64,000 nucleotides of DNA from Paracholeplasma vituli (GCF_025446935.1 NZ_JAOEGN010000003.1:1-64000), one strand, 5' to 3'. Shown: positions 1 to 64,000, counted from the stretch's first letter. A program made the numbers and translations. The notes: generated by a model not told the origin, from the letters alone.

Positions 1-891
1 TGCACAGATATTTCGTTAGCAGGCTCAATGAAAGGAATGGATCGTAATTCAAACACAGCATCATCACTTTTATGGGAAGTTGAAAGATTGTTAATCACAT
101 CTAAGGAATCAGAAGAATTGCCTAAATATTTACTTATGGAAAATGTACCTATGCTGGTATCTAAGAAATTCATTCATAGTTTTAATGAGTGGTTATTATT
201 CCTTGAGTCATTGGGTTATAAAAACTATTGGCAACAATTGAATGCTAAAGATTATGGCGTTCCACAAACTAGAAATAGGGTATTCTTAGTGTCAATTATA
301 GATCCCAAATACGAGTTCGAATTTCCAAAAGCATTTCCACTTGAGAAACATCTTATCGATTATCTTGAGCCAGTAGTAGATGAGAAGTATTTCATAAGCG
401 AAGCATTCTTGCTATATTGCACGGATCCAACAGATAGAAATGGGTTCATTAGAGGCAATAGGTTTAAACCACATGACACTACTAAGAGTAGATACGCATT
501 TACCATTACAACAAGAAAAGGGTCAACACCAACAGATAACTATGTTATCGTTCCAGAAGCAACGCTAAAGGGCTATAAAGAAGCTTATTTAGGCGATGGC
601 ATCTATATCAATCGTCCACATCAAAAACGTGGGTGTGTCCAAAAAGGAAAGATTCAAACCATAAAAAGGACAGTCAGTGATTTAGGTGTTATTGTCGAAA
701 GAGATAAAGCGCTTATGATACGTCGAATTACCCCTAGAGAATCACTAAGGTTGATGGGATGGACAGATGATAGAATCGATTTAATAATCGATAAATTCTC
801 AGATGCTAGGCTATACACATTTGCTGGTAATGGTATCGTCATCGATGTACTTTGTGAAATATTCAAGGAATTATTCAAACATGGTATTTAA
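1..891 (+). CDS. Phage DNA cytosine-5 methyltransferase, 5' end outside window
   Basis: C-terminal portion (297 codons visible) of a Dcm-type C5 methyltransferase. The frame is open from base 1 and begins CTDISLAGS, the stretch that normally directly follows the catalytic Pro-Cys motif, so the first methionine at 28 is internal. Visible motifs: ENV-type motif VI (LLMENVP, near nt 136), motif VIII (YGVPQTRNRVF, near nt 253), the PRESLRLMGW block, and motif X (FAGNGIVIDVL) near the C-terminus. It lies 35 nt upstream of the phage replisome organizer, a common place for a phage-encoded MTase that protects phage DNA from host restriction. The catalytic cysteine itself cannot be checked here. Confidence 0.9.
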   Translation, partial: CTDISLAGSMKGMDRNSNTASSLLWEVERLLITSKESEELPKYLLMENVPMLVSKKFIHSFNEWLLFLESLGYKNYWQQLNAKDYGVPQTRNRVFLVSIIDPKYEFEFPKAFPLEKHLIDYLEPVVDEKYFISEAFLLYCTDPTDRNGFIRGNRFKPHDTTKSRYAFTITTRKGSTPTDNYVIVPEATLKGYKEAYLGDGIYINRPHQKRGCVQKGKIQTIKRTVSDLGVIVERDKALMIRRITPRESLRLMGWTDDRIDLIIDKFSDARLYTFAGNGIVIDVLCEIFKELFKHGI

Positions 892-926
892 TCGTGTATT
901 AATCAATTTGGTTCAAGGTGGTATCT

Positions 927-2003
927 ATGAGAAATGATAAAAGAAATGAAATATATTATTGGATTAAACTCCGCCAGGACCTGATGCAATCAAAGGAAAT
1001 GAAGCTGCTAATGCGCCAACCAGATGGTGGTTGGTATTTTAGCATATATGTCTACCTTATCATGTTGTCAATCAACTCCAATGGAAGACTCATCCAAAAA
1101 GTAAATGAGATGGAACTAATTTATGATCTCACAACCATTACCCAGGAACTCATGTTCTTTAAGATTGATACCATTAGAGTTGCGATAGATATGTTGATGA
1201 AAATAGGTTTGCTTTATGAAGATGCATCAAACATTATTTGCATAACAGGATTTGATAAACTAGTCGGTTCAGAAACTGGTTGGGCAGAAGTTAAACGGAA
1301 GCAAAAGGAAAAACAATTGATGGAAGATGGCGTGGAAAAAGTCCACGCTATTGTCCACGGTAATTTCCCCCCAGAGTTAAGAGATAAGAGTATAGAGTAT
1401 AGAGATAAAAAAATAGATATCAAATCAATCGATCAGAATGATAGAAATGATAAATATGATAAATATGATAAAGTCACTTTTTCAAGTGAATCAATTATCA
1501 ATGATTTTCTAGAAAATTTGAAAATCAATCAGTGGCATGAAGAGTTTTCAAAGTCACATGTATTAACAAAATACTTAGTATACTCAAAATACCTTGAAGA
1601 AGGAGATATGGATAATCTATTAGCTACGAATGCTTTCTTTGATAATTATTTAAAAACAACTTATGAGTTTGATGAACTGAAGAAGCATGTTCAGTACTTT
1701 CTATTCCAGTTTAGGAAACTATCCCAAACAGATAAATCAAAGATTAATAACAAACTAGGGTATTTAACAAATGCGATCAAAAAGAATCAACGAAGTATTG
1801 AATGGAGTAACTCATCTGAGTTAAAAGAACTCTTAAAATTAAACGAGACAATCCAGGCAAAACTAAAGAAAGAATCAATTGCGATGTTTCCGGTTGATGA
1901 AGTGAAACAACAACTCTATTGTAAAGAACACTACCTAGTACGTTACAACGAAGAAATGAAGCAGTTAAGACAAACATTTGATAAGAAGTGTTCTGTCAGA
2001 TGA
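927..2003 (+). CDS. Phage replisome organizer / DnaD-like replication protein
   Basis: 358 aa. The N-terminal ~120 residues (IYYWIKLRQD, then GGWYFSIYVYL and SINSNGRL) match the phage replisome-organizer N-terminal winged-helix family that loads helicase at a phage origin. The rest is charged and helical, with a low-complexity DKYDKYDK tract near residue 170. I chose ATG 927 over GTG 918 because AAGGTGG (915-921) is well spaced for 927 and overlaps the GTG. It ends in TGA, evidence for the standard code. No helicase loader or SSB follows; the next genes are accessory cargo. Confidence 0.75.
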   Translation: MRNDKRNEIYYWIKLRQDLMQSKEMKLLMRQPDGGWYFSIYVYLIMLSINSNGRLIQKVNEMELIYDLTTITQELMFFKIDTIRVAIDMLMKIGLLYEDASNIICITGFDKLVGSETGWAEVKRKQKEKQLMEDGVEKVHAIVHGNFPPELRDKSIEYRDKKIDIKSIDQNDRNDKYDKYDKVTFSSESIINDFLENLKINQWHEEFSKSHVLTKYLVYSKYLEEGDMDNLLATNAFFDNYLKTTYEFDELKKHVQYFLFQFRKLSQTDKSKINNKLGYLTNAIKKNQRSIEWSNSSELKELLKLNETIQAKLKKESIAMFPVDEVKQQLYCKEHYLVRYNEEMKQLRQTFDKKCSVR

Positions 2004-2162
2004 GTAGTGAATATTTTATCAGATGTGATGACTTATCTATGATAAAACCGATATTAAGAGTGATTTTTATCAACATTATTTTTGGAGAATAAAAACGTAT
2101 GAGTTTTAATTGATTTCAGTAGAACATATAGTATAATCGTCTGTAATTGGAGGAGTGATTAC

Positions 2163-2663
2163 ATGAATAATTGTAATGGGAGTTTAAATGAAAAACTCGT
2201 TATATCAGCAACCAACTTTGCAAGAAGATTATTGAAAGTAGATGATGCACTATGGGTGTTCATCAACGATGGGGATATGTTTAAGTCAATCAATCATTCT
2301 GGTCTTTTCGAAAAGGAAATGTTTGTAATCCGGTACAATCGTGATTGGCTTAGGACTGCACAAACTGATAGAATTATCAAATGTGCATTCCATGAAACAT
2401 TTCATTCAGTTCAATACTCAGCTGTGATTGGATATGGTATGGGAGTTAAAAATAACCTATTTTCAGATGATGAAATGACGCAAATGATTCATGAATTTAA
2501 AGCGGAAAACTACGATGATTCAAGTGACGAATGGGGTACACACCTAGTTGAACAACAAGCAGAAGGGTTCGCACAAGAACTCTATGAAAAGTTTATTAAC
2601 GAATTCAAAAACATTGAAGTTTTTGTTGATAGATACTATGAAATGTATCCGAATATTGAATAA
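2163..2663 (+). CDS. Small HExxH zincin-like protein (ImmA-like?)
   Basis: 166 aa, start set by GGAGGAG about 7 nt upstream of ATG 2163. Residues ~79-85 read HETFHSV, a zinc-protease HExxH signature. A downstream EQQAEGFAQEL (near residue 133) could supply the third ligand, as in ImmA/IrrE-type and related minimal zincins. There is no signal peptide or membrane helix, so it should be cytoplasmic. It stands alone between the replication gene and the first island repeat, without an adjacent Cro/CI-like gene, so a repressor-cleaving role is only a guess. Confidence 0.5.
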   Translation: MNNCNGSLNEKLVISATNFARRLLKVDDALWVFINDGDMFKSINHSGLFEKEMFVIRYNRDWLRTAQTDRIIKCAFHETFHSVQYSAVIGYGMGVKNNLFSDDEMTQMIHEFKAENYDDSSDEWGTHLVEQQAEGFAQELYEKFINEFKNIEVFVDRYYEMYPNIE

Positions 2664-2938
2664 GTTGAATATTGATGTCTCTGATGATGATGAGTGATCA
2701 TAAACTTTAAGGTGCTTTAATTTTAATTAAAGGTAGAATTACAAGGGCTTTTGTGATACAATTTATCTAATCAATAATGCATGTTTATGATGTCTTAAAT
2801 AGGAAAATTGACACCCTTTTCAACTAGTTGAAAGAGTGGAAAAAAAGTGGAAAAAGCATGAAAAAATCTACTTTGAATTAAATAGCGAACTTACAGAATC
2901 ATTAGTAAAATAAAGTGCTTTGAAATGGAGTGATTTGG
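2664..2938. other. Intergenic region at left edge of the defence-like island
   Basis: 275 nt, AT-rich, no convincing ORF. It contains island repeat copy 1 (2772-2807), then directly a 16-bp perfect palindrome (2818-2833, arms TTTCAACT/AGTTGAAA) that could be an operator for the following restriction-modification operon. TTGACA at 2808-2813 resembles a -35 box, but no good -10 sits 17 nt downstream. Confidence 0.4.
2772..2807 (+). repeat. Island boundary repeat, copy 1
   Basis: A 36-bp imperfect repeat, about 30/36 identical to copy 3 and related to copy 2. It shares a CAATAA start, a GTTTATGA block, GTCTTAAATA and a trailing AGGAAAA. It is in the gap before the fused methyltransferase gene. 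It is not palindromic and not in any gene. Confidence 0.6.
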
Positions 2939-5467
2939 ATGAAATCTATTAAAATAAAAAAACTGAGTGATAAGCCACTAACATATATCAGTCTATTTAG
3001 CAGTGCTGGTGTTGGATGTTTTGGGTTCAAACAAAATGGTTTTGAGTGTATTGCTACTAATGAACTGATTGAAAGAAGATTAAATATTCAAAAAATTAAT
3101 GATAAATGTATTTATAAAACTGGATATATCCAGGGAGATATCACTTCTGTAGAAACCAAGAATCGAATCTTTAATGAAGTTAATTTTTGGAAGAAAAACC
3201 ATGAAATAAGTGAGCCAGATGTTGTTATTGCAACGCCACCATGTCAAGGGATGTCTGTCGCCAACCATAAAAAGTCAAAAAATGAAATTGAAAGAAATTC
3301 ATTAGTAATCGAATCAATTCACGTTGTAAAGGATCTTAAACCTAAAGTTTTTATATTTGAAAACGTAGCAGCGTTCTTAAAAACTGCTTGTATTGAAGAT
3401 GAAACAGTCATGTCGATATCTGATGCAATTGATAAGAACCTTTCTGATGATTATACGATTCAATCTAAAGTCATCAACTTTAAAAACTACGGATCAAACT
3501 CAAGTAGAACTAGAACACTTGTAATAGGAGTGTTAAAGAAATATGTAAATGAGTTTTCTCCTGAAGAGTTGTTTCCAGCATACCAAAAAGAAAAAAATCT
3601 TAAAACAGTAATCGGGCATCTGCCAAAACTTACAAAGATGGGTGAATTTGCAAAAGATGATTTTCTTCATTCTTTCAGAATATATGATGAAAGAATGAGA
3701 CCATGGATTACGGATTTAAAGGAAGGTCAATCAGCTTTTGATAATGTTGATCCACATAAACGTCCTCATCAGGTTTTAGAAGGAATAATTGTGCCAAACA
3801 AAAATAAAAATGGTGATAAATATACTCGTCAATGTTGGGATAAGGTTGCACCATGTATTCATACACGTAATGATCAGTTGGCAAGTCAAAACACAATTCA
3901 CCCTACTGATGATAGGGTATTTAGCATAAGAGAATTAATGAATATAATGGCTATACCCAAAGAATTCAAATGGTTTGAACAGGATTTGAAAACATTAAAC
4001 TCGCTTACTCAGGATGAAAAGTCAAAGTTATTAAAGACACAAGAAATTAATATAAGACAGTCATTAGGTGAAGCTGTGCCAACAGGTGTGTTTTCAAGTA
4101 TTGCGATAAATATTAAAAAAGTATTGACAGGCAATTCTTTAACTTCGAAAGAAATCACAGAATTAATAAAAGATTGGAAATTATTTGAACACCGTAATTT
4201 AATGGATTTCTTAGTAAAGAACCAGCAAAAATACAATGTAAAGACATTGGCTACGATTGCTGAGTATGCTAACGCAGCTCGAGAAAAAAATTCTGCATAT
4301 TATACTGATAAAATGTTGCTACACAATATCTACTCGATACTACCAGTGTTTGAAGGAAAGTCTATAATGCGTGTGTTAGAGCCATCTGTTGGAGTTGGAT
4401 CTTTCTTACCATTAGTTGCTAAAAAATACTCACATATTGAAGAAATTATTGTTGATTGTGTGGATATAAGTGTTGAGTCCATGGAAGTTCTAGAGTTTCT
4501 CATACCACTGTATAATCTAGGCGAAAATGTAAAAATAAATCTGATAGCCAAAGACTATTTAAAACATAAAATTATTGAAAAATATGATTTGGTTATAGGC
4601 AATCCCCCTTTTGGCAAGTTAACAACAAGCAAAAGTGATATAACAAAAGACTATCACAATTTGAAATCAAAAAACCTAGCATCGTATTTTATTGAAAAAA
4701 GTTTAAAATACTCTGATAATGTAGTAATGATTATGCCAAAAAACATATTAAATACATCAGAATTTGATGAAACAAGAAAGTTCATTTCACAGTATAACAT
4801 TAACAATATTGTTGATTTTGGAGAATACGGATTTAAGGGTGTTCTTGTAGAAACAATATGTTTGTCAATTAACACAACACTTAAACCAAGTAAAACTATT
4901 GTTACGTCTTTACCATTGGATATATCTAAAACACAGAATCAATCATATGTAACATCTAATAAGTACCCATATTGGATAATTTATAGAAATGATTATTTCG
5001 ACAACTTTATAAATAATCTTGAGCTGAATGTGTTTGAAGTATTTAGAGATAGACAATTGACTAATTCAAATATGAAATCTTTAGGAAGTGATAAAATTCG
5101 GGTTATTAAATCAAGAAATATCACAGATGATGGTCAAATTATTGATATTGACAATTATGATGCATACATTGATAGAACTGCCTTAAATACTTTTTCAGTT
5201 GCAAAGTATTTGGATGATGATAATGTATATTTAACTCCAAATATGACGTATAAAACCCGTCTAATGAAGAAACCAAAGAATACTGTCGTTAATGGATCTG
5301 TCGCAATTTTAATACCAAAATTCGATAAAAAACTTACGAATGAGGATATGAAATTTTTCTCATCAAATGAGTATAGAGAGTATATGCAGATAGCGAGAAA
5401 TTATCAGACAAGAACATTAAATGTTGATAATAATAGCATATATTTTTACGGAATCAGAAAGGGGTAA
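2939..5467 (+). CDS. Fused m5C + m6A DNA methyltransferase (restriction-modification)
   Basis: 842 aa with two complete catalytic halves. The N-terminal half is a C5-cytosine MTase: motif I FSSAGVGCFG (20-29), catalytic TPPCQG (~100), ENV (~141), and motif X SLGEAVPTGV (~374). The C-terminal half is an amino-MTase of the N6-adenine type: LEPSVGVGSF (~480) for SAM and NPPFGK (~554) as catalytic motif. ATG 2939 is preferred to GTG 2930 because GGAG (2927-2930) is 8 nt upstream of it. The nuclease gene starts 3 nt after the stop. Two base specificities in one chain suggest protection of the two strands of an asymmetric site, as in MnlI-type systems where separate m5C and m6A MTases accompany an HNH nuclease; that link is inference. 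Confidence 0.88.
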   Translation: MKSIKIKKLSDKPLTYISLFSSAGVGCFGFKQNGFECIATNELIERRLNIQKINDKCIYKTGYIQGDITSVETKNRIFNEVNFWKKNHEISEPDVVIATPPCQGMSVANHKKSKNEIERNSLVIESIHVVKDLKPKVFIFENVAAFLKTACIEDETVMSISDAIDKNLSDDYTIQSKVINFKNYGSNSSRTRTLVIGVLKKYVNEFSPEELFPAYQKEKNLKTVIGHLPKLTKMGEFAKDDFLHSFRIYDERMRPWITDLKEGQSAFDNVDPHKRPHQVLEGIIVPNKNKNGDKYTRQCWDKVAPCIHTRNDQLASQNTIHPTDDRVFSIRELMNIMAIPKEFKWFEQDLKTLNSLTQDEKSKLLKTQEINIRQSLGEAVPTGVFSSIAINIKKVLTGNSLTSKEITELIKDWKLFEHRNLMDFLVKNQQKYNVKTLATIAEYANAAREKNSAYYTDKMLLHNIYSILPVFEGKSIMRVLEPSVGVGSFLPLVAKKYSHIEEIIVDCVDISVESMEVLEFLIPLYNLGENVKINLIAKDYLKHKIIEKYDLVIGNPPFGKLTTSKSDITKDYHNLKSKNLASYFIEKSLKYSDNVVMIMPKNILNTSEFDETRKFISQYNINNIVDFGEYGFKGVLVETICLSINTTLKPSKTIVTSLPLDISKTQNQSYVTSNKYPYWIIYRNDYFDNFINNLELNVFEVFRDRQLTNSNMKSLGSDKIRVIKSRNITDDGQIIDIDNYDAYIDRTALNTFSVAKYLDDDNVYLTPNMTYKTRLMKKPKNTVVNGSVAILIPKFDKKLTNEDMKFFSSNEYREYMQIARNYQTRTLNVDNNSIYFYGIRKG

Positions 5468-5470
5468 ATA

Positions 5471-6673
5471 ATGAGACTAATCGATGGAGAACACTTAGAT
5501 ACTTTATTGGGTGAAAGAGATTTTGATATTAGAAAAAGTCATAATGCTCGTTGGATTGATCAAAAATGTACCCCTGATGTCGTAACTATAATTGCAGATT
5601 GTATTTTAGAGTTTTTATCAGATAAAGAAGATGATACGATTTTTACTTCTATGGACATTTGGCATAATGATTATACAGTGCAAAATGTATTGGATATTTT
5701 TAAGAAACCGAGTCCCAAGGAGAAAAGTGCTAGAAATGAGTATGATAAATTTTTCCAACAACCAATGGGGATGTTTTCATATGCAGGAGTTTTAGAAAAA
5801 CACAAAAAAGGAAATAGAAATTTTTATAAACTTAGCGAAAAAGCTTTATTAGAGGAAATATCATTAAGTGAACGTAATGCGTTAAAATTCCTAATCAAAT
5901 ACATCACAAAAGTCTTATGTGACTCAGATATATACTACCTTTTTGAAGAGTTTTTCAGACTTCAAAACAAGGATGCATATAATAATTTAAAACGGGGATT
6001 TACATCTTTTACACAAGCGTTTACACCTATAAATGGCGATACAGAGGTTTGGAGAATTTTCATCAAAGTTATTAATCCACTAGCATATAGCAAAAACTCT
6101 GCAGGTACTGAAAGAGGTATGCTATCTAAAGATTTAATAACTTATGATATGTTAATGTATAATCGAGATAACTTTAGAGACATATATCAACGAAAACCCA
6201 AAGGTATCACTCGTGGGTCACACGTAACCCCATCTTTACCGAGAGCAAAATATATACAGTACTTAACCGATAAAGCAATGAAGAATGTCAAACTTATAAA
6301 TCGCTTTTACAATTTTGGTCTCAGTGAAGTTGCTGGAGATGATGAGCTTGCAACTGAAGCTCACCACATTTTTCCTCGATCTGATTTTCCACAAATTGCT
6401 TATTTTTTAGAAAATTTAATTAATTTAACACCGAATCAACATCGAAACCATGCACATCCAAATGGAAACTATTCTGTAATTGACAGAGAATTTCAAAAGA
6501 TATGCTTAATTGCGAAATTAGGAACCATTAGAAAATCAATTGAGAATAATTGGGGAGATTATGATTTTAATAACTTCTTGTTTGTTGCTGATACTGGTTA
6601 TAGTACAGATATATTTTCTAAAATTGCTACATTTGACTACGATAATGTTATCAGCAAGATCAATTTAATATAA
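5471..6673 (+). CDS. HNH restriction endonuclease partner
   Basis: 400 aa. An HNH (beta-beta-alpha metal) nuclease core lies in the last third: EAHHIFPRS (~296-304), then LINLTPNQHRNHAHP (~315-329), giving the His-His/Asn/His pattern. The first ~250 residues are unassigned and would hold target recognition. It starts 3 nt after the methyltransferase stop, with GGGGT just upstream, so the two are co-translated. The coupling to a dedicated MTase points to a Type II restriction enzyme rather than a homing nuclease. The site is unknown. Confidence 0.75.
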   Translation: MRLIDGEHLDTLLGERDFDIRKSHNARWIDQKCTPDVVTIIADCILEFLSDKEDDTIFTSMDIWHNDYTVQNVLDIFKKPSPKEKSARNEYDKFFQQPMGMFSYAGVLEKHKKGNRNFYKLSEKALLEEISLSERNALKFLIKYITKVLCDSDIYYLFEEFFRLQNKDAYNNLKRGFTSFTQAFTPINGDTEVWRIFIKVINPLAYSKNSAGTERGMLSKDLITYDMLMYNRDNFRDIYQRKPKGITRGSHVTPSLPRAKYIQYLTDKAMKNVKLINRFYNFGLSEVAGDDELATEAHHIFPRSDFPQIAYFLENLINLTPNQHRNHAHPNGNYSVIDREFQKICLIAKLGTIRKSIENNWGDYDFNNFLFVADTGYSTDIFSKIATFDYDNVISKINLI

Positions 6674-6688
6674 GGGAGTGAAATTGAT

Positions 6689-7096
6689 ATGGCAAAACTC
6701 ATTTATACGACTAGAAAATCAATTGTATTTAATAGTTTATCTGAAGTATATGAAACCATTGGAATACTAACATCTGGGAAGTACACCATGTTGAAAATTG
6801 AACAGAATCAATTATCTGGAGCATGGGGGAAAGAGGGGAGGATTATTATTTATAGTAGTCCACATAAATTTCCGAAACCTATTTCAGATCGATATAGTGC
6901 AGGTAATGGGAGAATATTGTACAGAGTAAATAGCAATGCATTCGTTTTAGATATGATTTCGAATCATGGCTTTACCATAGTTCCAATCACGTCAACCGGG
7001 AAAACAGCAAATGTTAATCCTCCATCGTATATTGAAGGTTTATCTTTTGTACCTAGTGCTTATCAAGCAGACTTCACAAGAGGTTATAATAAATAA
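6689..7096 (+). CDS. Unknown protein, third gene of the R-M operon
   Basis: 135 aa, 15 nt after the HNH nuclease with its own GGGAG Shine-Dalgarno, so probably co-transcribed. I do not recognise the family. It is a mixed alpha/beta soluble protein, with no membrane segment, no cysteine cluster and no obvious HTH. Its position could fit a specificity, accessory or controller role, but the sequence does not show which. A 123-nt gap separates it from the next operon. Confidence 0.5.
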   Translation: MAKLIYTTRKSIVFNSLSEVYETIGILTSGKYTMLKIEQNQLSGAWGKEGRIIIYSSPHKFPKPISDRYSAGNGRILYRVNSNAFVLDMISNHGFTIVPITSTGKTANVNPPSYIEGLSFVPSAYQADFTRGYNK

Positions 7097-7219
7097 TCTT
7101 CATAATGAGTATTACGAAGTAAATCTTGTTGATTTGCTTAATCATCATCTTAATTTATATATTCACTTTTATTGAAATTAACGATACAAAGTTATAGCAA
7201 AAACTAGAAAAGAGGAATC

Positions 7220-8182
7220 ATGCATATGAAAAGAGAGAAAAACTTAAAAAGAATCGCTGAACTTTTAGCATGGATTCAAGCTAAAGTTCAATTGTTTAAC
7301 AAATTACATTATCTTGACATTAACATTTCCTCTGAAACCTTTTTTGCGGATCTCCTTAATTTGGTCATGGATCTAAACTTTTCTAATCTTAATCAGCAAA
7401 ATATGAATAATCCTTATGCAGATTTGTATGATCAAATGAATAATATTTATTGTCAAGTTACATCAGAAAAGACATCTGGAAAGATTAAGGAGTCAATTGA
7501 TGGAGTTGAGAGTCTAGTTAGTAGCGATAAAGACTCCAGACTTATTATCTTTTTACTGACAAGTAAACCTAGATTTACAACAGATTTTGTTACTAAAAAA
7601 ATTACATTTTGTAAAGACAATGACATAATAGATATGTCGAAACTTTTGCATATAATAAGTACCAAAGATAATGCTAAAGTATTAATTATCAAGGAATACT
7701 TAGAGCATAATCTTGATGCAATAAATGAAAAAGAGAAGACGATATGTAGTGAAGATGAAACAATTATTCAAATTATAGATTATTTATCTAACACGCAAAC
7801 GTTATCAGATGAAATAGATTCTATTATTGATCCACATGATAAAATTAATAGAAGATTTTCAAGTTATGCCGAATATATTAAGGATGAATATAAAGACTTG
7901 TATGTTGCATATGGAATATCATTGAGTACTGTGTATGGAAGCTTAATCAACGATGAAATAAAGAGAGCAATTCATAACAGGTATTTAAAAACACTAAGTG
8001 TGAAAGCGTTAGAAATATGTCAAAACAATCCAAAAATGGCATTAGATAACTTGGTTATAGAATTAAATAATGTTATTTCATCAAATGGAAGAAATTATGA
8101 TAAAAGTGCTATTAGATTTTATCTGGTGGATCAAATAATAAAATGTAATGTATTTCCAAATGAGGTAAAATATGCAAATTGA
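7220..8182 (+). CDS. SMEK-domain protein of an ABC-three-component (ABC-3C)-like system
   Basis: 320 aa. The N-terminal ~110 residues resemble the SMEK domain: a leading helix (LAWIQAKVQLFNKLHY), SSETFFADLLNLV, then the hallmark CQVTSEKTSGKIKESI (~78-93) with the Ser-x-Lys element. In ABC-3C conflict systems this component is proposed to sense or act on nucleic acid. The C-terminal ~170 residues are unassigned. ATG 7220 or ATG 7226 could be used (AGAGGA at 7210-7215). Its 3' end overlaps the next gene by 11 nt, so translation of the three components is coupled. Confidence 0.68.
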   Translation: MHMKREKNLKRIAELLAWIQAKVQLFNKLHYLDINISSETFFADLLNLVMDLNFSNLNQQNMNNPYADLYDQMNNIYCQVTSEKTSGKIKESIDGVESLVSSDKDSRLIIFLLTSKPRFTTDFVTKKITFCKDNDIIDMSKLLHIISTKDNAKVLIIKEYLEHNLDAINEKEKTICSEDETIIQIIDYLSNTQTLSDEIDSIIDPHDKINRRFSSYAEYIKDEYKDLYVAYGISLSTVYGSLINDEIKRAIHNRYLKTLSVKALEICQNNPKMALDNLVIELNNVISSNGRNYDKSAIRFYLVDQIIKCNVFPNEVKYAN

Positions 8183-8393
8183 CAAGCAAATTGCTGAACA
8201 ATCATCATCCTATGTAGGGTATTTGATTCTAAAGGTTTTGAATAAAAGGCGTGAATGCACGATTTATGATTTATATGATTCTTTAAATAAGAGTATTAAT
8301 CTTTCTAGTAGACAGTTAATGGCAGGAATGATTTTTTTATTTTCTTTAGGCTTATTAGAATTTTCGGAGGCGAAATTATGGTTAATCAAATGA
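8172..8393 (+). CDS. Small middle component of the ABC-3C-like system
   Basis: 73 aa. It overlaps the upstream SMEK gene by 11 nt and the downstream ATPase gene by 16 nt. The pattern (SYVGYLILKVL, TIYDLYDSL, LSSRQLMAGMIFLFSLGLLEF) is that of a minimal winged helix, as expected for the small middle component (MC6-like) that links effector and ATPase in ABC-3C systems. Its identity rests on size, fold pattern and position between the two recognisable partners. Confidence 0.62.
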   Translation: MQIDKQIAEQSSSYVGYLILKVLNKRRECTIYDLYDSLNKSINLSSRQLMAGMIFLFSLGLLEFSEAKLWLIK

Positions 8394-10150
8394 AAAGAGT
8401 TAAATTATTAAAATTATACTCCGATAATAATATATTTGAGCCAGTTGACTTTAAAAATGGACTAAACATAATATTGGGTGAGAAGTCGGATACTAAAACA
8501 ACTTCAGGTAGTAAAACTAACGGAGTTGGTAAAACCATCTTAGCACAGTTCATTGATTTTTGCTTATTTGCAGAATATTCAAGCTCGAGAGTAAGTAAAA
8601 TACCAAAAGATATTCTCCCAGTTGATGAGAACATTAACTTGGATCTTATGATTGGATCGGCAATATATACGATATCTAGAAATAGAAAAAATGAAAAAAC
8701 CCCAGTTATAACTATTAATAATCAAAACCTTATATTTCCCAATTTTAAACAATCATTACAGTATATATCGAACATCGTTTTTGAAGAATCAAACCTTGAT
8801 ATTTCTCCATCTTTAAGGTCACTGCTTTCAATATTGATAAGGGATGAAAACTCAGAGTTCAAAGATATAGCTAAACCGTTCGATCTTAGATTAAGAATAC
8901 CTGAAGACTATGCACCACATCTATATTTGATGAACATTTCACTGATTCAGTATAAAGATGCTGTGGAGAATCTCAAAAGAATTAAATCTTTAATTGAGGT
9001 TATTAACAATGAGAAAAAAGAATTAACTAATAATAATCAAAAAGATATATCATTTGTGAAAGCTGAATTGAATGAGATAAATAAAGATGTTGATATCATT
9101 GGAAAAGCACTTGATGAGTATAAAACAGCAGATAGTTACGAGATTATAGAAAAAGAGGTCTCAGAGCTTGAAATAGAGATAAAGAGATTAAGTTCAGAAT
9201 TGAAAGTTTTGTATTATGAAATTAAAAAAATAAATTCTATGCCGAAAATTGAACAAATCCCCTCGGATGAAATTGAAATTCTGTATAATTCTTTCATAAA
9301 AAACTTAGGAACATTAATTGTAAAAAACTTAGATGAGGTTACACAGTTCAAATCAAAAATTGAAGTATTTCAAAGATCTTTACTTGAAGAAAAACGAGTA
9401 GATATTCAAAAGCAGATTGAAATTTTAAAAAATGAAAAGAATCAAATTGATATCCAATATTCTCAAAGAATGAGACTACTTGATACTAAAGGTGTGTTTC
9501 AAAATTTAAAAACCACTTTAGGACTTTATCAAGAAAAGAAAAACACAATGCTGAAAACACAAGTTTTACTACAAAATTATGAAAAACATGTTTCAGATAA
9601 GAAAAAACTTGATGAAGACAAAATAAGACATTCGAACGAATTAGATGAACTTTTTAATAAAAATGTCAAAAGTATAGAATCATTTCAAAATACAATACTA
9701 TCAATTCATGAGTATATAATGGGTAATCGAGAATGTTCATTTGGAATTGACACAAATACGAAATCTCGTACAAATCCTGTTAGCGTTAATTTGAGAATTC
9801 ATGACGACGGAAGTCATGGTATAGATAGAATTAAAGTATTTATATACGATATAAGTCTACTATTTAACGAGTTGACCAGAACAAGACATCCATTGTTTTT
9901 ACTTCATGACAATTTATTCGAAACTGATCAGAACACTAGAATAATGAGTTTAAACTATATTTATGAAAAGACAGTTGAGCATGCAGATGATTTTCAATAT
10001 ATCGTGACCTTAAATAAGGACTATCTGTTTTCTGATAATGGTGTTGATGCTAAATTACTATTTAATTATGAAGACTATGTGATAGCTACTTACACAAAAG
10101 AGAATAAGTTCTTAAAAAAATCTTACAAAGAGATTAGCAAAGAAAAATAG
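8378..10150 (+). CDS. Coiled-coil ABC-type ATPase (DUF2326-like) of the ABC-3C-like system
   Basis: 590 aa, start set by GGAGG ~8 nt upstream. The P-loop NGVGKT (~48-53) sits early, after an N-terminal strand pair; residues ~190-430 are a long Lys/Glu-rich coiled coil; LFLLHDNLFETD (~505-516) is a Walker-B/D-loop-like end. This RecN/SMC-like layout with a short C-terminal lobe matches DUF2326/YydD-type ATPases found with SMEK and middle components. ATP-driven DNA clamping that licenses the effector is the proposed role for the class. Overlap with the 73-aa gene supports one complex. Confidence 0.72.
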   Translation: MVNQMKRVKLLKLYSDNNIFEPVDFKNGLNIILGEKSDTKTTSGSKTNGVGKTILAQFIDFCLFAEYSSSRVSKIPKDILPVDENINLDLMIGSAIYTISRNRKNEKTPVITINNQNLIFPNFKQSLQYISNIVFEESNLDISPSLRSLLSILIRDENSEFKDIAKPFDLRLRIPEDYAPHLYLMNISLIQYKDAVENLKRIKSLIEVINNEKKELTNNNQKDISFVKAELNEINKDVDIIGKALDEYKTADSYEIIEKEVSELEIEIKRLSSELKVLYYEIKKINSMPKIEQIPSDEIEILYNSFIKNLGTLIVKNLDEVTQFKSKIEVFQRSLLEEKRVDIQKQIEILKNEKNQIDIQYSQRMRLLDTKGVFQNLKTTLGLYQEKKNTMLKTQVLLQNYEKHVSDKKKLDEDKIRHSNELDELFNKNVKSIESFQNTILSIHEYIMGNRECSFGIDTNTKSRTNPVSVNLRIHDDGSHGIDRIKVFIYDISLLFNELTRTRHPLFLLHDNLFETDQNTRIMSLNYIYEKTVEHADDFQYIVTLNKDYLFSDNGVDAKLLFNYEDYVIATYTKENKFLKKSYKEISKEK

Positions 10151-10169
10151 AATCTAGGGGGATGATTAT

Positions 10170-11579
10170 ATGGACAAAAATCAAAATGCGATTGTTAGTA
10201 TAAACGGGAGCATTACATTAATGGAAACTAGTATTATTTCTGCTTTAGAATATCTTGGCTTACCAAAAACAGAAATATTTTCTGATGTAAAGCAGAGAAT
10301 TACAGTATTCAAGAATATTGAAGATGTTCTCGTCCTTTTAGATTCAAATATTAAAAAGGATTCCAGATATATATCAAAATTTTTTGCAGCTGTATCGGCC
10401 GGTTTATTTGATGCAGCATTGAATTATTTATGGGATGAAACTATTTTGCAGTTAAGAAATCGTGTTTCTCAGTATGATATAGAATACTTTTTCGACTGTG
10501 CAGTGAAGACAGAAAAAAGATCAAAGCTAAAATCAATTGAGGATTTGATCAAAGTAGATGATTCAGAGTTGTTGATAGGTTCTAAAGAAATAGGACTAAT
10601 TAGTAGTATTGGGTATAAACTTTTAGAAGACATCAAGTTCATGAGAAATTGGGCAAGTGCCGCACATCCTAATAACTCAGATCTTACGGGGTTGCAACTA
10701 ATAACATGGCTTGAGACTTGCATTAGAGAAGTTATCTGTTTACCCCTTGAGAACATAACAGTTAGAATTAATACTCTTTTAGAAAATATTAAGAACAGCG
10801 CTCTTAGTAGCAAAGAGTTGGACAATATTGTAGTTTTTTTTGCAGAACTAACATCTGAAAAAACAGGAGCATTAGCAAATGGTTTCTTTGGGATATTCAC
10901 AAGAGGAGATGCCCCACAACACTGCATTGATAATGTTTTATACCTTGCTCCTAAATTATGGCCTTTGATTAGTGATGATGTAAAAGTTCAGTTTGGAATT
11001 AGATTTGCACAATTCGGAGCAAATGGTGATAAGGATAAACAGAAACTATCTCGTCAGTTTCTTGAAGTATGTAATGGATTACAGTATATTCCTAACACAA
11101 TAAGAGACTCAGAGATAAATGAACAACTTGCCGCTTTAAGAAGAGTACATGAAAGCTTTGATAATTTTTATAATGAAGGAATGTTTGCAAAGCAACTTGT
11201 AAATATAGTTGGTGATAAACTCCCAAGTCAGATTATAGATAGATATGTAAATACGATTGTTTATGTGTTTTTATCGAATGGATATGGTATTGCTTCAGCA
11301 GCAGACCCTTATTATGAAACATTAATATCTGGTTTTGATTCTAGAGCAAGTATGAAAGCTATTGTATCTCTCATTAGGGATGACGTTGCATTAAAGTTAA
11401 AAAATAGAAAACTATGTCGGATGCAATTTATTAGACTAATTGAACTTGTATTACCAAAAATAACAGCCCCAATGTTCAAAGATTTTATTGATAAATTACT
11501 TAAAATGGATTTGGCAACTGCTTCTACTGATGATAAAGTAAAAAAACAAATAGACCTAATGCGTGTGTACATTAAATAA
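10170..11579 (+). CDS. Unknown protein downstream of ABC-3C-like ATPase, possible HEPN-like motif
   Basis: 469 aa, 19 nt after the ATPase stop, with a GGGGG ribosome site, so it belongs to the same operon. I do not recognise the family. The N-terminal ~170 residues are helical and contain FMRNWASAAHP (~157-167), an Arg-Asn-x5-His arrangement like the R-x(4-6)-H of HEPN RNases. The remaining ~300 residues are all-helical, possibly repeat-like. It could be a fourth component or effector, or an independent gene. Confidence 0.5.
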   Translation: MDKNQNAIVSINGSITLMETSIISALEYLGLPKTEIFSDVKQRITVFKNIEDVLVLLDSNIKKDSRYISKFFAAVSAGLFDAALNYLWDETILQLRNRVSQYDIEYFFDCAVKTEKRSKLKSIEDLIKVDDSELLIGSKEIGLISSIGYKLLEDIKFMRNWASAAHPNNSDLTGLQLITWLETCIREVICLPLENITVRINTLLENIKNSALSSKELDNIVVFFAELTSEKTGALANGFFGIFTRGDAPQHCIDNVLYLAPKLWPLISDDVKVQFGIRFAQFGANGDKDKQKLSRQFLEVCNGLQYIPNTIRDSEINEQLAALRRVHESFDNFYNEGMFAKQLVNIVGDKLPSQIIDRYVNTIVYVFLSNGYGIASAADPYYETLISGFDSRASMKAIVSLIRDDVALKLKNRKLCRMQFIRLIELVLPKITAPMFKDFIDKLLKMDLATASTDDKVKKQIDLMRVYIK

Positions 11580-11802
11580 GTGTATTTCTAAACACACTGT
11601 TTTGATTATGTCAAGTTATACAGATGTATATCATAGAGAAAAAATCTAGGTAAATGAAGAATTGAAAGTGAAATCAGTTTGTTACATTCTGAATAATGGA
11701 GATTTGTGAATAACATTTTCTTAATGTCACATTCTTTATTAAAAAAAAACGATTGGTTAAACTGAGTTGATTGAGTTGTTGCAGAAAGGATAACGTAAAT
11801 AA

Positions 11803-12666
11803 GTGGATAATTTATGGACTGAAAGTAGTTTTCATGACAATATTAAAAATATGGTAGCACAGATATGTCGAAAATTAGGCTATGCAACAAGAGAGGAATT
11901 CAAGGGTAAAGATTGGCGTGCTGATGTTTTTGTGTTGGCAAATGGCATAAAATATGCTTTTGAAATTCAATCAAGTATTCAGTCTGTAAGAAAGACTTTA
12001 GAGAGACAAGCTAAATATATTAGAGATGGTGTTATTGGATGCTGGTTGTTTGAGAAAGAACCAAAGCAAAAAAATGAATTAGAAAATCTTCCACTATTTC
12101 GATTAAATAATAATAATGATAATGTAACCGTATCTATTAAAGATAGAAAAGAAATTTCATTAGAAGTCTTTATCAAAGATTTTTTGCATGGAAATATAAA
12201 GTTTTGTAGTTCACTTAATCCTTTAGAGTTAGAAGTTAGATTTATTAAAATGGATTGTTGGAAATGCAGACACGAAAATCACATATACTACATTGGGGAT
12301 TTGATTACACCATGTAATGCAAAGATATTCTTTGGTGACATTGAGATGTGGATTTCAGAAAAATTAATGTTTACACCTGAAATTGTAGAAAAAGTTCTAG
12401 ACCACGCTAAAGTAAACAACAAACTGAATATGGCAACGATAAAAGAAAGATATAGTAATACGGTTGGAAACACATATTTATCCTTTGGGTGTTCAAAGTG
12501 TGATAGTATCTTTGGAGATTGGTTCGTTTTTGAAGCCATAATTGATACATGGTATGGCGATGGAGTAGTAGATAAAATGATGATTTCAAAAAAAGAGATT
12601 CCAGTCGATTTAAAGAGCGAAACACCTCATTGGTGTCATCCAGGCGAGAATGACTTTTGTGAATAA
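11803..12666 (+). CDS. CoiA-like nuclease-domain protein with zinc-binding cysteines
   Basis: 287 aa. DWRADVFV (~35-42) and YAFEIQSSIQS (~51-61) form the D...ExQ core of a PD-(D/E)xK-type nuclease of the competence-CoiA-like group. CxxC pairs at ~151-154 (CWKC) and ~230-233 (CSKC) suggest a C-terminal zinc ribbon. GTG 11803 is the only start after the in-frame stop at 11800, with AGAAAGGA rather far (12 nt) upstream. A gap of 223 nt before it and island repeat 2 after it make it a stand-alone unit. There are no competence genes nearby, so a defence nuclease is the more natural reading. Confidence 0.65.
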   Translation: MDNLWTESSFHDNIKNMVAQICRKLGYATREEFKGKDWRADVFVLANGIKYAFEIQSSIQSVRKTLERQAKYIRDGVIGCWLFEKEPKQKNELENLPLFRLNNNNDNVTVSIKDRKEISLEVFIKDFLHGNIKFCSSLNPLELEVRFIKMDCWKCRHENHIYYIGDLITPCNAKIFFGDIEMWISEKLMFTPEIVEKVLDHAKVNNKLNMATIKERYSNTVGNTYLSFGCSKCDSIFGDWFVFEAIIDTWYGDGVVDKMMISKKEIPVDLKSETPHWCHPGENDFCE

Positions 12667-12687
12667 TCAAGAATAAGTGAACTAATT

Positions 12688-12723
12688 CAATAATCACTGT
12701 TTGTGATGTCTCAAATGAGAAAA
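12688..12723 (+). repeat. Island boundary repeat, copy 2
   Basis: 36-bp imperfect repeat, about 28/36 identical to copy 3. It shares CAATAA, GTTT, TGA, the 9-mer GTCTCAAAT and GAAAA with the other copies. It sits between the CoiA-like gene and the NTase/HEPN pair, so it separates two defence-like modules. Confidence 0.6.
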
Positions 12724-12750
12724 AGTTATACTTTAATGAGTAACTTACGG

Positions 12751-12770
12751 TCGATATTAGGAAATATCGA
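12751..12770. promoter_or_regulatory. Inverted repeat upstream of the NTase/HEPN pair
   Basis: Perfect 8-bp arms TCGATATT / AATATCGA around AGGA, 31 nt upstream of ATG 12802. No T-run follows, so it is not a terminator. It could be an operator for autoregulation of a toxin-antitoxin-like operon, or a 5'-UTR hairpin. Confidence 0.35.
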
Positions 12771-12801
12771 GCAAATCACAAGTTGACTCAGGGGAGGAAA
12801 A

Positions 12802-13431
12802 ATGGGGGCAAAATTAGTTAGTCACAATGAAAGTAAAGAAGCGAGACAAAGAGCTACCAAATTAATAGAAGAGGTAAGAAAACACTCTAAGATTAAAGGA
12901 CACTATAAGTTTAATCATAGATTAATTGGCTCTGGGAAAAGAAGATGTATTGTAAAAGATTCTAATGGGAAATATGATTTGGATTATCAAATCATTTTAA
13001 CAAAGAATTCAAAACAAGGTGATTCTAAACCTACTCAAATTAAAGCTGACTTTCTTCAAGCTTTTTCGGACTGTAAAAATCAAAACGAGAAAGTTGAAAA
13101 CTCAACTACAGTTATTACTGTGAGAACGTCTAAAAACCAGGGAACTTTCGATGCGAGCAAAGAAAAGTTCTCTTTTGATTTTGTAATAATCAGTATTGAT
13201 GAATCAAAGAGAATAAGACGAAATGCTCCTAATGTTTATACCTGGGTTCAACTCCCTAGTAAAAACTCCTATATATATGAAAAATTCAAAGGATTATCAG
13301 CAGATGATCAAAGACTCCTACTTGAAGAATGTATTATCCCAAGAGTAATTGCAGAAAAAGATAAACACGAATCAGATAGAATCTCCTCAGTTCATATCTT
13401 CTATGAAGAAGTTAATAATCGTGTGGAGTAA
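12802..13431 (+). CDS. Nucleotidyltransferase-like protein, partner of Abi_2 HEPN protein
   Basis: 209 aa with GGGGAGG ahead of ATG 12802. LIGSGKRRC (~41-49) followed by KYDLDYQII (~58-66) resembles the G-S-x(n)-D-x-D active site of pol-beta-type nucleotidyltransferases, and FDFVII (~125) could carry the third acidic residue. The GSG-to-DLD spacing is longer than in MNT antitoxins. The next gene begins 4 nt after its stop. In NTase/HEPN pairs the NTase usually neutralises the HEPN RNase by AMPylation or acts as sensor; whether this one does is inference. Confidence 0.5.
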   Translation: MGAKLVSHNESKEARQRATKLIEEVRKHSKIKGHYKFNHRLIGSGKRRCIVKDSNGKYDLDYQIILTKNSKQGDSKPTQIKADFLQAFSDCKNQNEKVENSTTVITVRTSKNQGTFDASKEKFSFDFVIISIDESKRIRRNAPNVYTWVQLPSKNSYIYEKFKGLSADDQRLLLEECIIPRVIAEKDKHESDRISSVHIFYEEVNNRVE

Positions 13432-13435
13432 ACTT

Positions 13436-14191
13436 ATGACAAAAGACGAATTAATGAAAAAACTATATTTCGATCCAAATAGTGATGAAGAATATAATGA
13501 TGCGGAATTTTATCTGAGAGTTAAAGGAGTTGCTTTTCATCAGAAGATTATGAATCATCTTGGTGTTGATTTTAATGATGACAAATCAATAATTGAATGG
13601 TCAAAGGTAACAGCATTACTACGTTATGATAAAAAGTTGAGAAATAAAATCTACATTTATATAGCTACACTCGAAGAATATATACGAGCCTATTTAAGTA
13701 ACAAATACGAAGATAATCCTATTCAACCTTTTTGGAAAGATGGAAGATCACCTCGTTCGAAAGTTAAAACAAGAATTATTGATGGGAAAAGTGTTTCAGA
13801 AGTACTTCAATCAATAGATTTTGGTGACTTGTTAAATCAAATTAAAAACATTCCTGCAGAAGACATAAATGAGATGTTTGATTGTACAATCGATATTCAT
13901 TCAAATCTTGATGCTGTAAGAGAGTTAAGAAATGCAGTTAGTCATCATGCCTTTCTAATGGTTTATAAATTTAACACATGTATTGTTGAGGGCATTAGAA
14001 ATAGTTCTCTGGAGCATAATATCAAGAATTTAAGACAACTACTACCTAGAGAATATAGATATGGGAAAAAGGGTAGTGGTGGAATTACGGCAGAGATTGA
14101 AGCTTGTAAGTATGAGAAAACTAATGTCAATAAAAAAGAAACAAGACAGCTAATGAAGTTAGATACTAGGGATATAGTTAGTATGATTTAA
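13436..14191 (+). CDS. Abi_2-like (AbiD/F-type) HEPN abortive-infection protein
   Basis: 251 aa. LLRYDKKLRNKIYIYIATL and EEYIRAYLSNKY (~60-95) match the Abi_2 core. ELRNAVSHHAFL (~162-173) carries the HEPN R-x4-H active site expected of a ribonuclease. The open frame extends upstream to 13349 inside the previous gene, but GTGGAG at 13423-13428 places the start at ATG 13436, 4 nt after the NTase stop. Known relatives abort phage infection by shutting down growth. Confidence 0.72.
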   Translation: MTKDELMKKLYFDPNSDEEYNDAEFYLRVKGVAFHQKIMNHLGVDFNDDKSIIEWSKVTALLRYDKKLRNKIYIYIATLEEYIRAYLSNKYEDNPIQPFWKDGRSPRSKVKTRIIDGKSVSEVLQSIDFGDLLNQIKNIPAEDINEMFDCTIDIHSNLDAVRELRNAVSHHAFLMVYKFNTCIVEGIRNSSLEHNIKNLRQLLPREYRYGKKGSGGITAEIEACKYEKTNVNKKETRQLMKLDTRDIVSMI

Positions 14192-14214
14192 TATGAATTG
14201 GGAGGAGAATGACC

Positions 14215-15903
14215 ATGGGAATGCTAGAGTTGGTTTTCAAAAGCAAGTTTTCACTAAAGTACTATGGTACTAATGATATTGCGACCGGATGGCATATAAC
14301 TACACTGTTAGATAATGAAAATATGTTTAAAGAATATTTAACTCTCTCCGATTACCAAATTGAGTCAGAAGACAACTTACGTGATTATTTAACATTATCA
14401 ACTATATGCGAATATCATGAGATTGTTTCCCAATTAAAGAATGATTCTGACAAACCAAGACTGAAAGAAATAATTGATTTGTCTAAAGAAACATTGAATA
14501 AATACGAACAACCGCTTAACCAAATCTATGATTTGATCAATAAGAGTTATCATTCACTACTAATAAAAGACAATGATGATTTTAATCGACATGAGTTTTA
14601 TGATATTGTTTTGGATTATATCTATAAACAGCATGATCGAGTAAAAAGAGATGTATTCCTTTTTATAGAAAATGAGCATTGGGGATATATCATCAACAAT
14701 TTCAATAATTGTCTCAGCTATTATAAGCAGCATACTAATGAACTTGATAATTTATTACAAAAGATTTTCTTTGAAGAAGAAAAACATCCTTACTCCAATC
14801 TAATTGAGTTGTTTTCTAATTATAAAATTCATTTTTTCCAGGAAGTATTTAAGAAATATGTCAATATTCTTTGTGATAAAGCATTAAGTCTGCTAAAAAG
14901 CATGAACGAGGATAATTATATAAATGTTTATGCTTATAGTGAAGATATAATAAAACTTGCCAAACAATACGATTTAAGAAAAAGGTTAAGTGATTTTGAT
15001 AGATTGAAACCAATAATCGATAAAAATTATAGTGCTTACATGAAAAAACATGGGAAAGTTTTCGAACAAAAAATTCCTATTAAAGAAGTAATTGACAAAT
15101 TACGTGATGAGTTAAATTCTCAGAGAGTTGCAAGTAATATCACTATATTAGGACTGACTCATACAAGATTAAAAAAGGCTTTCGGATATGAGGCTTCGAT
15201 TAATACAGTTTTTGATTTACCGAAATCTATCATTATGGATAGCATACGGCATATTGGATTAGAATCTAATTCCATATTCACTCCGTCAGTACAAAATCAA
15301 ATACGATGGATGTTTGGTTTTCATGATCATATACTTGGTGTTATTATTAATGATAAGGATTTATCCAATGTACTATACAATGTTACTTCAAAAGTCTTGG
15401 AAATGATTTGCAAAGAATATAGCTTAGACTATTTGGATTTGAACAATGAGTTAAATGGCATAATTGATTCGATTGTTTATTTATTTTCAATTGATGATAA
15501 TTATCCATATTATAGAACTTTCTGTTTTGGATTGTCTCAAAATATTTGCTCTTATATAGAAAAAATACTTCGTAAAGTTTTTATGGAGAAGTATGATAAA
15601 GAGGTTTTATACATTCCTGAATCTCAAGTTACACTAGGGAAACTACTTGATTCAGAGCCCATAATTAACATTTTTGGCAAAAGACTCACATCAATAATAA
15701 GGTATGAACTACATTTCATTGAAGAAAATGAAAATGGAGTTCGCAAGATTATTGGAATGAACCTGCGCAATAAACTAATGCACAATAACGATATTGATTA
15801 TGTTAATGAAATACATATGGGTCTTGTGACTCATCTCTTTCATTTGTTATTGACAATCATTCATCAATTGGAGACGACAATCATCAAATTTGATGATGAA
15901 TAA
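14215..15903 (+). CDS. DUF4209-like HEPN protein
   Basis: 562 aa, preceded by GGAGGAG (14201-14207), which fits ATG 14215 (7 nt) and is too close to ATG 14209. Mostly helical. The C-terminal segment IIGMNLRNKLMHNND (~510-526) carries the RN-x3-H block that defines DUF4209-type proteins and looks like a HEPN active site. It lies 23 nt after the Abi_2 gene and 33 nt before a DUF4365-like nuclease, so it may be the first half of a two-gene system or the third gene of the HEPN operon. The biochemical role is unproven. Confidence 0.6.
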   Translation: MGMLELVFKSKFSLKYYGTNDIATGWHITTLLDNENMFKEYLTLSDYQIESEDNLRDYLTLSTICEYHEIVSQLKNDSDKPRLKEIIDLSKETLNKYEQPLNQIYDLINKSYHSLLIKDNDDFNRHEFYDIVLDYIYKQHDRVKRDVFLFIENEHWGYIINNFNNCLSYYKQHTNELDNLLQKIFFEEEKHPYSNLIELFSNYKIHFFQEVFKKYVNILCDKALSLLKSMNEDNYINVYAYSEDIIKLAKQYDLRKRLSDFDRLKPIIDKNYSAYMKKHGKVFEQKIPIKEVIDKLRDELNSQRVASNITILGLTHTRLKKAFGYEASINTVFDLPKSIIMDSIRHIGLESNSIFTPSVQNQIRWMFGFHDHILGVIINDKDLSNVLYNVTSKVLEMICKEYSLDYLDLNNELNGIIDSIVYLFSIDDNYPYYRTFCFGLSQNICSYIEKILRKVFMEKYDKEVLYIPESQVTLGKLLDSEPIINIFGKRLTSIIRYELHFIEENENGVRKIIGMNLRNKLMHNNDIDYVNEIHMGLVTHLFHLLLTIIHQLETTIIKFDDE

Positions 15904-15936
15904 CTATATAAAATCATTTCTTTAGGAGATAATTTA

Positions 15937-16932
15937 ATGACTAATACAAGAACTGTACCAATTAGAAGTAAACAACACGAAATCAATGATATAGGAACCG
16001 CAATTTTTCATTATGCAATCTCAAAGCATATGGTTACAAGAAGCATCGAAAAGAATGACTATGGAATTGACGAGTTGATTGACATTGTAGATATTAGTGA
16101 TGTTAAGGGAATGTATACTCAAAAACTGCCAGGTCAAATCATAGCAGTTCAATTGAAGAGTACTACCAGGAAATCGAATAGTTTGAGACTTAAAAACTCA
16201 ACGCTTAATTACCTATTTTATAATAATATCCCAACTTTTCTAGTGAAAGTTGATGTTAAATCAAAAACATATTCCTTTGCTAATATACGAAAGCAAGTCC
16301 GAAATAATTGGGATTTATTTATCGGTAATAATCCTTTTTCGTTAAAACTAAACAAACGTACTGAAGGTGAAGATAGAGAGCATCTACTTAAGGTAATCGA
16401 AAATAGATATTTGAAAAACTCTGGAACATCAAGTAGAGATTTAGATTTAGATTATCTCCTATGTAATGCCAGTCTATTGATGGAGTTTAGTGAAGAGTTA
16501 GATAGATATGAATTTGAGATGGATGTTATGATTTTTTTATCAACATTTAACTCTCATTTATCTTTTTTAAGAGATTCGTTAAGAAATAACAATGATTTGG
16601 GTGTCACATATGGAAAAGTAAATTCAAATGCAGAATTAATCCTGATTTTGTTAAAAGAGACTGCTAGTAATTTTTATAGATGCCAGTCAAAAAAGGATGG
16701 TTTAGATTTAAGAGAAGGATTGATATATCAGGAACTAGCAAACATGCATTTAGCACTTGAATTATTAGTAAAGGTGTTCTCTACTGAAAAGAATTATTGG
16801 TATTATAAATATGGGTATAGAATGGATTCAATATGGCCACACAATCTAATAATTAGTTTCAATGAATTTTTCGGAAGCATCACTACTATTGTAGATTTAG
16901 GTAAACTAGTTAGAATTTCTGAAATGAAATAA
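15937..16932 (+). CDS. DUF4365-like nuclease-fold protein
   Basis: 331 aa with TAGGAGAT upstream of the start. ISKHMVTRS, NDYGIDELIDI (~40-50) and GQIIAVQLKSTT (~66-77) reproduce the D...(E/Q)xK core of DUF4365, a PD-(D/E)xK-type fold frequent in defence islands. The C-terminal 180 residues are helical and unassigned. It is the last gene before island repeat 3 and the return to phage genes, and probably works with the DUF4209-like protein upstream. Confidence 0.68.
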   Translation: MTNTRTVPIRSKQHEINDIGTAIFHYAISKHMVTRSIEKNDYGIDELIDIVDISDVKGMYTQKLPGQIIAVQLKSTTRKSNSLRLKNSTLNYLFYNNIPTFLVKVDVKSKTYSFANIRKQVRNNWDLFIGNNPFSLKLNKRTEGEDREHLLKVIENRYLKNSGTSSRDLDLDYLLCNASLLMEFSEELDRYEFEMDVMIFLSTFNSHLSFLRDSLRNNNDLGVTYGKVNSNAELILILLKETASNFYRCQSKKDGLDLREGLIYQELANMHLALELLVKVFSTEKNYWYYKYGYRMDSIWPHNLIISFNEFFGSITTIVDLGKLVRISEMK

Positions 16933-16966
16933 AGAATTGATGTTAGCAATTTTTTAATAATTCATT

Positions 16967-17002
16967 CAATAACACCAGTTTATGAAGTCTCAAATAGGAA
17001 AA
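16967..17002 (+). repeat. Island boundary repeat, copy 3
   Basis: 36-bp imperfect repeat sharing CAATAA, GTTTATGA, GTCTCAAAT and AGGAAAA with copies 1 and 2. It lies between the last defence-like gene and the next phage gene, so the three copies mark the left edge, an internal junction and the right edge of the island. Confidence 0.6.
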
Positions 17003-17117
17003 ACATATAACACTGTGGTTACTGAATAGCCATTTAGTGGTAAAATCAAGTAATTCACAAAAAAGCAAAAACCATAACAAATTGGACTTATTAAAGTGTT
17101 TAAGGTGAGGTTTAAAT

Positions 17118-17606
17118 ATGACAAGGAACAAAGCTATCGCAATACGAATCGTAATCTATATCGCTATTTTGTTATTACCGATTGGTATGCTCATTGGTTC
17201 ACTAAATGGCATTCATCAACTGAATAATTCAAAGTCTATTTCGATCATATTTGACTCCATTAGGTTTATTAATGATGATTCATCATACTACCTTCTGAAG
17301 GATTCTGATGGCAAAACGTATGAGATTGAGACCCATTACCAGCATGCATTTGATTATGATGATTTTTTAGAAAATGTTGAAAACGGCCAAGAGTTATCTA
17401 TCTCTTATGTTGGAACAAGAACACTTTTAGAAGTTAAAGATGCGACTCAAACATACTTGAGATTAGCAGATTCTACAAGTTCACTTAGGCAAACATATAC
17501 TTTTTTTATCATTTTATCGCTATTGCTATTTACGACAATTGCCGTTTTAGAAGCATATGAGTACTCCAAATGGATGAAAACAGAAGCTTACGACAAACTT
17601 AGATAA
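17118..17606 (+). CDS. Two-TM membrane protein of unknown function
   Basis: 162 aa. A membrane helix near the N-terminus (IVIYIAILLLPIGMLIG, ~11-27) and one near the C-terminus (FFIILSLLLFTTIAVL) bracket a ~90-residue extracytoplasmic or cytoplasmic domain with GKTYEIETHY. TAAGGTGAGG precedes the start. I do not recognise the family. Position between cargo and late genes suggests a lysogenic-conversion or superinfection-exclusion gene, but nothing in the sequence proves that. Confidence 0.45.
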   Translation: MTRNKAIAIRIVIYIAILLLPIGMLIGSLNGIHQLNNSKSISIIFDSIRFINDDSSYYLLKDSDGKTYEIETHYQHAFDYDDFLENVENGQELSISYVGTRTLLEVKDATQTYLRLADSTSSLRQTYTFFIILSLLLFTTIAVLEAYEYSKWMKTEAYDKLR

Positions 17607-17676
17607 AATAGTAGTTATATAGAATCTTGCACATTTGTAAGTCATATAATTAGTGACAATTCAAATAGTAAGCACA

Positions 17677-17704
17677 AAACTGATCAGAGATGATTGGTTT
17701 TTTT
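17677..17704 (+). terminator. Rho-independent terminator before the late region
   Basis: 10-bp stem (AAACTGATCA with TGATTGGTTT, two G-U pairs), GAGA tetraloop, then a T-run. It closes the transcript of the 17118 gene and directly abuts conserved element copy A. Confidence 0.7.
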
Positions 17705-17748
17705 ATGCTCTGAGCCAACCTAGCAGATTATCATTGATGCGGTAAAAT
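17704..17748 (+). promoter_or_regulatory. Conserved leader element, copy A
   Basis: A 19-bp block beginning TATGCTCTGAGCC and ending AACCTA (17704-17722) is identical to 23776-23794. A second shared block GCGGTA (17739) is at the same 35-bp offset in both copies. Copy A starts at the end of a terminator and precedes the 17836 operon. It could be a late promoter or activator site, a structured leader RNA, or part of a packaging site. Confidence 0.5.
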
Positions 17749-17800
17749 GCACGTGAGCTGGTTATACACCTACTGCACAAGCAGTGCGAGAAATAGTCGT

Positions 17801-17834
17801 AGTTCCTCAAGAATCAGATGAAGAAGTGAGGACT
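17801..17834 (+). promoter_or_regulatory. Possible Shine-Dalgarno-sequestering hairpin
   Basis: AGT(T)CCTCA (17801-17809) can pair with TGAGGACT (17827-17834), with one bulged T, which would bury GTGAGG, the only ribosome site for ATG 17836. This suggests a translational switch, but it is a single hand-folded hairpin. Confidence 0.3.
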
Positions 17835-17835
17835 G

Positions 17836-18345
17836 ATGATGAGAAAGGATAATTATCAAACATGGAAAAATGATGGTGTCTTACAATCAAAACTAAAACT
17901 CATCAAAGAACTAGCGAGTAGATCATGTGGTATGGGTGTCATTGCAACTGAATTAGGAGTTTCAGAAAACACATTGTATTCTCTTAGGAAGAAATATAAG
18001 GATGTTGAGAAATCTTACGAAGACGGAAGAAACATGTTAAAAAAATCACTTCTTGAGAAGATGTTTGAACGTGCGATGGGATTCACTATTGTGAATGAAG
18101 ACCAAATCATTGAACAAACACCAACTGGGACAAAAAAGAAAGTGATTAAACAAACAAGAACGATTCTTGGTGATATGGGAGTTGCACGATATTTACTGAT
18201 CATCAATTTTGGTAAGGAATATAGTGAAAAGAAGTATGAACTAGAGCTGTCAGAACAAAAGGTTCTAGAACGACAAAAAGAAAATGATTGGAAACCAATG
18301 GAAATAGGAGATATCAATGCAACTAATAAACAAGAAGATAAGTGA
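17836..18345 (+). CDS. Terminase-small-subunit-like HTH protein
   Basis: 169 aa. Residues ~20-55 (GMGVIATELGVSENTLYSL) form a helix-turn-helix of the kind seen in phage terminase small subunits and related DNA-recognition proteins, followed by MLKKSLLEKMFERAMG. Its gene overlaps the ParB-methyltransferase gene by 29 nt. A second, P27-type small terminase lies at 24724 next to TerL, so this one may be an accessory DNA-binding partner of the methylation module rather than the packaging subunit. Confidence 0.55.
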   Translation: MMRKDNYQTWKNDGVLQSKLKLIKELASRSCGMGVIATELGVSENTLYSLRKKYKDVEKSYEDGRNMLKKSLLEKMFERAMGFTIVNEDQIIEQTPTGTKKKVIKQTRTILGDMGVARYLLIINFGKEYSEKKYELELSEQKVLERQKENDWKPMEIGDINATNKQEDK

Positions 18346-19645
18346 TTTAAAGGAATACGAGAATAATCCCAGGGATAATACTGCAGCTGTTGATGCAGTA
18401 GCAAACTCCATCAAAGAGTTTGGATTCAAAGTTCCTATCATTGTCGATGGAAACAATGTTATCATCGCTGGACATACAAGGTTTAAAGCAGCAATCTCAT
18501 TAGGACTTGAAGAGGTTCCTTGTATTGTTGCCAATGACTTAACACCAGAACAGGTCAAAGCATTTCGTTTGGCCGACAATAAAGTTGGTGAAATTGCATC
18601 TTGGGATTTAGATAAATTGAAACTAGAATTAGAAAACATCGATGGACTAGATATGTCTCTTTTTGGATTTGAAGTTGATGTTGAACCTGATGAGGTTTTT
18701 GAAGATGATTTTGACCCAAATGAACATATACCGGAAACACCTCTCTCACAAATTGGAGATATCTATATTTTAGGTAATCATCGATTAACCTGTGGAGACT
18801 CAGCAAAGGAAGAAGATATCAAACGACTTGTTGATGGAAAGCAAATTGATTTAGTACTAACAGATCCTCCATACAATGTTGATGTTGGGGCTAAAGGAGA
18901 TGGTAATGAACAATTCGATAACAGAAGAATTAAAAATGATAATATGCCATCGGATGATTTCTTAGCATTCTTAGTAAAAGTTTTTAAGAACATGAGAGAA
19001 GTCCTAAAAGAAGGCGGTTCATATTATGTCTGCCATGGTTCAAGTACATTGGTCGAGTTTGATAGAGCACTCCAACTCAACAACTTAAAACCAAGACAGC
19101 AACTTATTTGGAATAAGAATTCACTTGTTCTAGGAAGACAAGACTTCCAATGGAGACATGAGTGTATCTATTATGGATGGAAAGAGGGTAAAGCACATTA
19201 TTTCATTGATGATCGTACAATCACAACCGTTATTGATGCACCAAGCTTAGATTTCAAATCCATGAAAAAAGAAGAACTCATACAAAGATTAGAGGATGTC
19301 TACTCACTTAAAAATAGTGTTTTGAACCACGACAAACCGACAAAAAATGATTTACACCCAACAATGAAACCTATCTCATTACTGGCTGACTTGTTAAAAT
19401 ACAGTTCAAAAGTTGGTGAAAATGTCATGGATCCATTTGGTGGTAGTGGTTCGACTTTAATTGCATGTGAAGAGTTAAAGCGAAATGCATTTCTCAATGA
19501 ACTAGATGAAAATTATGTAGATGTGATCGTAAAAAGATATATCAAATTAAAAGGTAGTACTGAAAACTGTTATCTCATAAGAAATGGCATCAAAGAGCCA
19601 CTATCGGATATTGAAGTATTTAAACATACAAAGGAGATTGATTAG
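18317..19645 (+). CDS. ParB-N / DNA amino-methyltransferase fusion
   Basis: 442 aa, with AGGAGA upstream inside the preceding gene. The N-terminal ~110 residues are a ParB/Srx-type domain (YENNPRDN, GFKVPIIVDG, IIAGHTR). The C-terminal part is a beta-class N6-adenine or N4-cytosine MTase with catalytic TDPPYN (~181-186) and the SAM motif DPFGGSGST (~372-380). Such fusions are common in phages and prophages near terminase genes, where they mark or protect phage DNA. The next gene, MetK, starts 3 nt after its stop. Confidence 0.88.
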   Translation: MQLINKKISDLKEYENNPRDNTAAVDAVANSIKEFGFKVPIIVDGNNVIIAGHTRFKAAISLGLEEVPCIVANDLTPEQVKAFRLADNKVGEIASWDLDKLKLELENIDGLDMSLFGFEVDVEPDEVFEDDFDPNEHIPETPLSQIGDIYILGNHRLTCGDSAKEEDIKRLVDGKQIDLVLTDPPYNVDVGAKGDGNEQFDNRRIKNDNMPSDDFLAFLVKVFKNMREVLKEGGSYYVCHGSSTLVEFDRALQLNNLKPRQQLIWNKNSLVLGRQDFQWRHECIYYGWKEGKAHYFIDDRTITTVIDAPSLDFKSMKKEELIQRLEDVYSLKNSVLNHDKPTKNDLHPTMKPISLLADLLKYSSKVGENVMDPFGGSGSTLIACEELKRNAFLNELDENYVDVIVKRYIKLKGSTENCYLIRNGIKEPLSDIEVFKHTKEID

Positions 19646-19648
19646 TCT

Positions 19649-20764
19649 ATGATAAAGACAAGCGAGTCCGTATTTAAAGGACATCCAGATAAAATCTGTG
19701 ATCAAGTAGCAGATTATATTCTTACGAAGTTATTGAACCAAGACAAACACACTCGAGCTGGTATTGAATGCTTGATTAAGGATGACCTATTTGTAATTGC
19801 AGGAGAGGTAAGTACTCAAGCAATCATTGATTACACGAAGACTGCAAAGGACTGTCTAGATCTCATCGGACTAAATAGTAATGAGTTTCACATCCTGGAG
19901 AAGATTAGTGTTCAATCAAGCGATATTGCTCTTGGTGTTGATAAAGGCGGTGCTGGAGACCAAGGGATTATGTATGGTTATGCAGAAAAAGGAACTGAAG
20001 AATTAATGCCCTTACCGATTGTATTATCAAGAAAACTAGCTAGAAAACTAGATAATCTTACAAAAGAGTTTTCCACAATTTTATCCACATTCTTTGGAAT
20101 TGATGGTAAATGTCAAGTCTCTGTAGATTATGATAAAGAAGTTCCAAAAAAGGTAACCATAGTCGTGGTTTCAATCCAAACGAAACCAGGAATCCCAAGA
20201 AGAATATATGAACCTTTAGTGCTCTCTTGTGTATATGAAGTCATTCCAAAAAGACTAATCACAAATGACACCAGAGTCCTTATCAATCCTACTGGAGAGT
20301 TTGTAAAAGGTGGATCATATGCAGATTCAGGACTTACCGGCCGTAAACTTCAATGTGATAGTTATGGGGGTCTAGCATTACACGGTGGCGGTGCTTGGAG
20401 TGGAAAAGATCTTTCAAAAGTAGATAGAAGTGCAAGTTACTATGCAAGGTATATCGCAAAAAATATAGTTGCAGCTAATCTAGCAGAAAAATGTGAAATA
20501 GGTATTGCATATGCTATTGGTATAGATAAACCTGTGAGTGTTTCAATAAATACATTTGGCTCATCTGTATATGATGAAGAAACTTTATTAAGACTGATTC
20601 ATAATGTGTTTGATTTTAGACCTTCATCAATCACAAGAGAAATCGGAGTATTTGATTTCTTTGAGCTTGCATCATATGGACACGTCGGAGTTCTAATAGA
20701 TACTCTGCCTTGGGAAAGACTCGATAAAGTCGATATCCTTAAAGAATTAGCAAATGACTATTAA
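19649..20764 (+). CDS. metK: Phage-borne S-adenosylmethionine synthetase
   Basis: 371 aa, slightly short for MetK (~380-400) but with the core motifs: FKGHPDKICDQVAD near the N-terminus, GAGDQGIMYGYA (~92-103), GGAWSGKDLSKVDRSA (~247-262) and YARYIAKNIVAA. It makes SAM from methionine and ATP, the cofactor for the methyltransferase encoded 3 nt upstream, so the pair looks like a self-supplied DNA-modification module. No frameshift or missing motif. It overlaps the HNH gene by 11 nt. Confidence 0.93.
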   Translation: MIKTSESVFKGHPDKICDQVADYILTKLLNQDKHTRAGIECLIKDDLFVIAGEVSTQAIIDYTKTAKDCLDLIGLNSNEFHILEKISVQSSDIALGVDKGGAGDQGIMYGYAEKGTEELMPLPIVLSRKLARKLDNLTKEFSTILSTFFGIDGKCQVSVDYDKEVPKKVTIVVVSIQTKPGIPRRIYEPLVLSCVYEVIPKRLITNDTRVLINPTGEFVKGGSYADSGLTGRKLQCDSYGGLALHGGGAWSGKDLSKVDRSASYYARYIAKNIVAANLAEKCEIGIAYAIGIDKPVSVSINTFGSSVYDEETLLRLIHNVFDFRPSSITREIGVFDFFELASYGHVGVLIDTLPWERLDKVDILKELANDY

Positions 20765-21026
20765 AGAATTTTACTCATCATCGGCTTGGCAGAAACAACG
20801 AAAGTATAAGATGATGGTAGAAAATTATAAATGTAAAAGATGTGGTGGAGTTGCAATTGATGTTCATCACAAGACAACACTTACAGAAGCAAATGTTCAT
20901 GATTATGAAGTATCAATGAGACTTGATAATCTCGAATGTCTATGTAGAAAGTGTCACAACCAGGAAACACACAAAACTAAAGATGATTATATGTTTAACG
21001 AAAAGGGAGATCTTATAGAAAAATAG
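20754..21026 (+). CDS. Phage HNH endonuclease
   Basis: 90 aa. Zinc pairs CKRCGG (~28-33) and CLCRKCHNQETH (~62-73) frame the DVHHKTTL (~38) active-site strand, a typical phage HNH nuclease. In many HK97-like phages this gene sits directly before the small terminase and assists cos cleavage; here a 3.7-kb stretch intervenes. A terminator overlaps its last codons. Confidence 0.85.
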   Translation: MTIKEFYSSSAWQKQRKYKMMVENYKCKRCGGVAIDVHHKTTLTEANVHDYEVSMRLDNLECLCRKCHNQETHKTKDDYMFNEKGDLIEK

Positions 21027-21037
21027 GGTCTTTTTTT
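21009..21037 (+). terminator. Rho-independent terminator overlapping the 3' end of the HNH gene
   Basis: Stem GATCTTAT / ATAGGGTC (two G-U pairs) with a loop AGAAAA and seven T. It insulates the upstream operon from the two-gene cassette. Confidence 0.6.
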
Positions 21038-21045
21038 GTTATAAT
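21037..21045 (+). promoter_or_regulatory. Extended -10 promoter of the two-gene cassette
   Basis: TGTTATAAT matches the extended -10 consensus TGnTATAAT exactly and lies 25 nt upstream of ATG 21070. A -35 box is not evident, which is normal for this class. It follows the T-run of a terminator, so it would drive the cassette independently of the late operon. Confidence 0.5.
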
Positions 21046-21069
21046 TATATTATAAGTGGGTGGGTAATA

Positions 21070-22506
21070 ATGGAAAAATTAAAACTTGAAAATTATAAAA
21101 TGAAAAAAGGAGTATTAGTTGCTCCATTTAGTGAACTACCAGGACTACGCCTTGGAAACTGGACATATCAAAGACTACCATCTTTTTTTTGGTTTGCACT
21201 AATTTTAAAAGAGTATGACCATTCTGATGGATTGGAAATATGTGGAAAGATAATTAAATACATTCATGATACTCACAAATTAGAGTTTCCACTATTTTCA
21301 GAAATATTAAAACTAGATGAAACTCAACAAGTAGATATTTTTGTGTATGTAACTACGCTAGTAGAACCTAAAGTCCTTTATCCACTCACATTGATATTTT
21401 CATATTCAAAATATCCTTTTTTTGCGAAACATTTCTATGATGATGATTTAAACATTGATAGGAAAAAGGTTTTAATGGAACTTATAAAAGATACGTATGA
21501 CAATCAAAGTGAACTATCTTCCGATTTAAGATTCTTGATTATTTGGAGTGCAGTAGTTGCAAATAAAGTCAAGTTTATGAGAGGTTTATCTATAACTGAA
21601 GCGTTAACGAATTATCCTTACACACCACATTCAGATGATAACATGAGATTATGGAGACCATCCGTAAGAGCAACTGAACTTGGTTTGCAGGACATTATAA
21701 GATATGACAGTGACTTTAACATGTTTTTTTGGAAGGAGATGAGCGAAATGACTCAATGTGAACTATTTGTATTTCATTATGAGGAAAAAGAAAATTTTGA
21801 CGAAGAAAAATTATATGTCGATAAATGCAAAAAAATAGCTGAATATTATAATGGTTTGTTTCAAAATTTTCATCCGTTAGATTCGAAAATGGAAGTATTA
21901 ATATCAATATATGGGTATTCCTATAAAAGAATGTTAGAACTTGTAGAGCATAATTTATTCAATCAAATCTCTGGAAGAAGCATAGTGAGAAATATTATCG
22001 AAAACTATATTATGATTAAATATCTTGTGCTTGAGGAAACTAATCACCCGAATATATGGAAAGAATTTGTCTCATATGGTCTAGGACAACTAAAACTTAT
22101 ACTTTTAAAATATAAAGATAAAAGTAGAAACATTCCTGTAGACTCTCATTTTAATGTTGACTATATAGAATCAATTTTAGACTCAGAAACAGATGAAAAA
22201 TTTTTAAATCTTGATACTAGATATTTTGACAAAAAGAACATTAGAGAGAAAGCAATTAGTGTTGATGAAAAAGATTTATTTGATTTCTATTATGATTATG
22301 ACTCTCAATATGAACATGGGCTTTGGGGCGCAATTAGAGAAAGCATATCTGTTTCATGTAACACAGCAACTCATCAATATCATCACACAATTGATTATGA
22401 AAACAAGCAAAATTTGTCATCAGTTTGGAATGATTGCAAAAAAGTAATGGATAAAACTATTATCTACCTGAATTCTATTTACCCATTACCAGAAAAATTT
22501 ATATGA
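21070..22506 (+). CDS. Unknown cassette protein 1, DUF5677-like
   Basis: 478 aa, soluble and helical. The N-terminus (LRLGNWTYQRLPSFFW, ~26-41) is distinctive but unassigned. The C-terminal half has GRSIVRNIIENYIMIKYL (~306) and YEHGLWGAIRES (~416-427), like the R...E and Y/H positions of DUF5677-type proteins, a HEPN-like fold. The upstream TGGGTGGG is a poor Shine-Dalgarno. The stop overlaps the next start (ATGA). With its partner it forms an autonomous unit in the phage late region. Confidence 0.5.
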   Translation: MEKLKLENYKMKKGVLVAPFSELPGLRLGNWTYQRLPSFFWFALILKEYDHSDGLEICGKIIKYIHDTHKLEFPLFSEILKLDETQQVDIFVYVTTLVEPKVLYPLTLIFSYSKYPFFAKHFYDDDLNIDRKKVLMELIKDTYDNQSELSSDLRFLIIWSAVVANKVKFMRGLSITEALTNYPYTPHSDDNMRLWRPSVRATELGLQDIIRYDSDFNMFFWKEMSEMTQCELFVFHYEEKENFDEEKLYVDKCKKIAEYYNGLFQNFHPLDSKMEVLISIYGYSYKRMLELVEHNLFNQISGRSIVRNIIENYIMIKYLVLEETNHPNIWKEFVSYGLGQLKLILLKYKDKSRNIPVDSHFNVDYIESILDSETDEKFLNLDTRYFDKKNIREKAISVDEKDLFDFYYDYDSQYEHGLWGAIRESISVSCNTATHQYHHTIDYENKQNLSSVWNDCKKVMDKTIIYLNSIYPLPEKFI

Positions 22507-23603
22507 AAAACAAATATATAGTAAGTTTAATCGTTGAAGTTCAATTAGAATATTTAACAGTATTAAAGAATATCCGTGAGATTATAACGAAAGACAACAT
22601 TTATTTATTGATGGATGAGTTAAAACACTTCTGGATAAAAAGAGAAAATAAAATTGAGTTCATAATTGAGAGCATACTGGATAAAAGTAACATAACTTAC
22701 TTGACTACCGCAACTGTTTTAGACTTATCAGATGGGGACCAATACCCATTTCTATTATGCGGAGAGTATCACATTTTTGATGATCCACTATTTTCTCATC
22801 TAGAAACAGCAAATCAAAAACTTGATAAATACAGTGATTTCATATATGAAAAGGCAATATTGTCAATTAACGATAACATTGAAATAATTGAAAAGTATTC
22901 TGCAATATTGTGGGTCATACCAATAAGATTGCTCTACTCTCAAATTAATCAACAACAGTTGAAAGAAAATATGGAAAACATATTTGTTTCAATGTTCGAT
23001 GGAATAGGCGATATTAGCGAATATTTTTCAAAATGTGAATCTATTGAAGATATTGAGAAATACTTCAAAACTAGTTTCGTTAATGCTATTCACCTAACTT
23101 CTAGGGAAAATAATAGCATGACATTAAGTGAAAAAATTAATCTAGTAAAGCAAGAAAAAAGTGTACAAAAACTTGGTGCTCCTAATGATGCTGTTATGTT
23201 TTTTATCACACTAGGGGGCTTAATAGGACAAGCGATTGACATAATCTACACATCGGTTGCTTCAAGACTAATACCGTATATAAGATATGATCCTTCGTAT
23301 TACACAATAATGTCAATAATTGGCAACTTTTCTAAAACAGACAAAGAATTTTCAGATTTGGAAAACAAAATTACTAAGTATCATTTGGTCTCATATTTTT
23401 TTGAAAATGATGATTTCATGAATTTTGATTTATTCTTATTCAGTGATACAATTGAAAAACTAGGTATAAGACAAAAAATTGACACCTTAATGATTGATAT
23501 AAATCAACAAGGATCTCTAAAAAAATACCATACCGAGTTAAATGAGATTCTAAACACATTGAAAGATGAATTGACTCCCCCCATTCCAAAAAGAATCGAT
23601 TAA
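22503..23603 (+). CDS. Unknown cassette protein 2
   Basis: 366 aa, joined to the upstream gene by an ATGA overlap, so obligate partners are likely. I do not recognise the family. It is helical and acidic. The glycine-rich LGGLIGQAIDIIY (~238-250) could be a single weak membrane-associated helix, but there is no signal peptide. A strong terminator starts 16 nt after its stop. Confidence 0.45.
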   Translation: MKNKYIVSLIVEVQLEYLTVLKNIREIITKDNIYLLMDELKHFWIKRENKIEFIIESILDKSNITYLTTATVLDLSDGDQYPFLLCGEYHIFDDPLFSHLETANQKLDKYSDFIYEKAILSINDNIEIIEKYSAILWVIPIRLLYSQINQQQLKENMENIFVSMFDGIGDISEYFSKCESIEDIEKYFKTSFVNAIHLTSRENNSMTLSEKINLVKQEKSVQKLGAPNDAVMFFITLGGLIGQAIDIIYTSVASRLIPYIRYDPSYYTIMSIIGNFSKTDKEFSDLENKITKYHLVSYFFENDDFMNFDLFLFSDTIEKLGIRQKIDTLMIDINQQGSLKKYHTELNEILNTLKDELTPPIPKRID

Positions 23604-23618
23604 TAATCCACACCGAAC

Positions 23619-23652
23619 GCCCCACCTCCAAAATACGTGGGGCAATTTTTTT
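23619..23652 (+). terminator. Rho-independent terminator closing the two-gene cassette
   Basis: Perfect GC-rich stem GCCCCAC / GTGGGGC with an 11-nt loop, then AA and seven T. Confidence 0.85.
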
Positions 23653-23687
23653 GGAAAATCGAATTTCAGTTTCAATCAAAACTTTTA

Positions 23688-23714
23688 GACTAGCGATTAT
23701 TGCTGGTCTTTTTT
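23688..23714 (+). terminator. Second Rho-independent terminator
   Basis: Stem GACTAGCGA / TTGCTGGTC (two G-U pairs), loop TTA, then six T. It is a second stop between the cassette and the head genes, just upstream of element copy B. Confidence 0.7.
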
Positions 23715-24051
23715 CATGCTAAAAATCATAACTGCACCCCCTATACCGCAACAATAAAAACTTGAGTAAACTTTGTATGCTCTGAGCCAACCTATGACAA
23801 ATGTAAGCAAGCGGTATAATCACCATAACGATGGATAATTGAAGTCAAAGAAACAGAAACCCAAGTGGTAAACAGACATCTAAATAGGCTCATTCCTACC
23901 TCTGACTCGCACTCCAAATGCTTTTCATGTAGGTTCCCTCGCAGAATTGGTTTTCATAAATGAAATACTTTTATCTAATAGACTTTATTTCTTTATGCGG
24001 TATTGTTTGTTTAAGGGATAAACCCTATATATCGACAAGGAGATATTAACA
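23715..24051. other. Leader region before the packaging/head operon
   Basis: No convincing ORF in 337 nt. It holds conserved element copy B (23776), a small AGGG/CCCT hairpin near 24014 and GGAG serving ATG 24052. Two terminators lie upstream, so a late promoter or antitermination signal should be here; I cannot place a clear -35/-10 pair. Confidence 0.4.
23776..23820 (+). promoter_or_regulatory. Conserved leader element, copy B
   Basis: Exact 19-bp match to 17704-17722 and the same GCGGTA block 35 bp downstream (23811), ~6.1 kb from copy A. Sequence between and beyond the blocks differs, so it is not a simple recent duplication. It sits 276 nt upstream of the first gene of the head operon. 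Confidence 0.5.
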
Positions 24052-24303
24052 ATGGCAATCAAATATCAAATAACAGTAAAGCAAAATGGCGACACCAAAT
24101 ATTTAAGCGGAGAAGTGCAATCTCATAATCAACTACAAAAAGTCCTGAATCAAGCATATGAAGGTCTAACAAAAGGCACAAGAGCAGATGTAACTTTATC
24201 ATATGTTGAAGAGACTGTAGAATACAGAGAAGCTGAAAGATTGAGAACCAAGCAAATTGTAAAAGAAGAATTTGAAAAGATGAAAAAGGATGGTGAAATC
24301 TAA
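24052..24303 (+). CDS. Small phage protein of unknown function
   Basis: 83 aa with AAGGAGAT ahead of the start. A beta-rich N-terminal half (YQITVKQNGDTKYL) is followed by a charged helical tail. The stop overlaps the next start (TAATG). Its position at the head of the packaging operon is its only functional clue; family not recognised. Confidence 0.6.
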   Translation: MAIKYQITVKQNGDTKYLSGEVQSHNQLQKVLNQAYEGLTKGTRADVTLSYVEETVEYREAERLRTKQIVKEEFEKMKKDGEI

Positions 24304-24734
24304 TGAGTGAGATTAAAACATGTTCAATATGCAAAAAACGATTCACCGAATATGGAAATAACCCAATTCCTTTCAAAGGGAAAAGTTGCTGTGATCAATG
24401 TAACAATCAAGTGGTTTTGCCAATGAGAATATTTGAGAACCAGGATGAAACCAAATATGCAATGCTATTCAAAACAGATGGCACTTTAAGGCGCATTAGC
24501 CCCAAGGACGAGTACTTCACACTCAAAGAACTTCAAAGCCTTGTAGGGGGATTAATTGAACTTTATCCAATCAGATACAATAATCATTTAATCGTTTGCA
24601 ATGAAGAAGGATTAATCCTAGGATTACCTATTAACAATCTATTCAAACAATATACTGGAATCACACTAGTCGGAGACATTTTGTTATGTCCAGAAGCAAT
24701 ATTTGAGGAACCCCAGGAGCGTTATGATGAGTAA
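24303..24734 (+). CDS. Zinc-ribbon protein with DUF3846-like domain
   Basis: 143 aa. CSIC (7-10) and CCDQC (29-33) form a short zinc ribbon. The C-terminal LKELQSLVGGLIELYPI and NEEGLILGLPIN blocks resemble DUF3846, a small domain found in phage and mobile-element proteins. It overlaps the terminase small subunit gene by 11 nt. Confidence 0.6.
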   Translation: MSEIKTCSICKKRFTEYGNNPIPFKGKSCCDQCNNQVVLPMRIFENQDETKYAMLFKTDGTLRRISPKDEYFTLKELQSLVGGLIELYPIRYNNHLIVCNEEGLILGLPINNLFKQYTGITLVGDILLCPEAIFEEPQERYDE

Positions 24735-25065
24735 TTACAAATGCGTGTTTGATGAATACAATAGATTAGCCCAATCACTAGGTATTGATAAACTAGAACC
24801 AAGTAAAAAGTGTTTAGTTGAAGAACTTGTTAAACAAGCTTCTTTTTTGTTAGTTGAATTGGACATTTTGAAAGAACAGATTAGTACCTATGGTGCAATT
24901 CAAATCAACAAAAATGGTAGACAAAAACAAACAGAAGCAAGTAAACACTACAACCGTACATTATCGACTTTTTCATCACTCATGAAAAACATACATACAA
25001 TCATTGGAAAGTCTAGTGATGATGGAGATGATGAGTTGGAAAAATTCTTAAAGGGATTGTCATGA
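24724..25065 (+). CDS. P27-family phage terminase small subunit
   Basis: 113 aa from ATG 24724, chosen because CAGGAG (24714-24719) lies just upstream; the frame extends back to 24703. The helical pattern with QISTYGAIQINKNGRQKQ (~51-68) and NRTLSTFSSLM is that of P27-type small terminases, which recognise phage DNA for packaging. It overlaps the large terminase gene by 4 nt. Confidence 0.75.
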   Translation: MMSNYKCVFDEYNRLAQSLGIDKLEPSKKCLVEELVKQASFLLVELDILKEQISTYGAIQINKNGRQKQTEASKHYNRTLSTFSSLMKNIHTIIGKSSDDGDDELEKFLKGLS

Positions 25066-26711
25066 TACAAGAAAATTACTTAATCCAATATTATCAAGAA
25101 ATTGAAAATGGCAATATCATTGTTGGGAAAGAACTAAAAGACCAACTTGACTTCTTGATATCAGAATTAAGCAATCCGAAATTTGTTTTTGATCCCTTAC
25201 CTGGTTTAGCAAGAATTAGATTTATTGAAACCTTTTGTAAACACACCAAATCGCCATTCAATGGACATCCATTCTTACTTGAGTTATGGGAAAAAGCATT
25301 ACTTCAAACGGCTTATGGATTCAAGTACAATGAGACAGGTCTTAGGAGGTTTAACGAAGTAGTGCTCCTGGTGGCAAGAAAAAATGGAAAGACAACATTT
25401 ATTGCTGGAATTGACTTGGCAGAATTCTTTCTTTCAAGTGGTGGAACAGATATCGTATGTGCATCTAATACTAATGATCAAGCATCTATTTTGTTTGAAG
25501 AAATAAATAACATGCGAGAGGGTTCAAAGACCTTAAGAAATGAGAAGTATTCTAAGAAAAACATTTTTTATATATACTCACCTAAGAGTAAAAACAAGAT
25601 AAAGAAACTATCTGCTCAAAGTAGAAATAAAGACGGTTTCAATATTGAAGTAGGATGTATTGATGAAGTTCATGAGATGACTGATTCTAAAGTTTATGAT
25701 GCAATTAAGCAATCTCAGTCAACAAAGATTGAACCACTTATATTTATCATTACAACAGAAGGCGTAGTCACTCAAGGATTTCTGGATTCAAAACTAACTT
25801 ACTGCAGAAAACTTATTAAAAAAGAGATTGAAGATGAACATATTTTGCCATGGCTATATACACAAGACAGTGTAGATGAAATCTATCAAGATAAAAAAAC
25901 ATGGCAAAAATCTAATCCAAGTCTAGGAACAGTAAAACTACCAAGTTACCTTGAAGACATCATGAATAAATCAAGAAATGACCATTCCATGAAAGTTACG
26001 ATGCTTTGCAAAGATTTCAATATCAAGCAAACAGATCAAGGCGCATGGTTAGAGTTTAAAGATGTAAATAACACTGAAACCTATACGATGAAATCAATTA
26101 GTGATAGTTATGCAATAGGCGGTGTTGATTTATCAAATACAACTGATTTGACTGTGGCGTTATTGTTGATAGTCAAAGGTGGAAAAAAGTATGTTCATGC
26201 ACAATACTTTATGCCATCAGAAGTTTTAGAAAAACGTAAAGAAGAAGATAATGCACCATATGATATATGGCTTTCCCAAGGATTAATTACCTTAAGTCCA
26301 GGAAGTCAAAATGATTTCTCTCTAGTTACAAACTGGTTTATTAAGATGATAAGAGAGAACGGTATTAGACCGCTATGGATTGGTTATGATCCGTGGAACT
26401 CACTTTATTGGGTAAAGGAAATGGAAGAAGCTGGATTTATTTTAGAAAAAGTTAGACAAGGCATATATTCATTATCAGAGCCGATGAAACAATTAGAAGC
26501 TGACCTTAAAAATAAAGTGGTTAACTACAATAACAATCCTATGATGAAATGGAACCTAGCGAATACACAGGCTAAGGTAGACATTAACGGAAACATTCAA
26601 CCATCCAAACTAGGATCTAAGTTTAAACGAATTGATGGTGCAGTTGCGTTGATTATTGCATATGCAGTTCTTAATCGATACAAATCAGAATATGAGGGAA
26701 TGATAAGATGA
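25062..26711 (+). CDS. Phage terminase large subunit
   Basis: 549 aa, HK97/P27-partner type. The ATPase P-loop VARKNGKTT (~104-112) and Walker B VGCIDEVHEM (~197-206) drive DNA translocation. GGVDLSNTTDLT (~353) and downstream acidic residues form the RNase-H-like nuclease that cuts concatemers. Its end overlaps the portal gene by ATGA. Confidence 0.95.
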   Translation: MIQENYLIQYYQEIENGNIIVGKELKDQLDFLISELSNPKFVFDPLPGLARIRFIETFCKHTKSPFNGHPFLLELWEKALLQTAYGFKYNETGLRRFNEVVLLVARKNGKTTFIAGIDLAEFFLSSGGTDIVCASNTNDQASILFEEINNMREGSKTLRNEKYSKKNIFYIYSPKSKNKIKKLSAQSRNKDGFNIEVGCIDEVHEMTDSKVYDAIKQSQSTKIEPLIFIITTEGVVTQGFLDSKLTYCRKLIKKEIEDEHILPWLYTQDSVDEIYQDKKTWQKSNPSLGTVKLPSYLEDIMNKSRNDHSMKVTMLCKDFNIKQTDQGAWLEFKDVNNTETYTMKSISDSYAIGGVDLSNTTDLTVALLLIVKGGKKYVHAQYFMPSEVLEKRKEEDNAPYDIWLSQGLITLSPGSQNDFSLVTNWFIKMIRENGIRPLWIGYDPWNSLYWVKEMEEAGFILEKVRQGIYSLSEPMKQLEADLKNKVVNYNNNPMMKWNLANTQAKVDINGNIQPSKLGSKFKRIDGAVALIIAYAVLNRYKSEYEGMIR

Positions 26712-27922
26712 GTATTTTTGATGTATTTAAGAAGAAAAAAACGATAGATTCATCAAACGAGTTCAATATTTTCTCGGCCAATCTCAACTATATGATGTCA
26801 AATTCAAAACGTATCGAAGATAGTGACATTGCAGAGATATGTATCGATCGAATCGCTTCCCATATTAGTAAATTGAAACCTAAACATATTAAACACGGTA
26901 AAGAAGGTTCTGTTGAAGTCATAGAGGATGAAATCAATTTTCGACTCTCGCACTATCCTAATGAACTCATGACAACATCAGAATTTATTTATAAAGTTGT
27001 TAGTCTCTTGTTAACCAATAACAACTGTTTCATATATCTTTCATTTAATCAGAAAAACCAGTTAACAGGACTATATCCACTCAACCCTGTCAAAGTAGAA
27101 ATAAAGCAAGATTTAGGAGAAACACTATTTCTTGATATGGACTTTGGTGATGGAAAAACATATACACTGCCCTATGAGTCACTCATTCATTTGAAAAGAC
27201 TATACAAGAATCATGAACTCTTCGGTGGTGACGGTGCAATATCAAATCATAAGCAGTTACTAAAAAGTATCAACATGAATGAAAACCTGTTAACCGGATT
27301 AGAGAATGCATTACGTTCAAGTTTTCAAGTAAAAGGGTTACTAAAGATGAATGCAATGCTATCAGAAAAAGATAAGCAGAAGCAAAAAGATATCTTCGAT
27401 GAAGCACTTAAGACGAATCGAGATAAGAACGGCTCAAGCATAATCCCTGTTGATATGAAAGCAGATTATATCCCGCTTTCAATTGATCCAAAGATTATTG
27501 ACAAAGAAACACTCACGTTTGTACAAAATAAGATACTAAACTACTTTGGAGTAAGTGAGTCAATTCTAAACTCAAAATATGATGAGAATGAATACAATGC
27601 ATTCTATGAAAATACTCTTGAACCTATTTCCATATTTTTATCTAATGCATTCAGCAAAGCTCTACTAACAGATAAAAGTCTTACAGAGGGTGAGCAAGTC
27701 ATGTTTTATGGTGAACGGTTAAACTATGCTTCATGGTCAAGTAAGATTACTGCAATTGAAAAACTTATGGGATTAGGCATATTTTCAATAAATGAATCTC
27801 GCGGAGTGTTAGGATACCCACCTATTGAAGAAGGTAACAAACGGATTCAAAGTCTTAACTTTGTAAATGCAAAATATGCGGATCAATACCAAGTCGGAAA
27901 GGATGACAAAGATGATAAATAA
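26708..27922 (+). CDS. Phage portal protein
   Basis: 404 aa, HK97-family portal. Features include NCFIYLSFNQ, SLIHLKRLY, the GGDGAIS region and the C-terminal VSESILNSKYDENEYNAFYENTLEPI block that is characteristic in modified form (positions ~279-304). It forms the dodecameric DNA gate at one capsid vertex. It is translationally coupled to TerL and overlaps the protease gene by 11 nt. Confidence 0.92.
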   Translation: MSIFDVFKKKKTIDSSNEFNIFSANLNYMMSNSKRIEDSDIAEICIDRIASHISKLKPKHIKHGKEGSVEVIEDEINFRLSHYPNELMTTSEFIYKVVSLLLTNNNCFIYLSFNQKNQLTGLYPLNPVKVEIKQDLGETLFLDMDFGDGKTYTLPYESLIHLKRLYKNHELFGGDGAISNHKQLLKSINMNENLLTGLENALRSSFQVKGLLKMNAMLSEKDKQKQKDIFDEALKTNRDKNGSSIIPVDMKADYIPLSIDPKIIDKETLTFVQNKILNYFGVSESILNSKYDENEYNAFYENTLEPISIFLSNAFSKALLTDKSLTEGEQVMFYGERLNYASWSSKITAIEKLMGLGIFSINESRGVLGYPPIEEGNKRIQSLNFVNAKYADQYQVGKDDKDDK

Positions 27923-28505
27923 AGAAACTCGTATATCAGAAATCCAAGCAGTCAGTGAAGAAAAAATGATTATTGAAGGTTACGCTATCAAGTTTAATGA
28001 GCAAACACTTATTGGAACTGAAGCACATGGATTTAAAGAAATCATAGCTAGTGATGCACTTACTGAAACAAATATGAAAGATGTACCCTTAAAGTACAAT
28101 CATCAAGACAACTTCTTAGTAATTGCAAGAACTAGAAACAAATCACTTGAACTTGAAGTTGATGAAGTGGGGTTAAAAATTAGAGCTGAACTACTAGATA
28201 CACAATCCAATCAAGATATCTATAAAATGGTTAAAAGCGGACTTTTGGATAAGATGAGCTTTGCATTTACGGTAAAGAACCAGTCCTGGGATAGAGCTGG
28301 TATGGTTCCAGTAAGAACCATTCAAAAGATTGATCGATTGTATGATGTGTCTATTGTAGACGTTCCTGCTTATGAGGGAACGAGCGTTTATGCGAGAAGC
28401 TTAGAGTTGTTGGATAACAATACTAGGGAGTTGGAAAACTTAAAGCATGAATACCAAAAAGAGATCATAAGAAAAAAAATCAAAATCAAAGGAGATATTC
28501 ATTAA
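27912..28505 (+). CDS. Prohead protease
   Basis: 197 aa from ATG 27912, set by GGAAAGGA (27896-27903). HK97 gp4-like serine protease: YAIKFNE near the N-terminus, the KYNHQ histidine (~65), and DKMSFAFT (~113) with the catalytic serine. It cleaves scaffold and capsid N-termini during maturation. It overlaps the portal end and lies 1 nt before the capsid gene. Confidence 0.9.
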   Translation: MINKETRISEIQAVSEEKMIIEGYAIKFNEQTLIGTEAHGFKEIIASDALTETNMKDVPLKYNHQDNFLVIARTRNKSLELEVDEVGLKIRAELLDTQSNQDIYKMVKSGLLDKMSFAFTVKNQSWDRAGMVPVRTIQKIDRLYDVSIVDVPAYEGTSVYARSLELLDNNTRELENLKHEYQKEIIRKKIKIKGDIH

Positions 28506-28506
28506 C

Positions 28507-29652
28507 ATGAATTTAAACGCTAGAAAAAAGGAAATAGAAGTTCGTATTGCAGCAATTAAAGCAGAGTCTGAAACGGCTGAACTTCCAGTATTAGAAACAC
28601 TTGAACAAGAACTCGATAAACTTGTCTCAGAAAGAAATGTCATCGACAAGAAATTGCTTTTAGCAGCAAAGTTTGTTCCAACAAATGTTCTTGTTGAAAA
28701 GAAAAACGAATTAAATCTAGAGGTGCTTGAAAAACGCGGTGTTGATTTAAGAGAAAAACGCATCGTCCAAGTGTCACAAGATGAAATTCTATTACCACAG
28801 CATGTTGATAACAAAATAACAGCTTATCCATTTAGTGAGGTTAGTTCACTAGTAGATAACATCAATCTTATCAACTTAAATGGTGGCGAGACTTACAAGA
28901 AAACATTTGTTAAAGAATCCGGTACAGCAGGATATACTAATGAAAGCGAAGATTATCATGAAACTGAACCTGATTTCGGTTATGTGACTATTACAAAGTG
29001 TAAGCTAACAGCATATACAGAAATTACTGAAGAACTTGAAAAACTTCCAAGCGTTAACTACCAAGCAGAAGTCATCAAAAATATTAAAACCAGTTTAAAG
29101 AAGAAGCTTTCATTGGAAATATTAAGAGGTGCTGGTACAGCAAATAACTTTACTGGATTATTCTCCGATAAAGCAATTGCTCTTAGTGATACAGAAGATC
29201 TATCAATTGGAGAAATCAATGAAAATACCCTTGATGATATTGTATTTGCCTATGGTGGAAATGAAGATGTTGAGGGTGGTGCAGTATTGATTCTCAACAA
29301 GCATGATTTACGTGCATTTGCTGGATTGAGAACAAAAGAAGGCAGAAAAGTGCATTCGATTGATTATGTGAATCACACGATTGATGGAATTCCTTATATC
29401 ATCAATTCAAACTGTAGTTCACTTTCTAACAGTCAAACACCAGAAGGTGCATATGCAATGGCATACGGATCGCTAAAAAACTACGAAGTCGCTGTCTTCT
29501 CACCAATCGAAATTTCCAAATCAAACGATTATAAGTTTAAGCAAGGGATTATTTGCTACAAAGCATCTGTGTTCGTTGGTGGTAACGTCGTTGGGTATCA
29601 AGGTTTTGTTCGTGTTGTCAAAGGGTCAAGTACAGCAACCCCTGAAGAATAA
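28507..29652 (+). CDS. Major capsid protein (HK97 fold)
   Basis: 381 aa with AAAGGAGAT upstream. The N-terminal ~100 residues are a coiled-coil scaffolding delta-domain (LETLEQELDKLVSER), expected to be removed by the protease. The rest is a typical HK97 capsid: TITKCKLTAYTEIT, GAGTANNFTGLF and the C-terminal FKQGIICYKASVFVGG. It is a highly expressed structural gene with a strong ribosome site. Confidence 0.92.
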   Translation: MNLNARKKEIEVRIAAIKAESETAELPVLETLEQELDKLVSERNVIDKKLLLAAKFVPTNVLVEKKNELNLEVLEKRGVDLREKRIVQVSQDEILLPQHVDNKITAYPFSEVSSLVDNINLINLNGGETYKKTFVKESGTAGYTNESEDYHETEPDFGYVTITKCKLTAYTEITEELEKLPSVNYQAEVIKNIKTSLKKKLSLEILRGAGTANNFTGLFSDKAIALSDTEDLSIGEINENTLDDIVFAYGGNEDVEGGAVLILNKHDLRAFAGLRTKEGRKVHSIDYVNHTIDGIPYIINSNCSSLSNSQTPEGAYAMAYGSLKNYEVAVFSPIEISKSNDYKFKQGIICYKASVFVGGNVVGYQGFVRVVKGSSTATPEE

Positions 29653-29657
29653 TTTTT

Positions 29658-29939
29658 ATGGACAACTTTTTACTGAACAAAGTGAAAAGGAGTCTTCTAA
29701 TTCCTGAATCAGAAACATTCGCTGATGGGGAGATTGAAGTTCATATACTTTCATGTAAAGAACTCATCTCCTCAACAGGAGTTAGTCAAGATACCATAAA
29801 CAACTCAGAGATAGTAGTAACGTTGATTTTAATTTACTGCAAAACATTCTTTGGGTTTAAATCTGATGGTAGTGTGCGTGAACTACCCTCTAGTTTTTAT
29901 ACGATATTGAATCAGTTGGCTATATCAAAGGGTGAATGA
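29658..29939 (+). CDS. Head-tail connector (gp6-like)
   Basis: 93 aa helical protein right after the capsid gene. The pattern EIEVHILSCKELI...IVVTLILIYCKTFFGF fits the small gp6-like DNA-packaging/connector family that sits below the portal. No strong Shine-Dalgarno is visible. Confidence 0.75.
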   Translation: MDNFLLNKVKRSLLIPESETFADGEIEVHILSCKELISSTGVSQDTINNSEIVVTLILIYCKTFFGFKSDGSVRELPSSFYTILNQLAISKGE

Positions 29940-29940
29940 A

Positions 29941-30246
29941 ATGTCTAACATACTTATTAGTCTAATCAAAGTTGATAAGAAAAAAGAGAAGTACATAGTC
30001 TTGTCATCTAAAGAAGTCATTGGAGTTGAACGCAGTTTAACAACAAATGAGTTTGAAACAAGTGTCCAGACAAAACTAAACATTATCAGAAAAGTTCTTG
30101 TTGTGTCATTCCTCTATGGAGGAGAAAAGTTTGTAAAAGTAGGTGCTACATTCTATAAAGTTGAAAGAACATATGATTTAGGTCAATATATAGAACTTTA
30201 TTTATCAAATACTACGTTAACAGCTGAGGATTTCATTAGTGGATAA
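29941..30246 (+). CDS. Phage head closure / head-tail adaptor protein
   Basis: 101 aa from ATG 29941; AAGGGTG serves it, and the in-frame GTG 29932 is inside that site. It is beta-rich, with KFVKVGATFYKVERTY near the end, as in head-closure knob proteins. Assignment rests mainly on the fixed gene order between connector and gp10. Confidence 0.65.
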   Translation: MSNILISLIKVDKKKEKYIVLSSKEVIGVERSLTTNEFETSVQTKLNIIRKVLVVSFLYGGEKFVKVGATFYKVERTYDLGQYIELYLSNTTLTAEDFISG

Positions 30247-30247
30247 A

Positions 30248-30607
30248 ATGCTTGATAGTGTGAATAAACTTATTAAGCAATATGGTGAAGACGTTGTGAG
30301 AGAGATGGATACACGCATAGATAAAACCGCAGATCAAATACTTGAGTACATAAAAGCTAATTGCCCAAGGAGTGATTCTGGTTCAAATCATCTTGCTGAT
30401 TCATTTATCAAAACCAAGATTGGAGATACAACCTATATATCTTCAAAGACAAAAGGGAAACTGGTTCATTTAATTGAACTTGGATTTAAGCATACAAGTG
30501 GCAAATTTGTTAAAGCAAGACCTTTTCTCATACCAGGATATGATAAATTCACTCCAAAGATGCTAGAAGACTTAAAGGAGATAATCCAAAATGGCGTTGC
30601 GAAATGA
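30248..30607 (+). CDS. HK97 gp10-like head-tail joining protein
   Basis: 119 aa (ATG 30248; GTG 30239 also in frame). DTRIDKTADQILEYIKANCP, then TGKFVKARPFLIPGYD near residue 85-100, is the typical gp10 end. It is a neck component linking the connector to the tail. It overlaps the following gene by 17 nt. Confidence 0.82.
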   Translation: MLDSVNKLIKQYGEDVVREMDTRIDKTADQILEYIKANCPRSDSGSNHLADSFIKTKIGDTTYISSKTKGKLVHLIELGFKHTSGKFVKARPFLIPGYDKFTPKMLEDLKEIIQNGVAK

Positions 30608-30941
30608 TCCGATTTATCGAGCTTTAAAACCAGTGACTCAAAATGTCTTTTACTTAGACAATTTACATGATAACGACGATTTAAATCAAAAAATGCCATT
30701 TATTGTCTGGCATATCGTTAGTAAGAAACCAGTAAATGCTGATAATAAGGTACTTATCTATCAAGTGACATATCACATTATTTTGGTCACCAAGAAAAGA
30801 AGTGAAGCCTTAATGCATCGACTTGAATCAAGATTAAATGAAAAAGAATTGCCCCATCGCATGATCAGCAGTTATCAAAACGATGACTACTCTTTAAATA
30901 GAGTATATGAAGTACAAATTATAACAAAGGGAGGTTATTAA
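30591..30941 (+). CDS. Tail completion / terminator protein
   Basis: 116 aa; NDPIYRALKPV at the start and a beta-rich body with VTYHIILVTKKRSEALMHRL, matching the small tail-terminator/DUF3168-like proteins that cap the tail tube. Between gp10 and the major tail gene, as usual. Confidence 0.7.
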   Translation: MALRNDPIYRALKPVTQNVFYLDNLHDNDDLNQKMPFIVWHIVSKKPVNADNKVLIYQVTYHIILVTKKRSEALMHRLESRLNEKELPHRMISSYQNDDYSLNRVYEVQIITKGGY

Positions 30942-30943
30942 AC

Positions 30944-31513
30944 ATGGGAAACAAAGTATCTTTTGGACTTACAAATGTCTATTATTCTAAGATTACATCT
31001 GCTAACGAGGTAGAAACATACGGAAATCCAGTGAGATTATACGGAGCTCAAGAGTTCTCATCTGAGGTCATTGGTGGTAGTGAACGCATTTATGCAGATG
31101 ATTCTGTAATTGCAACGCTAACTCAAAATGCTGGTAGAAATATCACTTTAAAGTTGACAGAACTGGATAACGATTTTAAAACCAATATCTTAGGATATAT
31201 CAAGTTAGCAAACGGAAATCTTGTAGAAATCAACAATGCAAAGACGGAAAAATTCGCACTTGGTTTTGAGTTTCAAGGAGACCAAGAAGCACGTCGTGTT
31301 TGGTTTTTTAAGTGTTCAGTGACACCAATTAACGAGGCAACCAAAACTAAAGGTGAATCTGCAGAAGCAAATAGTATTTCATTATCTATTGTTGCTGAAC
31401 CAGTTCAAGTAGGCAATTATCTGATTACACATGTTGTTGCACACAAAAGTGATGAGAACTATCCAGCCTTTTTAACGAGTAAGCCTGAATTACCAGTGAT
31501 TGTGGGGTCATAA
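30944..31513 (+). CDS. Major tail tube protein
   Basis: 189 aa with GGGAGG before the start. GNKVSFGLTNVYYSKI, YGAQEFSSEVIGGSERIYADD and TKGESAEANSISLS are typical of phi13/Lactococcus-type major tail proteins that polymerise into the tube. It lies 1 nt before the chaperone gene. Confidence 0.9.
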   Translation: MGNKVSFGLTNVYYSKITSANEVETYGNPVRLYGAQEFSSEVIGGSERIYADDSVIATLTQNAGRNITLKLTELDNDFKTNILGYIKLANGNLVEINNAKTEKFALGFEFQGDQEARRVWFFKCSVTPINEATKTKGESAEANSISLSIVAEPVQVGNYLITHVVAHKSDENYPAFLTSKPELPVIVGS

Positions 31514-31514
31514 A

Positions 31515-31862
31515 ATGGAAAAACAAGTTAGTATTTCAGGAAGAGAATACCGTTTAAAATCATCCTTATATTCGATTATTTCATATAAGAATACATTTGG
31601 TTCTGAACTATTTAGTGATATCTCAGGTATTGATAAATTAGGTAATGGAAATGATGATGTATCGAAAGTCATTGATACTATTTTTAGAATATTCTATATC
31701 TTGCATAAACCATTTACGAGCAAAAGTTATGACGACTTCTTAAATGAGTTTGACTTTGATATATTATCCAACCAAGAAGAACTTACAAAACTTAGCCAGG
31801 TAATCGCTGAGGTATTTAGTACAACAAAAAACGTAGTGGGGGGAAGTATCGAGAAACGCTAG
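31515..31862 (+). CDS. Tail assembly chaperone, short form (gpG-like)
   Basis: 115 aa from ATG 31515. QVSISGREYRLKSSLYSI is a typical start for Firmicutes gpG-like chaperones that coat the tape measure during tail assembly. The frame stops at 31862, but a slippery heptamer near its end allows a -1 shift into a longer product. Confidence 0.78.
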   Translation: MEKQVSISGREYRLKSSLYSIISYKNTFGSELFSDISGIDKLGNGNDDVSKVIDTIFRIFYILHKPFTSKSYDDFLNEFDFDILSNQEELTKLSQVIAEVFSTTKNVVGGSIEKR

Positions 31863-32047
31863 ATACTTCTCCCATTACTGCATCTATTATCTTAAATCTA
31901 GGCGAGTTGGGTATTCCAATTCGTGACAGTGAGTTTTTCAGTATTGAAACTTACTTTGAAGTGATTGAATTACGCATTAAGGCTATGGATGGAGAATCCG
32001 GTCATAGACGAGCAACACAAACTGACATAAACAAGTTCCTACTTTAA
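31515..32047 (+). CDS. Tail assembly chaperone, -1 frameshift form (gpGT-like)
   Basis: A -1 slip at GGGGGGA (31838-31844) makes a ~177-aa fusion: 110 codons of gpG, then KYRETLDTSP...TDINKFLL in the -1 frame to TAA 32045-32047. The second frame has no start or ribosome site of its own and carries a protein-like sequence, as expected of the conserved G/GT arrangement in siphoviruses. The ratio of the two forms controls tail assembly. Confidence 0.78.
31838..31844 (+). other. Programmed -1 ribosomal frameshift site
   Basis: Heptamer G GGG GGA in the zero frame (codons GTG GGG GGA), allowing both tRNAs to re-pair after a -1 slip. It lies 18 nt upstream of the zero-frame TAG. No hairpin was modelled. 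Confidence 0.75.
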
Positions 32048-32065
32048 TGAAAGGTGGTCAAGACG

Positions 32066-34456
32066 ATGGCAGAAACCATTAAAGGATTAAACATAAAACT
32101 CGGTTTAGATACATCAGATCTTGACCAAAAATTAAAGGACATTAATGGAGAGTTAAAGGAAGAACAAAAAGATCTAAAAGCAATCAATAACTCTTTAAAA
32201 TTTGATAGTACCAATCTAGAAAAATGGAAAGAAAAACAAGACAAACTTAATAGTATTCTTGAAAACACTAAAAAGCGTTTGGAAGTTCAAAACGCACGTC
32301 TAGAAGAAGCGAAAAAAGCACTTCAAGTCGGTGCTATATCACAAGAACAGTTTAACCAAGTTAAACGATCCGTCGAGTATGCAGAATCAGATGTCAATAA
32401 ACTCAATAAAGAGTTAAGAGAAACTGAAATGCAAATCAAAAAAATCGGTGGAATGAATACTGAGAACTTAAAGAAAGTTGGCTCATCATTTACCAAGCAT
32501 TTGACTTTGCCAATTGTTGCAGCAACGACTGCTCTGGCTGCTTTATCCGTCAAATCTATGCAAACAGCAGATGAGATAGCAGATAATGCATCAAAAGTTT
32601 ATCTATCTGTAGAAGCATATCAAGAGTGGGGTTATGTTGCTAAGATACTAGCAGTTGATTCTAATAATCTTCAAAAAGCATTAGTGAGAACAAACTCTAT
32701 TCTTGGTGAAGTATCCCAGGGCGGAGACAAATATGCATCAACACTGATGAAGATGGGGTTAAGTTCAGATAATTTGATTGGCAAATCAACGGATGAAGCA
32801 TTTGAACTCATTAGAGACTCATTATCTAAAGTTGAGGATCAAGCAGAACGTACAGCACTTGCAAACGAAATATTTGGTGAGAAACTTGGAACTGAACTAG
32901 CTCAGATACTTCAATCAACCTCTTCAGAAATAAATACTCTAAGAAATCAAGCACGAGAACTTGGTATCGTTACAACTGAACAAGCAGACGTTGCTGGTAA
33001 GTTTACTGACTCAATTGATAATCTCAAACAAAGTTTTTCAAGTCTTGGTGTTAGTATCGCCATGGAAGTTGTTCCTGTTCTGCAGAAGATGATGGATTTG
33101 ATTCAAAGCAAAGTGGTACCAGCAATAAGAAACCTAGTTAACTGGTGGTCAAACTTATCAAATGGTATGAAAACTACGGTTGGAATACTTCTAGGAGTAT
33201 TAGCAGCGATTGGACCTGTAATAACGATTGTACTTAAGTTAATACCTATGATTAAAACACTACAAGGTGTAATGTCTGGTGGTGTAATACTCAAGTTCTT
33301 CCAAGGCTTCGCAATAGGTAATATTGCTCTAATTGGTCTCATTGCTACATTAGCAATAATCTTGTTACAAAACGAGAAGTTTAGAGAATTGCTTAAATCA
33401 CTAATGGAAACATTAGGAAAATTGCTAGAGCCCATCGGAGCTCTTGTTTCGACCCTCATTACTAAACTGCAACCAGTTATTGACGTGTTGATTGGTGCGA
33501 TTCATCAAATGATTGATGTATTGGTAAAGTTGATAGAAGGCATCATGCCAGTCATTGAAGTGGTATTTGAAGTTCTTGTAGATATATTAAGTAAGCTTAT
33601 TGGAAATATGTTGAGTCTAATAGAAGAAATATTACCAATCGTAATTAGTCTCATAAAAGAAGTTCTTAAGATATTTGATGCACTAAAACCAATTCTACAG
33701 ATTGCCATAGATTTGATAGGTTTACTAATCGGTCAAGTGTTAAAACTCATCCAATCAGTTTTAGAACCAGTCATGAAGATATTAAATATCGTTATTCAAT
33801 TAATTGGAGCAATAATTGGTGTCATTATTAGTCTAATCAATTCCATATTGACACCACTCAATGCAATTTTAAATGTATTAGCTTCAGTGATTGGAGCGGT
33901 TGTAGCTATCTTAGAAGTCGTAATCAACGTATTAGTAGCAGTTCTAGAACCAGTTTTAAAGATTATCTTTGCAGTACTTGAACCTATACTTTCAATTCTG
34001 ATGGTCTTCATTGATATTATTGCATCAATTATGGTTTTACTTGCACCACTGATTGAAACGCTACTCGCACCACTCATTAACCAACTTGACTTCATCGCTT
34101 ATATTTTTGAAGCACTCGCACCACTAATTACATTAGTAGGTAACATTTTATCAAATATATTAGCACCAATCCTTGAAGTTATCTTCATATTGTTAGAACC
34201 AATCCTATGGGTATTAGAGATGATTATTGATGCCTTTACATGGATAGCAGACAATGTGATGAAAATATTTGATGGTATCGGTGGTGCATTAAAAAGTGTT
34301 GGTGGTTTCTTTGGAGATTTATTTACAGGAAAACTATTTCAAAAGAATAATGGCAACACAACTAATAATTCAACAACAAACCATGTGACTGTCAACACAA
34401 CTTCGTCATCGTTTGATATCAACTCGATTAACAAAGCACTAGGAGGTGCTTATTAA
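32066..34456 (+). CDS. Phage tail tape measure protein
   Basis: 796 aa from ATG 32066 (AAGGTGG upstream). Residues ~15-130 are coiled coil; ~150-330 hold the conserved TMP domain (MQTADEIADNASKVYLS, LGIVTTEQADVAGKF); ~345-750 are hydrophobic helices with recurring L-E-P-(I/V)-L units. The end is polar, Asn/Thr-rich. Length is short for a TMP, implying a tail of roughly 110-120 nm by the usual rule of thumb. It sets tail length and exits into the host membrane during DNA entry. Confidence 0.93.
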   Translation: MAETIKGLNIKLGLDTSDLDQKLKDINGELKEEQKDLKAINNSLKFDSTNLEKWKEKQDKLNSILENTKKRLEVQNARLEEAKKALQVGAISQEQFNQVKRSVEYAESDVNKLNKELRETEMQIKKIGGMNTENLKKVGSSFTKHLTLPIVAATTALAALSVKSMQTADEIADNASKVYLSVEAYQEWGYVAKILAVDSNNLQKALVRTNSILGEVSQGGDKYASTLMKMGLSSDNLIGKSTDEAFELIRDSLSKVEDQAERTALANEIFGEKLGTELAQILQSTSSEINTLRNQARELGIVTTEQADVAGKFTDSIDNLKQSFSSLGVSIAMEVVPVLQKMMDLIQSKVVPAIRNLVNWWSNLSNGMKTTVGILLGVLAAIGPVITIVLKLIPMIKTLQGVMSGGVILKFFQGFAIGNIALIGLIATLAIILLQNEKFRELLKSLMETLGKLLEPIGALVSTLITKLQPVIDVLIGAIHQMIDVLVKLIEGIMPVIEVVFEVLVDILSKLIGNMLSLIEEILPIVISLIKEVLKIFDALKPILQIAIDLIGLLIGQVLKLIQSVLEPVMKILNIVIQLIGAIIGVIISLINSILTPLNAILNVLASVIGAVVAILEVVINVLVAVLEPVLKIIFAVLEPILSILMVFIDIIASIMVLLAPLIETLLAPLINQLDFIAYIFEALAPLITLVGNILSNILAPILEVIFILLEPILWVLEMIIDAFTWIADNVMKIFDGIGGALKSVGGFFGDLFTGKLFQKNNGNTTNNSTTNHVTVNTTSSSFDINSINKALGGAY

Positions 34457-35256
34457 TGAGAGAATTATATTTCAAAAATGAGATTGGTATTGATTTTAAA
34501 TTGAATAAAAACGTCATTATTTCATCCATCGAAGGATTAGGCATCATTAAAGAAAATACATATTTTCAATATGGATCAAAATCAGAAATGTTTACAACTC
34601 AATCACCTATTAGTCAAGTGACATTAGATTTAATCTTCTTTGAAGGATATCAAGGATACTTGAGTTTTGTTGAATACATTAAAAAAAGCAAAGTCTTATA
34701 CCTTTACTACAGAGCTGTTGATGAAAAGTATTGTTACGTTGAGATTGTCGAACTTACAAAAGGACAACTTGAGTTTGGTGTTTTAAAATCAATACTCCGA
34801 TTAGATAAACTTTCGAGTTGGTTAAAGAAACGAGAAATTGAGATTGATGTCAATGAGTCAAGTGGTGCAAAAGTGTATCCATACTCTTATATCCATACTT
34901 ATGATGCATCAAGCAATGGTAAGATTCGTTATTTCAACTATGGTCACAATCCAGCAGAAATGATCATCAAAATCGTTGGACATGTTAGTAATCCTGTGAT
35001 GACAATCAAGCAATACGGAGTCATTCTACAAACGATGAGATTGCTTTTAAGTAGCGATGGTATATTCGAAATATCATCTGTCTCCAATGATGCATACATC
35101 AAAAGAAATGGTGTTAATATTTATGATCAACAAGATTTTACATGTACGAACTTTTTAAAACTACCTATCGGTGAATCTGAAATATATTTTGAGAGTGGAG
35201 TAACATCAGAAACTAAATGCTACTTAACCATATTCGAAGAGTATGAGGCGAACTAG
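34456..35256 (+). CDS. Distal tail protein (Dit-like)
   Basis: 266 aa, start shares one base with the TMP stop. Beta-rich, with N-terminal YFKNEIGIDFKLNK and a galectin-like C-terminal half (LLLSSDGIFEISSVSN, GESEIYFESG). This family forms the hexameric hub below the tail tube. Assignment is by position and pattern. Confidence 0.78.
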   Translation: MRELYFKNEIGIDFKLNKNVIISSIEGLGIIKENTYFQYGSKSEMFTTQSPISQVTLDLIFFEGYQGYLSFVEYIKKSKVLYLYYRAVDEKYCYVEIVELTKGQLEFGVLKSILRLDKLSSWLKKREIEIDVNESSGAKVYPYSYIHTYDASSNGKIRYFNYGHNPAEMIIKIVGHVSNPVMTIKQYGVILQTMRLLLSSDGIFEISSVSNDAYIKRNGVNIYDQQDFTCTNFLKLPIGESEIYFESGVTSETKCYLTIFEEYEAN

Positions 35257-35257
35257 T

Positions 35258-36772
35258 ATGAAGATAATGATATTTGACAAACTTCACTTTGAATTTAAGG
35301 AAGAACTTAATATCTCAAGCGACTATCAAATAATTCTTGATGTAGTTATCAATCAAAATAGTTATTTTGTAACAAACAATAACCGTACGAATGCAATCGT
35401 TGGAGATATTGTCATCCTCCATGAAAGGTCATTTTTCTATATTGGTTCAGTCTCAAGTATTGAAACTACAGATATAGGGCAAATTAAGATTAATTCAATG
35501 GATTATCTATCCTCAATTGATTTTGATCTAAGAGCAACTAAATTCACAGGAAACATTGGATATGAGCTCATTAGATATCTTAGAGCTGAGTATAGTGACA
35601 ATATTGATTCTTATCAAAATAAACCGTTTTTGAAGTTCGAAAATCAAGTGTTGATTGAAGGGAACATTCAAACATCAAGTGATGATCTAGTGAAGTTTAG
35701 CAATATATACAAAGACATCTACAAGCAGTATAAAATTAGATTACATGTAAGACTAGGTATAGTCAACGGAATGATTACGCATATTAAGATTGTCACAGTA
35801 GACGCTAAAAAGGAACATGTTTTGTCATCAAATTTTCCTATGATAAGAGGGCTAATCATTAATGATAATCTTACACCAAGACTCAATAAAATGACTTTTT
35901 TGCCAAGTATAGAAAATATAAGTCATACATCAGTTCAATCGTTCTATCTTCTTGATGATGGTTCAATTACAACAGAAAGAAACGCACCAGGACGTCTATA
36001 TGATGTCATAGAACAAAAAAGGCTATATAAAGATGATGAACTCGGTGGAGAATTGTACTCGCATTTGTTCTCTTCCGGGCAAGTAAAAACTGCTTCAGGA
36101 ACAATTTTGCTTTCTGGTGTTAGTTGGATCCAATCATCTGCAACACATATCGGATTCGATAGTACGGTTAGTGCAAGAGGTGTACAGATTGGTTCATCAT
36201 CAAATCCAAATACCCAGGCATTTTATCTACAGATGGCATTATCAAGTTTGGGTACAGGTATTAAAGTAACAGAAGTAAAAATTACACTAGCGACTGCATC
36301 CATACAGAATGAATATAAAATCCAAGTGGGTCAGTTTTCCACAAACTTTAAAATCATCTCTTCATTGTCAAATGCTACCTATACAACTGGAAAAATCAAT
36401 GAGTCAAGTGGGAACATCGAAATCAGTTTAAGAGCAACATCTGGGGCAATGTACATTTCAAAGATAGAGATATCCTATCAAGCAATCGATAGTGACAAGA
36501 TGACTCTGTTAGATATAGCTAGCCAAGAGATGTTAAAGGAAGAATACATGCATCACATAGCATTTAGTATTGCACAGGATAATTCTGTTTTTGTGCCATT
36601 CCAGAATGTGCATTTAGGTGACAAGGTGTTATTCATCCACGGTGACAAGTGTTGGACTACGATATTATCTCGCATTGAAATGATGGGAACAGTAAAAGAT
36701 TACATGATTACACTTGGTGAACAACGCATAAAACTTACAGAAAAACTAAGATTAATATTGGAGGGTAAATAG
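35258..36772 (+). CDS. Tail-associated baseplate protein (Gp37/Tal-like)
   Basis: 504 aa from ATG 35258 (GAGGCG upstream). The N-terminal ~300 residues match siphovirus Gp37-like/Tal N-terminal hubs (INSMDYLSSIDFDLRA; TPRLNKMTFLPS). Residues ~290-420 form a beta-sandwich insertion, and the C-terminus (FVPFQNVHLGDKVLFI) returns to the hub fold. No peptidoglycan-hydrolase domain is attached. Confidence 0.72.
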   Translation: MKIMIFDKLHFEFKEELNISSDYQIILDVVINQNSYFVTNNNRTNAIVGDIVILHERSFFYIGSVSSIETTDIGQIKINSMDYLSSIDFDLRATKFTGNIGYELIRYLRAEYSDNIDSYQNKPFLKFENQVLIEGNIQTSSDDLVKFSNIYKDIYKQYKIRLHVRLGIVNGMITHIKIVTVDAKKEHVLSSNFPMIRGLIINDNLTPRLNKMTFLPSIENISHTSVQSFYLLDDGSITTERNAPGRLYDVIEQKRLYKDDELGGELYSHLFSSGQVKTASGTILLSGVSWIQSSATHIGFDSTVSARGVQIGSSSNPNTQAFYLQMALSSLGTGIKVTEVKITLATASIQNEYKIQVGQFSTNFKIISSLSNATYTTGKINESSGNIEISLRATSGAMYISKIEISYQAIDSDKMTLLDIASQEMLKEEYMHHIAFSIAQDNSVFVPFQNVHLGDKVLFIHGDKCWTTILSRIEMMGTVKDYMITLGEQRIKLTEKLRLILEGK

Positions 36773-36773
36773 T

Positions 36774-37568
36774 ATGGCACTTAGAAAAATTACATTTGAT
36801 GGTGCAACAGTATCCAGTAAAGATGATGCAGATATCAACTATCATTTATTTGATTTAATACCAGCTGGCATCATTAAAGGATTAGGTAATGAGATTCCAG
36901 TAAGTGCTGGTAATAACACCATAACGTTTGGTTCAGGATATCTGCAGATTTATGGAAGAAGAATCTTCATGGAACCTAATACGCAGATAAGCATTACACT
37001 AGACGCAACCAGGAATGGTTATATTGCAGTAGATATTAATCTAGCCCAAAACACACTTGAACTGACACGGATAGAAATATCAAGCGGTTGGCCGACACTC
37101 ATTCAAAACAACTTATCAAACTCAATCGGTAGATACCAGTTTGCAATTGCAAAATACTCTAAGACCCCAACAAGTTTATCTCTTGATGCATCTTTTGCAG
37201 CAACAAGACCCATGATAAAGACTTTGTCTGATTTAGTCAATGAGAAGAATCAAGAAGTTTATGATTGGGCATTGGGTAAGTTTTCGAATAAGATTATTCC
37301 TCCAGTTGACTTGTGGGCAACGGTTATGAAATATAACTTAACCGACTTTCCTGGACAAGCAACTGATTGTTTAATTCACGTGAGATTAGGCAAGATTGCT
37401 ACATTCACTTTTTCTGGAAGACATCTTATCAATGCATCAATTCAGAGTTTGGCATATCGATATATAGGTGTAGATTACTATTTAACTATTGAATATACCA
37501 GTTCACAAATGTATCTCTATTCGAATAACACAAGTCATAGAATCTCTTCAGTGGAGGTATTTAGGTAG
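36774..37568 (+). CDS. Baseplate / receptor-binding-type tail protein
   Basis: 264 aa, 1 nt after the previous stop. The N-terminal ~140 residues (ITFDGATVSSKDDADINYHLF, positions 6-26 in part; GSGYLQIYGRR) form the anchor seen in upper-baseplate proteins. The C-terminal ~100 residues are beta-rich and may bind the host surface. No collagen-like or coiled-coil fibre is present, so this is a short adsorption device. Confidence 0.65.
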   Translation: MALRKITFDGATVSSKDDADINYHLFDLIPAGIIKGLGNEIPVSAGNNTITFGSGYLQIYGRRIFMEPNTQISITLDATRNGYIAVDINLAQNTLELTRIEISSGWPTLIQNNLSNSIGRYQFAIAKYSKTPTSLSLDASFAATRPMIKTLSDLVNEKNQEVYDWALGKFSNKIIPPVDLWATVMKYNLTDFPGQATDCLIHVRLGKIATFTFSGRHLINASIQSLAYRYIGVDYYLTIEYTSSQMYLYSNNTSHRISSVEVFR

Positions 37569-38174
37569 ATGTTAAATGAATTTCGAAATAATAAAATACT
37601 ATTAGCTTATTATGCAGGGTCGTCTGCATATGGCACAAGAACTGAAACTTCAGATATTGATATTGTTGTTGTTTTGGATGACTTAAATGGATCAATGCAT
37701 ATTTCCAATGAAGAACTAGGCATTGAGTACTTTGTCTTTGGTAAAGAAGATTATGCACGAAAAATGACGTTTAACCATGAGGTATCAGCATATTTAAAAC
37801 TATTTAATGATGACATATTATCAGTAGAACAACCAATCGTTTTAGATGAATCTTTTGTCACGGATTATGAGAATTATCGATCAAGGGATTTCAACAACTT
37901 GATAGCAGATTATACTGATACAGTCATTGAATACTATCAACACTTTCTTTCTGAGAATGCTCTTAAAAAAAATATGTATCATTTGTATCGTATTGAAAAA
38001 CAAGTTAAAACATTCATTGACACTGGACAGTTTCAAATAACTAAAGATGAGAGCGTCAAAGAAAAAATGATGGTATTTAAAGAAAACTATCAATCAAACT
38101 CAATGGATTATATGAAAGAACTTAGAGATATTTTGAAGTATCTCAAGGAGGTTAGAAAACATGTTACCGACTGA
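37569..38174 (+). CDS. Predicted nucleotidyltransferase (COG3541/YcgL-like)
   Basis: 201 aa. AGSSAYGTRTETSDIDIVVV (16-35) is a textbook pol-beta nucleotidyltransferase site (GS...DxD), followed by EYFVFGKEDYARKM. The C-terminal half is helical. It begins directly after the baseplate stop and overlaps the next gene by 14 nt. Its role in a virion/lysis operon is unclear; RNA or protein nucleotidylation or a superinfection function are possible. Confidence 0.78.
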   Translation: MLNEFRNNKILLAYYAGSSAYGTRTETSDIDIVVVLDDLNGSMHISNEELGIEYFVFGKEDYARKMTFNHEVSAYLKLFNDDILSVEQPIVLDESFVTDYENYRSRDFNNLIADYTDTVIEYYQHFLSENALKKNMYHLYRIEKQVKTFIDTGQFQITKDESVKEKMMVFKENYQSNSMDYMKELRDILKYLKEVRKHVTD

Positions 38175-38478
38175 AATAGCATTAACAATCATATCTGTAC
38201 TAGGAACAATCAGTTCCATTTCATTTGGGTATCTTGCATTTAGAAGAAACGTAAATTCAGAAACAAAACAGATAGGCAGAGAAAGCGGTACAGTGATATC
38301 TGATCTCGGATATATCAAATCAAGTATTGAGAGAATAGAAAAAAGACTCGATATCTCAGAGTCAAAGTTTGATGGTGTATTCACAAGATTAGCACGAGTC
38401 GAAGAAAGTGTATCATCAGCTCACAAACGTATTGATGAGCAAATCATAAAAAGACCAGGAGGAAAGAAAGTTGAATGA
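38161..38478 (+). CDS. Small TM + coiled-coil lysis-region protein
   Basis: 105 aa: one N-terminal membrane helix (IALTIISVLGTISSISFGYL, ~6-25) and a coiled coil (IKSSIERIEKRLDISESKF). It is XhlA/BhlA-like in layout and sits directly before the holin. Probably a holin accessory or membrane anchor. Confidence 0.6.
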   Translation: MLPTEIALTIISVLGTISSISFGYLAFRRNVNSETKQIGRESGTVISDLGYIKSSIERIEKRLDISESKFDGVFTRLARVEESVSSAHKRIDEQIIKRPGGKKVE

Positions 38479-38848
38479 AATAGTTGTTAATGTCATAGCA
38501 GTAGTTGTCACAAGCGTTGTAATACCTTTAGTTACATTATTAGGTGCAAAACTGAATCAGTGGATTAATGGAAGAATCAAAGACGACGAAACCAAAAAGG
38601 TTGTTGAAGAAATAAATCAGATTGTATCTACTAATGTGTCTTTTGTCTTTCAAACATATGTTGAAAATCTGAAGAAGAAAGATAAGTTTGATGACAAAGC
38701 ACAAAGTTATGCGTTGAGGTACGCACAAGAGAAAATCCTAAATGATTTAGGAGATATTGCCAAAGAACACATCTTTGAACATTATGGAGATATTAATGGA
38801 TGGATTACTAAACAGATTGAATCTACAATCTATAATTTAAAAAAGTAA
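38471..38848 (+). CDS. Phage holin, LLH family
   Basis: 125 aa starting at TTG 38471; the start is fixed by AGGAGG (38458-38463), 7 nt upstream, and no ATG follows early in the frame. A single N-terminal helix (IAVVVTSVVIPLVTLLG) is followed by the long helical tail (VVEEINQIVSTNVSFVFQTYVE) characteristic of LLH holins. No endolysin gene follows. Confidence 0.85.
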   Translation: MNEIVVNVIAVVVTSVVIPLVTLLGAKLNQWINGRIKDDETKKVVEEINQIVSTNVSFVFQTYVENLKKKDKFDDKAQSYALRYAQEKILNDLGDIAKEHIFEHYGDINGWITKQIESTIYNLKK

Positions 38849-38947
38849 ACTTTGCTAATCATCACAAAGTATCAGGTCAAATAACTCTAAAAAACTAAGA
38901 ATTTTCTCACATTTTCTCACGAATAGGACATATACGCCCTGTTTATA

Positions 38948-38977
38948 TTGACTAATCTCATATAAAATGAACATAAT
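38948..38977 (+). promoter_or_regulatory. Candidate promoter of the bacteriocin operon
   Basis: TTGACT (38948-38953) and CATAAT (38972-38977) with an 18-nt spacer, ~33 nt before the exporter start. It would give the cassette transcription separate from the phage late operon. Confidence 0.4.
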
Positions 38978-39009
38978 GAAGAGTGTATCATTCGGTATGG
39001 GGGAACATT

Positions 39010-41190
39010 ATGAATAAATACATTTGTGTCAAACAACACGATATCAAAGATTGTGGTGCTGCGTGTTTATCAACCATCAGCAAAACATATGATTTAAAAC
39101 TACAAATATCCAAGATTAGAGAAATTGCTGGCACTGATTCCTATGGAACCAGTGTTTTTGGTTTAGTTAGAGCGGCAGAACAATTAGGTTTTAGCGCGAA
39201 AGCAATCAAAGGAACAAGAGAAAATTTATTAACTCCATTTCCTTTGCCAGCTATCGCAAATGTCTTAACAGAGGATAACATCCAACATTATGTTGTCATA
39301 CATAAGATTAATGAAAAGAAAGTAATAATAGCAGATCCAGCTAAAGGTATTAGAAAACTCACATTCAATGAGTTTGCAGGGATGTGGACAGGATATCTAG
39401 TTATCTTAAAACCGAGTCAATCCTTTGAGAAGAGAAATGAAACAGAAGGCACATTTACAAGGTTTTTCAAGATGCTCATCCCTCAAAAGCATTTAATGAT
39501 TAATGTGATCTTAATGAGTATTGTTTTAACAATCTTTGGTATTTTAGGATCTTTTTACTTTAAATTTTTAATGGATGAAATCATACCGTTTGGCTTAGAG
39601 AAAACACTGCATGTGGTCTCAATAGCCTTTGTGGGACTTTATTTACTCAATATTATCTTAAGTGCATTTAGAAGTCATTTATTGATGTATTTATCAATCA
39701 GACTTGATATACCACTTATGATGGGATACTACAAACATGTCACTAAGCTACCTTTAGGATTCTTTTCAACAAGACAAATTGGTGAGATCACTTCAAGGTT
39801 TCAAGATGCGGGCGTTATTAAAGATGTAGTGAGTGGAGCAACCCTCACCATATTACTGGATACAACGATGGTCATCTTTGGAGGGATTATTTTATATTCC
39901 ATTAATCCAACGATGTTTTTAATGACGGTCATTATCGCAGCACTTTATGGCGTATTAGTTTATGCATTTATTAAGCCATTTAAGAAAATTCAAAGAGCTT
40001 CTATGGAACAAGGCGCGAAGATTAGTTCTCAACTGATCGAAAGCATTCATGGTGTAGAAACGATTAAAGCGTTTAACGCAGAAGATAGTGCGAGCTTAGA
40101 AACAGAAAGTAGATATATTAAAGGTGTACTGATTGGTAAAAAAGGTGGCATCTTAGGCAATGTTCAAGGATCAATGATTGGTGTAGTGGAAGCATTAGGT
40201 GGACTATTTATTTTATGGTTTGGGGCACTGATGGTGATTCGAAACGAAATCAGCTTGGGACAACTCTTAACATTTAATGCACTTTTAGCTTATTTCTTAA
40301 GTCCACTTAAAAACTTAATTGGTCTGCAACAACAAATCCAAAGTGCCGTTGTAGCGAGTGAACGTTTATCAGAAATCATCGATTTAGAATTAGAATACGA
40401 TCAGGATGAAGAAAAGAAATATAAACCAAGTAGTTTAAAAGGGGATATCAGCTTAAAAGATGTAGATTTTAGATATGGTTCTAGAAGACTTGTTTTAAAC
40501 CATTTAAACATGACGATTAAACCAGGTGAGACCATCGCGATTGTTGGTGAATCGGGTAGTGGTAAAACAACACTCGCTAAACTCTTACTTAACTTATACA
40601 AGATTGAAAAAGGTGAAATTAAGTTAGATGAGATGGATATAGAAATGATTCATAAAGAAAACTTAAGAAATCATATGGGCTACGTCTCACAAGAAGTCTT
40701 TTTGTTTAGTGGTTCAATTGAGGAAAACTTATTTTTAGGACAAGACCACATTAATTTTAGTGAAATGAAGAAAGTCTGTGAACTATTAAAGATTGATGAG
40801 TTTATTCAAGCACTCCCTAAGAAATATCAATCAGCACTGATAGAAGGTGGACATAATTTAAGTGGTGGTCAAAGGCAAAGACTCTCTATAGCTAGAGCAC
40901 TCCTTAAAAAGCCATCTGTGTTAATCCTTGATGAAGCAACATCGAATTTAGATGCTAAAACAGAAGAAGCGATTACTGAAGTGTTATTTAATCAATATAA
41001 AGAGATGACAAAGATTATTATCGCACACCGGTTATCAACGATTAGGAAAGCAGATAAAATCGCACTCATGGATCAAGGAGAAATAAAAGAATTTGGTAGC
41101 CATCAAGAACTCATTAAACAAAAAGGATTATACTATGAGCTTTGGGTTTCTCAAGTGGGGGAAAGTGAGGTAGAAAAACATGCGAAGTAA
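39010..41190 (+). CDS. Peptidase-containing bacteriocin ABC exporter (C39 + TMD + NBD)
   Basis: 726 aa from ATG 39010. Residues 1-140 are a C39 double-glycine peptidase: catalytic Cys in QHDIKDCGAAC, His in HYVVIH (~87-92) and Asp in ADPAKG. A six-helix membrane domain follows (~155-440). The ATPase has GESGSGKTT (~515), LSGGQRQR (~620) and VLILDEATSNLD. It cleaves the leader from a GG-precursor and exports the core. It overlaps the accessory gene by 11 nt; the precursor lies 1.7 kb downstream. Confidence 0.95.
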   Translation: MNKYICVKQHDIKDCGAACLSTISKTYDLKLQISKIREIAGTDSYGTSVFGLVRAAEQLGFSAKAIKGTRENLLTPFPLPAIANVLTEDNIQHYVVIHKINEKKVIIADPAKGIRKLTFNEFAGMWTGYLVILKPSQSFEKRNETEGTFTRFFKMLIPQKHLMINVILMSIVLTIFGILGSFYFKFLMDEIIPFGLEKTLHVVSIAFVGLYLLNIILSAFRSHLLMYLSIRLDIPLMMGYYKHVTKLPLGFFSTRQIGEITSRFQDAGVIKDVVSGATLTILLDTTMVIFGGIILYSINPTMFLMTVIIAALYGVLVYAFIKPFKKIQRASMEQGAKISSQLIESIHGVETIKAFNAEDSASLETESRYIKGVLIGKKGGILGNVQGSMIGVVEALGGLFILWFGALMVIRNEISLGQLLTFNALLAYFLSPLKNLIGLQQQIQSAVVASERLSEIIDLELEYDQDEEKKYKPSSLKGDISLKDVDFRYGSRRLVLNHLNMTIKPGETIAIVGESGSGKTTLAKLLLNLYKIEKGEIKLDEMDIEMIHKENLRNHMGYVSQEVFLFSGSIEENLFLGQDHINFSEMKKVCELLKIDEFIQALPKKYQSALIEGGHNLSGGQRQRLSIARALLKKPSVLILDEATSNLDAKTEEAITEVLFNQYKEMTKIIIAHRLSTIRKADKIALMDQGEIKEFGSHQELIKQKGLYYELWVSQVGESEVEKHAK

Positions 41191-42217
41191 AACATATGAG
41201 TTTAAAGAACTATCAGATGCAAGAGAAGTTGTTGAACATAAAGTACCTAAGTTTATGTTGTGGTTTTTCTATTTTGTCTTAGTAACATTAACACTTACAC
41301 TCATTTGGAGTTATCTAGGAACCAAAGAAATCGTGGTTCAAGCAAGTGGTACGGTTAAAACGAACCAAACACAAAGTGTCATTCCACTGATGAATACAAC
41401 CATTTTAGCGGTTCATTTTCAAGAAGGAGATATGGTTGTTGAAGGTGATTTAATCATAGAGTTTGATGGTAGAGCCTTAGAAAGAGATATCGTCAATTAT
41501 GAAAATGCATTAGTGACACTAAGAGAAAACTTGAACTTAGAAGTACTTTATTTAGAATCCGTTGAAGCGGATACAAACCTCTTTGATTTAAACAACTTAA
41601 AGCACGTGTCTAAATATTATGAAGTGAAAAGTTATTTAGAAGTGTTGGACGTATCAGAAACGAAAGTCCAGGATAAACTAACTAAACGCGCATCCATCAC
41701 ATCTAACATCAGCCAACAAAATCAAACCATTTCACAATATGAAAATGAAATAGAGAAAATTCGTCAGCAATTAGAAGCCTATAAGGTATATGCAAGCTTT
41801 GACGGTATCTTACATTATGTTTACCCTGTTATGGTAGGCAGTAGTATAGTAGGTGGTCAAGAGTTATTAAGGGTTCACCAAATAGATAATGATGAATTAT
41901 TAACGGTACAGTTTTATGTCTTAAACAAAGATATTACGCAAATGAGTATCGGACAAAAGGTCAGAGTAGAAATACCAGCATTATCGGTTAGAACTTATGG
42001 TTATGCAGAAGCGGAAGTGGTTCATATAGAATCAGATAGCAGATTTGATTCACAAAGTGGACAATCCTTCTATTTAGTAACAGCAAGACTAACTTCTAAT
42101 CAATTATTAGATGAATCTATTAAAATCGGTATGCAAGTACAAGGCAGAATGATTACTGATGAACAAAGGTACTTATTCTGGGCTATCGAAAAACTAGAAT
42201 TATGGATCTTTAGGTAA
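41180..42217 (+). CDS. HlyD-like bacteriocin export accessory protein
   Basis: 345 aa. One N-terminal membrane helix (FMLWFFYFVLVTLTLTLIW, ~28-46), then a biotinyl-lipoyl-like half-motif (VHFQEGDMVVEGDLIIEF, ~76-93), a coiled coil, and the matching second half (VYASFDGILHYVYP). It is the membrane-fusion/adaptor partner of the C39 exporter, shorter than E. coli HlyD because no outer membrane must be spanned. Confidence 0.88.
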   Translation: MRSKTYEFKELSDAREVVEHKVPKFMLWFFYFVLVTLTLTLIWSYLGTKEIVVQASGTVKTNQTQSVIPLMNTTILAVHFQEGDMVVEGDLIIEFDGRALERDIVNYENALVTLRENLNLEVLYLESVEADTNLFDLNNLKHVSKYYEVKSYLEVLDVSETKVQDKLTKRASITSNISQQNQTISQYENEIEKIRQQLEAYKVYASFDGILHYVYPVMVGSSIVGGQELLRVHQIDNDELLTVQFYVLNKDITQMSIGQKVRVEIPALSVRTYGYAEAEVVHIESDSRFDSQSGQSFYLVTARLTSNQLLDESIKIGMQVQGRMITDEQRYLFWAIEKLELWIFR

Positions 42218-42221
42218 CCTT

Positions 42222-42692
42222 ATGAAATTTATTGAAACAGGTGTAGAACTTAGGCTTACCCATATCTTAAAATATCAAGGTGTAATTTATAACCATGAGA
42301 TGGATGACATCATTGGTGAGATGATTCACTATATTGAAAGTAAAAAAGGTAAAGCAATACGGATCTTAACGATTACGAAGGGACTAAACTTTGAAACAGG
42401 CAAACAAAGGTTAGTGATGGATTTTTATATAGAGATGAATCAACCAACCATAGGTAGTAACAAGTTTTCATATCTACCAGTTTATGAATTAACCAATTGT
42501 GTCGTCTCTAAATATAAAGGTCATCCACAAAACGCTTCTATAGCAACCAAAGAAGTGAATGACTACATTAAAAAGCATGAACTAGAACCTATCAGTCCAG
42601 TTCATCAATTAATGAAGATTGATAAGAAGACTAAAAAGAAAGAACAAAAGAAAAACGAAGTTGACTTAGAAGTCTATATCAAAGTCAATTAA
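42222..42692 (+). CDS. GyrI/AraC-effector-binding-like protein
   Basis: 156 aa. DIIGEMIHYIESKKG, MDFYIEMNQ and YELTNCVVSKYKGHPQ followed by VNDYIKKHELEP resemble the GyrI-like (BmrR C-terminal) small-molecule-binding fold, here alone without HTH. A Lys-rich tail follows (~130-147). It lies 4 nt after the HlyD-like gene; it could bind a metabolite, the peptide, or be an immunity factor. Confidence 0.5.
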   Translation: MKFIETGVELRLTHILKYQGVIYNHEMDDIIGEMIHYIESKKGKAIRILTITKGLNFETGKQRLVMDFYIEMNQPTIGSNKFSYLPVYELTNCVVSKYKGHPQNASIATKEVNDYIKKHELEPISPVHQLMKIDKKTKKKEQKKNEVDLEVYIKVN

Positions 42693-42860
42693 AACACTAT
42701 AAGGGAAACGAAATCACACGTTTATGGCGGTAGAGGGATTATGGATCTAAAGTATCCTATCAGTTGACTGATCATCAACAATCAATCTAAATGGTAAATA
42801 TCTATAGGAGAAAAAGGTTAATAATGAAGAAAATCTGTGATAGAATAGGAGGTGAAATAT

Positions 42861-43244
42861 ATGACATACGCAATGACTTTAGATAATTCTTGGGAACTCA
42901 TGACAGAAGATGAGATGTATGATGTGAATGGTGGAGGAACAATCGCTTTATCAATCAGAATATCTGCAGAAACAATAGGTGCTGCTGTCGGCGCAGGGAT
43001 TGGTGTTTATGTTGGATATTTAGTTGGAGTACTAGCAGTCAAATTGGGACTAATTGCATCGACAACTGGTCCAGGTGCGATTCTTATCATGGCTATATCG
43101 GGAGTTACATTAACATTAATTGGAGCTGCTATAGCAAACGCAATTGAAGATGCTGTTAGAAATGGACAAAACACTGCGACCGTTAGGTATACTTTAGCAT
43201 CCGGGTTTTTGGTACCGAATTGGACAATACCCATAACGCTTTAA
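42861..43244 (+). CDS. Bacteriocin precursor with double-glycine leader
   Basis: 127 aa from ATG 42861; AGGAGGTGA (42847-42855) is an excellent ribosome site and excludes the GTG at 42852. The leader ends LMTEDEMYDVNGG (13-25), the pattern cut by C39 exporters such as the one encoded at 39010. The predicted core of ~102 residues is long for class II and strongly hydrophobic: glycine/alanine-rich helices (AAVGAGIGVYVGYLVGVLAV, 34-53; ILIMAISGVTLTLIGAAIA) and a polar beta-like tail (FLVPNWTIPITL). The core contains no Cys, so it is not a lanthipeptide. Probably a membrane-active bacteriocin; target unknown. Confidence 0.8.
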   Translation: MTYAMTLDNSWELMTEDEMYDVNGGGTIALSIRISAETIGAAVGAGIGVYVGYLVGVLAVKLGLIASTTGPGAILIMAISGVTLTLIGAAIANAIEDAVRNGQNTATVRYTLASGFLVPNWTIPITL

Positions 43245-43265
43245 GAAAGGATAATTGATAATTGT

Positions 43266-43439
43266 ATGAAAACAATTTGGAAAACTGCACTTGCAACATT
43301 TTTGACTACACTTTTGACTGGTATACTACTTGAAAACATTTTTGATAATATAAGTGTTATTTTGCTGGTATTCGTTATGGCATTTGTTGCTGTTTTGACA
43401 GTTGTTATCAGCTCGTATGTTCAAAATAAGAAAATATGA
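43266..43439 (+). CDS. 57-aa membrane peptide, putative bacteriocin immunity protein
   Basis: 57 aa with two hydrophobic helices (TALATFLTTLLTGILL and SVILLVFVMAFVAVLTVV), ending TGA. It lies 21 nt after the precursor stop, with AAGAAAGGA 14 nt upstream (long spacing). Small two-helix proteins directly after a bacteriocin gene are usually immunity proteins. No sequence-specific match is claimed. Confidence 0.5.
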   Translation: MKTIWKTALATFLTTLLTGILLENIFDNISVILLVFVMAFVAVLTVVISSYVQNKKI

Positions 43440-43478
43440 TTTTTCGGAGTAGCTAGTGTAACAAACACAGAAAGAGAA

Positions 43479-43641
43479 AAAAAGGGACTTTTACACCAAT
43501 AGTAGTACAAAGCCCCTATTTTGATTTATTAAAATGAAGTTGGTATGCTTTAATTGATGCTGCAGGGTCACGAAAAGGTATAATGATTCAAGCAAATACC
43601 TTTTGGGGAATACCAACAGGAACATTCTCATTTTCTGTCCA
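43479..43641 (+). pseudogene. Remnant of a second bacteriocin-like peptide
   Basis: In one frame the DNA reads KGTFTPIVVQSPYFDLLK, stop, SWYALIDAAGSRKGIM...FWGIPTGTFSFSVQ, stop. Gly/aromatic composition and the terminal FWGIPTG recall the core tail of the peptide just upstream. An internal TGA and no start or Shine-Dalgarno argue for a decayed or chance fragment. Confidence 0.3.
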
Positions 43642-43656
43642 ATAATTAAGTAGGAT

Positions 43657-43682
43657 CCACACCAAACATATGTTTGGTGTGG
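43657..43682. promoter_or_regulatory. 26-bp perfect palindrome
   Basis: Perfect arms CCACACCAAACAT / ATGTTTGGTGTGG with no loop. There is no T-run, so it is not a standard terminator. It lies 10 nt before GGAGGAG of the small peptide gene, so it could be an operator or an mRNA hairpin protecting or limiting the downstream message. Confidence 0.55.
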
Positions 43683-43704
43683 TATACCTTTGGAGGAGCA
43701 CAAT

Positions 43705-43794
43705 ATGGCTAAAAGCAAAATTTATTTTATTATTAATATGTTTTTTTATTTAGATATAGTTATTTTGTCTATTGTTATATCTAATTTTGGCTAG
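43705..43794 (+). CDS. 29-aa hydrophobic peptide
   Basis: ATG 43705 follows GGAGGAG by 7 nt. The peptide is nearly one membrane helix (IYFIINMFFYLDIVILSIVI). It stops at 43794, 9 nt before the ATG at 43804, so it may couple translation of the next gene or act as a small immunity or signal peptide. Too short to assign a family. Confidence 0.45.
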   Translation: MAKSKIYFIINMFFYLDIVILSIVISNFG

Positions 43795-43814
43795 AGAGTA
43801 CTAATGGATTTTTT

Positions 43815-44570
43815 TTGGTCTCACCATATCTTTTTATCTTTATCTTTGCTAACTATTTTAAAATTTTCCAACCAGATATCAGAAAATATTATGCTTTAAC
43901 ATTCCTCGTCAAAGTATTGCTTGTATTATTAGGTTATATTGCTGGAAAATATATTTTAATGTCTACTGTACAAGTTCTATTATTTAGTGTGTTGATTTGC
44001 CTGATTTTTGTGTCGCATATGATTGATAATTACATATTTCACAACAAGAAGTTTAAAGAAGTTTTTTTAAATAATTATAAAATTCCAGACATGACTATGA
44101 ATAATTTAGCTAATATTGCTGATGATGAAAATCTTAGCGAATTATTTAGTGCTTCAAAAACAATGATTTCAAAATTACATTTTAATACTTTTTGTTTGGG
44201 TTTTTCATATGTATTATTAATTATGTCAATCATATTTGTTAATAGTACTGTTATGAGAATCTTTGGAATTGTACTAATATTCATAAGTATATTGCTTAGT
44301 TTTTATATTCTAAGGATTTTTTATAAGGATTTTATAACTAATAAAAAAATAGGCTTAAAAATAGGCGTATCTGTAATTCTAACAGCTATTGTTCCTTTCT
44401 CACTCTATATTTTTCATAACTTTGTTCTTAGCTCTTCAAATACTTATATATTCGCCTTACTTGTGGTTTTTATTATCCCATATTGGATTATATATAAGAA
44501 AGAAGCAAAGTCTTTGTGGGATAAATTTATCTTAGAATACAAAGAGAGGATTGGATCAAATGATTTTTGA
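43815..44570 (+). CDS. Multi-spanning membrane protein of the bacteriocin cassette (start ambiguous)
   Basis: Up to 251 aa with about six hydrophobic segments in two clusters around a ~60-residue soluble loop (NNYKIPDMTMNNLANIADDE). The frame has only TTG 43815 as early start, without a Shine-Dalgarno. ATG 43804, in the other frame, is separated from it by a run of eight T (43809-43816); nine T would join them as MDFFLVSPYLF. Probably an immunity or self-protection membrane protein. Confidence 0.55.
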   Translation: MVSPYLFIFIFANYFKIFQPDIRKYYALTFLVKVLLVLLGYIAGKYILMSTVQVLLFSVLICLIFVSHMIDNYIFHNKKFKEVFLNNYKIPDMTMNNLANIADDENLSELFSASKTMISKLHFNTFCLGFSYVLLIMSIIFVNSTVMRIFGIVLIFISILLSFYILRIFYKDFITNKKIGLKIGVSVILTAIVPFSLYIFHNFVLSSSNTYIFALLVVFIIPYWIIYKKEAKSLWDKFILEYKERIGSNDF

Positions 44571-44699
44571 GTTAGCAATATTTCTATACTTTCATTAATG
44601 ATGAACATATATTAAATAATGGAGTTATAAAGATGAAGGTAACATTAATTTTTCACGAATATATAGAGAGATGATAAATTAAATGAAAGGAGATAAACA

Positions 44700-44987
44700 A
44701 TGCTTGATAAAAAATCTTGGAGCAAGGTGATTGAAACTACTGAAGGACCTGTTGAACTTAGTTCATATACAACATCTGATGGTAGCACAAATGACATAGA
44801 AAAAGGCTCAGATTACTACAAATCACAGCACAACAATGAATCTAACGATAGAGATGTTTGTTTGCATGATCATAATTCAGATGGGACTGAAGACAAAACA
44901 TGGTTTGCTAAATCTGATGATGAGTCTAGCAAAAAACATGAGTATGATGAGGATGAAGTAATATCAGAACATTATGAAGATAAGTAG
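44700..44987 (+). CDS. Acidic, hydrophilic 95-aa protein
   Basis: AAAGGAGAT precedes the start by 6 nt. Strongly acidic and His/Asp/Ser-rich (KKHEYDEDEVISEHYEDK), no membrane helix, probably disordered. It has no GG leader, so not an obvious second precursor. It is the last gene of the bacteriocin region; family not recognised. Confidence 0.5.
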   Translation: MLDKKSWSKVIETTEGPVELSSYTTSDGSTNDIEKGSDYYKSQHNNESNDRDVCLHDHNSDGTEDKTWFAKSDDESSKKHEYDEDEVISEHYEDK

Positions 44988-45484
44988 TTTTTTGTAGAAA
45001 CTAGACGATTTCGATTACATTAGTGAACCGGAATTAAATAAAACATTTCATTTTCAATTCTAAATTAAGTGGAATAATCAGGTATTTACTTTCTCGAATT
45101 TTCCAGTATTTTCCACTTTAGGTCATTTTCTTACCAGTTGTAGTAGGTCAACTATTTTCCATGATTTACCCATAGATACCACTACTTACTTGATTTTTCT
45201 CGAATTGGCAATTTCTTACCAGTTAAGGTTAAAGAGCCCCTAAAAACACAACCCTTTAAGGTTAACAGAGACTCCATTTTGTCAGTACAAAGTTTGTCAT
45301 TGTTTGAACTGTGTTTCAATGGTGTTGAAGTATAGTTGAACTGCAAGATAAACTTTTTGATTTTAAGAGAATACAAGCAATCTAAGTAAAAATACTTAAA
45401 TTGCTTGTTTTTTTATGTAAAAATACAGATTTGTTCTTGACCGGATTTGAACTTTTTTAAATTGGCTTTGTTATCACGTTAAGT
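44988..45484. other. Non-coding stretch at the prophage right end
   Basis: 497 nt, AT-rich, with only weak chance ORFs. It holds two direct copies of TTCTTACCAGTT (near 45128 and 45213), each accompanied upstream by TCTCGAATT, and a strong rightward terminator (45373-45416). No tRNA or clear attachment core was found. Confidence 0.4.
45373..45416 (+). terminator. Rho-independent terminator
   Basis: Two-part stem: ACAAGCAA / TTGCTTGT, an internal loop, then AAGTA / TACTT around AAAA; seven T follow. It stops rightward transcripts from the bacteriocin cassette before the recombinase remnant. Confidence 0.75.
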
Positions 45485-45787
45485 CTATACTAATAATGAA
45501 TGGTTTGTTTTTATTTCTGTTTTTCTTATTAAATGAGCTGTTTGACATTTTAAGATGGTTTTTGATGATTTATTCACTTTTATGTTTGGTCTTAGGTTTA
45601 ATACAAAGGTTATTGATTCTCTGGAATTAATTATTACTTGTGAGAATAAACGTTTATAATCAAAACTTTCATAATTGCCGTTTAGCTCCTTTAAATCTTT
45701 TAACGTTTTCTTTAATGAGTTCATTTTAATTTCTAAATTATATTCTGTTAATAATTGATTGATTCTAGAACAAACAAAAAAAATCAA
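45485..45787 (-). pseudogene. C-terminal fragment of a large serine recombinase (phage integrase remnant)
   Basis: ~100 codons from a TTG at 45787. The sequence KKTLKDLKELNGNYESFDY followed by KRLFSQVIINSRESITFVLN is the typical C-terminal end of phage/mobile-element serine recombinases (coiled coil, FD..LF...V..I, R..ITFVL). The catalytic N-terminal domain, DNA-binding domain and zinc ribbon are missing, and no intact copy lies nearby. It ends exactly where a truncated chromosomal gene begins on the other strand. Confidence 0.55.
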
Positions 45788-45806
45788 ACACAGGCGTTAC
45801 CGCTAG

Positions 45807-46094
45807 GAACAAGACTCGAATCCGGATTCATGGAAACCTTATTTAGGGGAATATGCTTTGGAGAAATCTAATCTGAAGAATATACGAATACACTTGGTAT
45901 ATAAAAACAACCACTATTTCCTTAAAATATTTATGATTTCTGAAAAACAATCCTTTATGCTCCAAATCCTCGATGCACATAAAGCACGCATTCATGGGTT
46001 TGGTAGAGGAAAAAAAGAAATCGTAGAAGTCACAAATCAAGATCATCTCATGTCAATTCATTACGCTGGATTAACGTTCATTAAGGTTAAATAA
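45807..46094 (+). pseudogene. 5'-truncated chromosomal gene remnant
   Basis: Open from 45807 (stop at 45804) to 46094 without an ATG or ribosome site at its left end; the only early start is a TTG at 45858. The first residues NPDSWKPYLGEYALEK continue smoothly into a beta-rich C-terminal domain (IRIHLVYKNNHYFLKIF ... HYAGLTFIKV), like the end of a beta-lactamase-family serine hydrolase. It looks like a host gene that lost its 5' part at the prophage junction. Confidence 0.45.
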
Positions 46095-46180
46095 AGTAAG
46101 ATTGTGTTACAGACATAAAAATAAGAGCAATTTGATTATTCGAATTAGAAATAATGATATACTATTATTGAGGTGAAGCT

Positions 46181-47056
46181 ATGGACATCAAACGCATTGT
46201 AATTTACCCTATTTTAGTATTAATAGCGGTCGCTCTTGCGACATTCGGTTTTCAACGATTTAACCAAGATGGACTACTCATACCCCTATATTTCGTCTTT
46301 GGTTATTTCACAGTGTTTTATGTAGTTGCACAAATCATTAAAGATAACTCCATTGTCGATATCGGCTGGGGCTTTGGATTTGTGATTGGGGCTTGGGCTA
46401 CCTTATTATCGACAAGTAATCCTACTCTATTAAGCTATGTGATCGTTGGATTCATTACAGTTTGGGGACTTAGATTAACCCTAAGACTGTTAAAACGAAA
46501 CTTTGGTAAACCTGAAGATTTTCGCTATGTACAGTGGCGTAAAGAATGGGGTGATAAGGCAGTTATAATCGCATTCTTTAGAGTTTTCCTAGTTCAAGGC
46601 GTCATCAACTTTATGGTTGGGTCTGTGAACTTTGCGATCATCAAATATAACGCATTTAGCTTTTCTGATTTAGCATCTATCTTCGTATACCTAGGATTAT
46701 TCATCGCTTTAGTGGGGCTATTCTTTGAAGTCGTTGGTGATGAACAGCTTAGAAGACACATCGCGAAGAAAACCAAAACACTCATGGACAAAGGGTTATG
46801 GTCAATTACAAGACATCCAAACTATTTTGGTGAAATCGCGATTTGGATTGGCTTGTATATTGCAGGGATCTCGTTGTTATTCACAAACTCGATTCAACCG
46901 GTTTACTATTTAACTCTAATCGTTTCGCCACTCGTGATGAGTACGGTATTAATCAAGATTTCGACCCCATTATTAGAAAATCATATGGCGAAATATCCGG
47001 GTTGGGAAGCTTATACTAAACGTGTCCCTATGATTTTCCCTTTTACAAAAAAGTAA
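46181..47056 (+). CDS. DUF1295 (steroid 5-alpha-reductase-like) membrane protein
   Basis: 291 aa, AGGTGAAG upstream. About seven hydrophobic helices. The C-terminal SITRHPNYFGEIAIW (~208-222) and IVDIGWGFGFVIG (~60) are hallmark DUF1295 segments. The family is related to isoprenylcysteine methyltransferase and steroid reductases; the substrate is unknown. First intact chromosomal gene right of the prophage scar. Confidence 0.88.
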   Translation: MDIKRIVIYPILVLIAVALATFGFQRFNQDGLLIPLYFVFGYFTVFYVVAQIIKDNSIVDIGWGFGFVIGAWATLLSTSNPTLLSYVIVGFITVWGLRLTLRLLKRNFGKPEDFRYVQWRKEWGDKAVIIAFFRVFLVQGVINFMVGSVNFAIIKYNAFSFSDLASIFVYLGLFIALVGLFFEVVGDEQLRRHIAKKTKTLMDKGLWSITRHPNYFGEIAIWIGLYIAGISLLFTNSIQPVYYLTLIVSPLVMSTVLIKISTPLLENHMAKYPGWEAYTKRVPMIFPFTKK

Positions 47057-47064
47057 TCTCTTAT

Positions 47065-47091
47065 AGTTACAGGACAACCTGTGACTTTTTT
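47065..47091 (+). terminator. Rho-independent terminator after the DUF1295 gene
   Basis: Stem AGTTACAGG / CCTGTGACT, loop ACAA, then a T-run. Confidence 0.8.
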
Positions 47092-47165
47092 CACCTCAAA
47101 ATGGCTTCTAGACCTTGTTTATTTAGATTCATAGGATTATACTGAAAGTAACTGGTGGTGATTAC

Positions 47166-47627
47166 ATGAAAGTCGCTTTAGTCATCCATTCCTATACAGG
47201 TCATACGATGAGTGTCGCCGATAAAATTGGAGCTGCTTTAGTCAAAAAAGGCCATGAGGTTGCCTTATTTTCACTAAAAGCTAAAAATGAGAATCCCAAG
47301 CAAATTAAAGGCGTTGAACTGGAATCCATACCGAAGATGGATGGGTTTGATCATGTGATTTTTGGAGCGCCTACCCGTGGGATGGATTTATCGATTGTGA
47401 TGCAGCTCTTTTTAACAACACTCAAAAAAGGCCATCAAAGTGCGTCCTTTTATGTTACTCACTATTTTCCATTCGCTTGGATGGGGGGGACCCAATCCGT
47501 AAAGACATTTATGAAACTGTCTAAAGACAAGCTTGAAGTTGATAAAACTGGTATTGTCAATTGGACAAGTAAAAAACGAGACAAGGCTATCCAGTGTCTC
47601 GTGTATCAATTCTCAGATTTAGATTAA
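47166..47627 (+). CDS. Flavodoxin-fold protein
   Basis: 153 aa. IHSYTGHTMSVADKI (7-21) is the FMN-phosphate loop, and FGAPTRGMDLS (~62-72) the second flavin-binding loop. A short-chain flavodoxin or NAD(P)H-oxidoreductase-type electron carrier in the cytoplasm. Its last 4 nt overlap the convergent patatin gene. Confidence 0.8.
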   Translation: MKVALVIHSYTGHTMSVADKIGAALVKKGHEVALFSLKAKNENPKQIKGVELESIPKMDGFDHVIFGAPTRGMDLSIVMQLFLTTLKKGHQSASFYVTHYFPFAWMGGTQSVKTFMKLSKDKLEVDKTGIVNWTSKKRDKAIQCLVYQFSDLD

Positions 47628-48703
47628 ATATAGTCAAAATGTTTTTTCTTACAATAAGGACAACCAGGTTTTTGAAATAACCAAAAGTAAATGGCATATA
47701 AGATCCCTAAACCAAACCACCACGTGGAGAAGAAGAATATCCACCTAAAGTGTTTCTTAGGGGTCATTTTTTTATCACATTCATGACAGTATCCTTGATA
47801 AACCGGTTTTGGATTTTCTTTATATTGGTCTTCTAAGGTTGTGATTACAGAAGATTTGTGTCTGTATTTGGTTAATAAGCGGTTGAATTTTGATGGAATC
47901 GTATCTAACGCTTTATATTTTGAACGTTCCGCTTGTTCGGCTGTCATGATTTGATTAACGGTTTTTCTCAAGCTTTCTTGAGTTGTACAGTTTAGTAAAA
48001 TATCAGAAAGCTGTAACCCATAGTCATACCCACTGTCATACATCTTTGAGAGGGTTTGTTGTCTAAAGTCAAAACTCTTTTTCATGTAGGCGTTACAAAC
48101 CGATAAGTCAATTTCCAAAATGGTCTTATCCGAAAGCTGTAGTCGTTTTTCTAAGGTAAATTTTGGATCAAAGTGAAGCACGATGATTAAATCAACATCG
48201 TGTGTCGTTAAAGGGTAAACAGGAATATTATCAATGATTCCACCATCGGTGTGGAGTCTTTTTTTATAAATGGTTTGAGGACCGGTTAAGAATGGAAACC
48301 CAACAGCACCTTTCATGAGCTGTCTGATTTCTTGTTTAAATGGGCCTTCAATTTTCACATAGTGGAAATCGAGTTTAGGAAATGTTGAAACAGATGATAC
48401 ATACATAGGAATATCAATTTGGTCGTTATCATCAAACAGCTTATTAAAGGTTTTATCAATATGGTTTTTAAACACGATGCCTTTCCATATTGAAAAAAGA
48501 TTTGGGTAATCGAAGGCATGCCAAATGGATTTTACGCGATTAAATTGATTCGCTGCGATGCCATACGCATTACACGCACCCATCGAAGCCCCGGATAAAC
48601 AAGTAATTGATTCTCTACCCATTTTCTCCATGAAAGCTTCCATAAAGCCAGCTTGGTAAGCACCCTTAGAGAGCGCCCCTGACAAACATAATCCTATTTT
48701 CAT
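47624..48703 (-). CDS. Patatin-like phospholipase with C-terminal membrane helix and zinc ribbon
   Basis: 359 aa. LCLSGALSKGAYQAGF (~4-19) is the oxyanion-hole segment, GASMG (~39-43) the nucleophile elbow with catalytic Ser, and DGGIID (~153) the catalytic Asp, so the Ser-Asp dyad is complete. The C-terminus adds CHEC, one membrane helix (FFFSTWWFGLGILYAIYFW) and CPYC, which would tether the enzyme to the membrane and form a small zinc knuckle. It likely hydrolyses membrane lipid. AAAGGA precedes the start. Confidence 0.87.
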   Translation of the reverse strand: MKIGLCLSGALSKGAYQAGFMEAFMEKMGRESITCLSGASMGACNAYGIAANQFNRVKSIWHAFDYPNLFSIWKGIVFKNHIDKTFNKLFDDNDQIDIPMYVSSVSTFPKLDFHYVKIEGPFKQEIRQLMKGAVGFPFLTGPQTIYKKRLHTDGGIIDNIPVYPLTTHDVDLIIVLHFDPKFTLEKRLQLSDKTILEIDLSVCNAYMKKSFDFRQQTLSKMYDSGYDYGLQLSDILLNCTTQESLRKTVNQIMTAEQAERSKYKALDTIPSKFNRLLTKYRHKSSVITTLEDQYKENPKPVYQGYCHECDKKMTPKKHFRWIFFFSTWWFGLGILYAIYFWLFQKPGCPYCKKKHFDYI

Positions 48704-48873
48704 TGAATAATCCTTTAGTCGTACAGTGATATTGTATTAATAAAACCGTTTTTATGCAAGTATTGAGATGAAATCTCTAAAAAAAACATAGTTGTGTAAA
48801 AATCTTTCAGATAGAGCCCCACATATTTATAAAATATGATATAGTGAAGGTGAGGTTAGGGGGTATCTCAAAT

Positions 48874-50685
48874 ATGAAAAAGATCACACTTTTAACGCTT
48901 CTATTTTTGGTTGCGTTTGTTATGATAGGTTGCCAATCTGTTGAAAAGAATATGGGATTAAATGCGGTTGGTAGCTTGGAGGATTTGAAAAGTCTCGCGA
49001 AGTCTGGCAACAATAATGTTTTTTATGGTCCAGTAGAAGATGCAGTCTCAGGTGCACCTGAATCTGGCGCACAGACGAAAACCTCTAAAACCAACGTTCA
49101 AGTCGAAGGTGTCGATGAAGGGGATACAGTTAAAGTCGATGAAAACCGAATCTATCAAATCTTTGGAAATCGCTTGGTTGTGACCTCTATTTCAGGTGAA
49201 ATGACCACCCTACTTGATGAGACATTAAGCGATGAAAAAGGTCGTTATACTTACTATAATGAAATCTACATTACAGATTCGTATTTAGTGGTCATTGGCT
49301 TTACATACCAATATTATTCATTTGATATCGAAGGCCGTGAAGTGGCCTACGATATGGGATTTTATCCTTGGTATTATAATGGTGCGACCTCAGTTTGGGT
49401 TTACGAACTTGAAACCTTAACCGTACAAAACCATTACATCGTACCAGGCTATCAACTTTCAACTAGACTCATCGAAGATAAGCTCTATTTGATTACTTAC
49501 AATTATATCAACTTGAATAACGAGGACTTAGACCCAAGACCTGTCTACGAAATTGATGGTGAAAAAGTTATTCCAAGTTACGATGAAATTTATTACCATT
49601 CAGACTTAACTGCTCAAGTCTTTAATAACATTACGACCATTGATCTTAAAGAAACGCCTGAATTAACCTACGATATTTTCTTAGGTTCTTATTCGTGGGG
49701 GACGATTTATGTTTCACAACAAAGCATTTATTTCAGTAATGTTGAATATACTTATGATGAAAAAGAGGGTTACCAAGAAGAAGGCAAATTAATCGTGTTC
49801 AATTTCAGTGACGAAGGCGTTGTGTTTGGTGGTATGGGTTCATTTGAAGGCTATGTCATCAATCAATTCGCAATCGATGAATACGATGGTTATGTGCGAA
49901 TGGTGACAACTCAAGGCTGGGGGGATACTGTAAAAAATCGACTCTATGTCTTTAAAAAAGAAATCGTTGAAGACAAACCGGTATTGACCCGTGTTGGATT
50001 CTTAGATGAGGGTATTGGTAAACCAAGAGAACGTGTATTCTCAGTAAGATTCTTTGAGGATGAAGCGACCATCGTTACGTTTGAACAAATAGACCCGTTC
50101 TATCTAATCGATTTATCCAATCCAACAAAACCAACGATACAGGCAGCCCTTGAAATTCCAGGGTTCTCACTCTATCAACACCGTATTAACCCAACCACTG
50201 TTTTGGGTATTGGCTATGAAACAGTAGATGCGAGAACGGTCGGTATTAAGTTATCACTATACAATGTTTCGAACCCTGAAACGCTAACAGAAATGGGCAC
50301 GCCACTGGTTTTAATGAATAGCGAAAATGGTTGGCAATACGGAGAAGCCTTATACAACCACAAGGCAATCTTGTTTGATCTCGAAAGAGATTACTTTGGG
50401 TTCTCAGTATTCCGAATTTACTTCGATGAGTATCGTTATTACAATCTCAATGAATACATGATTTTCAGTATCGATTTAACGAGCGATACCCCAGTTAGTA
50501 TCGAGAAAACTATTACCCATCAAGCCTTCTATCAAGCGGATCCAAACGATTATTATTGGTATACACCGTATTCGATTGAAAGAGCCGTATACGTTGGGGA
50601 TTATCTCTATGTCATATCGAGTGGTGCGATTACGAAACACGACATTAACAACGATTTTGTTCAAGTTGCAGATATTCAATTTTAA
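48874..50685 (+). CDS. Secreted beta-propeller-domain lipoprotein
   Basis: 603 aa from ATG 48874. Signal peptide with lipobox MIGC (lipidated Cys20). QVEGVDEGDTVKVDENRIYQ (~76-95) and repeated four-stranded units place it in the beta-propeller (PF09826-type) family of secreted proteins. Function in the family is not established; a surface-anchored binding scaffold is plausible. The upstream frame to 48844 is not needed, as TAGGGGG supplies the ribosome site. Confidence 0.85.
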   Translation: MKKITLLTLLFLVAFVMIGCQSVEKNMGLNAVGSLEDLKSLAKSGNNNVFYGPVEDAVSGAPESGAQTKTSKTNVQVEGVDEGDTVKVDENRIYQIFGNRLVVTSISGEMTTLLDETLSDEKGRYTYYNEIYITDSYLVVIGFTYQYYSFDIEGREVAYDMGFYPWYYNGATSVWVYELETLTVQNHYIVPGYQLSTRLIEDKLYLITYNYINLNNEDLDPRPVYEIDGEKVIPSYDEIYYHSDLTAQVFNNITTIDLKETPELTYDIFLGSYSWGTIYVSQQSIYFSNVEYTYDEKEGYQEEGKLIVFNFSDEGVVFGGMGSFEGYVINQFAIDEYDGYVRMVTTQGWGDTVKNRLYVFKKEIVEDKPVLTRVGFLDEGIGKPRERVFSVRFFEDEATIVTFEQIDPFYLIDLSNPTKPTIQAALEIPGFSLYQHRINPTTVLGIGYETVDARTVGIKLSLYNVSNPETLTEMGTPLVLMNSENGWQYGEALYNHKAILFDLERDYFGFSVFRIYFDEYRYYNLNEYMIFSIDLTSDTPVSIEKTITHQAFYQADPNDYYWYTPYSIERAVYVGDYLYVISSGAITKHDINNDFVQVADIQF

Positions 50686-50693
50686 GTAAGGGT

Positions 50694-50732
50694 TTGAGGC
50701 GATAAAAAAATATCGCCTCAATCTTTTTTTTT
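50694..50732 (+). terminator. Rho-independent terminator after the beta-propeller gene
   Basis: 11-bp perfect stem TTGAGGCGATA / TATCGCCTCAA, A6 loop, then nine T after TC. Confidence 0.92.
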
Positions 50733-50762
50733 CGTCAAAAAGGCGTATAATCTATCTTGCAT

Positions 50763-50837
50763 AGGGCTATCGCCAAGCGGTAAGGCATCTGGCTCTGACC
50801 CAGACATTCGGAAGTTCGAATCTTTCTAGCCCTGCCA
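50763..50837 (+). tRNA. tRNA-Gln (anticodon CTG)
   Basis: 75 nt with encoded CCA. Acceptor AGGGCTA / TAGCCCT, D arm GCC...GGC, anticodon stem TCTGG / CCAGA around CTCTGAC (anticodon CTG at 50795-50797, reads CAG), T loop TTCGAAT with stem GGAAG / CTTTC (one G-U). The start resembles bacterial tRNA-Gln (GGCTATCGCCAAGCGGTAAG). Confidence 0.9.
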
Positions 50838-50848
50838 TATAAAATAAT

Positions 50849-50881
50849 AAACCTGCAATCCATAACGGACTGCAGGTTTTC
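50849..50881. terminator. Bidirectional terminator between tRNA-Gln and the RlmI-like gene
   Basis: Stem AAACCTGCA / TGCAGGTTT extended by TCC / GGA with one mismatch; T-rich on one side and A-rich on the other, so it can serve both convergent units. Confidence 0.75.
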
Positions 50882-50883
50882 AT

Positions 50884-52062
50884 TTAGGCGTTAAGTACTC
50901 TTAATACGACACACTTTAAGTATAAGGATTCATCAGAACCCAAAAGTGCTGGATGGTCTTTAGATTGAATGCGCATCTCAACCATTTGGACTTTCTTTTT
51001 CGCATCCCTCGCAGCGTCTTGTAACATCTGTAAGAACAAATCAATCGTCATATAGTGACTACAGCTACACGTATATAAATAACCACCATCTTCAATGATC
51101 TTCATTGCTTGTAGGTTGATATCTTTATAGCCTTGATAAGCGCGTTTAATCGCTTCTTTATTTTTCGCGAATGCAGGTGGGTCTAAAATGATGGTATCGA
51201 ACTTAACTCCATCTTTTTGGTAGGCTCTAAGTTGTTCGAATACATCCTTTTCAATAGCTTTCACCTGAGATAATCCATTTAAGCTCGCATTGTATAAGAT
51301 GTCTTTAACAGATAAAGCCGAAATATCCACACATGTGACATCTTTCGCGCCATGATACGCAGCGTGTAAACCGAATCCACCGATGTTGGAAAAACAGTCT
51401 AATACAGTTTTATTTTTAACATAGGGTTTCACGGCGTTATGGTTATCTTGTTGATCTAAGAAGAAGCCTGTTTTTTGACCATTGAGTAAATCAACAGCCA
51501 TCGTGAGTTCGTTTTCTTTGATTAAAATCTTTTCTGGGACTATGCCATCAATCACACCTTTAAAGAGTTCAAGACCTTCTTTGGTTCTTACGGAGACGTC
51601 TGAACGTTCTAAAATGCCTTTTGGATTAAAGATGTCTTTAAGAATTTTAATGAAAATCGGTTTACGTTGGTCAATCCCTAAGGATAGAATTTGAATCGAT
51701 AAATAGTCACCATATTTATCGACAATTAAACCTGGGATACCGTCAGATTCACCAAAGAAAGCCCGGTAACTGTTTTGATAACCGATATCTTCTCTAGATT
51801 GTTTGGCTTTTAGGATTTTATTGTAAAAGAAAGCTTCATCGATTTCGACATCTTCTTTGGTGAGAATGCGTACAAAAATCTTTGAATTTGTGTTCAAATA
51901 GCCCTTTCCTATGAAAGTACCATCGATAGCGTACACATACGCGATTTCTCCGGATTTGATGAAACCCACTATGTGGTCAATCTCATTCGAGAAGACCCAA
52001 GGATGACCCTCAAGTAGTCGTTGTTCTTCACCCTTTTTTAAATATAATTTACATGCGTTCAT
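50884..52062 (-). CDS. rlmI: RlmI-like class I rRNA m5C methyltransferase
   Basis: 392 aa. N-terminal PUA domain (LEGHPWVFSNEID, ~17-29), central EEHUD-like domain, and a Rossmann methyltransferase: VLDCFSNIGGFGLHAA (~218-233), LDPPAFAKNK (~292) and the CSCSHYM (~333) catalytic region. The family methylates cytosine in 23S rRNA (RlmI, position 1962 in E. coli). Exact target is inferred. AGAGGT precedes the start. Confidence 0.82.
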   Translation of the reverse strand: MNACKLYLKKGEEQRLLEGHPWVFSNEIDHIVGFIKSGEIAYVYAIDGTFIGKGYLNTNSKIFVRILTKEDVEIDEAFFYNKILKAKQSREDIGYQNSYRAFFGESDGIPGLIVDKYGDYLSIQILSLGIDQRKPIFIKILKDIFNPKGILERSDVSVRTKEGLELFKGVIDGIVPEKILIKENELTMAVDLLNGQKTGFFLDQQDNHNAVKPYVKNKTVLDCFSNIGGFGLHAAYHGAKDVTCVDISALSVKDILYNASLNGLSQVKAIEKDVFEQLRAYQKDGVKFDTIILDPPAFAKNKEAIKRAYQGYKDINLQAMKIIEDGGYLYTCSCSHYMTIDLFLQMLQDAARDAKKKVQMVEMRIQSKDHPALLGSDESLYLKCVVLRVLNA

Positions 52063-52165
52063 GGTTTTACCTCTTTTTTACATGGAGATTATATCACGAT
52101 TATGAATGTAAAACACAAAATCTGTCATTCGTGCTAAAATATAAATAAAACATGAAGAGGTGTCT

Positions 52166-53710
52166 ATGAAATTAGATTATAAAAAGACGATATACGTCGG
52201 ATTGGCATTTTTAATTATTTCGCTGTTTTGGCAAACCTATGACGCAATCATCACCAAAATCTTGATCGATAAGTTTGGTTTAAATCAAACTTGGAGTGGC
52301 ATGGTCATGGCGATGGATAACGTACTCGCCCTATTCTTATTACCATTCTTTGGCAGTTTATCGGATAAGACCAATCATAAGAAAGGCAAAAGAACCCCTT
52401 ATGTGGTTGTAGGGACACTACTCGCAGCGTTCTTATTCGTTGGACTTTCGTTCTTCGATGCGATGCAACTCAAGAAGTTAGAAACCGAAACCAACCTCAA
52501 AGCAGAATATGAAAACGTCGAAACCTACACAGAGGATTCAACTGTCGGAGAGTGGCGCATTCTAGCGCTTTCCATGGGTACCGATTCAGAAGGTACTCGT
52601 ATTACAAACATTTTAAACGATTACACACTTGGAGAAACCTTAAATCAAGGGGACTACAACGATGTGAAAGACGCTTATTTCCGTTATCTATCCAATCAAG
52701 CTTGGGAAGTCACGAGCACCTCACCAGCGGTATTCATCGTCTTTATTGTGATGTTATTTCTAACACTGGTCGCGATGTCTACATTCCGTTCACCAGCCGT
52801 CGCGCTGATGCCGGATGTTACTACCAAGCAACTCCGTAGTAAAGGTAACGCACTGATCAACTTAATGGGTGCGTTCGGTGGGATCACCGCGATTATTTTA
52901 CTCACCGTATTTGGACTAGATAAACACTCGTTTGTAAACTACACGATGGCGTTTGTTTCGGTATCCATCATCATGGTGGTTGTTCTAGCAATCTTCTTAT
53001 GGAAAGTCAATGAACCCAAATTGGTTCAAGAACGTATCGATTTTGAAAAGAAAAATAACATCGTTGATGAAGAAGAAACTGAGAATCATAATCATTTATC
53101 GAAAGAAAAGCTTGTGTCTCTCATTTTAATTCTATCTTCCGTATTCCTTTGGTTTATGGGCTATAACGCAGTGACTACAAAACTATCGGATTACGCACCT
53201 AAAGTCTTAAATATGGGTTATTCAACACCATTATTGATTGCACAAGCAACTGCGATAGTTGGTTTTATTCCAATCGGTATTGTGTCTTCAAAATGGGGCA
53301 GAAGAAGAACCATTCTATTCGGGGTCGCACTTTTAACCCTATGCTTTACCTCCGTTTATTTTATTACGGAATCCACAGGGGTCTTACTCTATGTGGTCTT
53401 AGGATTAACAGGGGTCGCCTGGGCATCGATTAACGTCAACTCATATCCTATGGTTGTAGAATTATCTAAGGGTTCTGATGTCGGTAAATACACTGGATAT
53501 TATTATACCTTCAGTATGGCTGCACAAATTTTAACACCAATCCTATCCGGATTCTTAATGGATATGCCTGAACTCGGACGTAAGGTCTTATTCCCTTACT
53601 CAGCTGCATTCGTATTATTATCTTTTATTACCATGTTTTTTGTTAAACATGGGGATGCGAAAGCAGAAAAACGCTCAATCTTAGAAAATTTTGATGTCGA
53701 TATGGACTAA
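52166..53710 (+). CDS. MFS/GPH-type transporter
   Basis: 514 aa from ATG 52166 (GAAGAGG just upstream; GTG 52160 lies inside it). Twelve hydrophobic segments. GSLSDKTNHKKGKRTPYV (~60-77) is the loop-2/3 signature of the SLC45/GPH sugar-cation symporter group, and KWGRRRTI the loop-8/9 counterpart. An unusual ~70-residue soluble insert lies between helices near residues 105-175. Substrate likely a sugar; unproven. Confidence 0.82.
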   Translation: MKLDYKKTIYVGLAFLIISLFWQTYDAIITKILIDKFGLNQTWSGMVMAMDNVLALFLLPFFGSLSDKTNHKKGKRTPYVVVGTLLAAFLFVGLSFFDAMQLKKLETETNLKAEYENVETYTEDSTVGEWRILALSMGTDSEGTRITNILNDYTLGETLNQGDYNDVKDAYFRYLSNQAWEVTSTSPAVFIVFIVMLFLTLVAMSTFRSPAVALMPDVTTKQLRSKGNALINLMGAFGGITAIILLTVFGLDKHSFVNYTMAFVSVSIIMVVVLAIFLWKVNEPKLVQERIDFEKKNNIVDEEETENHNHLSKEKLVSLILILSSVFLWFMGYNAVTTKLSDYAPKVLNMGYSTPLLIAQATAIVGFIPIGIVSSKWGRRRTILFGVALLTLCFTSVYFITESTGVLLYVVLGLTGVAWASINVNSYPMVVELSKGSDVGKYTGYYYTFSMAAQILTPILSGFLMDMPELGRKVLFPYSAAFVLLSFITMFFVKHGDAKAEKRSILENFDVDMD

Positions 53711-53714
53711 AAAT

Positions 53715-53746
53715 ATAGCACTGGTCAACTGGCCAGTGCTATTTTG
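53715..53746. terminator. Terminator between the convergent MFS and membrane-protein genes
   Basis: 9-bp stem TAGCACTGG / CCAGTGCTA, 8-nt loop, then TTTTGTTT. It overlaps the end of the - strand gene. Confidence 0.8.
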
Positions 53747-54275
53747 TTTCCTTTAAAAACTGATATAGGATGAATATGAAGAAGAATGGACAAATGACTA
53801 AGGTTATGACTTTAGAGGGTTCTAAAGCAGGAAAGAAAATGGATTGTACATAAAGACTTGCGAATAGAACGATGCCTAAGGATTTAGTTAACGTATAAAT
53901 CGAGAACGTTTTAATCGTTTTGTTCACGTTTTTAAACGAAAGTACAATTTTACCAAACAGTGGAGATATTACAAACACAGGTAAAAGGATCACAAGATAC
54001 ATACTCTGCTTTAAAAACACGTGTTTTTGATAATACTCGATATCACCATACCGTTCATAAATAGCTAAAAAGGCACTTTGTTGGTCAAATAAGTATAAGA
54101 TTAAGTTGAGCACTAAGACATACCCCAATAAAGTAACCCACAAATAGAGTAATAGGTATCGATATTTTAAAGACATAAATAACCTCAAATGGATGACTAC
54201 ACCTAATAAAACGAAAAAACGGACGATTTTGTCCGCTTTATATTTAAAAATCGTTTCAATTTTTGAAATAATCAC
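53739..54275 (-). CDS. Small integral membrane protein, unknown function
   Basis: 178 aa with four hydrophobic helices (e.g. YLWVTLLGYVLVLNLILYLF; YLVILLPVFVISPLFG; VITLVICPFFFIFILYQFL). It overlaps the GDPD stop by 4 nt, so it is co-transcribed and translationally coupled. Family not recognised; it may act with the phosphodiesterase at the membrane. Confidence 0.65.
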   Translation of the reverse strand: MIISKIETIFKYKADKIVRFFVLLGVVIHLRLFMSLKYRYLLLYLWVTLLGYVLVLNLILYLFDQQSAFLAIYERYGDIEYYQKHVFLKQSMYLVILLPVFVISPLFGKIVLSFKNVNKTIKTFSIYTLTKSLGIVLFASLYVQSIFFPALEPSKVITLVICPFFFIFILYQFLKETK

Positions 54276-55003
54276 TTTTTCGGGATAAAATTTTCAAAAA
54301 CTGCATTATCAAAAGCTTTTCTCGCATAATCTAATGCTTTTTGATTTCTCGCCGCGTAAGCTAAAATCAATACGCCCCTGTTTTTCGCTTTTTGAACATA
54401 CGGATTTGGTAAGTCTTCTAAACGGTAGTTGATGAAATCAGGTTGTGTAAACCGATTAAAAATCATTTTCTTCAAAGCCCAAATGGTTGGTTTATTCATG
54501 GTTGAATCTCTAAAATATTCGCTGATTTGACCCCGAATTTGTTGTGGATCATTTTTCTTAAACCATCTTACGATGCTGGGGTCATAGGATTGGATTGCTA
54601 CTTCATAGGGGTAGTTTTTTAAGAGCTCGGATACCGTTTTCGCGTGTCGTTTTTTATTGCCAAAGGGTTTAATTTCAATTAAAAGAGGCACTTTTCCGTT
54701 CACAAGTTTAAGAATCTCTTCAAGCGTTGTTATCTGTTCGTCTGTACCCATTATCTTGTAAGACTTAATCTCATCAATAGTGAGGTCTTTTAAAGCCAAA
54801 TCTACACCGCATAAACGTTTTAAATTTTTATCATGGAACACAACAACCGTACCATCTTTTAAGATATTTGTATCGAGTTCAATCCCATAACCACGTGATA
54901 TCGCTGCTAGGAATGAGGCTTTTGTGTTTTCAACCAATTGATAGACCCCGTGTAACCCTCGATGGGTAATGTAAGTCTCTTTAAGCCAAGTCATATTTTT
55001 CAT
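54272..55003 (-). CDS. Glycerophosphodiester phosphodiesterase
   Basis: 243 aa from ATG 55003 (TAGGTGA upstream on the - strand). HRGLHG (~14-19) holds the first catalytic His; ELDTNILKDGTVVVFHD (~42-58) holds the metal-binding E-x-D and second His; LIEIKPFG (~114) the third acidic pair. TIM-barrel GDPD that releases glycerol-3-phosphate from deacylated phospholipids. No signal peptide, so cytoplasmic. Confidence 0.92.
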   Translation of the reverse strand: MKNMTWLKETYITHRGLHGVYQLVENTKASFLAAISRGYGIELDTNILKDGTVVVFHDKNLKRLCGVDLALKDLTIDEIKSYKIMGTDEQITTLEEILKLVNGKVPLLIEIKPFGNKKRHAKTVSELLKNYPYEVAIQSYDPSIVRWFKKNDPQQIRGQISEYFRDSTMNKPTIWALKKMIFNRFTQPDFINYRLEDLPNPYVQKAKNRGVLILAYAARNQKALDYARKAFDNAVFENFIPKK

Positions 55004-55165
55004 AAAAATCACCTACATTGATTGTAACAAAAATCAAAGTGATGGTCCATAAAAAATCTCTTAGAACCTGTGAAAAATGGAATAAATACAAAATATTCTA
55101 GCACTATAGAATAAATCATCACTACGTGATATAATACGGCTTGTTAGTAGAATAGAAGGGTTAGT

Positions 55166-57496
55166 ATGAAGAAACCAGAATTATTAGCGCCAGCTGGAAC
55201 AAAAGAAGCCTTTATCGGGGCGATCAATGCTGGAGCGAACGCGATTTTTATGGCAGGACACCGCTTTGGTGCGAGAGCGTTCGCCGAGAACTTTAATCAA
55301 CAAGATTTAATTGAGGCGATTGAATACGCACACTTGCGTGATGTCGCCGTTTTTATCGTTGTGAATACCTTAACCTTTGATGATGAAGTTGAAGATTTAT
55401 TGAAATATACCGATGAGCTTGTGAAGGCGCATGTAGACGCACTGATTGTTCAAGATATTGGGATGATTTCGATTTTCGCGAAACGTTACCCAAATACAGC
55501 CATCCACGCCTCAACCCAAGTGAATGCCCACAATATTCACCACGTTAAATTCTTAAAAGACCTTGGTGTTAAACGGGTCATTTTGGCGAGAGAAACCAGT
55601 ATTGATGTCATTCGTCAAATCAAACAAACAGTCGATATCGAACTTGAAGTGTTCATCCATGGTGCGCTTTGTGTATCCTTTAGTGGAAACTGCCTCATTT
55701 CATCCATTTTAAATAAACGTAGTGGGAACCGCGGGGAATGTGCTTATAACTGCCGATTACCGTATAAACTTGTAAAAGATAAAACCGTTATTGGTGAAGA
55801 ATCCTATTTGATGAGTGCAAAGGATTTAATGACCTTAGAACACATCGATGAGCTCATCGAAGCGGGGATTGATTCGTTTAAAATTGAAGGTAGAATGCGT
55901 AAGAAAGAATATGTCACGCAAACCACGATGGCTTATAGAAAAGCGATCGATGCCTATTTTGAAAATAAACCCATCGATTATTCTACTGAAATCGATAAAC
56001 TAAAACGCGTATTTAACCGTGATTACACCAAAGGCTATATGCTTAATGAAATCCCTAAAGATCTCAATAACGACTTTAGACCGAACCATATGGGGGTACA
56101 AATCGGAAAAGTCATCGCTTACCAAGCCCCACTCGCTTTGGTTCAACTTACCGAGGACTTAAAAAATGGGGACGGTTTTAGAATTGTCGGCGAACATGAC
56201 TATGGTAATCTAGTCACTTACATGAAACGAAAGAATAACACCGTCATCAAAGAAGCCTTTAAAGGGGAAACCATTTACCTCGAAGTGAAAGAAAAAGTGT
56301 ACCCAGAATCGTTGTTATTTAAAACGTTAGACTCGGATCTAGAAAAAGACCTCGTGATGTATCAATCGAAAGAATTTAAGATTGTACCTCTATCGGGAAT
56401 GGTATCAGCCTTTGTGGGTAAACCCCTCCAATTCAGTCTAAGTGATGGCAAACATACAGTCACATTAAGCTTAGATAAAGACCTTGAATACGCTATGAAT
56501 CAGCCTGTAACTGAGGATAAAATCGCAGAAGCTTTTAAGAAACTTGGTGGGACACCGTATTATTTTGAAGCTTTAACAGTCTATACCGATAATGTATGTT
56601 TCATCCCGATCAAAGAGATGAACGAACTTAGACGTGAAGCGGTCATCGCTTTGAATCAAAAACGCCTAGAAACAAAAGAAGCCCTAATTGTACCGAATAG
56701 TCTACAAAATGGCTTTAAATACGACAATAAACAGCGCTTAACCGTAAGAGTTCATACGCTCGCACAATTAGACACAGCGTATCGATTAGGGGTAGAAGAA
56801 ATCTATTATGAAGATATCGTTAAAGTCGATCCAAATGCTTATCCGAATGCGTTAGTTTGTCCAGTAACCAAACGCATTGTTGAAGACATCAAAGGCTTCG
56901 ATATTATTGGTCCAACGTTAGTTTCAGAACTTGGTGGGATTTATCAAAACCAAAACCGATTTGAAATCATTACGGATGAATTCATAAATATCACCAATAT
57001 CTACACTGCAGCACTAATATCCAACTACAACGTCAAACGCATCAGTTTATCTTCTGAACTGGATGCGAAACACGTATTAGGTTTTTCAGACCGTTACTTT
57101 AAAACCTTTGGCAGTTATCCAAATCTAGAAATGGTTGTTTATGGTCATAAGGATTTGATGATTTCAAAATATTGTCCGGTTGCGAAAACATTTGGATATA
57201 AACCAAACTGTCGTTTGTGTTTTAAAGATCAGTATTACCTTCAAGACCATATTGGGAAATATGCATTACTGAATGATGGGCATTGTAACATGCGCGTCAT
57301 GGACCCCACACCACTATTATTAATTGACCAATTGGATGCGTTAAAACAAGCAAGAATTCATACCTTCAGACTCGATTTCACAACCGAAACTGAAAAAGAG
57401 ATGAAGTCCATCATATACGCCTTTAAATTAGCTTTAGAAAAGAAACCTTATCGCATCGAGTTATCCCGATTTAGAATGGGAAACTTTTGGTCTTAA
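55166..57496 (+). CDS. U32-family peptidase / tRNA-rRNA hydroxylation protein, fused long form
   Basis: 776 aa. The N-terminal half is the U32 core: PELLAPAGTKEAFIGAINAG (3-22), FIHGALCVSFSGNCLISS (~166-183), RGECAYNCRLPY with Cys ligands. A DUF3656-like region follows, and the C-terminal ~250 residues contain further cysteines (CPVAK, CRLCF) and a second barrel-like part. Relatives (RlhA, TrhP) hydroxylate rRNA or tRNA rather than degrade collagen. A -10-like TATAAT sits ~35 nt upstream. Confidence 0.87.
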   Translation: MKKPELLAPAGTKEAFIGAINAGANAIFMAGHRFGARAFAENFNQQDLIEAIEYAHLRDVAVFIVVNTLTFDDEVEDLLKYTDELVKAHVDALIVQDIGMISIFAKRYPNTAIHASTQVNAHNIHHVKFLKDLGVKRVILARETSIDVIRQIKQTVDIELEVFIHGALCVSFSGNCLISSILNKRSGNRGECAYNCRLPYKLVKDKTVIGEESYLMSAKDLMTLEHIDELIEAGIDSFKIEGRMRKKEYVTQTTMAYRKAIDAYFENKPIDYSTEIDKLKRVFNRDYTKGYMLNEIPKDLNNDFRPNHMGVQIGKVIAYQAPLALVQLTEDLKNGDGFRIVGEHDYGNLVTYMKRKNNTVIKEAFKGETIYLEVKEKVYPESLLFKTLDSDLEKDLVMYQSKEFKIVPLSGMVSAFVGKPLQFSLSDGKHTVTLSLDKDLEYAMNQPVTEDKIAEAFKKLGGTPYYFEALTVYTDNVCFIPIKEMNELRREAVIALNQKRLETKEALIVPNSLQNGFKYDNKQRLTVRVHTLAQLDTAYRLGVEEIYYEDIVKVDPNAYPNALVCPVTKRIVEDIKGFDIIGPTLVSELGGIYQNQNRFEIITDEFINITNIYTAALISNYNVKRISLSSELDAKHVLGFSDRYFKTFGSYPNLEMVVYGHKDLMISKYCPVAKTFGYKPNCRLCFKDQYYLQDHIGKYALLNDGHCNMRVMDPTPLLLIDQLDALKQARIHTFRLDFTTETEKEMKSIIYAFKLALEKKPYRIELSRFRMGNFWS

Positions 57497-57529
57497 CATA
57501 GTTATCTATGTGATATGTCCGGAAATGAT

Positions 57530-57558
57530 TTGTTTAAAGCAAATCAATTTGTTATACT
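57530..57558 (+). promoter_or_regulatory. Candidate promoter of the ATP synthase operon
   Basis: TTGTTT (near 57530) and TATACT (near 57552) with about 16-17 nt spacing, in the gap after the U32 gene and ~40 nt before the first start of the operon. Exact positions may be off by one base. Confidence 0.45.
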
Positions 57559-57597
57559 GTTAATGGTAGTATTTTATAAGGTATTAAGGTGGTACAA

Positions 57598-57831
57598 ATG
57601 GAACCTAAAAAAGAAAGACAAAGAAAATCACTTGCTGGGTTTATAAAAGAGTATAATATTGTGATTTCTTTCTTCTATGAATTGGTATTTGTGCTCCTTG
57701 GATTGATTGTTTTAGGGGTAGTCCTCGATAATTATCTCAATACAAAAGTCTTATTCACGATCCTATTTACATTATTCGGAATTTATTCAAGTATTTCTAC
57801 TTTGTATAAACGCATGAAAAATAAGAGGTAG
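57598..57831 (+). CDS. AtpZ/AtpI-like ATP synthase assembly protein
   Basis: 77 aa from ATG 57598 (AAGGTGG upstream; the in-frame GTG 57589 is inside it). Two membrane helices (VISFFYELVFVLLGLIVLGVVL in part; VLFTILFTLFGIYSSI) after a basic N-terminus. It resembles AtpZ/AtpQ-type small proteins at the head of atp operons, thought to help c-ring assembly or ion transport. Confidence 0.65.
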   Translation: MEPKKERQRKSLAGFIKEYNIVISFFYELVFVLLGLIVLGVVLDNYLNTKVLFTILFTLFGIYSSISTLYKRMKNKR

Positions 57832-57834
57832 CGC

Positions 57835-58209
57835 ATGTCACTGAATCATGATTTCAATCAAAATTTTAAATATACAATTGGATTAATCGGCCTAAGTTCT
57901 GTTGTTGCGTTCTTTATTTTTGGTAGAGAGGTAGCCATTAGTATCGTTCTAGGTGGTGCAACAACACTTTGGGGTATGAGCCATCTGGCTAAACAAAACC
58001 GAAAACTGATTCAGGCGGATGGGATTAAAAAAACCCGAAGCTCTGGGTATATCATTCGGTTTTTATTGTATGGAATTGTCTTAGTGATGTCTCATTACTC
58101 CGAATCTTTAAACCTTTACGGCACATTTTATGGCTTAATGACATTTAAAATTTGCTTCTATACCCAATCTATTTACAGATTGTCTTTTGGAGGGAAGAAA
58201 CATGAATGA
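57835..58209 (+). CDS. ATP synthase subunit I-like protein
   Basis: 124 aa, four hydrophobic segments (FKYTIGLIGLSSVVAFFIFG; AISIVLGGATTLWGMSHLA; YIIRFLLYGIVLVM; GLMTFKICFYTQSIYRLSF). The AtpI layout and place directly before atpB support the call. It overlaps atpB by 8 nt. AtpI assists c-ring formation. Confidence 0.7.
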   Translation: MSLNHDFNQNFKYTIGLIGLSSVVAFFIFGREVAISIVLGGATTLWGMSHLAKQNRKLIQADGIKKTRSSGYIIRFLLYGIVLVMSHYSESLNLYGTFYGLMTFKICFYTQSIYRLSFGGKKHE

Positions 58210-58876
58210 GTTCTTCAAAGCATTTTATGATTTTTATATGGGTCTTTCTAGTGCAATTAAAGCGTCTATTATTGTTATGGTAGTAATTGGCATTGTCTCA
58301 ACAATATTAGGTTTACGAATCAAAAAACAAGATTACCGTTCAACACCCAAAGGATTTTTGTTCCTCGCGGTAATGTTAGTAGATATGATTAATGGTTTTG
58401 TTAAGGACGTATTTCCAAAATATCATAAATTCTATCAACCCATCATGCTAACCATGTTCATGTATGTTTTATTTGCAAACTTCAGTAGCTTATTTGGTTT
58501 AACGGCACCCCTATCTAATCTAAATATCGCATTATCAATGAGTATTATTGTATTTTTCACCATCCAAATCTCGGTATTGGTAGTCAAAAAACCGAAGGCT
58601 AGAGTAGCAGCTTTATTTTCACCAAACCCTTTGTTTTTCCCACTCAATTTAATCGGAGAGTTTTCAACTCCATTCTCAATGGGTATGCGTCTATTTGGGA
58701 ACTTAATGAGTGGATCGATTTTAGCAATCTTAATTTATCATTACACGTCTTATTTTGGTATCGTGGCGGGAGCATTTATCGTGCATCCCATCTTTGATAT
58801 ATTCTTTGGTGCCATTCAGGCATATGTATTTTTAAACCTATTTTCCATTTTCTTAAGCATTGCAGTGGAAGATTAA
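58202..58876 (+). CDS. atpB: F0 ATP synthase subunit a
   Basis: 224 aa from ATG 58202 (GGAGGG upstream, in the end of the previous gene). Five to six helices. [15 protein letters not shown] (~158-172) contains the essential Arg of the proton half-channel, and [15 protein letters not shown] the conserved last helix. Membrane stator that passes protons to the c-ring. Confidence 0.95.
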
Positions 58877-58899
58877 TCATCTATAAGGAGGAAGAACAG

Positions 58900-59142
58900 A
58901 TGGATTTCAATCAATTTTTCGCAACAGGTATGGCTTATTTAGGTGCAGGCTTAGCGGTATTCACCGGTTTTGCGACCGCGATTGGTCAAGGCTATGCAGC
59001 AGCTAAAGCAGTTGAAGCGGTCGGTAGACAACCAGAAGCTGTTAACGAAATTCGTTCGACTTTATTACTTGGGGACGCTCTAGCAGAAACCACAGGTATT
59101 TATGGTCTAGTTATCGCAATCATCTTGATTTTCGTTGCGTAA
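58900..59142 (+). CDS. atpE: F0 ATP synthase subunit c
   Basis: 80 aa, two-helix hairpin: [23 protein letters not shown]-type loop (~26-48) and the carboxylate Glu in [15 protein letters not shown] (~61-75). No Na+-type Gln/Glu pattern was scored, so H+ is assumed. GGAGG precedes the start. Forms the rotor ring. Confidence 0.96.
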
Positions 59143-59167
59143 CATTTATTAAAGGGGGTAAGCGTTC

Positions 59168-59701
59168 ATGCTTGCTGATACACTAAAAGCATTTGTTGAA
59201 GAGTCTTTAGGGCTGCTTTTCGGAACAGGACTAGAGGATATCTTAATTCAGCTCGGCGGAACCGTCTTGCTTTTTTTGGTGATTCGTAAATTTTTCTGGA
59301 AGAATGTTACTGATTTTCTAGAGAAACGTAGGGTTTACATGGATGAAGAACTATTTAAAGCGGAAGCAATGAAACTTGAAGCAGCAGAAATAAAAGCGAA
59401 TACAGAGGAAGCGTATAAAACGCTAAGAAACTCTGTAACGAAAACCATTGAAGATGCTAAGTTAAGAGCTCAAAAAGAAGAAACTGTGATTTTATCACAT
59501 GCTAAAGCCGAAGCGCAAAGACTTAAATTAGAAGCAGAAAAAGAAATTGAACTTGAGGTTTTAAAAGCTCAAGATCAAATGAAAAAGGAAATCGTTACAG
59601 TCGCAACTGTTTTGGCAGAAAAGATTATCCAAAAAGAATTGGATGAGAAAAAGTATGCAAGTCTGGTTGAAGAAGCGACTAAAGAGGTTAAACAATCATG
59701 A
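59168..59701 (+). CDS. atpF: F0 ATP synthase subunit b
   Basis: 177 aa. One N-terminal helix (LGGTVLLFLVIRKFFW, ~29-44) then a long charged alpha-helix (EAAEIKANTEEAYKTL and beyond), the peripheral stalk. AAAGGGGGT before the start. It overlaps atpH by 4 nt. Confidence 0.93.
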   Translation: MLADTLKAFVEESLGLLFGTGLEDILIQLGGTVLLFLVIRKFFWKNVTDFLEKRRVYMDEELFKAEAMKLEAAEIKANTEEAYKTLRNSVTKTIEDAKLRAQKEETVILSHAKAEAQRLKLEAEKEIELEVLKAQDQMKKEIVTVATVLAEKIIQKELDEKKYASLVEEATKEVKQS

Positions 59702-60213
59702 CGAGTTTAGGCTACCAATATGCAGAAGCACTCTACGCACTGTCGGTAGAATCCCAAAAACAAATTGCGATGAAACTAGAACTTGAACGTTTTATTGGAC
59801 TTTACAAAGAGGAAGTTAAATTACTACTAACGCATCCTAAAGTAGCCATCCAAGATAAAAAGCGTGTCATTCAAGGATTAAAATTAGATACCTTAATGAC
59901 AAACTTTTTGTTTGTATTAATTGACAATCATCGCCTAGATGAGGTTACAAATATACAAGCAGCGTATCAAGATTTATTGGACCGCCAAAATCAAATATTA
60001 CGGGCCAAAGTCTATTCGAATAAACCATTATCTAAAACTGAGCTCGAAGGGATCAAAGTCGCTTTGCAAACCAAATTAAACAGGCAGACTCTTTTAGAAA
60101 ATGTCATCGATTCAAACATTGTTGGTGGTATCAAAATTGCCTACGAAGGTAATATTGTAGATCACACCATCAATCATTTTATTGCTTCTTTAAGCGAAAC
60201 CTTAAAGGCATAG
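59698..60213 (+). CDS. atpH: F1 ATP synthase subunit delta
   Basis: 171 aa. Helical N-terminal domain ([14 protein letters not shown]) and the C-terminal [18 protein letters not shown] (~143-160) strand pair, typical of delta/OSCP, which links stalk to F1. ATGA overlap with atpF. Confidence 0.93.
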
Positions 60214-60226
60214 AGAAGGTGAATAT

Positions 60227-61735
60227 ATGAGTAAAATCAATCCAGTCGAAATTAGTTCTTTGATTATAGAGCAAATTAAAAAATATCAAAATGAAATTAA
60301 AACCGACCATGTCGGAACCGTCATCAGTGTTGGGGATGGGATTGCATTAGTCCACGGTCTCGAACACGCGATGAGTGGGGAATTATTGGCTTTTCCAAAT
60401 GGTGTTTTCGGTCAAGTTTTAAACCTTGAAAAAGACTATGTGGGTGTCATCTTGCTAGATGAGTCTACCAGCATCAAAGAAGGTGATACAGTATCTACTA
60501 CTGGGCGCATTCTTGAAGTACCTGTTGGTGAAGCCCTCATTGGACGTGTCGTCAATCCACTTGGAAAACCCATCGATGGCATGGGAAAGATTCAAACAGA
60601 CAAATTTAGAACCATTGAACGAAAAGCAACCGGCGTTATGGCTCGTAAAGGTGTTCATCAACCTCTACAAACAGGGATAAAAGTACTTGACGCTTTAGTA
60701 CCAATTGGAAGAGGTCAAAGAGAACTCATTATTGGTGACCGTCAAACAGGTAAAACAACACTAGCGATCGACACGATTCTAAATCAAAAAGGGAAAAATG
60801 TAATTTGTATTTACGTTGCAATTGGTCAAAAAGAGTCCACCGTTGCAGGTGTTTACGAAACCTTAAAATCATTCGGAGCGATGGACTATTCTATCATCGT
60901 TTCAGCTTCCGCATCCGAACCTTCCCCACTACTATATTTAGCACCATATGCAGGGGTTACTATGGCGGAAGAATTTATGTTTGCGGGTAAGGATGTCCTT
61001 ATTGTGTATGATGATTTAACCAAACACGCGACAGCTTACCGTGAACTATCCCTATTATTAAGAAGACCACCAGGACGTGAAGCATTCCCTGGGGACGTCT
61101 TCTATCTACACTCACGCTTATTGGAAAGAGCTGCGAAACTAAACGATGAATTAGGGGGCGGATCAATTACTGCCTTACCGATTATCGAAACGCAAGCAGG
61201 CGATATCTCTGCTTATATTCCAACCAACGTCATCAGTATCACCGACGGTCAAATTTTCTTACAATCTGACTTATTCCATAGCGGGGTTAGACCAGCGATC
61301 AATGCCGGTTTATCCGTCTCACGTGTTGGTGGTGCTGCTCAAACGAAAGCTATTAAAAAAGTATCCGGTACATTACGTCTCGATTTAGCATCATTTAGAG
61401 AACTTGAAGCCTTTACACAGTTTGGTAGCGACCTCGATGATGCCACTAAAGCAAGACTCGAACGAGGTAAACGCACGGTTGAAATCTTGAAACAAGGTTT
61501 ACACGATACAATGGCAGTTGAGTATCAAGTGTTATCCATCTTCGCACTGACACACGGCTACTTAGATAGCATTAAGTTATCTGATGTGAGACGTTTTGAA
61601 AAAGCTTTACATAGTTTCTTTAATACGGATAAAGAAGCGAATCATTTGTTACACGAACTTAAAGAAACGGCTGTTTTGCCTGAGATAAATAAACTCAAAG
61701 AAGCAATAAACCGTTTTAAATTAACATTCGTATAG
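60227..61735 (+). CDS. atpA: F1 ATP synthase subunit alpha
   Basis: 502 aa, full length. Walker A GDRQTGKT (~169-176), [20 protein letters not shown] (~281-300) and the alpha signature [14 protein letters not shown] (~363-376). Regulatory nucleotide-binding subunit of the catalytic hexamer. 13 nt after atpH, AGAAGGTG upstream. Confidence 0.98.
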
Positions 61736-61744
61736 GTCATTTAT

Positions 61745-62605
61745 ATGGCATCGATGAGAGACATAAAGTCGCGTATCATTGCGACTAAGAAAACGGCTCA
61801 AATCACAAATGCGATGTATATGGTTTCAGCATCTAAACTCAAAAAAGCAGAACGTGCGATGGTTTCTTATCGTCCGATGGTAAAACGATTGAACCACATC
61901 ATTCAAGGCTTATTAACCGACGATGATATATCACATGTGTTTTTAGAAAAACGACCTGTGAAAAAAGTGTGTTACATTTTAATCAGTTCTGACCGAGGAT
62001 TAGCTGGACCTTATAACGCAAACCTTTTCCGTAAGTTTCAATCCCATCTTAAAGAATCGAATGTCGACCCATCAACCGTAATGGTTGCGGCGATTGGCCA
62101 AAAGGCTTTTTCATTCGCAAAACGCAATCAATACCAACTGGTCAATGATAAGCCAATACACGTTAGAGACGATATTCAATTCGTCGATTTTAAAGAGATC
62201 ACACAAAAATTTATCGACTTATTCTTATCGAAACAAGTAGATGAAATTGTTGTATTCTACAGCCATTTCATCAATACTTTATACCAAAATGCCGAATCAA
62301 AGACCCTTTTACCAGTTCGATTAGAAGAAACCGATGAACCTCAGAAAACCCGCTACGAATATGAACCGAATAAGGTTGAAATCATTAACCATCTGTTACC
62401 GATGGTTGTCGAAAATACCCTTTATGGTTTTATACTTGAAGCAAAAGCTGGTGAGCATGCGTCGCGCATGACCGCCATGCGATCAGCTACCGATAATGCG
62501 AAAGACGTCATTAAAAAGTTAGAGTTACACTATAACCGTGCACGTCAAGCCGCAATTACCATTGAACTAACCGATATCATTGGCGGCGCCAATGCGGTTA
62601 AGTAA
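61745..62605 (+). CDS. atpG: F1 ATP synthase subunit gamma
   Basis: 286 aa. Conserved ends: MRDIKSRIIATKKTAQITNA (4-23) and the C-terminal ARQAAITIELTDIIGGANA (~266-284). SSDRGLAGPYNAN (~78) is the mid-protein signature. Central rotating shaft. Confidence 0.97.
   Translation: MASMRDIKSRIIATKKTAQITNAMYMVSASKLKKAERAMVSYRPMVKRLNHIIQGLLTDDDISHVFLEKRPVKKVCYILISSDRGLAGPYNANLFRKFQSHLKESNVDPSTVMVAAIGQKAFSFAKRNQYQLVNDKPIHVRDDIQFVDFKEITQKFIDLFLSKQVDEIVVFYSHFINTLYQNAESKTLLPVRLEETDEPQKTRYEYEPNKVEIINHLLPMVVENTLYGFILEAKAGEHASRMTAMRSATDNAKDVIKKLELHYNRARQAAITIELTDIIGGANAVK

Positions 62606-64000
<1,395 letters not shown>

What the first reader, a model, noticed from the sequence alone, without database searches (positions are those of the whole stretch)
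2939..7096. Single-chain m5C+m6A methyltransferase with HNH nuclease and an unknown third gene
Complete C5-cytosine and N6-adenine type catalytic motif sets are present in one 842-aa protein, coupled (3-nt gap) to an HNH nuclease. Established: MnlI-type enzymes use separate m5C and m6A MTases with an HNH nuclease on an asymmetric site. Inference: this is a fused, compact version; the 135-aa third protein has no known counterpart to me.
Basis: partly seen in the sequence, partly recalled or inferred. Interest (0 to 1): 0.6.

Follow-up and report, generated by a model that had tools for sequence, protein, structure and literature searches.

The report
HpyAV-type restriction system plus accessory gene
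This is a known kind of bacterial DNA-defence system, in which one protein puts two different methyl marks on the cell's own DNA and a second protein is the matching DNA cutter; the unexpected part is the small third gene, which belongs to an unnamed protein family that travels with the cutting gene of several unrelated defence systems.

Summary
Window 2939-5467 encodes one 842-aa chain with complete m5C and m6A methyltransferase halves. A 400-aa HNH nuclease follows after a 3-nt gap, then a 135-aa protein. The interpretation needs correcting: the core is not a new compact MnlI. It is a HpyAV-type Type IIS system. M.HpyAV of H. pylori is a published single-chain m5C+m6A enzyme with an HNH endonuclease (CCTTC 6/5; PMC2816704), and its paired m5C/m6A marks on CCTTC/GAAGG are already mapped (PMC3936762). 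At least 209 relatives of the nuclease exist in public genomes.

The third gene (here "T") is the new part. It has no match in Pfam, NCBIfam, PHROGs, PADLOC or PDB, but it is not an orphan. It lies beside the nuclease gene, on the same strand, in 35 of 91 HpyAV-type loci across several phyla. No other gene recurs there. It also sits in AlwI-like and LAGLIDADG-like Type II loci, and occurs fused to HNH, tudor-like and DUF3883-like domains. In 392 related genomes all six T genes lie in Type II restriction-modification loci.

I read T as a non-essential accessory of the restriction side, probably a DNA-reading module. Its biochemical function is inferred, not shown.

The parts
2939..5467 (+). single-chain m5C + m6A DNA methyltransferase (842 aa), M.HpyAV type: residues ~15-350 C5 MTase, ~440-842 gamma-type (Eco57I-like) N6-adenine MTase
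   Evidence: full-length homologues 45-57% identical and 51-53% to Helicobacter loci
5471..6673 (+). HNH (beta-beta-alpha-Me) Type IIS restriction endonuclease, 400 aa; catalytic H298 H299 N315 H324
   Evidence: PDLC03488 414 bits; alignments; same spacing as HpyAV catalytic residues; 209 relatives in genome contigs
6689..7096 (+). T, 135-aa accessory protein of an unnamed family (motif ExNxxxGAWxxExR ... AGxG ... RxN); last gene of the module
   Evidence: alignments; neighbourhood survey; AF2 model pLDDT 88.7; no match in Pfam/NCBIfam/PHROGs/PADLOC/PDB

Best explanation
A complete HpyAV-type Type IIS restriction-modification module with an added third component. The 842-aa enzyme methylates both strands of one asymmetric site: its N-terminal half puts m5C on one strand and its C-terminal half puts m6A on the other. 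By homology the site is probably CCTTC/GAAGG (inferred, not tested here). The HNH endonuclease binds the same site when it is unmethylated and cuts a few bases downstream. The third protein, T, is a member of an unrecognised family that accompanies the restriction gene of several unrelated Type II systems. It is not needed for the basic cut-and-protect chemistry, because most homologues lack it, and HpyAV was expressed as an M + R pair in E. coli. The mechanism I think most likely for T is that of a small DNA-binding or DNA-reading module that works with the endonuclease, supplied in trans here and in cis in the T-HNH fusions, to improve restriction of incoming DNA. Shown: gene content, intact active sites, the T family and its linkage to the endonuclease genes. 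Inferred: recognition site, cleavage, and T's biochemical role (about 0.35 for DNA reading specifically).
For: Core; literature. T as a real component: found in 35 of 91 distinct loci with this endonuclease, same strand in 35/35, 30 directly 3' of it, most with gaps of 3-74 nt. In 59 T-less loci no other gene family recurs beside the endonuclease. On a Psychrobacter plasmid the MTase gene is inverted and apart while T stays 20 nt after the endonuclease gene. T occurs in only 6 of 392 Bacillota genomes, all six in Type II R-M loci: three HpyAV-type, one AlwI-like, two LAGLIDADG-like. T is fused to an HNH nuclease domain in L095 and L104, to PcrA/UvrD-tudor-like domains in L092 and L133, and to a NOV_C/DUF3883 domain in L144; these partners point to DNA transactions.
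Against: T's AF2 model has no significant structural match (best PDB E 0.6), so DNA binding is not supported by fold. The T family has no common charge: isoelectric points run from 4.8 to 9.9; the window's own T is basic, 9.7. CCTTC is not avoided in 306 kb of the host (observed/expected 0.93, rank 110 of 512). A few T copies sit away from any endonuclease gene.
Confidence: 0.8

Rival explanations
1. T is a restraint or immunity protein: it binds the endonuclease and holds it inactive until the methyltransferase has protected the chromosome, easing entry of the module into a new host.
For: T stays with the endonuclease gene rather than the MTase gene and the module is spread horizontally: only this species of 7 sampled in the genus has it. 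By recalled knowledge, HNH DNases such as colicins have small immunity partners.
Against: T accompanies endonucleases of unrelated type (HNH, AlwI-like, LAGLIDADG-like), hard to reconcile with a specific inhibitor of one nuclease fold, and it occurs as the N-terminal domain of an intact-looking HNH nuclease. Most homologous systems do without it.
Confidence: 0.25
2. T is an independent anti-phage or modification-dependent restriction factor that merely shares defence loci with R-M genes as back-up, without acting on the endonuclease.
For: T-HNH fusions have the plan of a reader domain plus HNH (HNH half matches a Type IV REase model at 5e-6). One T sits beside a GmrSD-like DUF262 gene, and T-DUF3883 hits candidate defence families through its C-terminal part.
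Against: The tight same-strand spacing after the endonuclease gene in 30 loci, often within 30 nt, and 6 of 6 T genes within R-M loci in an unbiased sample, argue for coupling rather than loose co-residence.
Confidence: 0.2
3. T is a transcriptional controller (C protein analogue) of the module.
For: Small gene inside an R-M operon.
Against: No helix-turn-helix or repressor family match; the model is a mixed alpha/beta protein; T is usually the last gene, whereas C genes normally precede R; fusions to HNH and tudor-like domains do not fit.
Confidence: 0.07
4. The third ORF is an unrelated neighbour with no part in the system.
For: About 60% of homologous systems lack it, and its presence changes many times on the endonuclease tree (19 changes).
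Against: 35/35 same strand, median gap about 22 nt, four or more T subtypes in the same place, no other recurrent neighbour, and plasmid hits for T (2 records of 72,556) that both carry this endonuclease.
Confidence: 0.03

Closest known systems
HpyAV R-M system of Helicobacter pylori (hp0054 M, hp0053 R; CCTTC 6/5)
   Same: Single-chain C5 + N6 MTase of about 823-842 aa followed by an HNH Type IIS endonuclease of about 400-420 aa in the same direction; identical HHx15Nx8H catalytic spacing; 51-53% (M) and 45-49% (R) identity to Helicobacter loci of this type.
   Different: A T gene follows R here; none was found by profile in six Helicobacteraceae loci examined and none is described for HpyAV.
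Hin4II R-M system of Haemophilus influenzae
   Same: Same MTase halves and endonuclease family; same CCTTC recognition as HpyAV (PMC2816704).
   Different: m5C and m6A MTases are separate genes (M1, M2). Split forms also occur in loci L043 (mycoplasma-like) and L047/L048 (Acinetobacter plasmids).
MnlI R-M system (CCTC 7/6)
   Same: Asymmetric site, m5C + m6A protection, HNH Type IIS endonuclease (recalled; partly).
   Different: Different catalytic spacing (ExHHx14Nx8H, recalled), separate MTases, and not the nearest relative. A fused C5 + beta-class N6 form with an HNH neighbour is DCM3 of Metamycoplasma hominis (PMC10305163), which is the true fused counterpart of that branch.
SRA-HNH, EVE-HNH, wH-HNH modification-dependent nucleases
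   Same: The T-HNH fusions (L095, L104) have the same plan: one N-terminal domain plus a C-terminal HNH of this type.
   Different: T matches none of those reader domains; whether T reads modified bases is untested.

Membership tests
HpyAV-type Type IIS R-M system | C5 and N6 MTase domains fused in one chain, full length about 810-860 aa | tested here: met
   842 aa; full-length hits and PDLC03277 residues 9-840
HpyAV-type Type IIS R-M system | both MTase catalytic sites intact | tested here: met
   PPCQ, ENV, GEAVP and GNPPF, EPSVGxGxF conserved in the alignment
HpyAV-type Type IIS R-M system | HNH endonuclease with H-H-x15-N-x8-H as in HpyAV H294/H295/N311/H320, directly downstream in the same direction | tested here: met
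   H298/H299/N315/H324, 3-nt gap (paper)
HpyAV-type Type IIS R-M system | recognition of CCTTC with m5C on CCTTC and m6A on GAAGG | not testable with these tools
   Needs methylome data. Target-recognition regions are well conserved with Helicobacter members; CCTTC is not avoided in 306 kb of host DNA, which is uninformative for a recently acquired system
HpyAV-type Type IIS R-M system | cleavage 6/5 nt downstream | not testable with these tools
   biochemistry needed
MnlI-type R-M system | catalytic motif ExHHx14Nx8H (recalled from Kriukiene 2005) | tested here: not met
   spacing is x15, as in HpyAV
MnlI-type R-M system | separate m6A and m5C MTase genes | tested here: not met
   one chain
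T family (this report) | ExNxxxGAWxxExR and RxN motifs, full-length profile match | tested here: met
   window T is the top hit of its family profile, 1e-44 to 1e-46
C (controller) protein of R-M systems | small helix-turn-helix regulator preceding R | tested here: not met
   no HTH family match, alpha/beta model, gene placed last
Modification reader domains (SRA, EVE, wH) | profile or fold match | tested here: not met
   no Pfam/NCBIfam match for T, no PDB fold match

The most novel reading that the evidence does not exclude
T is the founding family of a general, fold-independent accessory of Type II restriction endonucleases: a small DNA-reading module that several unrelated Type II systems (HpyAV-type HNH, AlwI-type, LAGLIDADG-like) have recruited next to their endonuclease, and that also drives its own T-HNH nucleases. 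That would be a shared helper for Type II restriction, comparable in spread to C proteins but acting on the cutting step.
Probability: 0.35. Interest if true: 0.7.

Novelty: new variant of a known kind. Interest (0 to 1): 0.42.

Why it matters
The core system is textbook and confirms how a single polypeptide can protect both strands of an asymmetric site. The third gene matters more. Type II R-M systems are usually described as M + R (+ C); a further protein family that recurs beside the endonuclease gene across phyla and across unrelated endonuclease types has apparently gone unannotated. If it modulates cutting, it bears on why some restriction systems withstand modified or anti-restriction-armed phages, and it gives a ready test with the known HpyAV enzymes, which naturally lack it.

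Tried and rejected
MnlI as nearest kin: rejected on catalytic spacing and because HpyAV-type relatives fit at full length. T as chance ORF or passenger: rejected by the neighbourhood survey and the 59-locus control. T identity by profile, PDB sequence and fold searches: nothing. Fold search with the endonuclease model: no significant hit; only weak winged-helix matches such as Fur, HlyU and CodY, which I do not use beyond noting that the N-terminal half may hold a wH-like recognition domain. Host avoidance of CCTTC as a clue to specificity: none seen. Viral collection scans with non-HpyAV T queries found no further homologues. A CoiA-like gene near the window system and one near the Psychrobacter system looked like a shared neighbour but are not detectably related. 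Literature searches on accessory genes of Type II systems gave nothing on T.

Full report
WHAT IS THERE. The first protein matches Pfam DNA_methylase over residues 15-350 and Eco57I-type adenine MTase over 539-630, and PADLOC's Type II MTase model PDLC03277 end to end (935 bits). In an alignment of 12 homologues both active sites are intact and conserved: PPCQ, ENV and GEAVP for m5C, EPSVGxGxF and GNPPF for m6A. The second protein matches the REase_II model PDLC03488 (414 bits) and has the HNH arrangement H298-H299-x15-N315-x8-H324, invariant in 22 relatives.

WHICH KNOWN SYSTEM. Chan et al. 2010 (PMC2816704) describe HpyAV of H. pylori. M.HpyAV is a true fusion of C5 and N6 MTases (823 aa), followed by an HNH endonuclease whose essential residues are H294, H295, N311 and H320. 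That is exactly the spacing seen here. It recognises CCTTC 6/5, and ten homologous fused systems are listed, with Hin4II as the unfused relative. Krebes et al. 2013 (PMC3936762) mapped the marks of M.HpyAV: m5C at 1198 of 1304 CCTTC sites and m6A at 1252 of 1304 on the other strand. The prediction in the finding has therefore already been met for the family. In Helicobacter genomes the homologues are 51-53% (M) and 45-49% (R) identical to the window proteins over most of their length (some of those R genes are truncated or broken). A scan of genome contigs with the endonuclease profile confirmed 209 relatives, 80 kept, from Bacillota, Spirochaetota, Fibrobacterota, Campylobacterota, Pseudomonadota and others. 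Nearly all carry M1-M2-R in order, and split MTases also occur. Within the host's genus only this species of seven sampled has the endonuclease, consistent with horizontal acquisition.

THE THIRD GENE. The 135-aa protein (T) has no match in Pfam, NCBIfam, PADLOC, PHROGs or PDB sequences. Its relatives were first seen on Acinetobacter and Psychrobacter plasmids, in 2 of 72,556 records, both of which also carry this endonuclease. On the Psychrobacter plasmid the MTase gene is inverted and separate while T stays 20 nt behind the endonuclease. After removing duplicates, 35 of 91 loci with the endonuclease have T, all on the same strand, 30 of them 3' of it, with a median gap near 22 nt. In 59 loci without T no other gene family recurs next to the endonuclease. 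On a quick tree of 92 endonucleases the T label needs 19 changes against 28 for shuffled labels, so T is inherited with the endonuclease but gained and lost often.

T comes in several sizes: about 98, 120-137 and 168-172 aa, plus fusions. Fusion partners are a C-terminal HNH nuclease (L095, L104; Pfam HNH 9e-7), PcrA/UvrD-tudor-like domains (L092, L133), and NOV_C/DUF3883 (L144). Conserved residues are N40, G44, A45, W46 and R79, with E38, E49, R51 and N81 nearly so.

T BEYOND HpyAV-TYPE SYSTEMS. In 392 genomes drawn evenly from the host's phylum, T occurs in six, all within Type II R-M loci. Three are HpyAV-type. One (L144) follows a fused pair of D12-class adenine MTases and an AlwI-like endonuclease. 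Two (L145, L146) accompany a LAGLIDADG-like protein (my reading of its sequence; no Pfam match), a small possible PD-(D/E)XK protein, and MTases; one of those MTases is a fusion of EcoRI-type m6A and m5C domains. A further family-level search in Lachnospiraceae found T in 4 of 348 genomes. Of the contexts not already known, one is T-HNH after a HpyAV-type endonuclease, one is next to a DUF262 gene, and one is at a contig edge.

STRUCTURE. The AF2 model of T is confident (pLDDT 88.7, pTM 0.84), a mixed alpha/beta protein, with no significant match among PDB chains or viral predicted structures. The endonuclease model (pLDDT 86.7) also finds no significant match, only weak winged-helix hits.

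HOW IT MOST LIKELY WORKS. Methylation and cutting follow from the family: m5C on one strand and m6A on the other of one asymmetric site, probably CCTTC, and cleavage downstream by the HNH domain. T keeps company with endonucleases rather than MTases, with unrelated endonuclease types, and with nuclease or DNA-handling fusion partners. The least strained reading is a restriction-side accessory that reads or binds DNA and modulates cutting. A restraint (immunity-like) role and an independent back-up nuclease-reader role remain open. HpyAV was expressed from M and R plasmids alone, so T cannot be essential to the basic reaction.

WHAT IS NOT SHOWN. No recognition site, methylation, cleavage or T activity was measured. 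CCTTC is not avoided in 306 kb of host DNA (0.93, rank 110 of 512). The absence of T from REBASE or papers outside the held library could not be checked.

Noticed in passing
window 7220-10150: Directly downstream lies an ABC-three-component-like set: SMEK-domain protein (7220-8182), MC6-like small protein (8172-8393), DUF2326 ATPase (8378-10150; PADLOC PDC-M68B). The R-M module thus sits in a defence cluster.
   Followed up: partly
window 1-891: A second C5-cytosine MTase, cut off by the start of the contig (Pfam positions 81-324 only), followed by a phage replisome-organiser-like gene (918-2003).
   Followed up: no
window 2163-2663: 166-aa protein with an HExxH-like stretch (FHETFHSVQ), no family match; just upstream of the R-M module.
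   Followed up: no
L145:5109-8838 (-): Different Type II module with a single-chain EcoRI-type m6A + m5C MTase (703 aa), a tudor-T fusion and a LAGLIDADG-like putative endonuclease: another single-chain double methyltransferase, apparently unclassified.
   Followed up: partly
L095:7623-8423 and L104:7620-8423: T domain fused to an HNH nuclease of the kind found in modification-dependent restriction enzymes, each followed by a second stand-alone T gene.
   Followed up: partly
L133:3142-6257: Viral contig with two HpyAV-type endonuclease genes in tandem around a T-tudor gene.
   Followed up: no
L168:1002-1376 and L171:8424-8798 (-): A second small companion (124 aa, MKRKEFKE...) near HpyAV-type endonuclease and T genes in Lachnospiraceae.
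   Followed up: no
L211:3998-5096: Helicobacteraceae genome with the HpyAV-type endonuclease gene broken into two frames beside an intact fused MTase gene.
   Followed up: no
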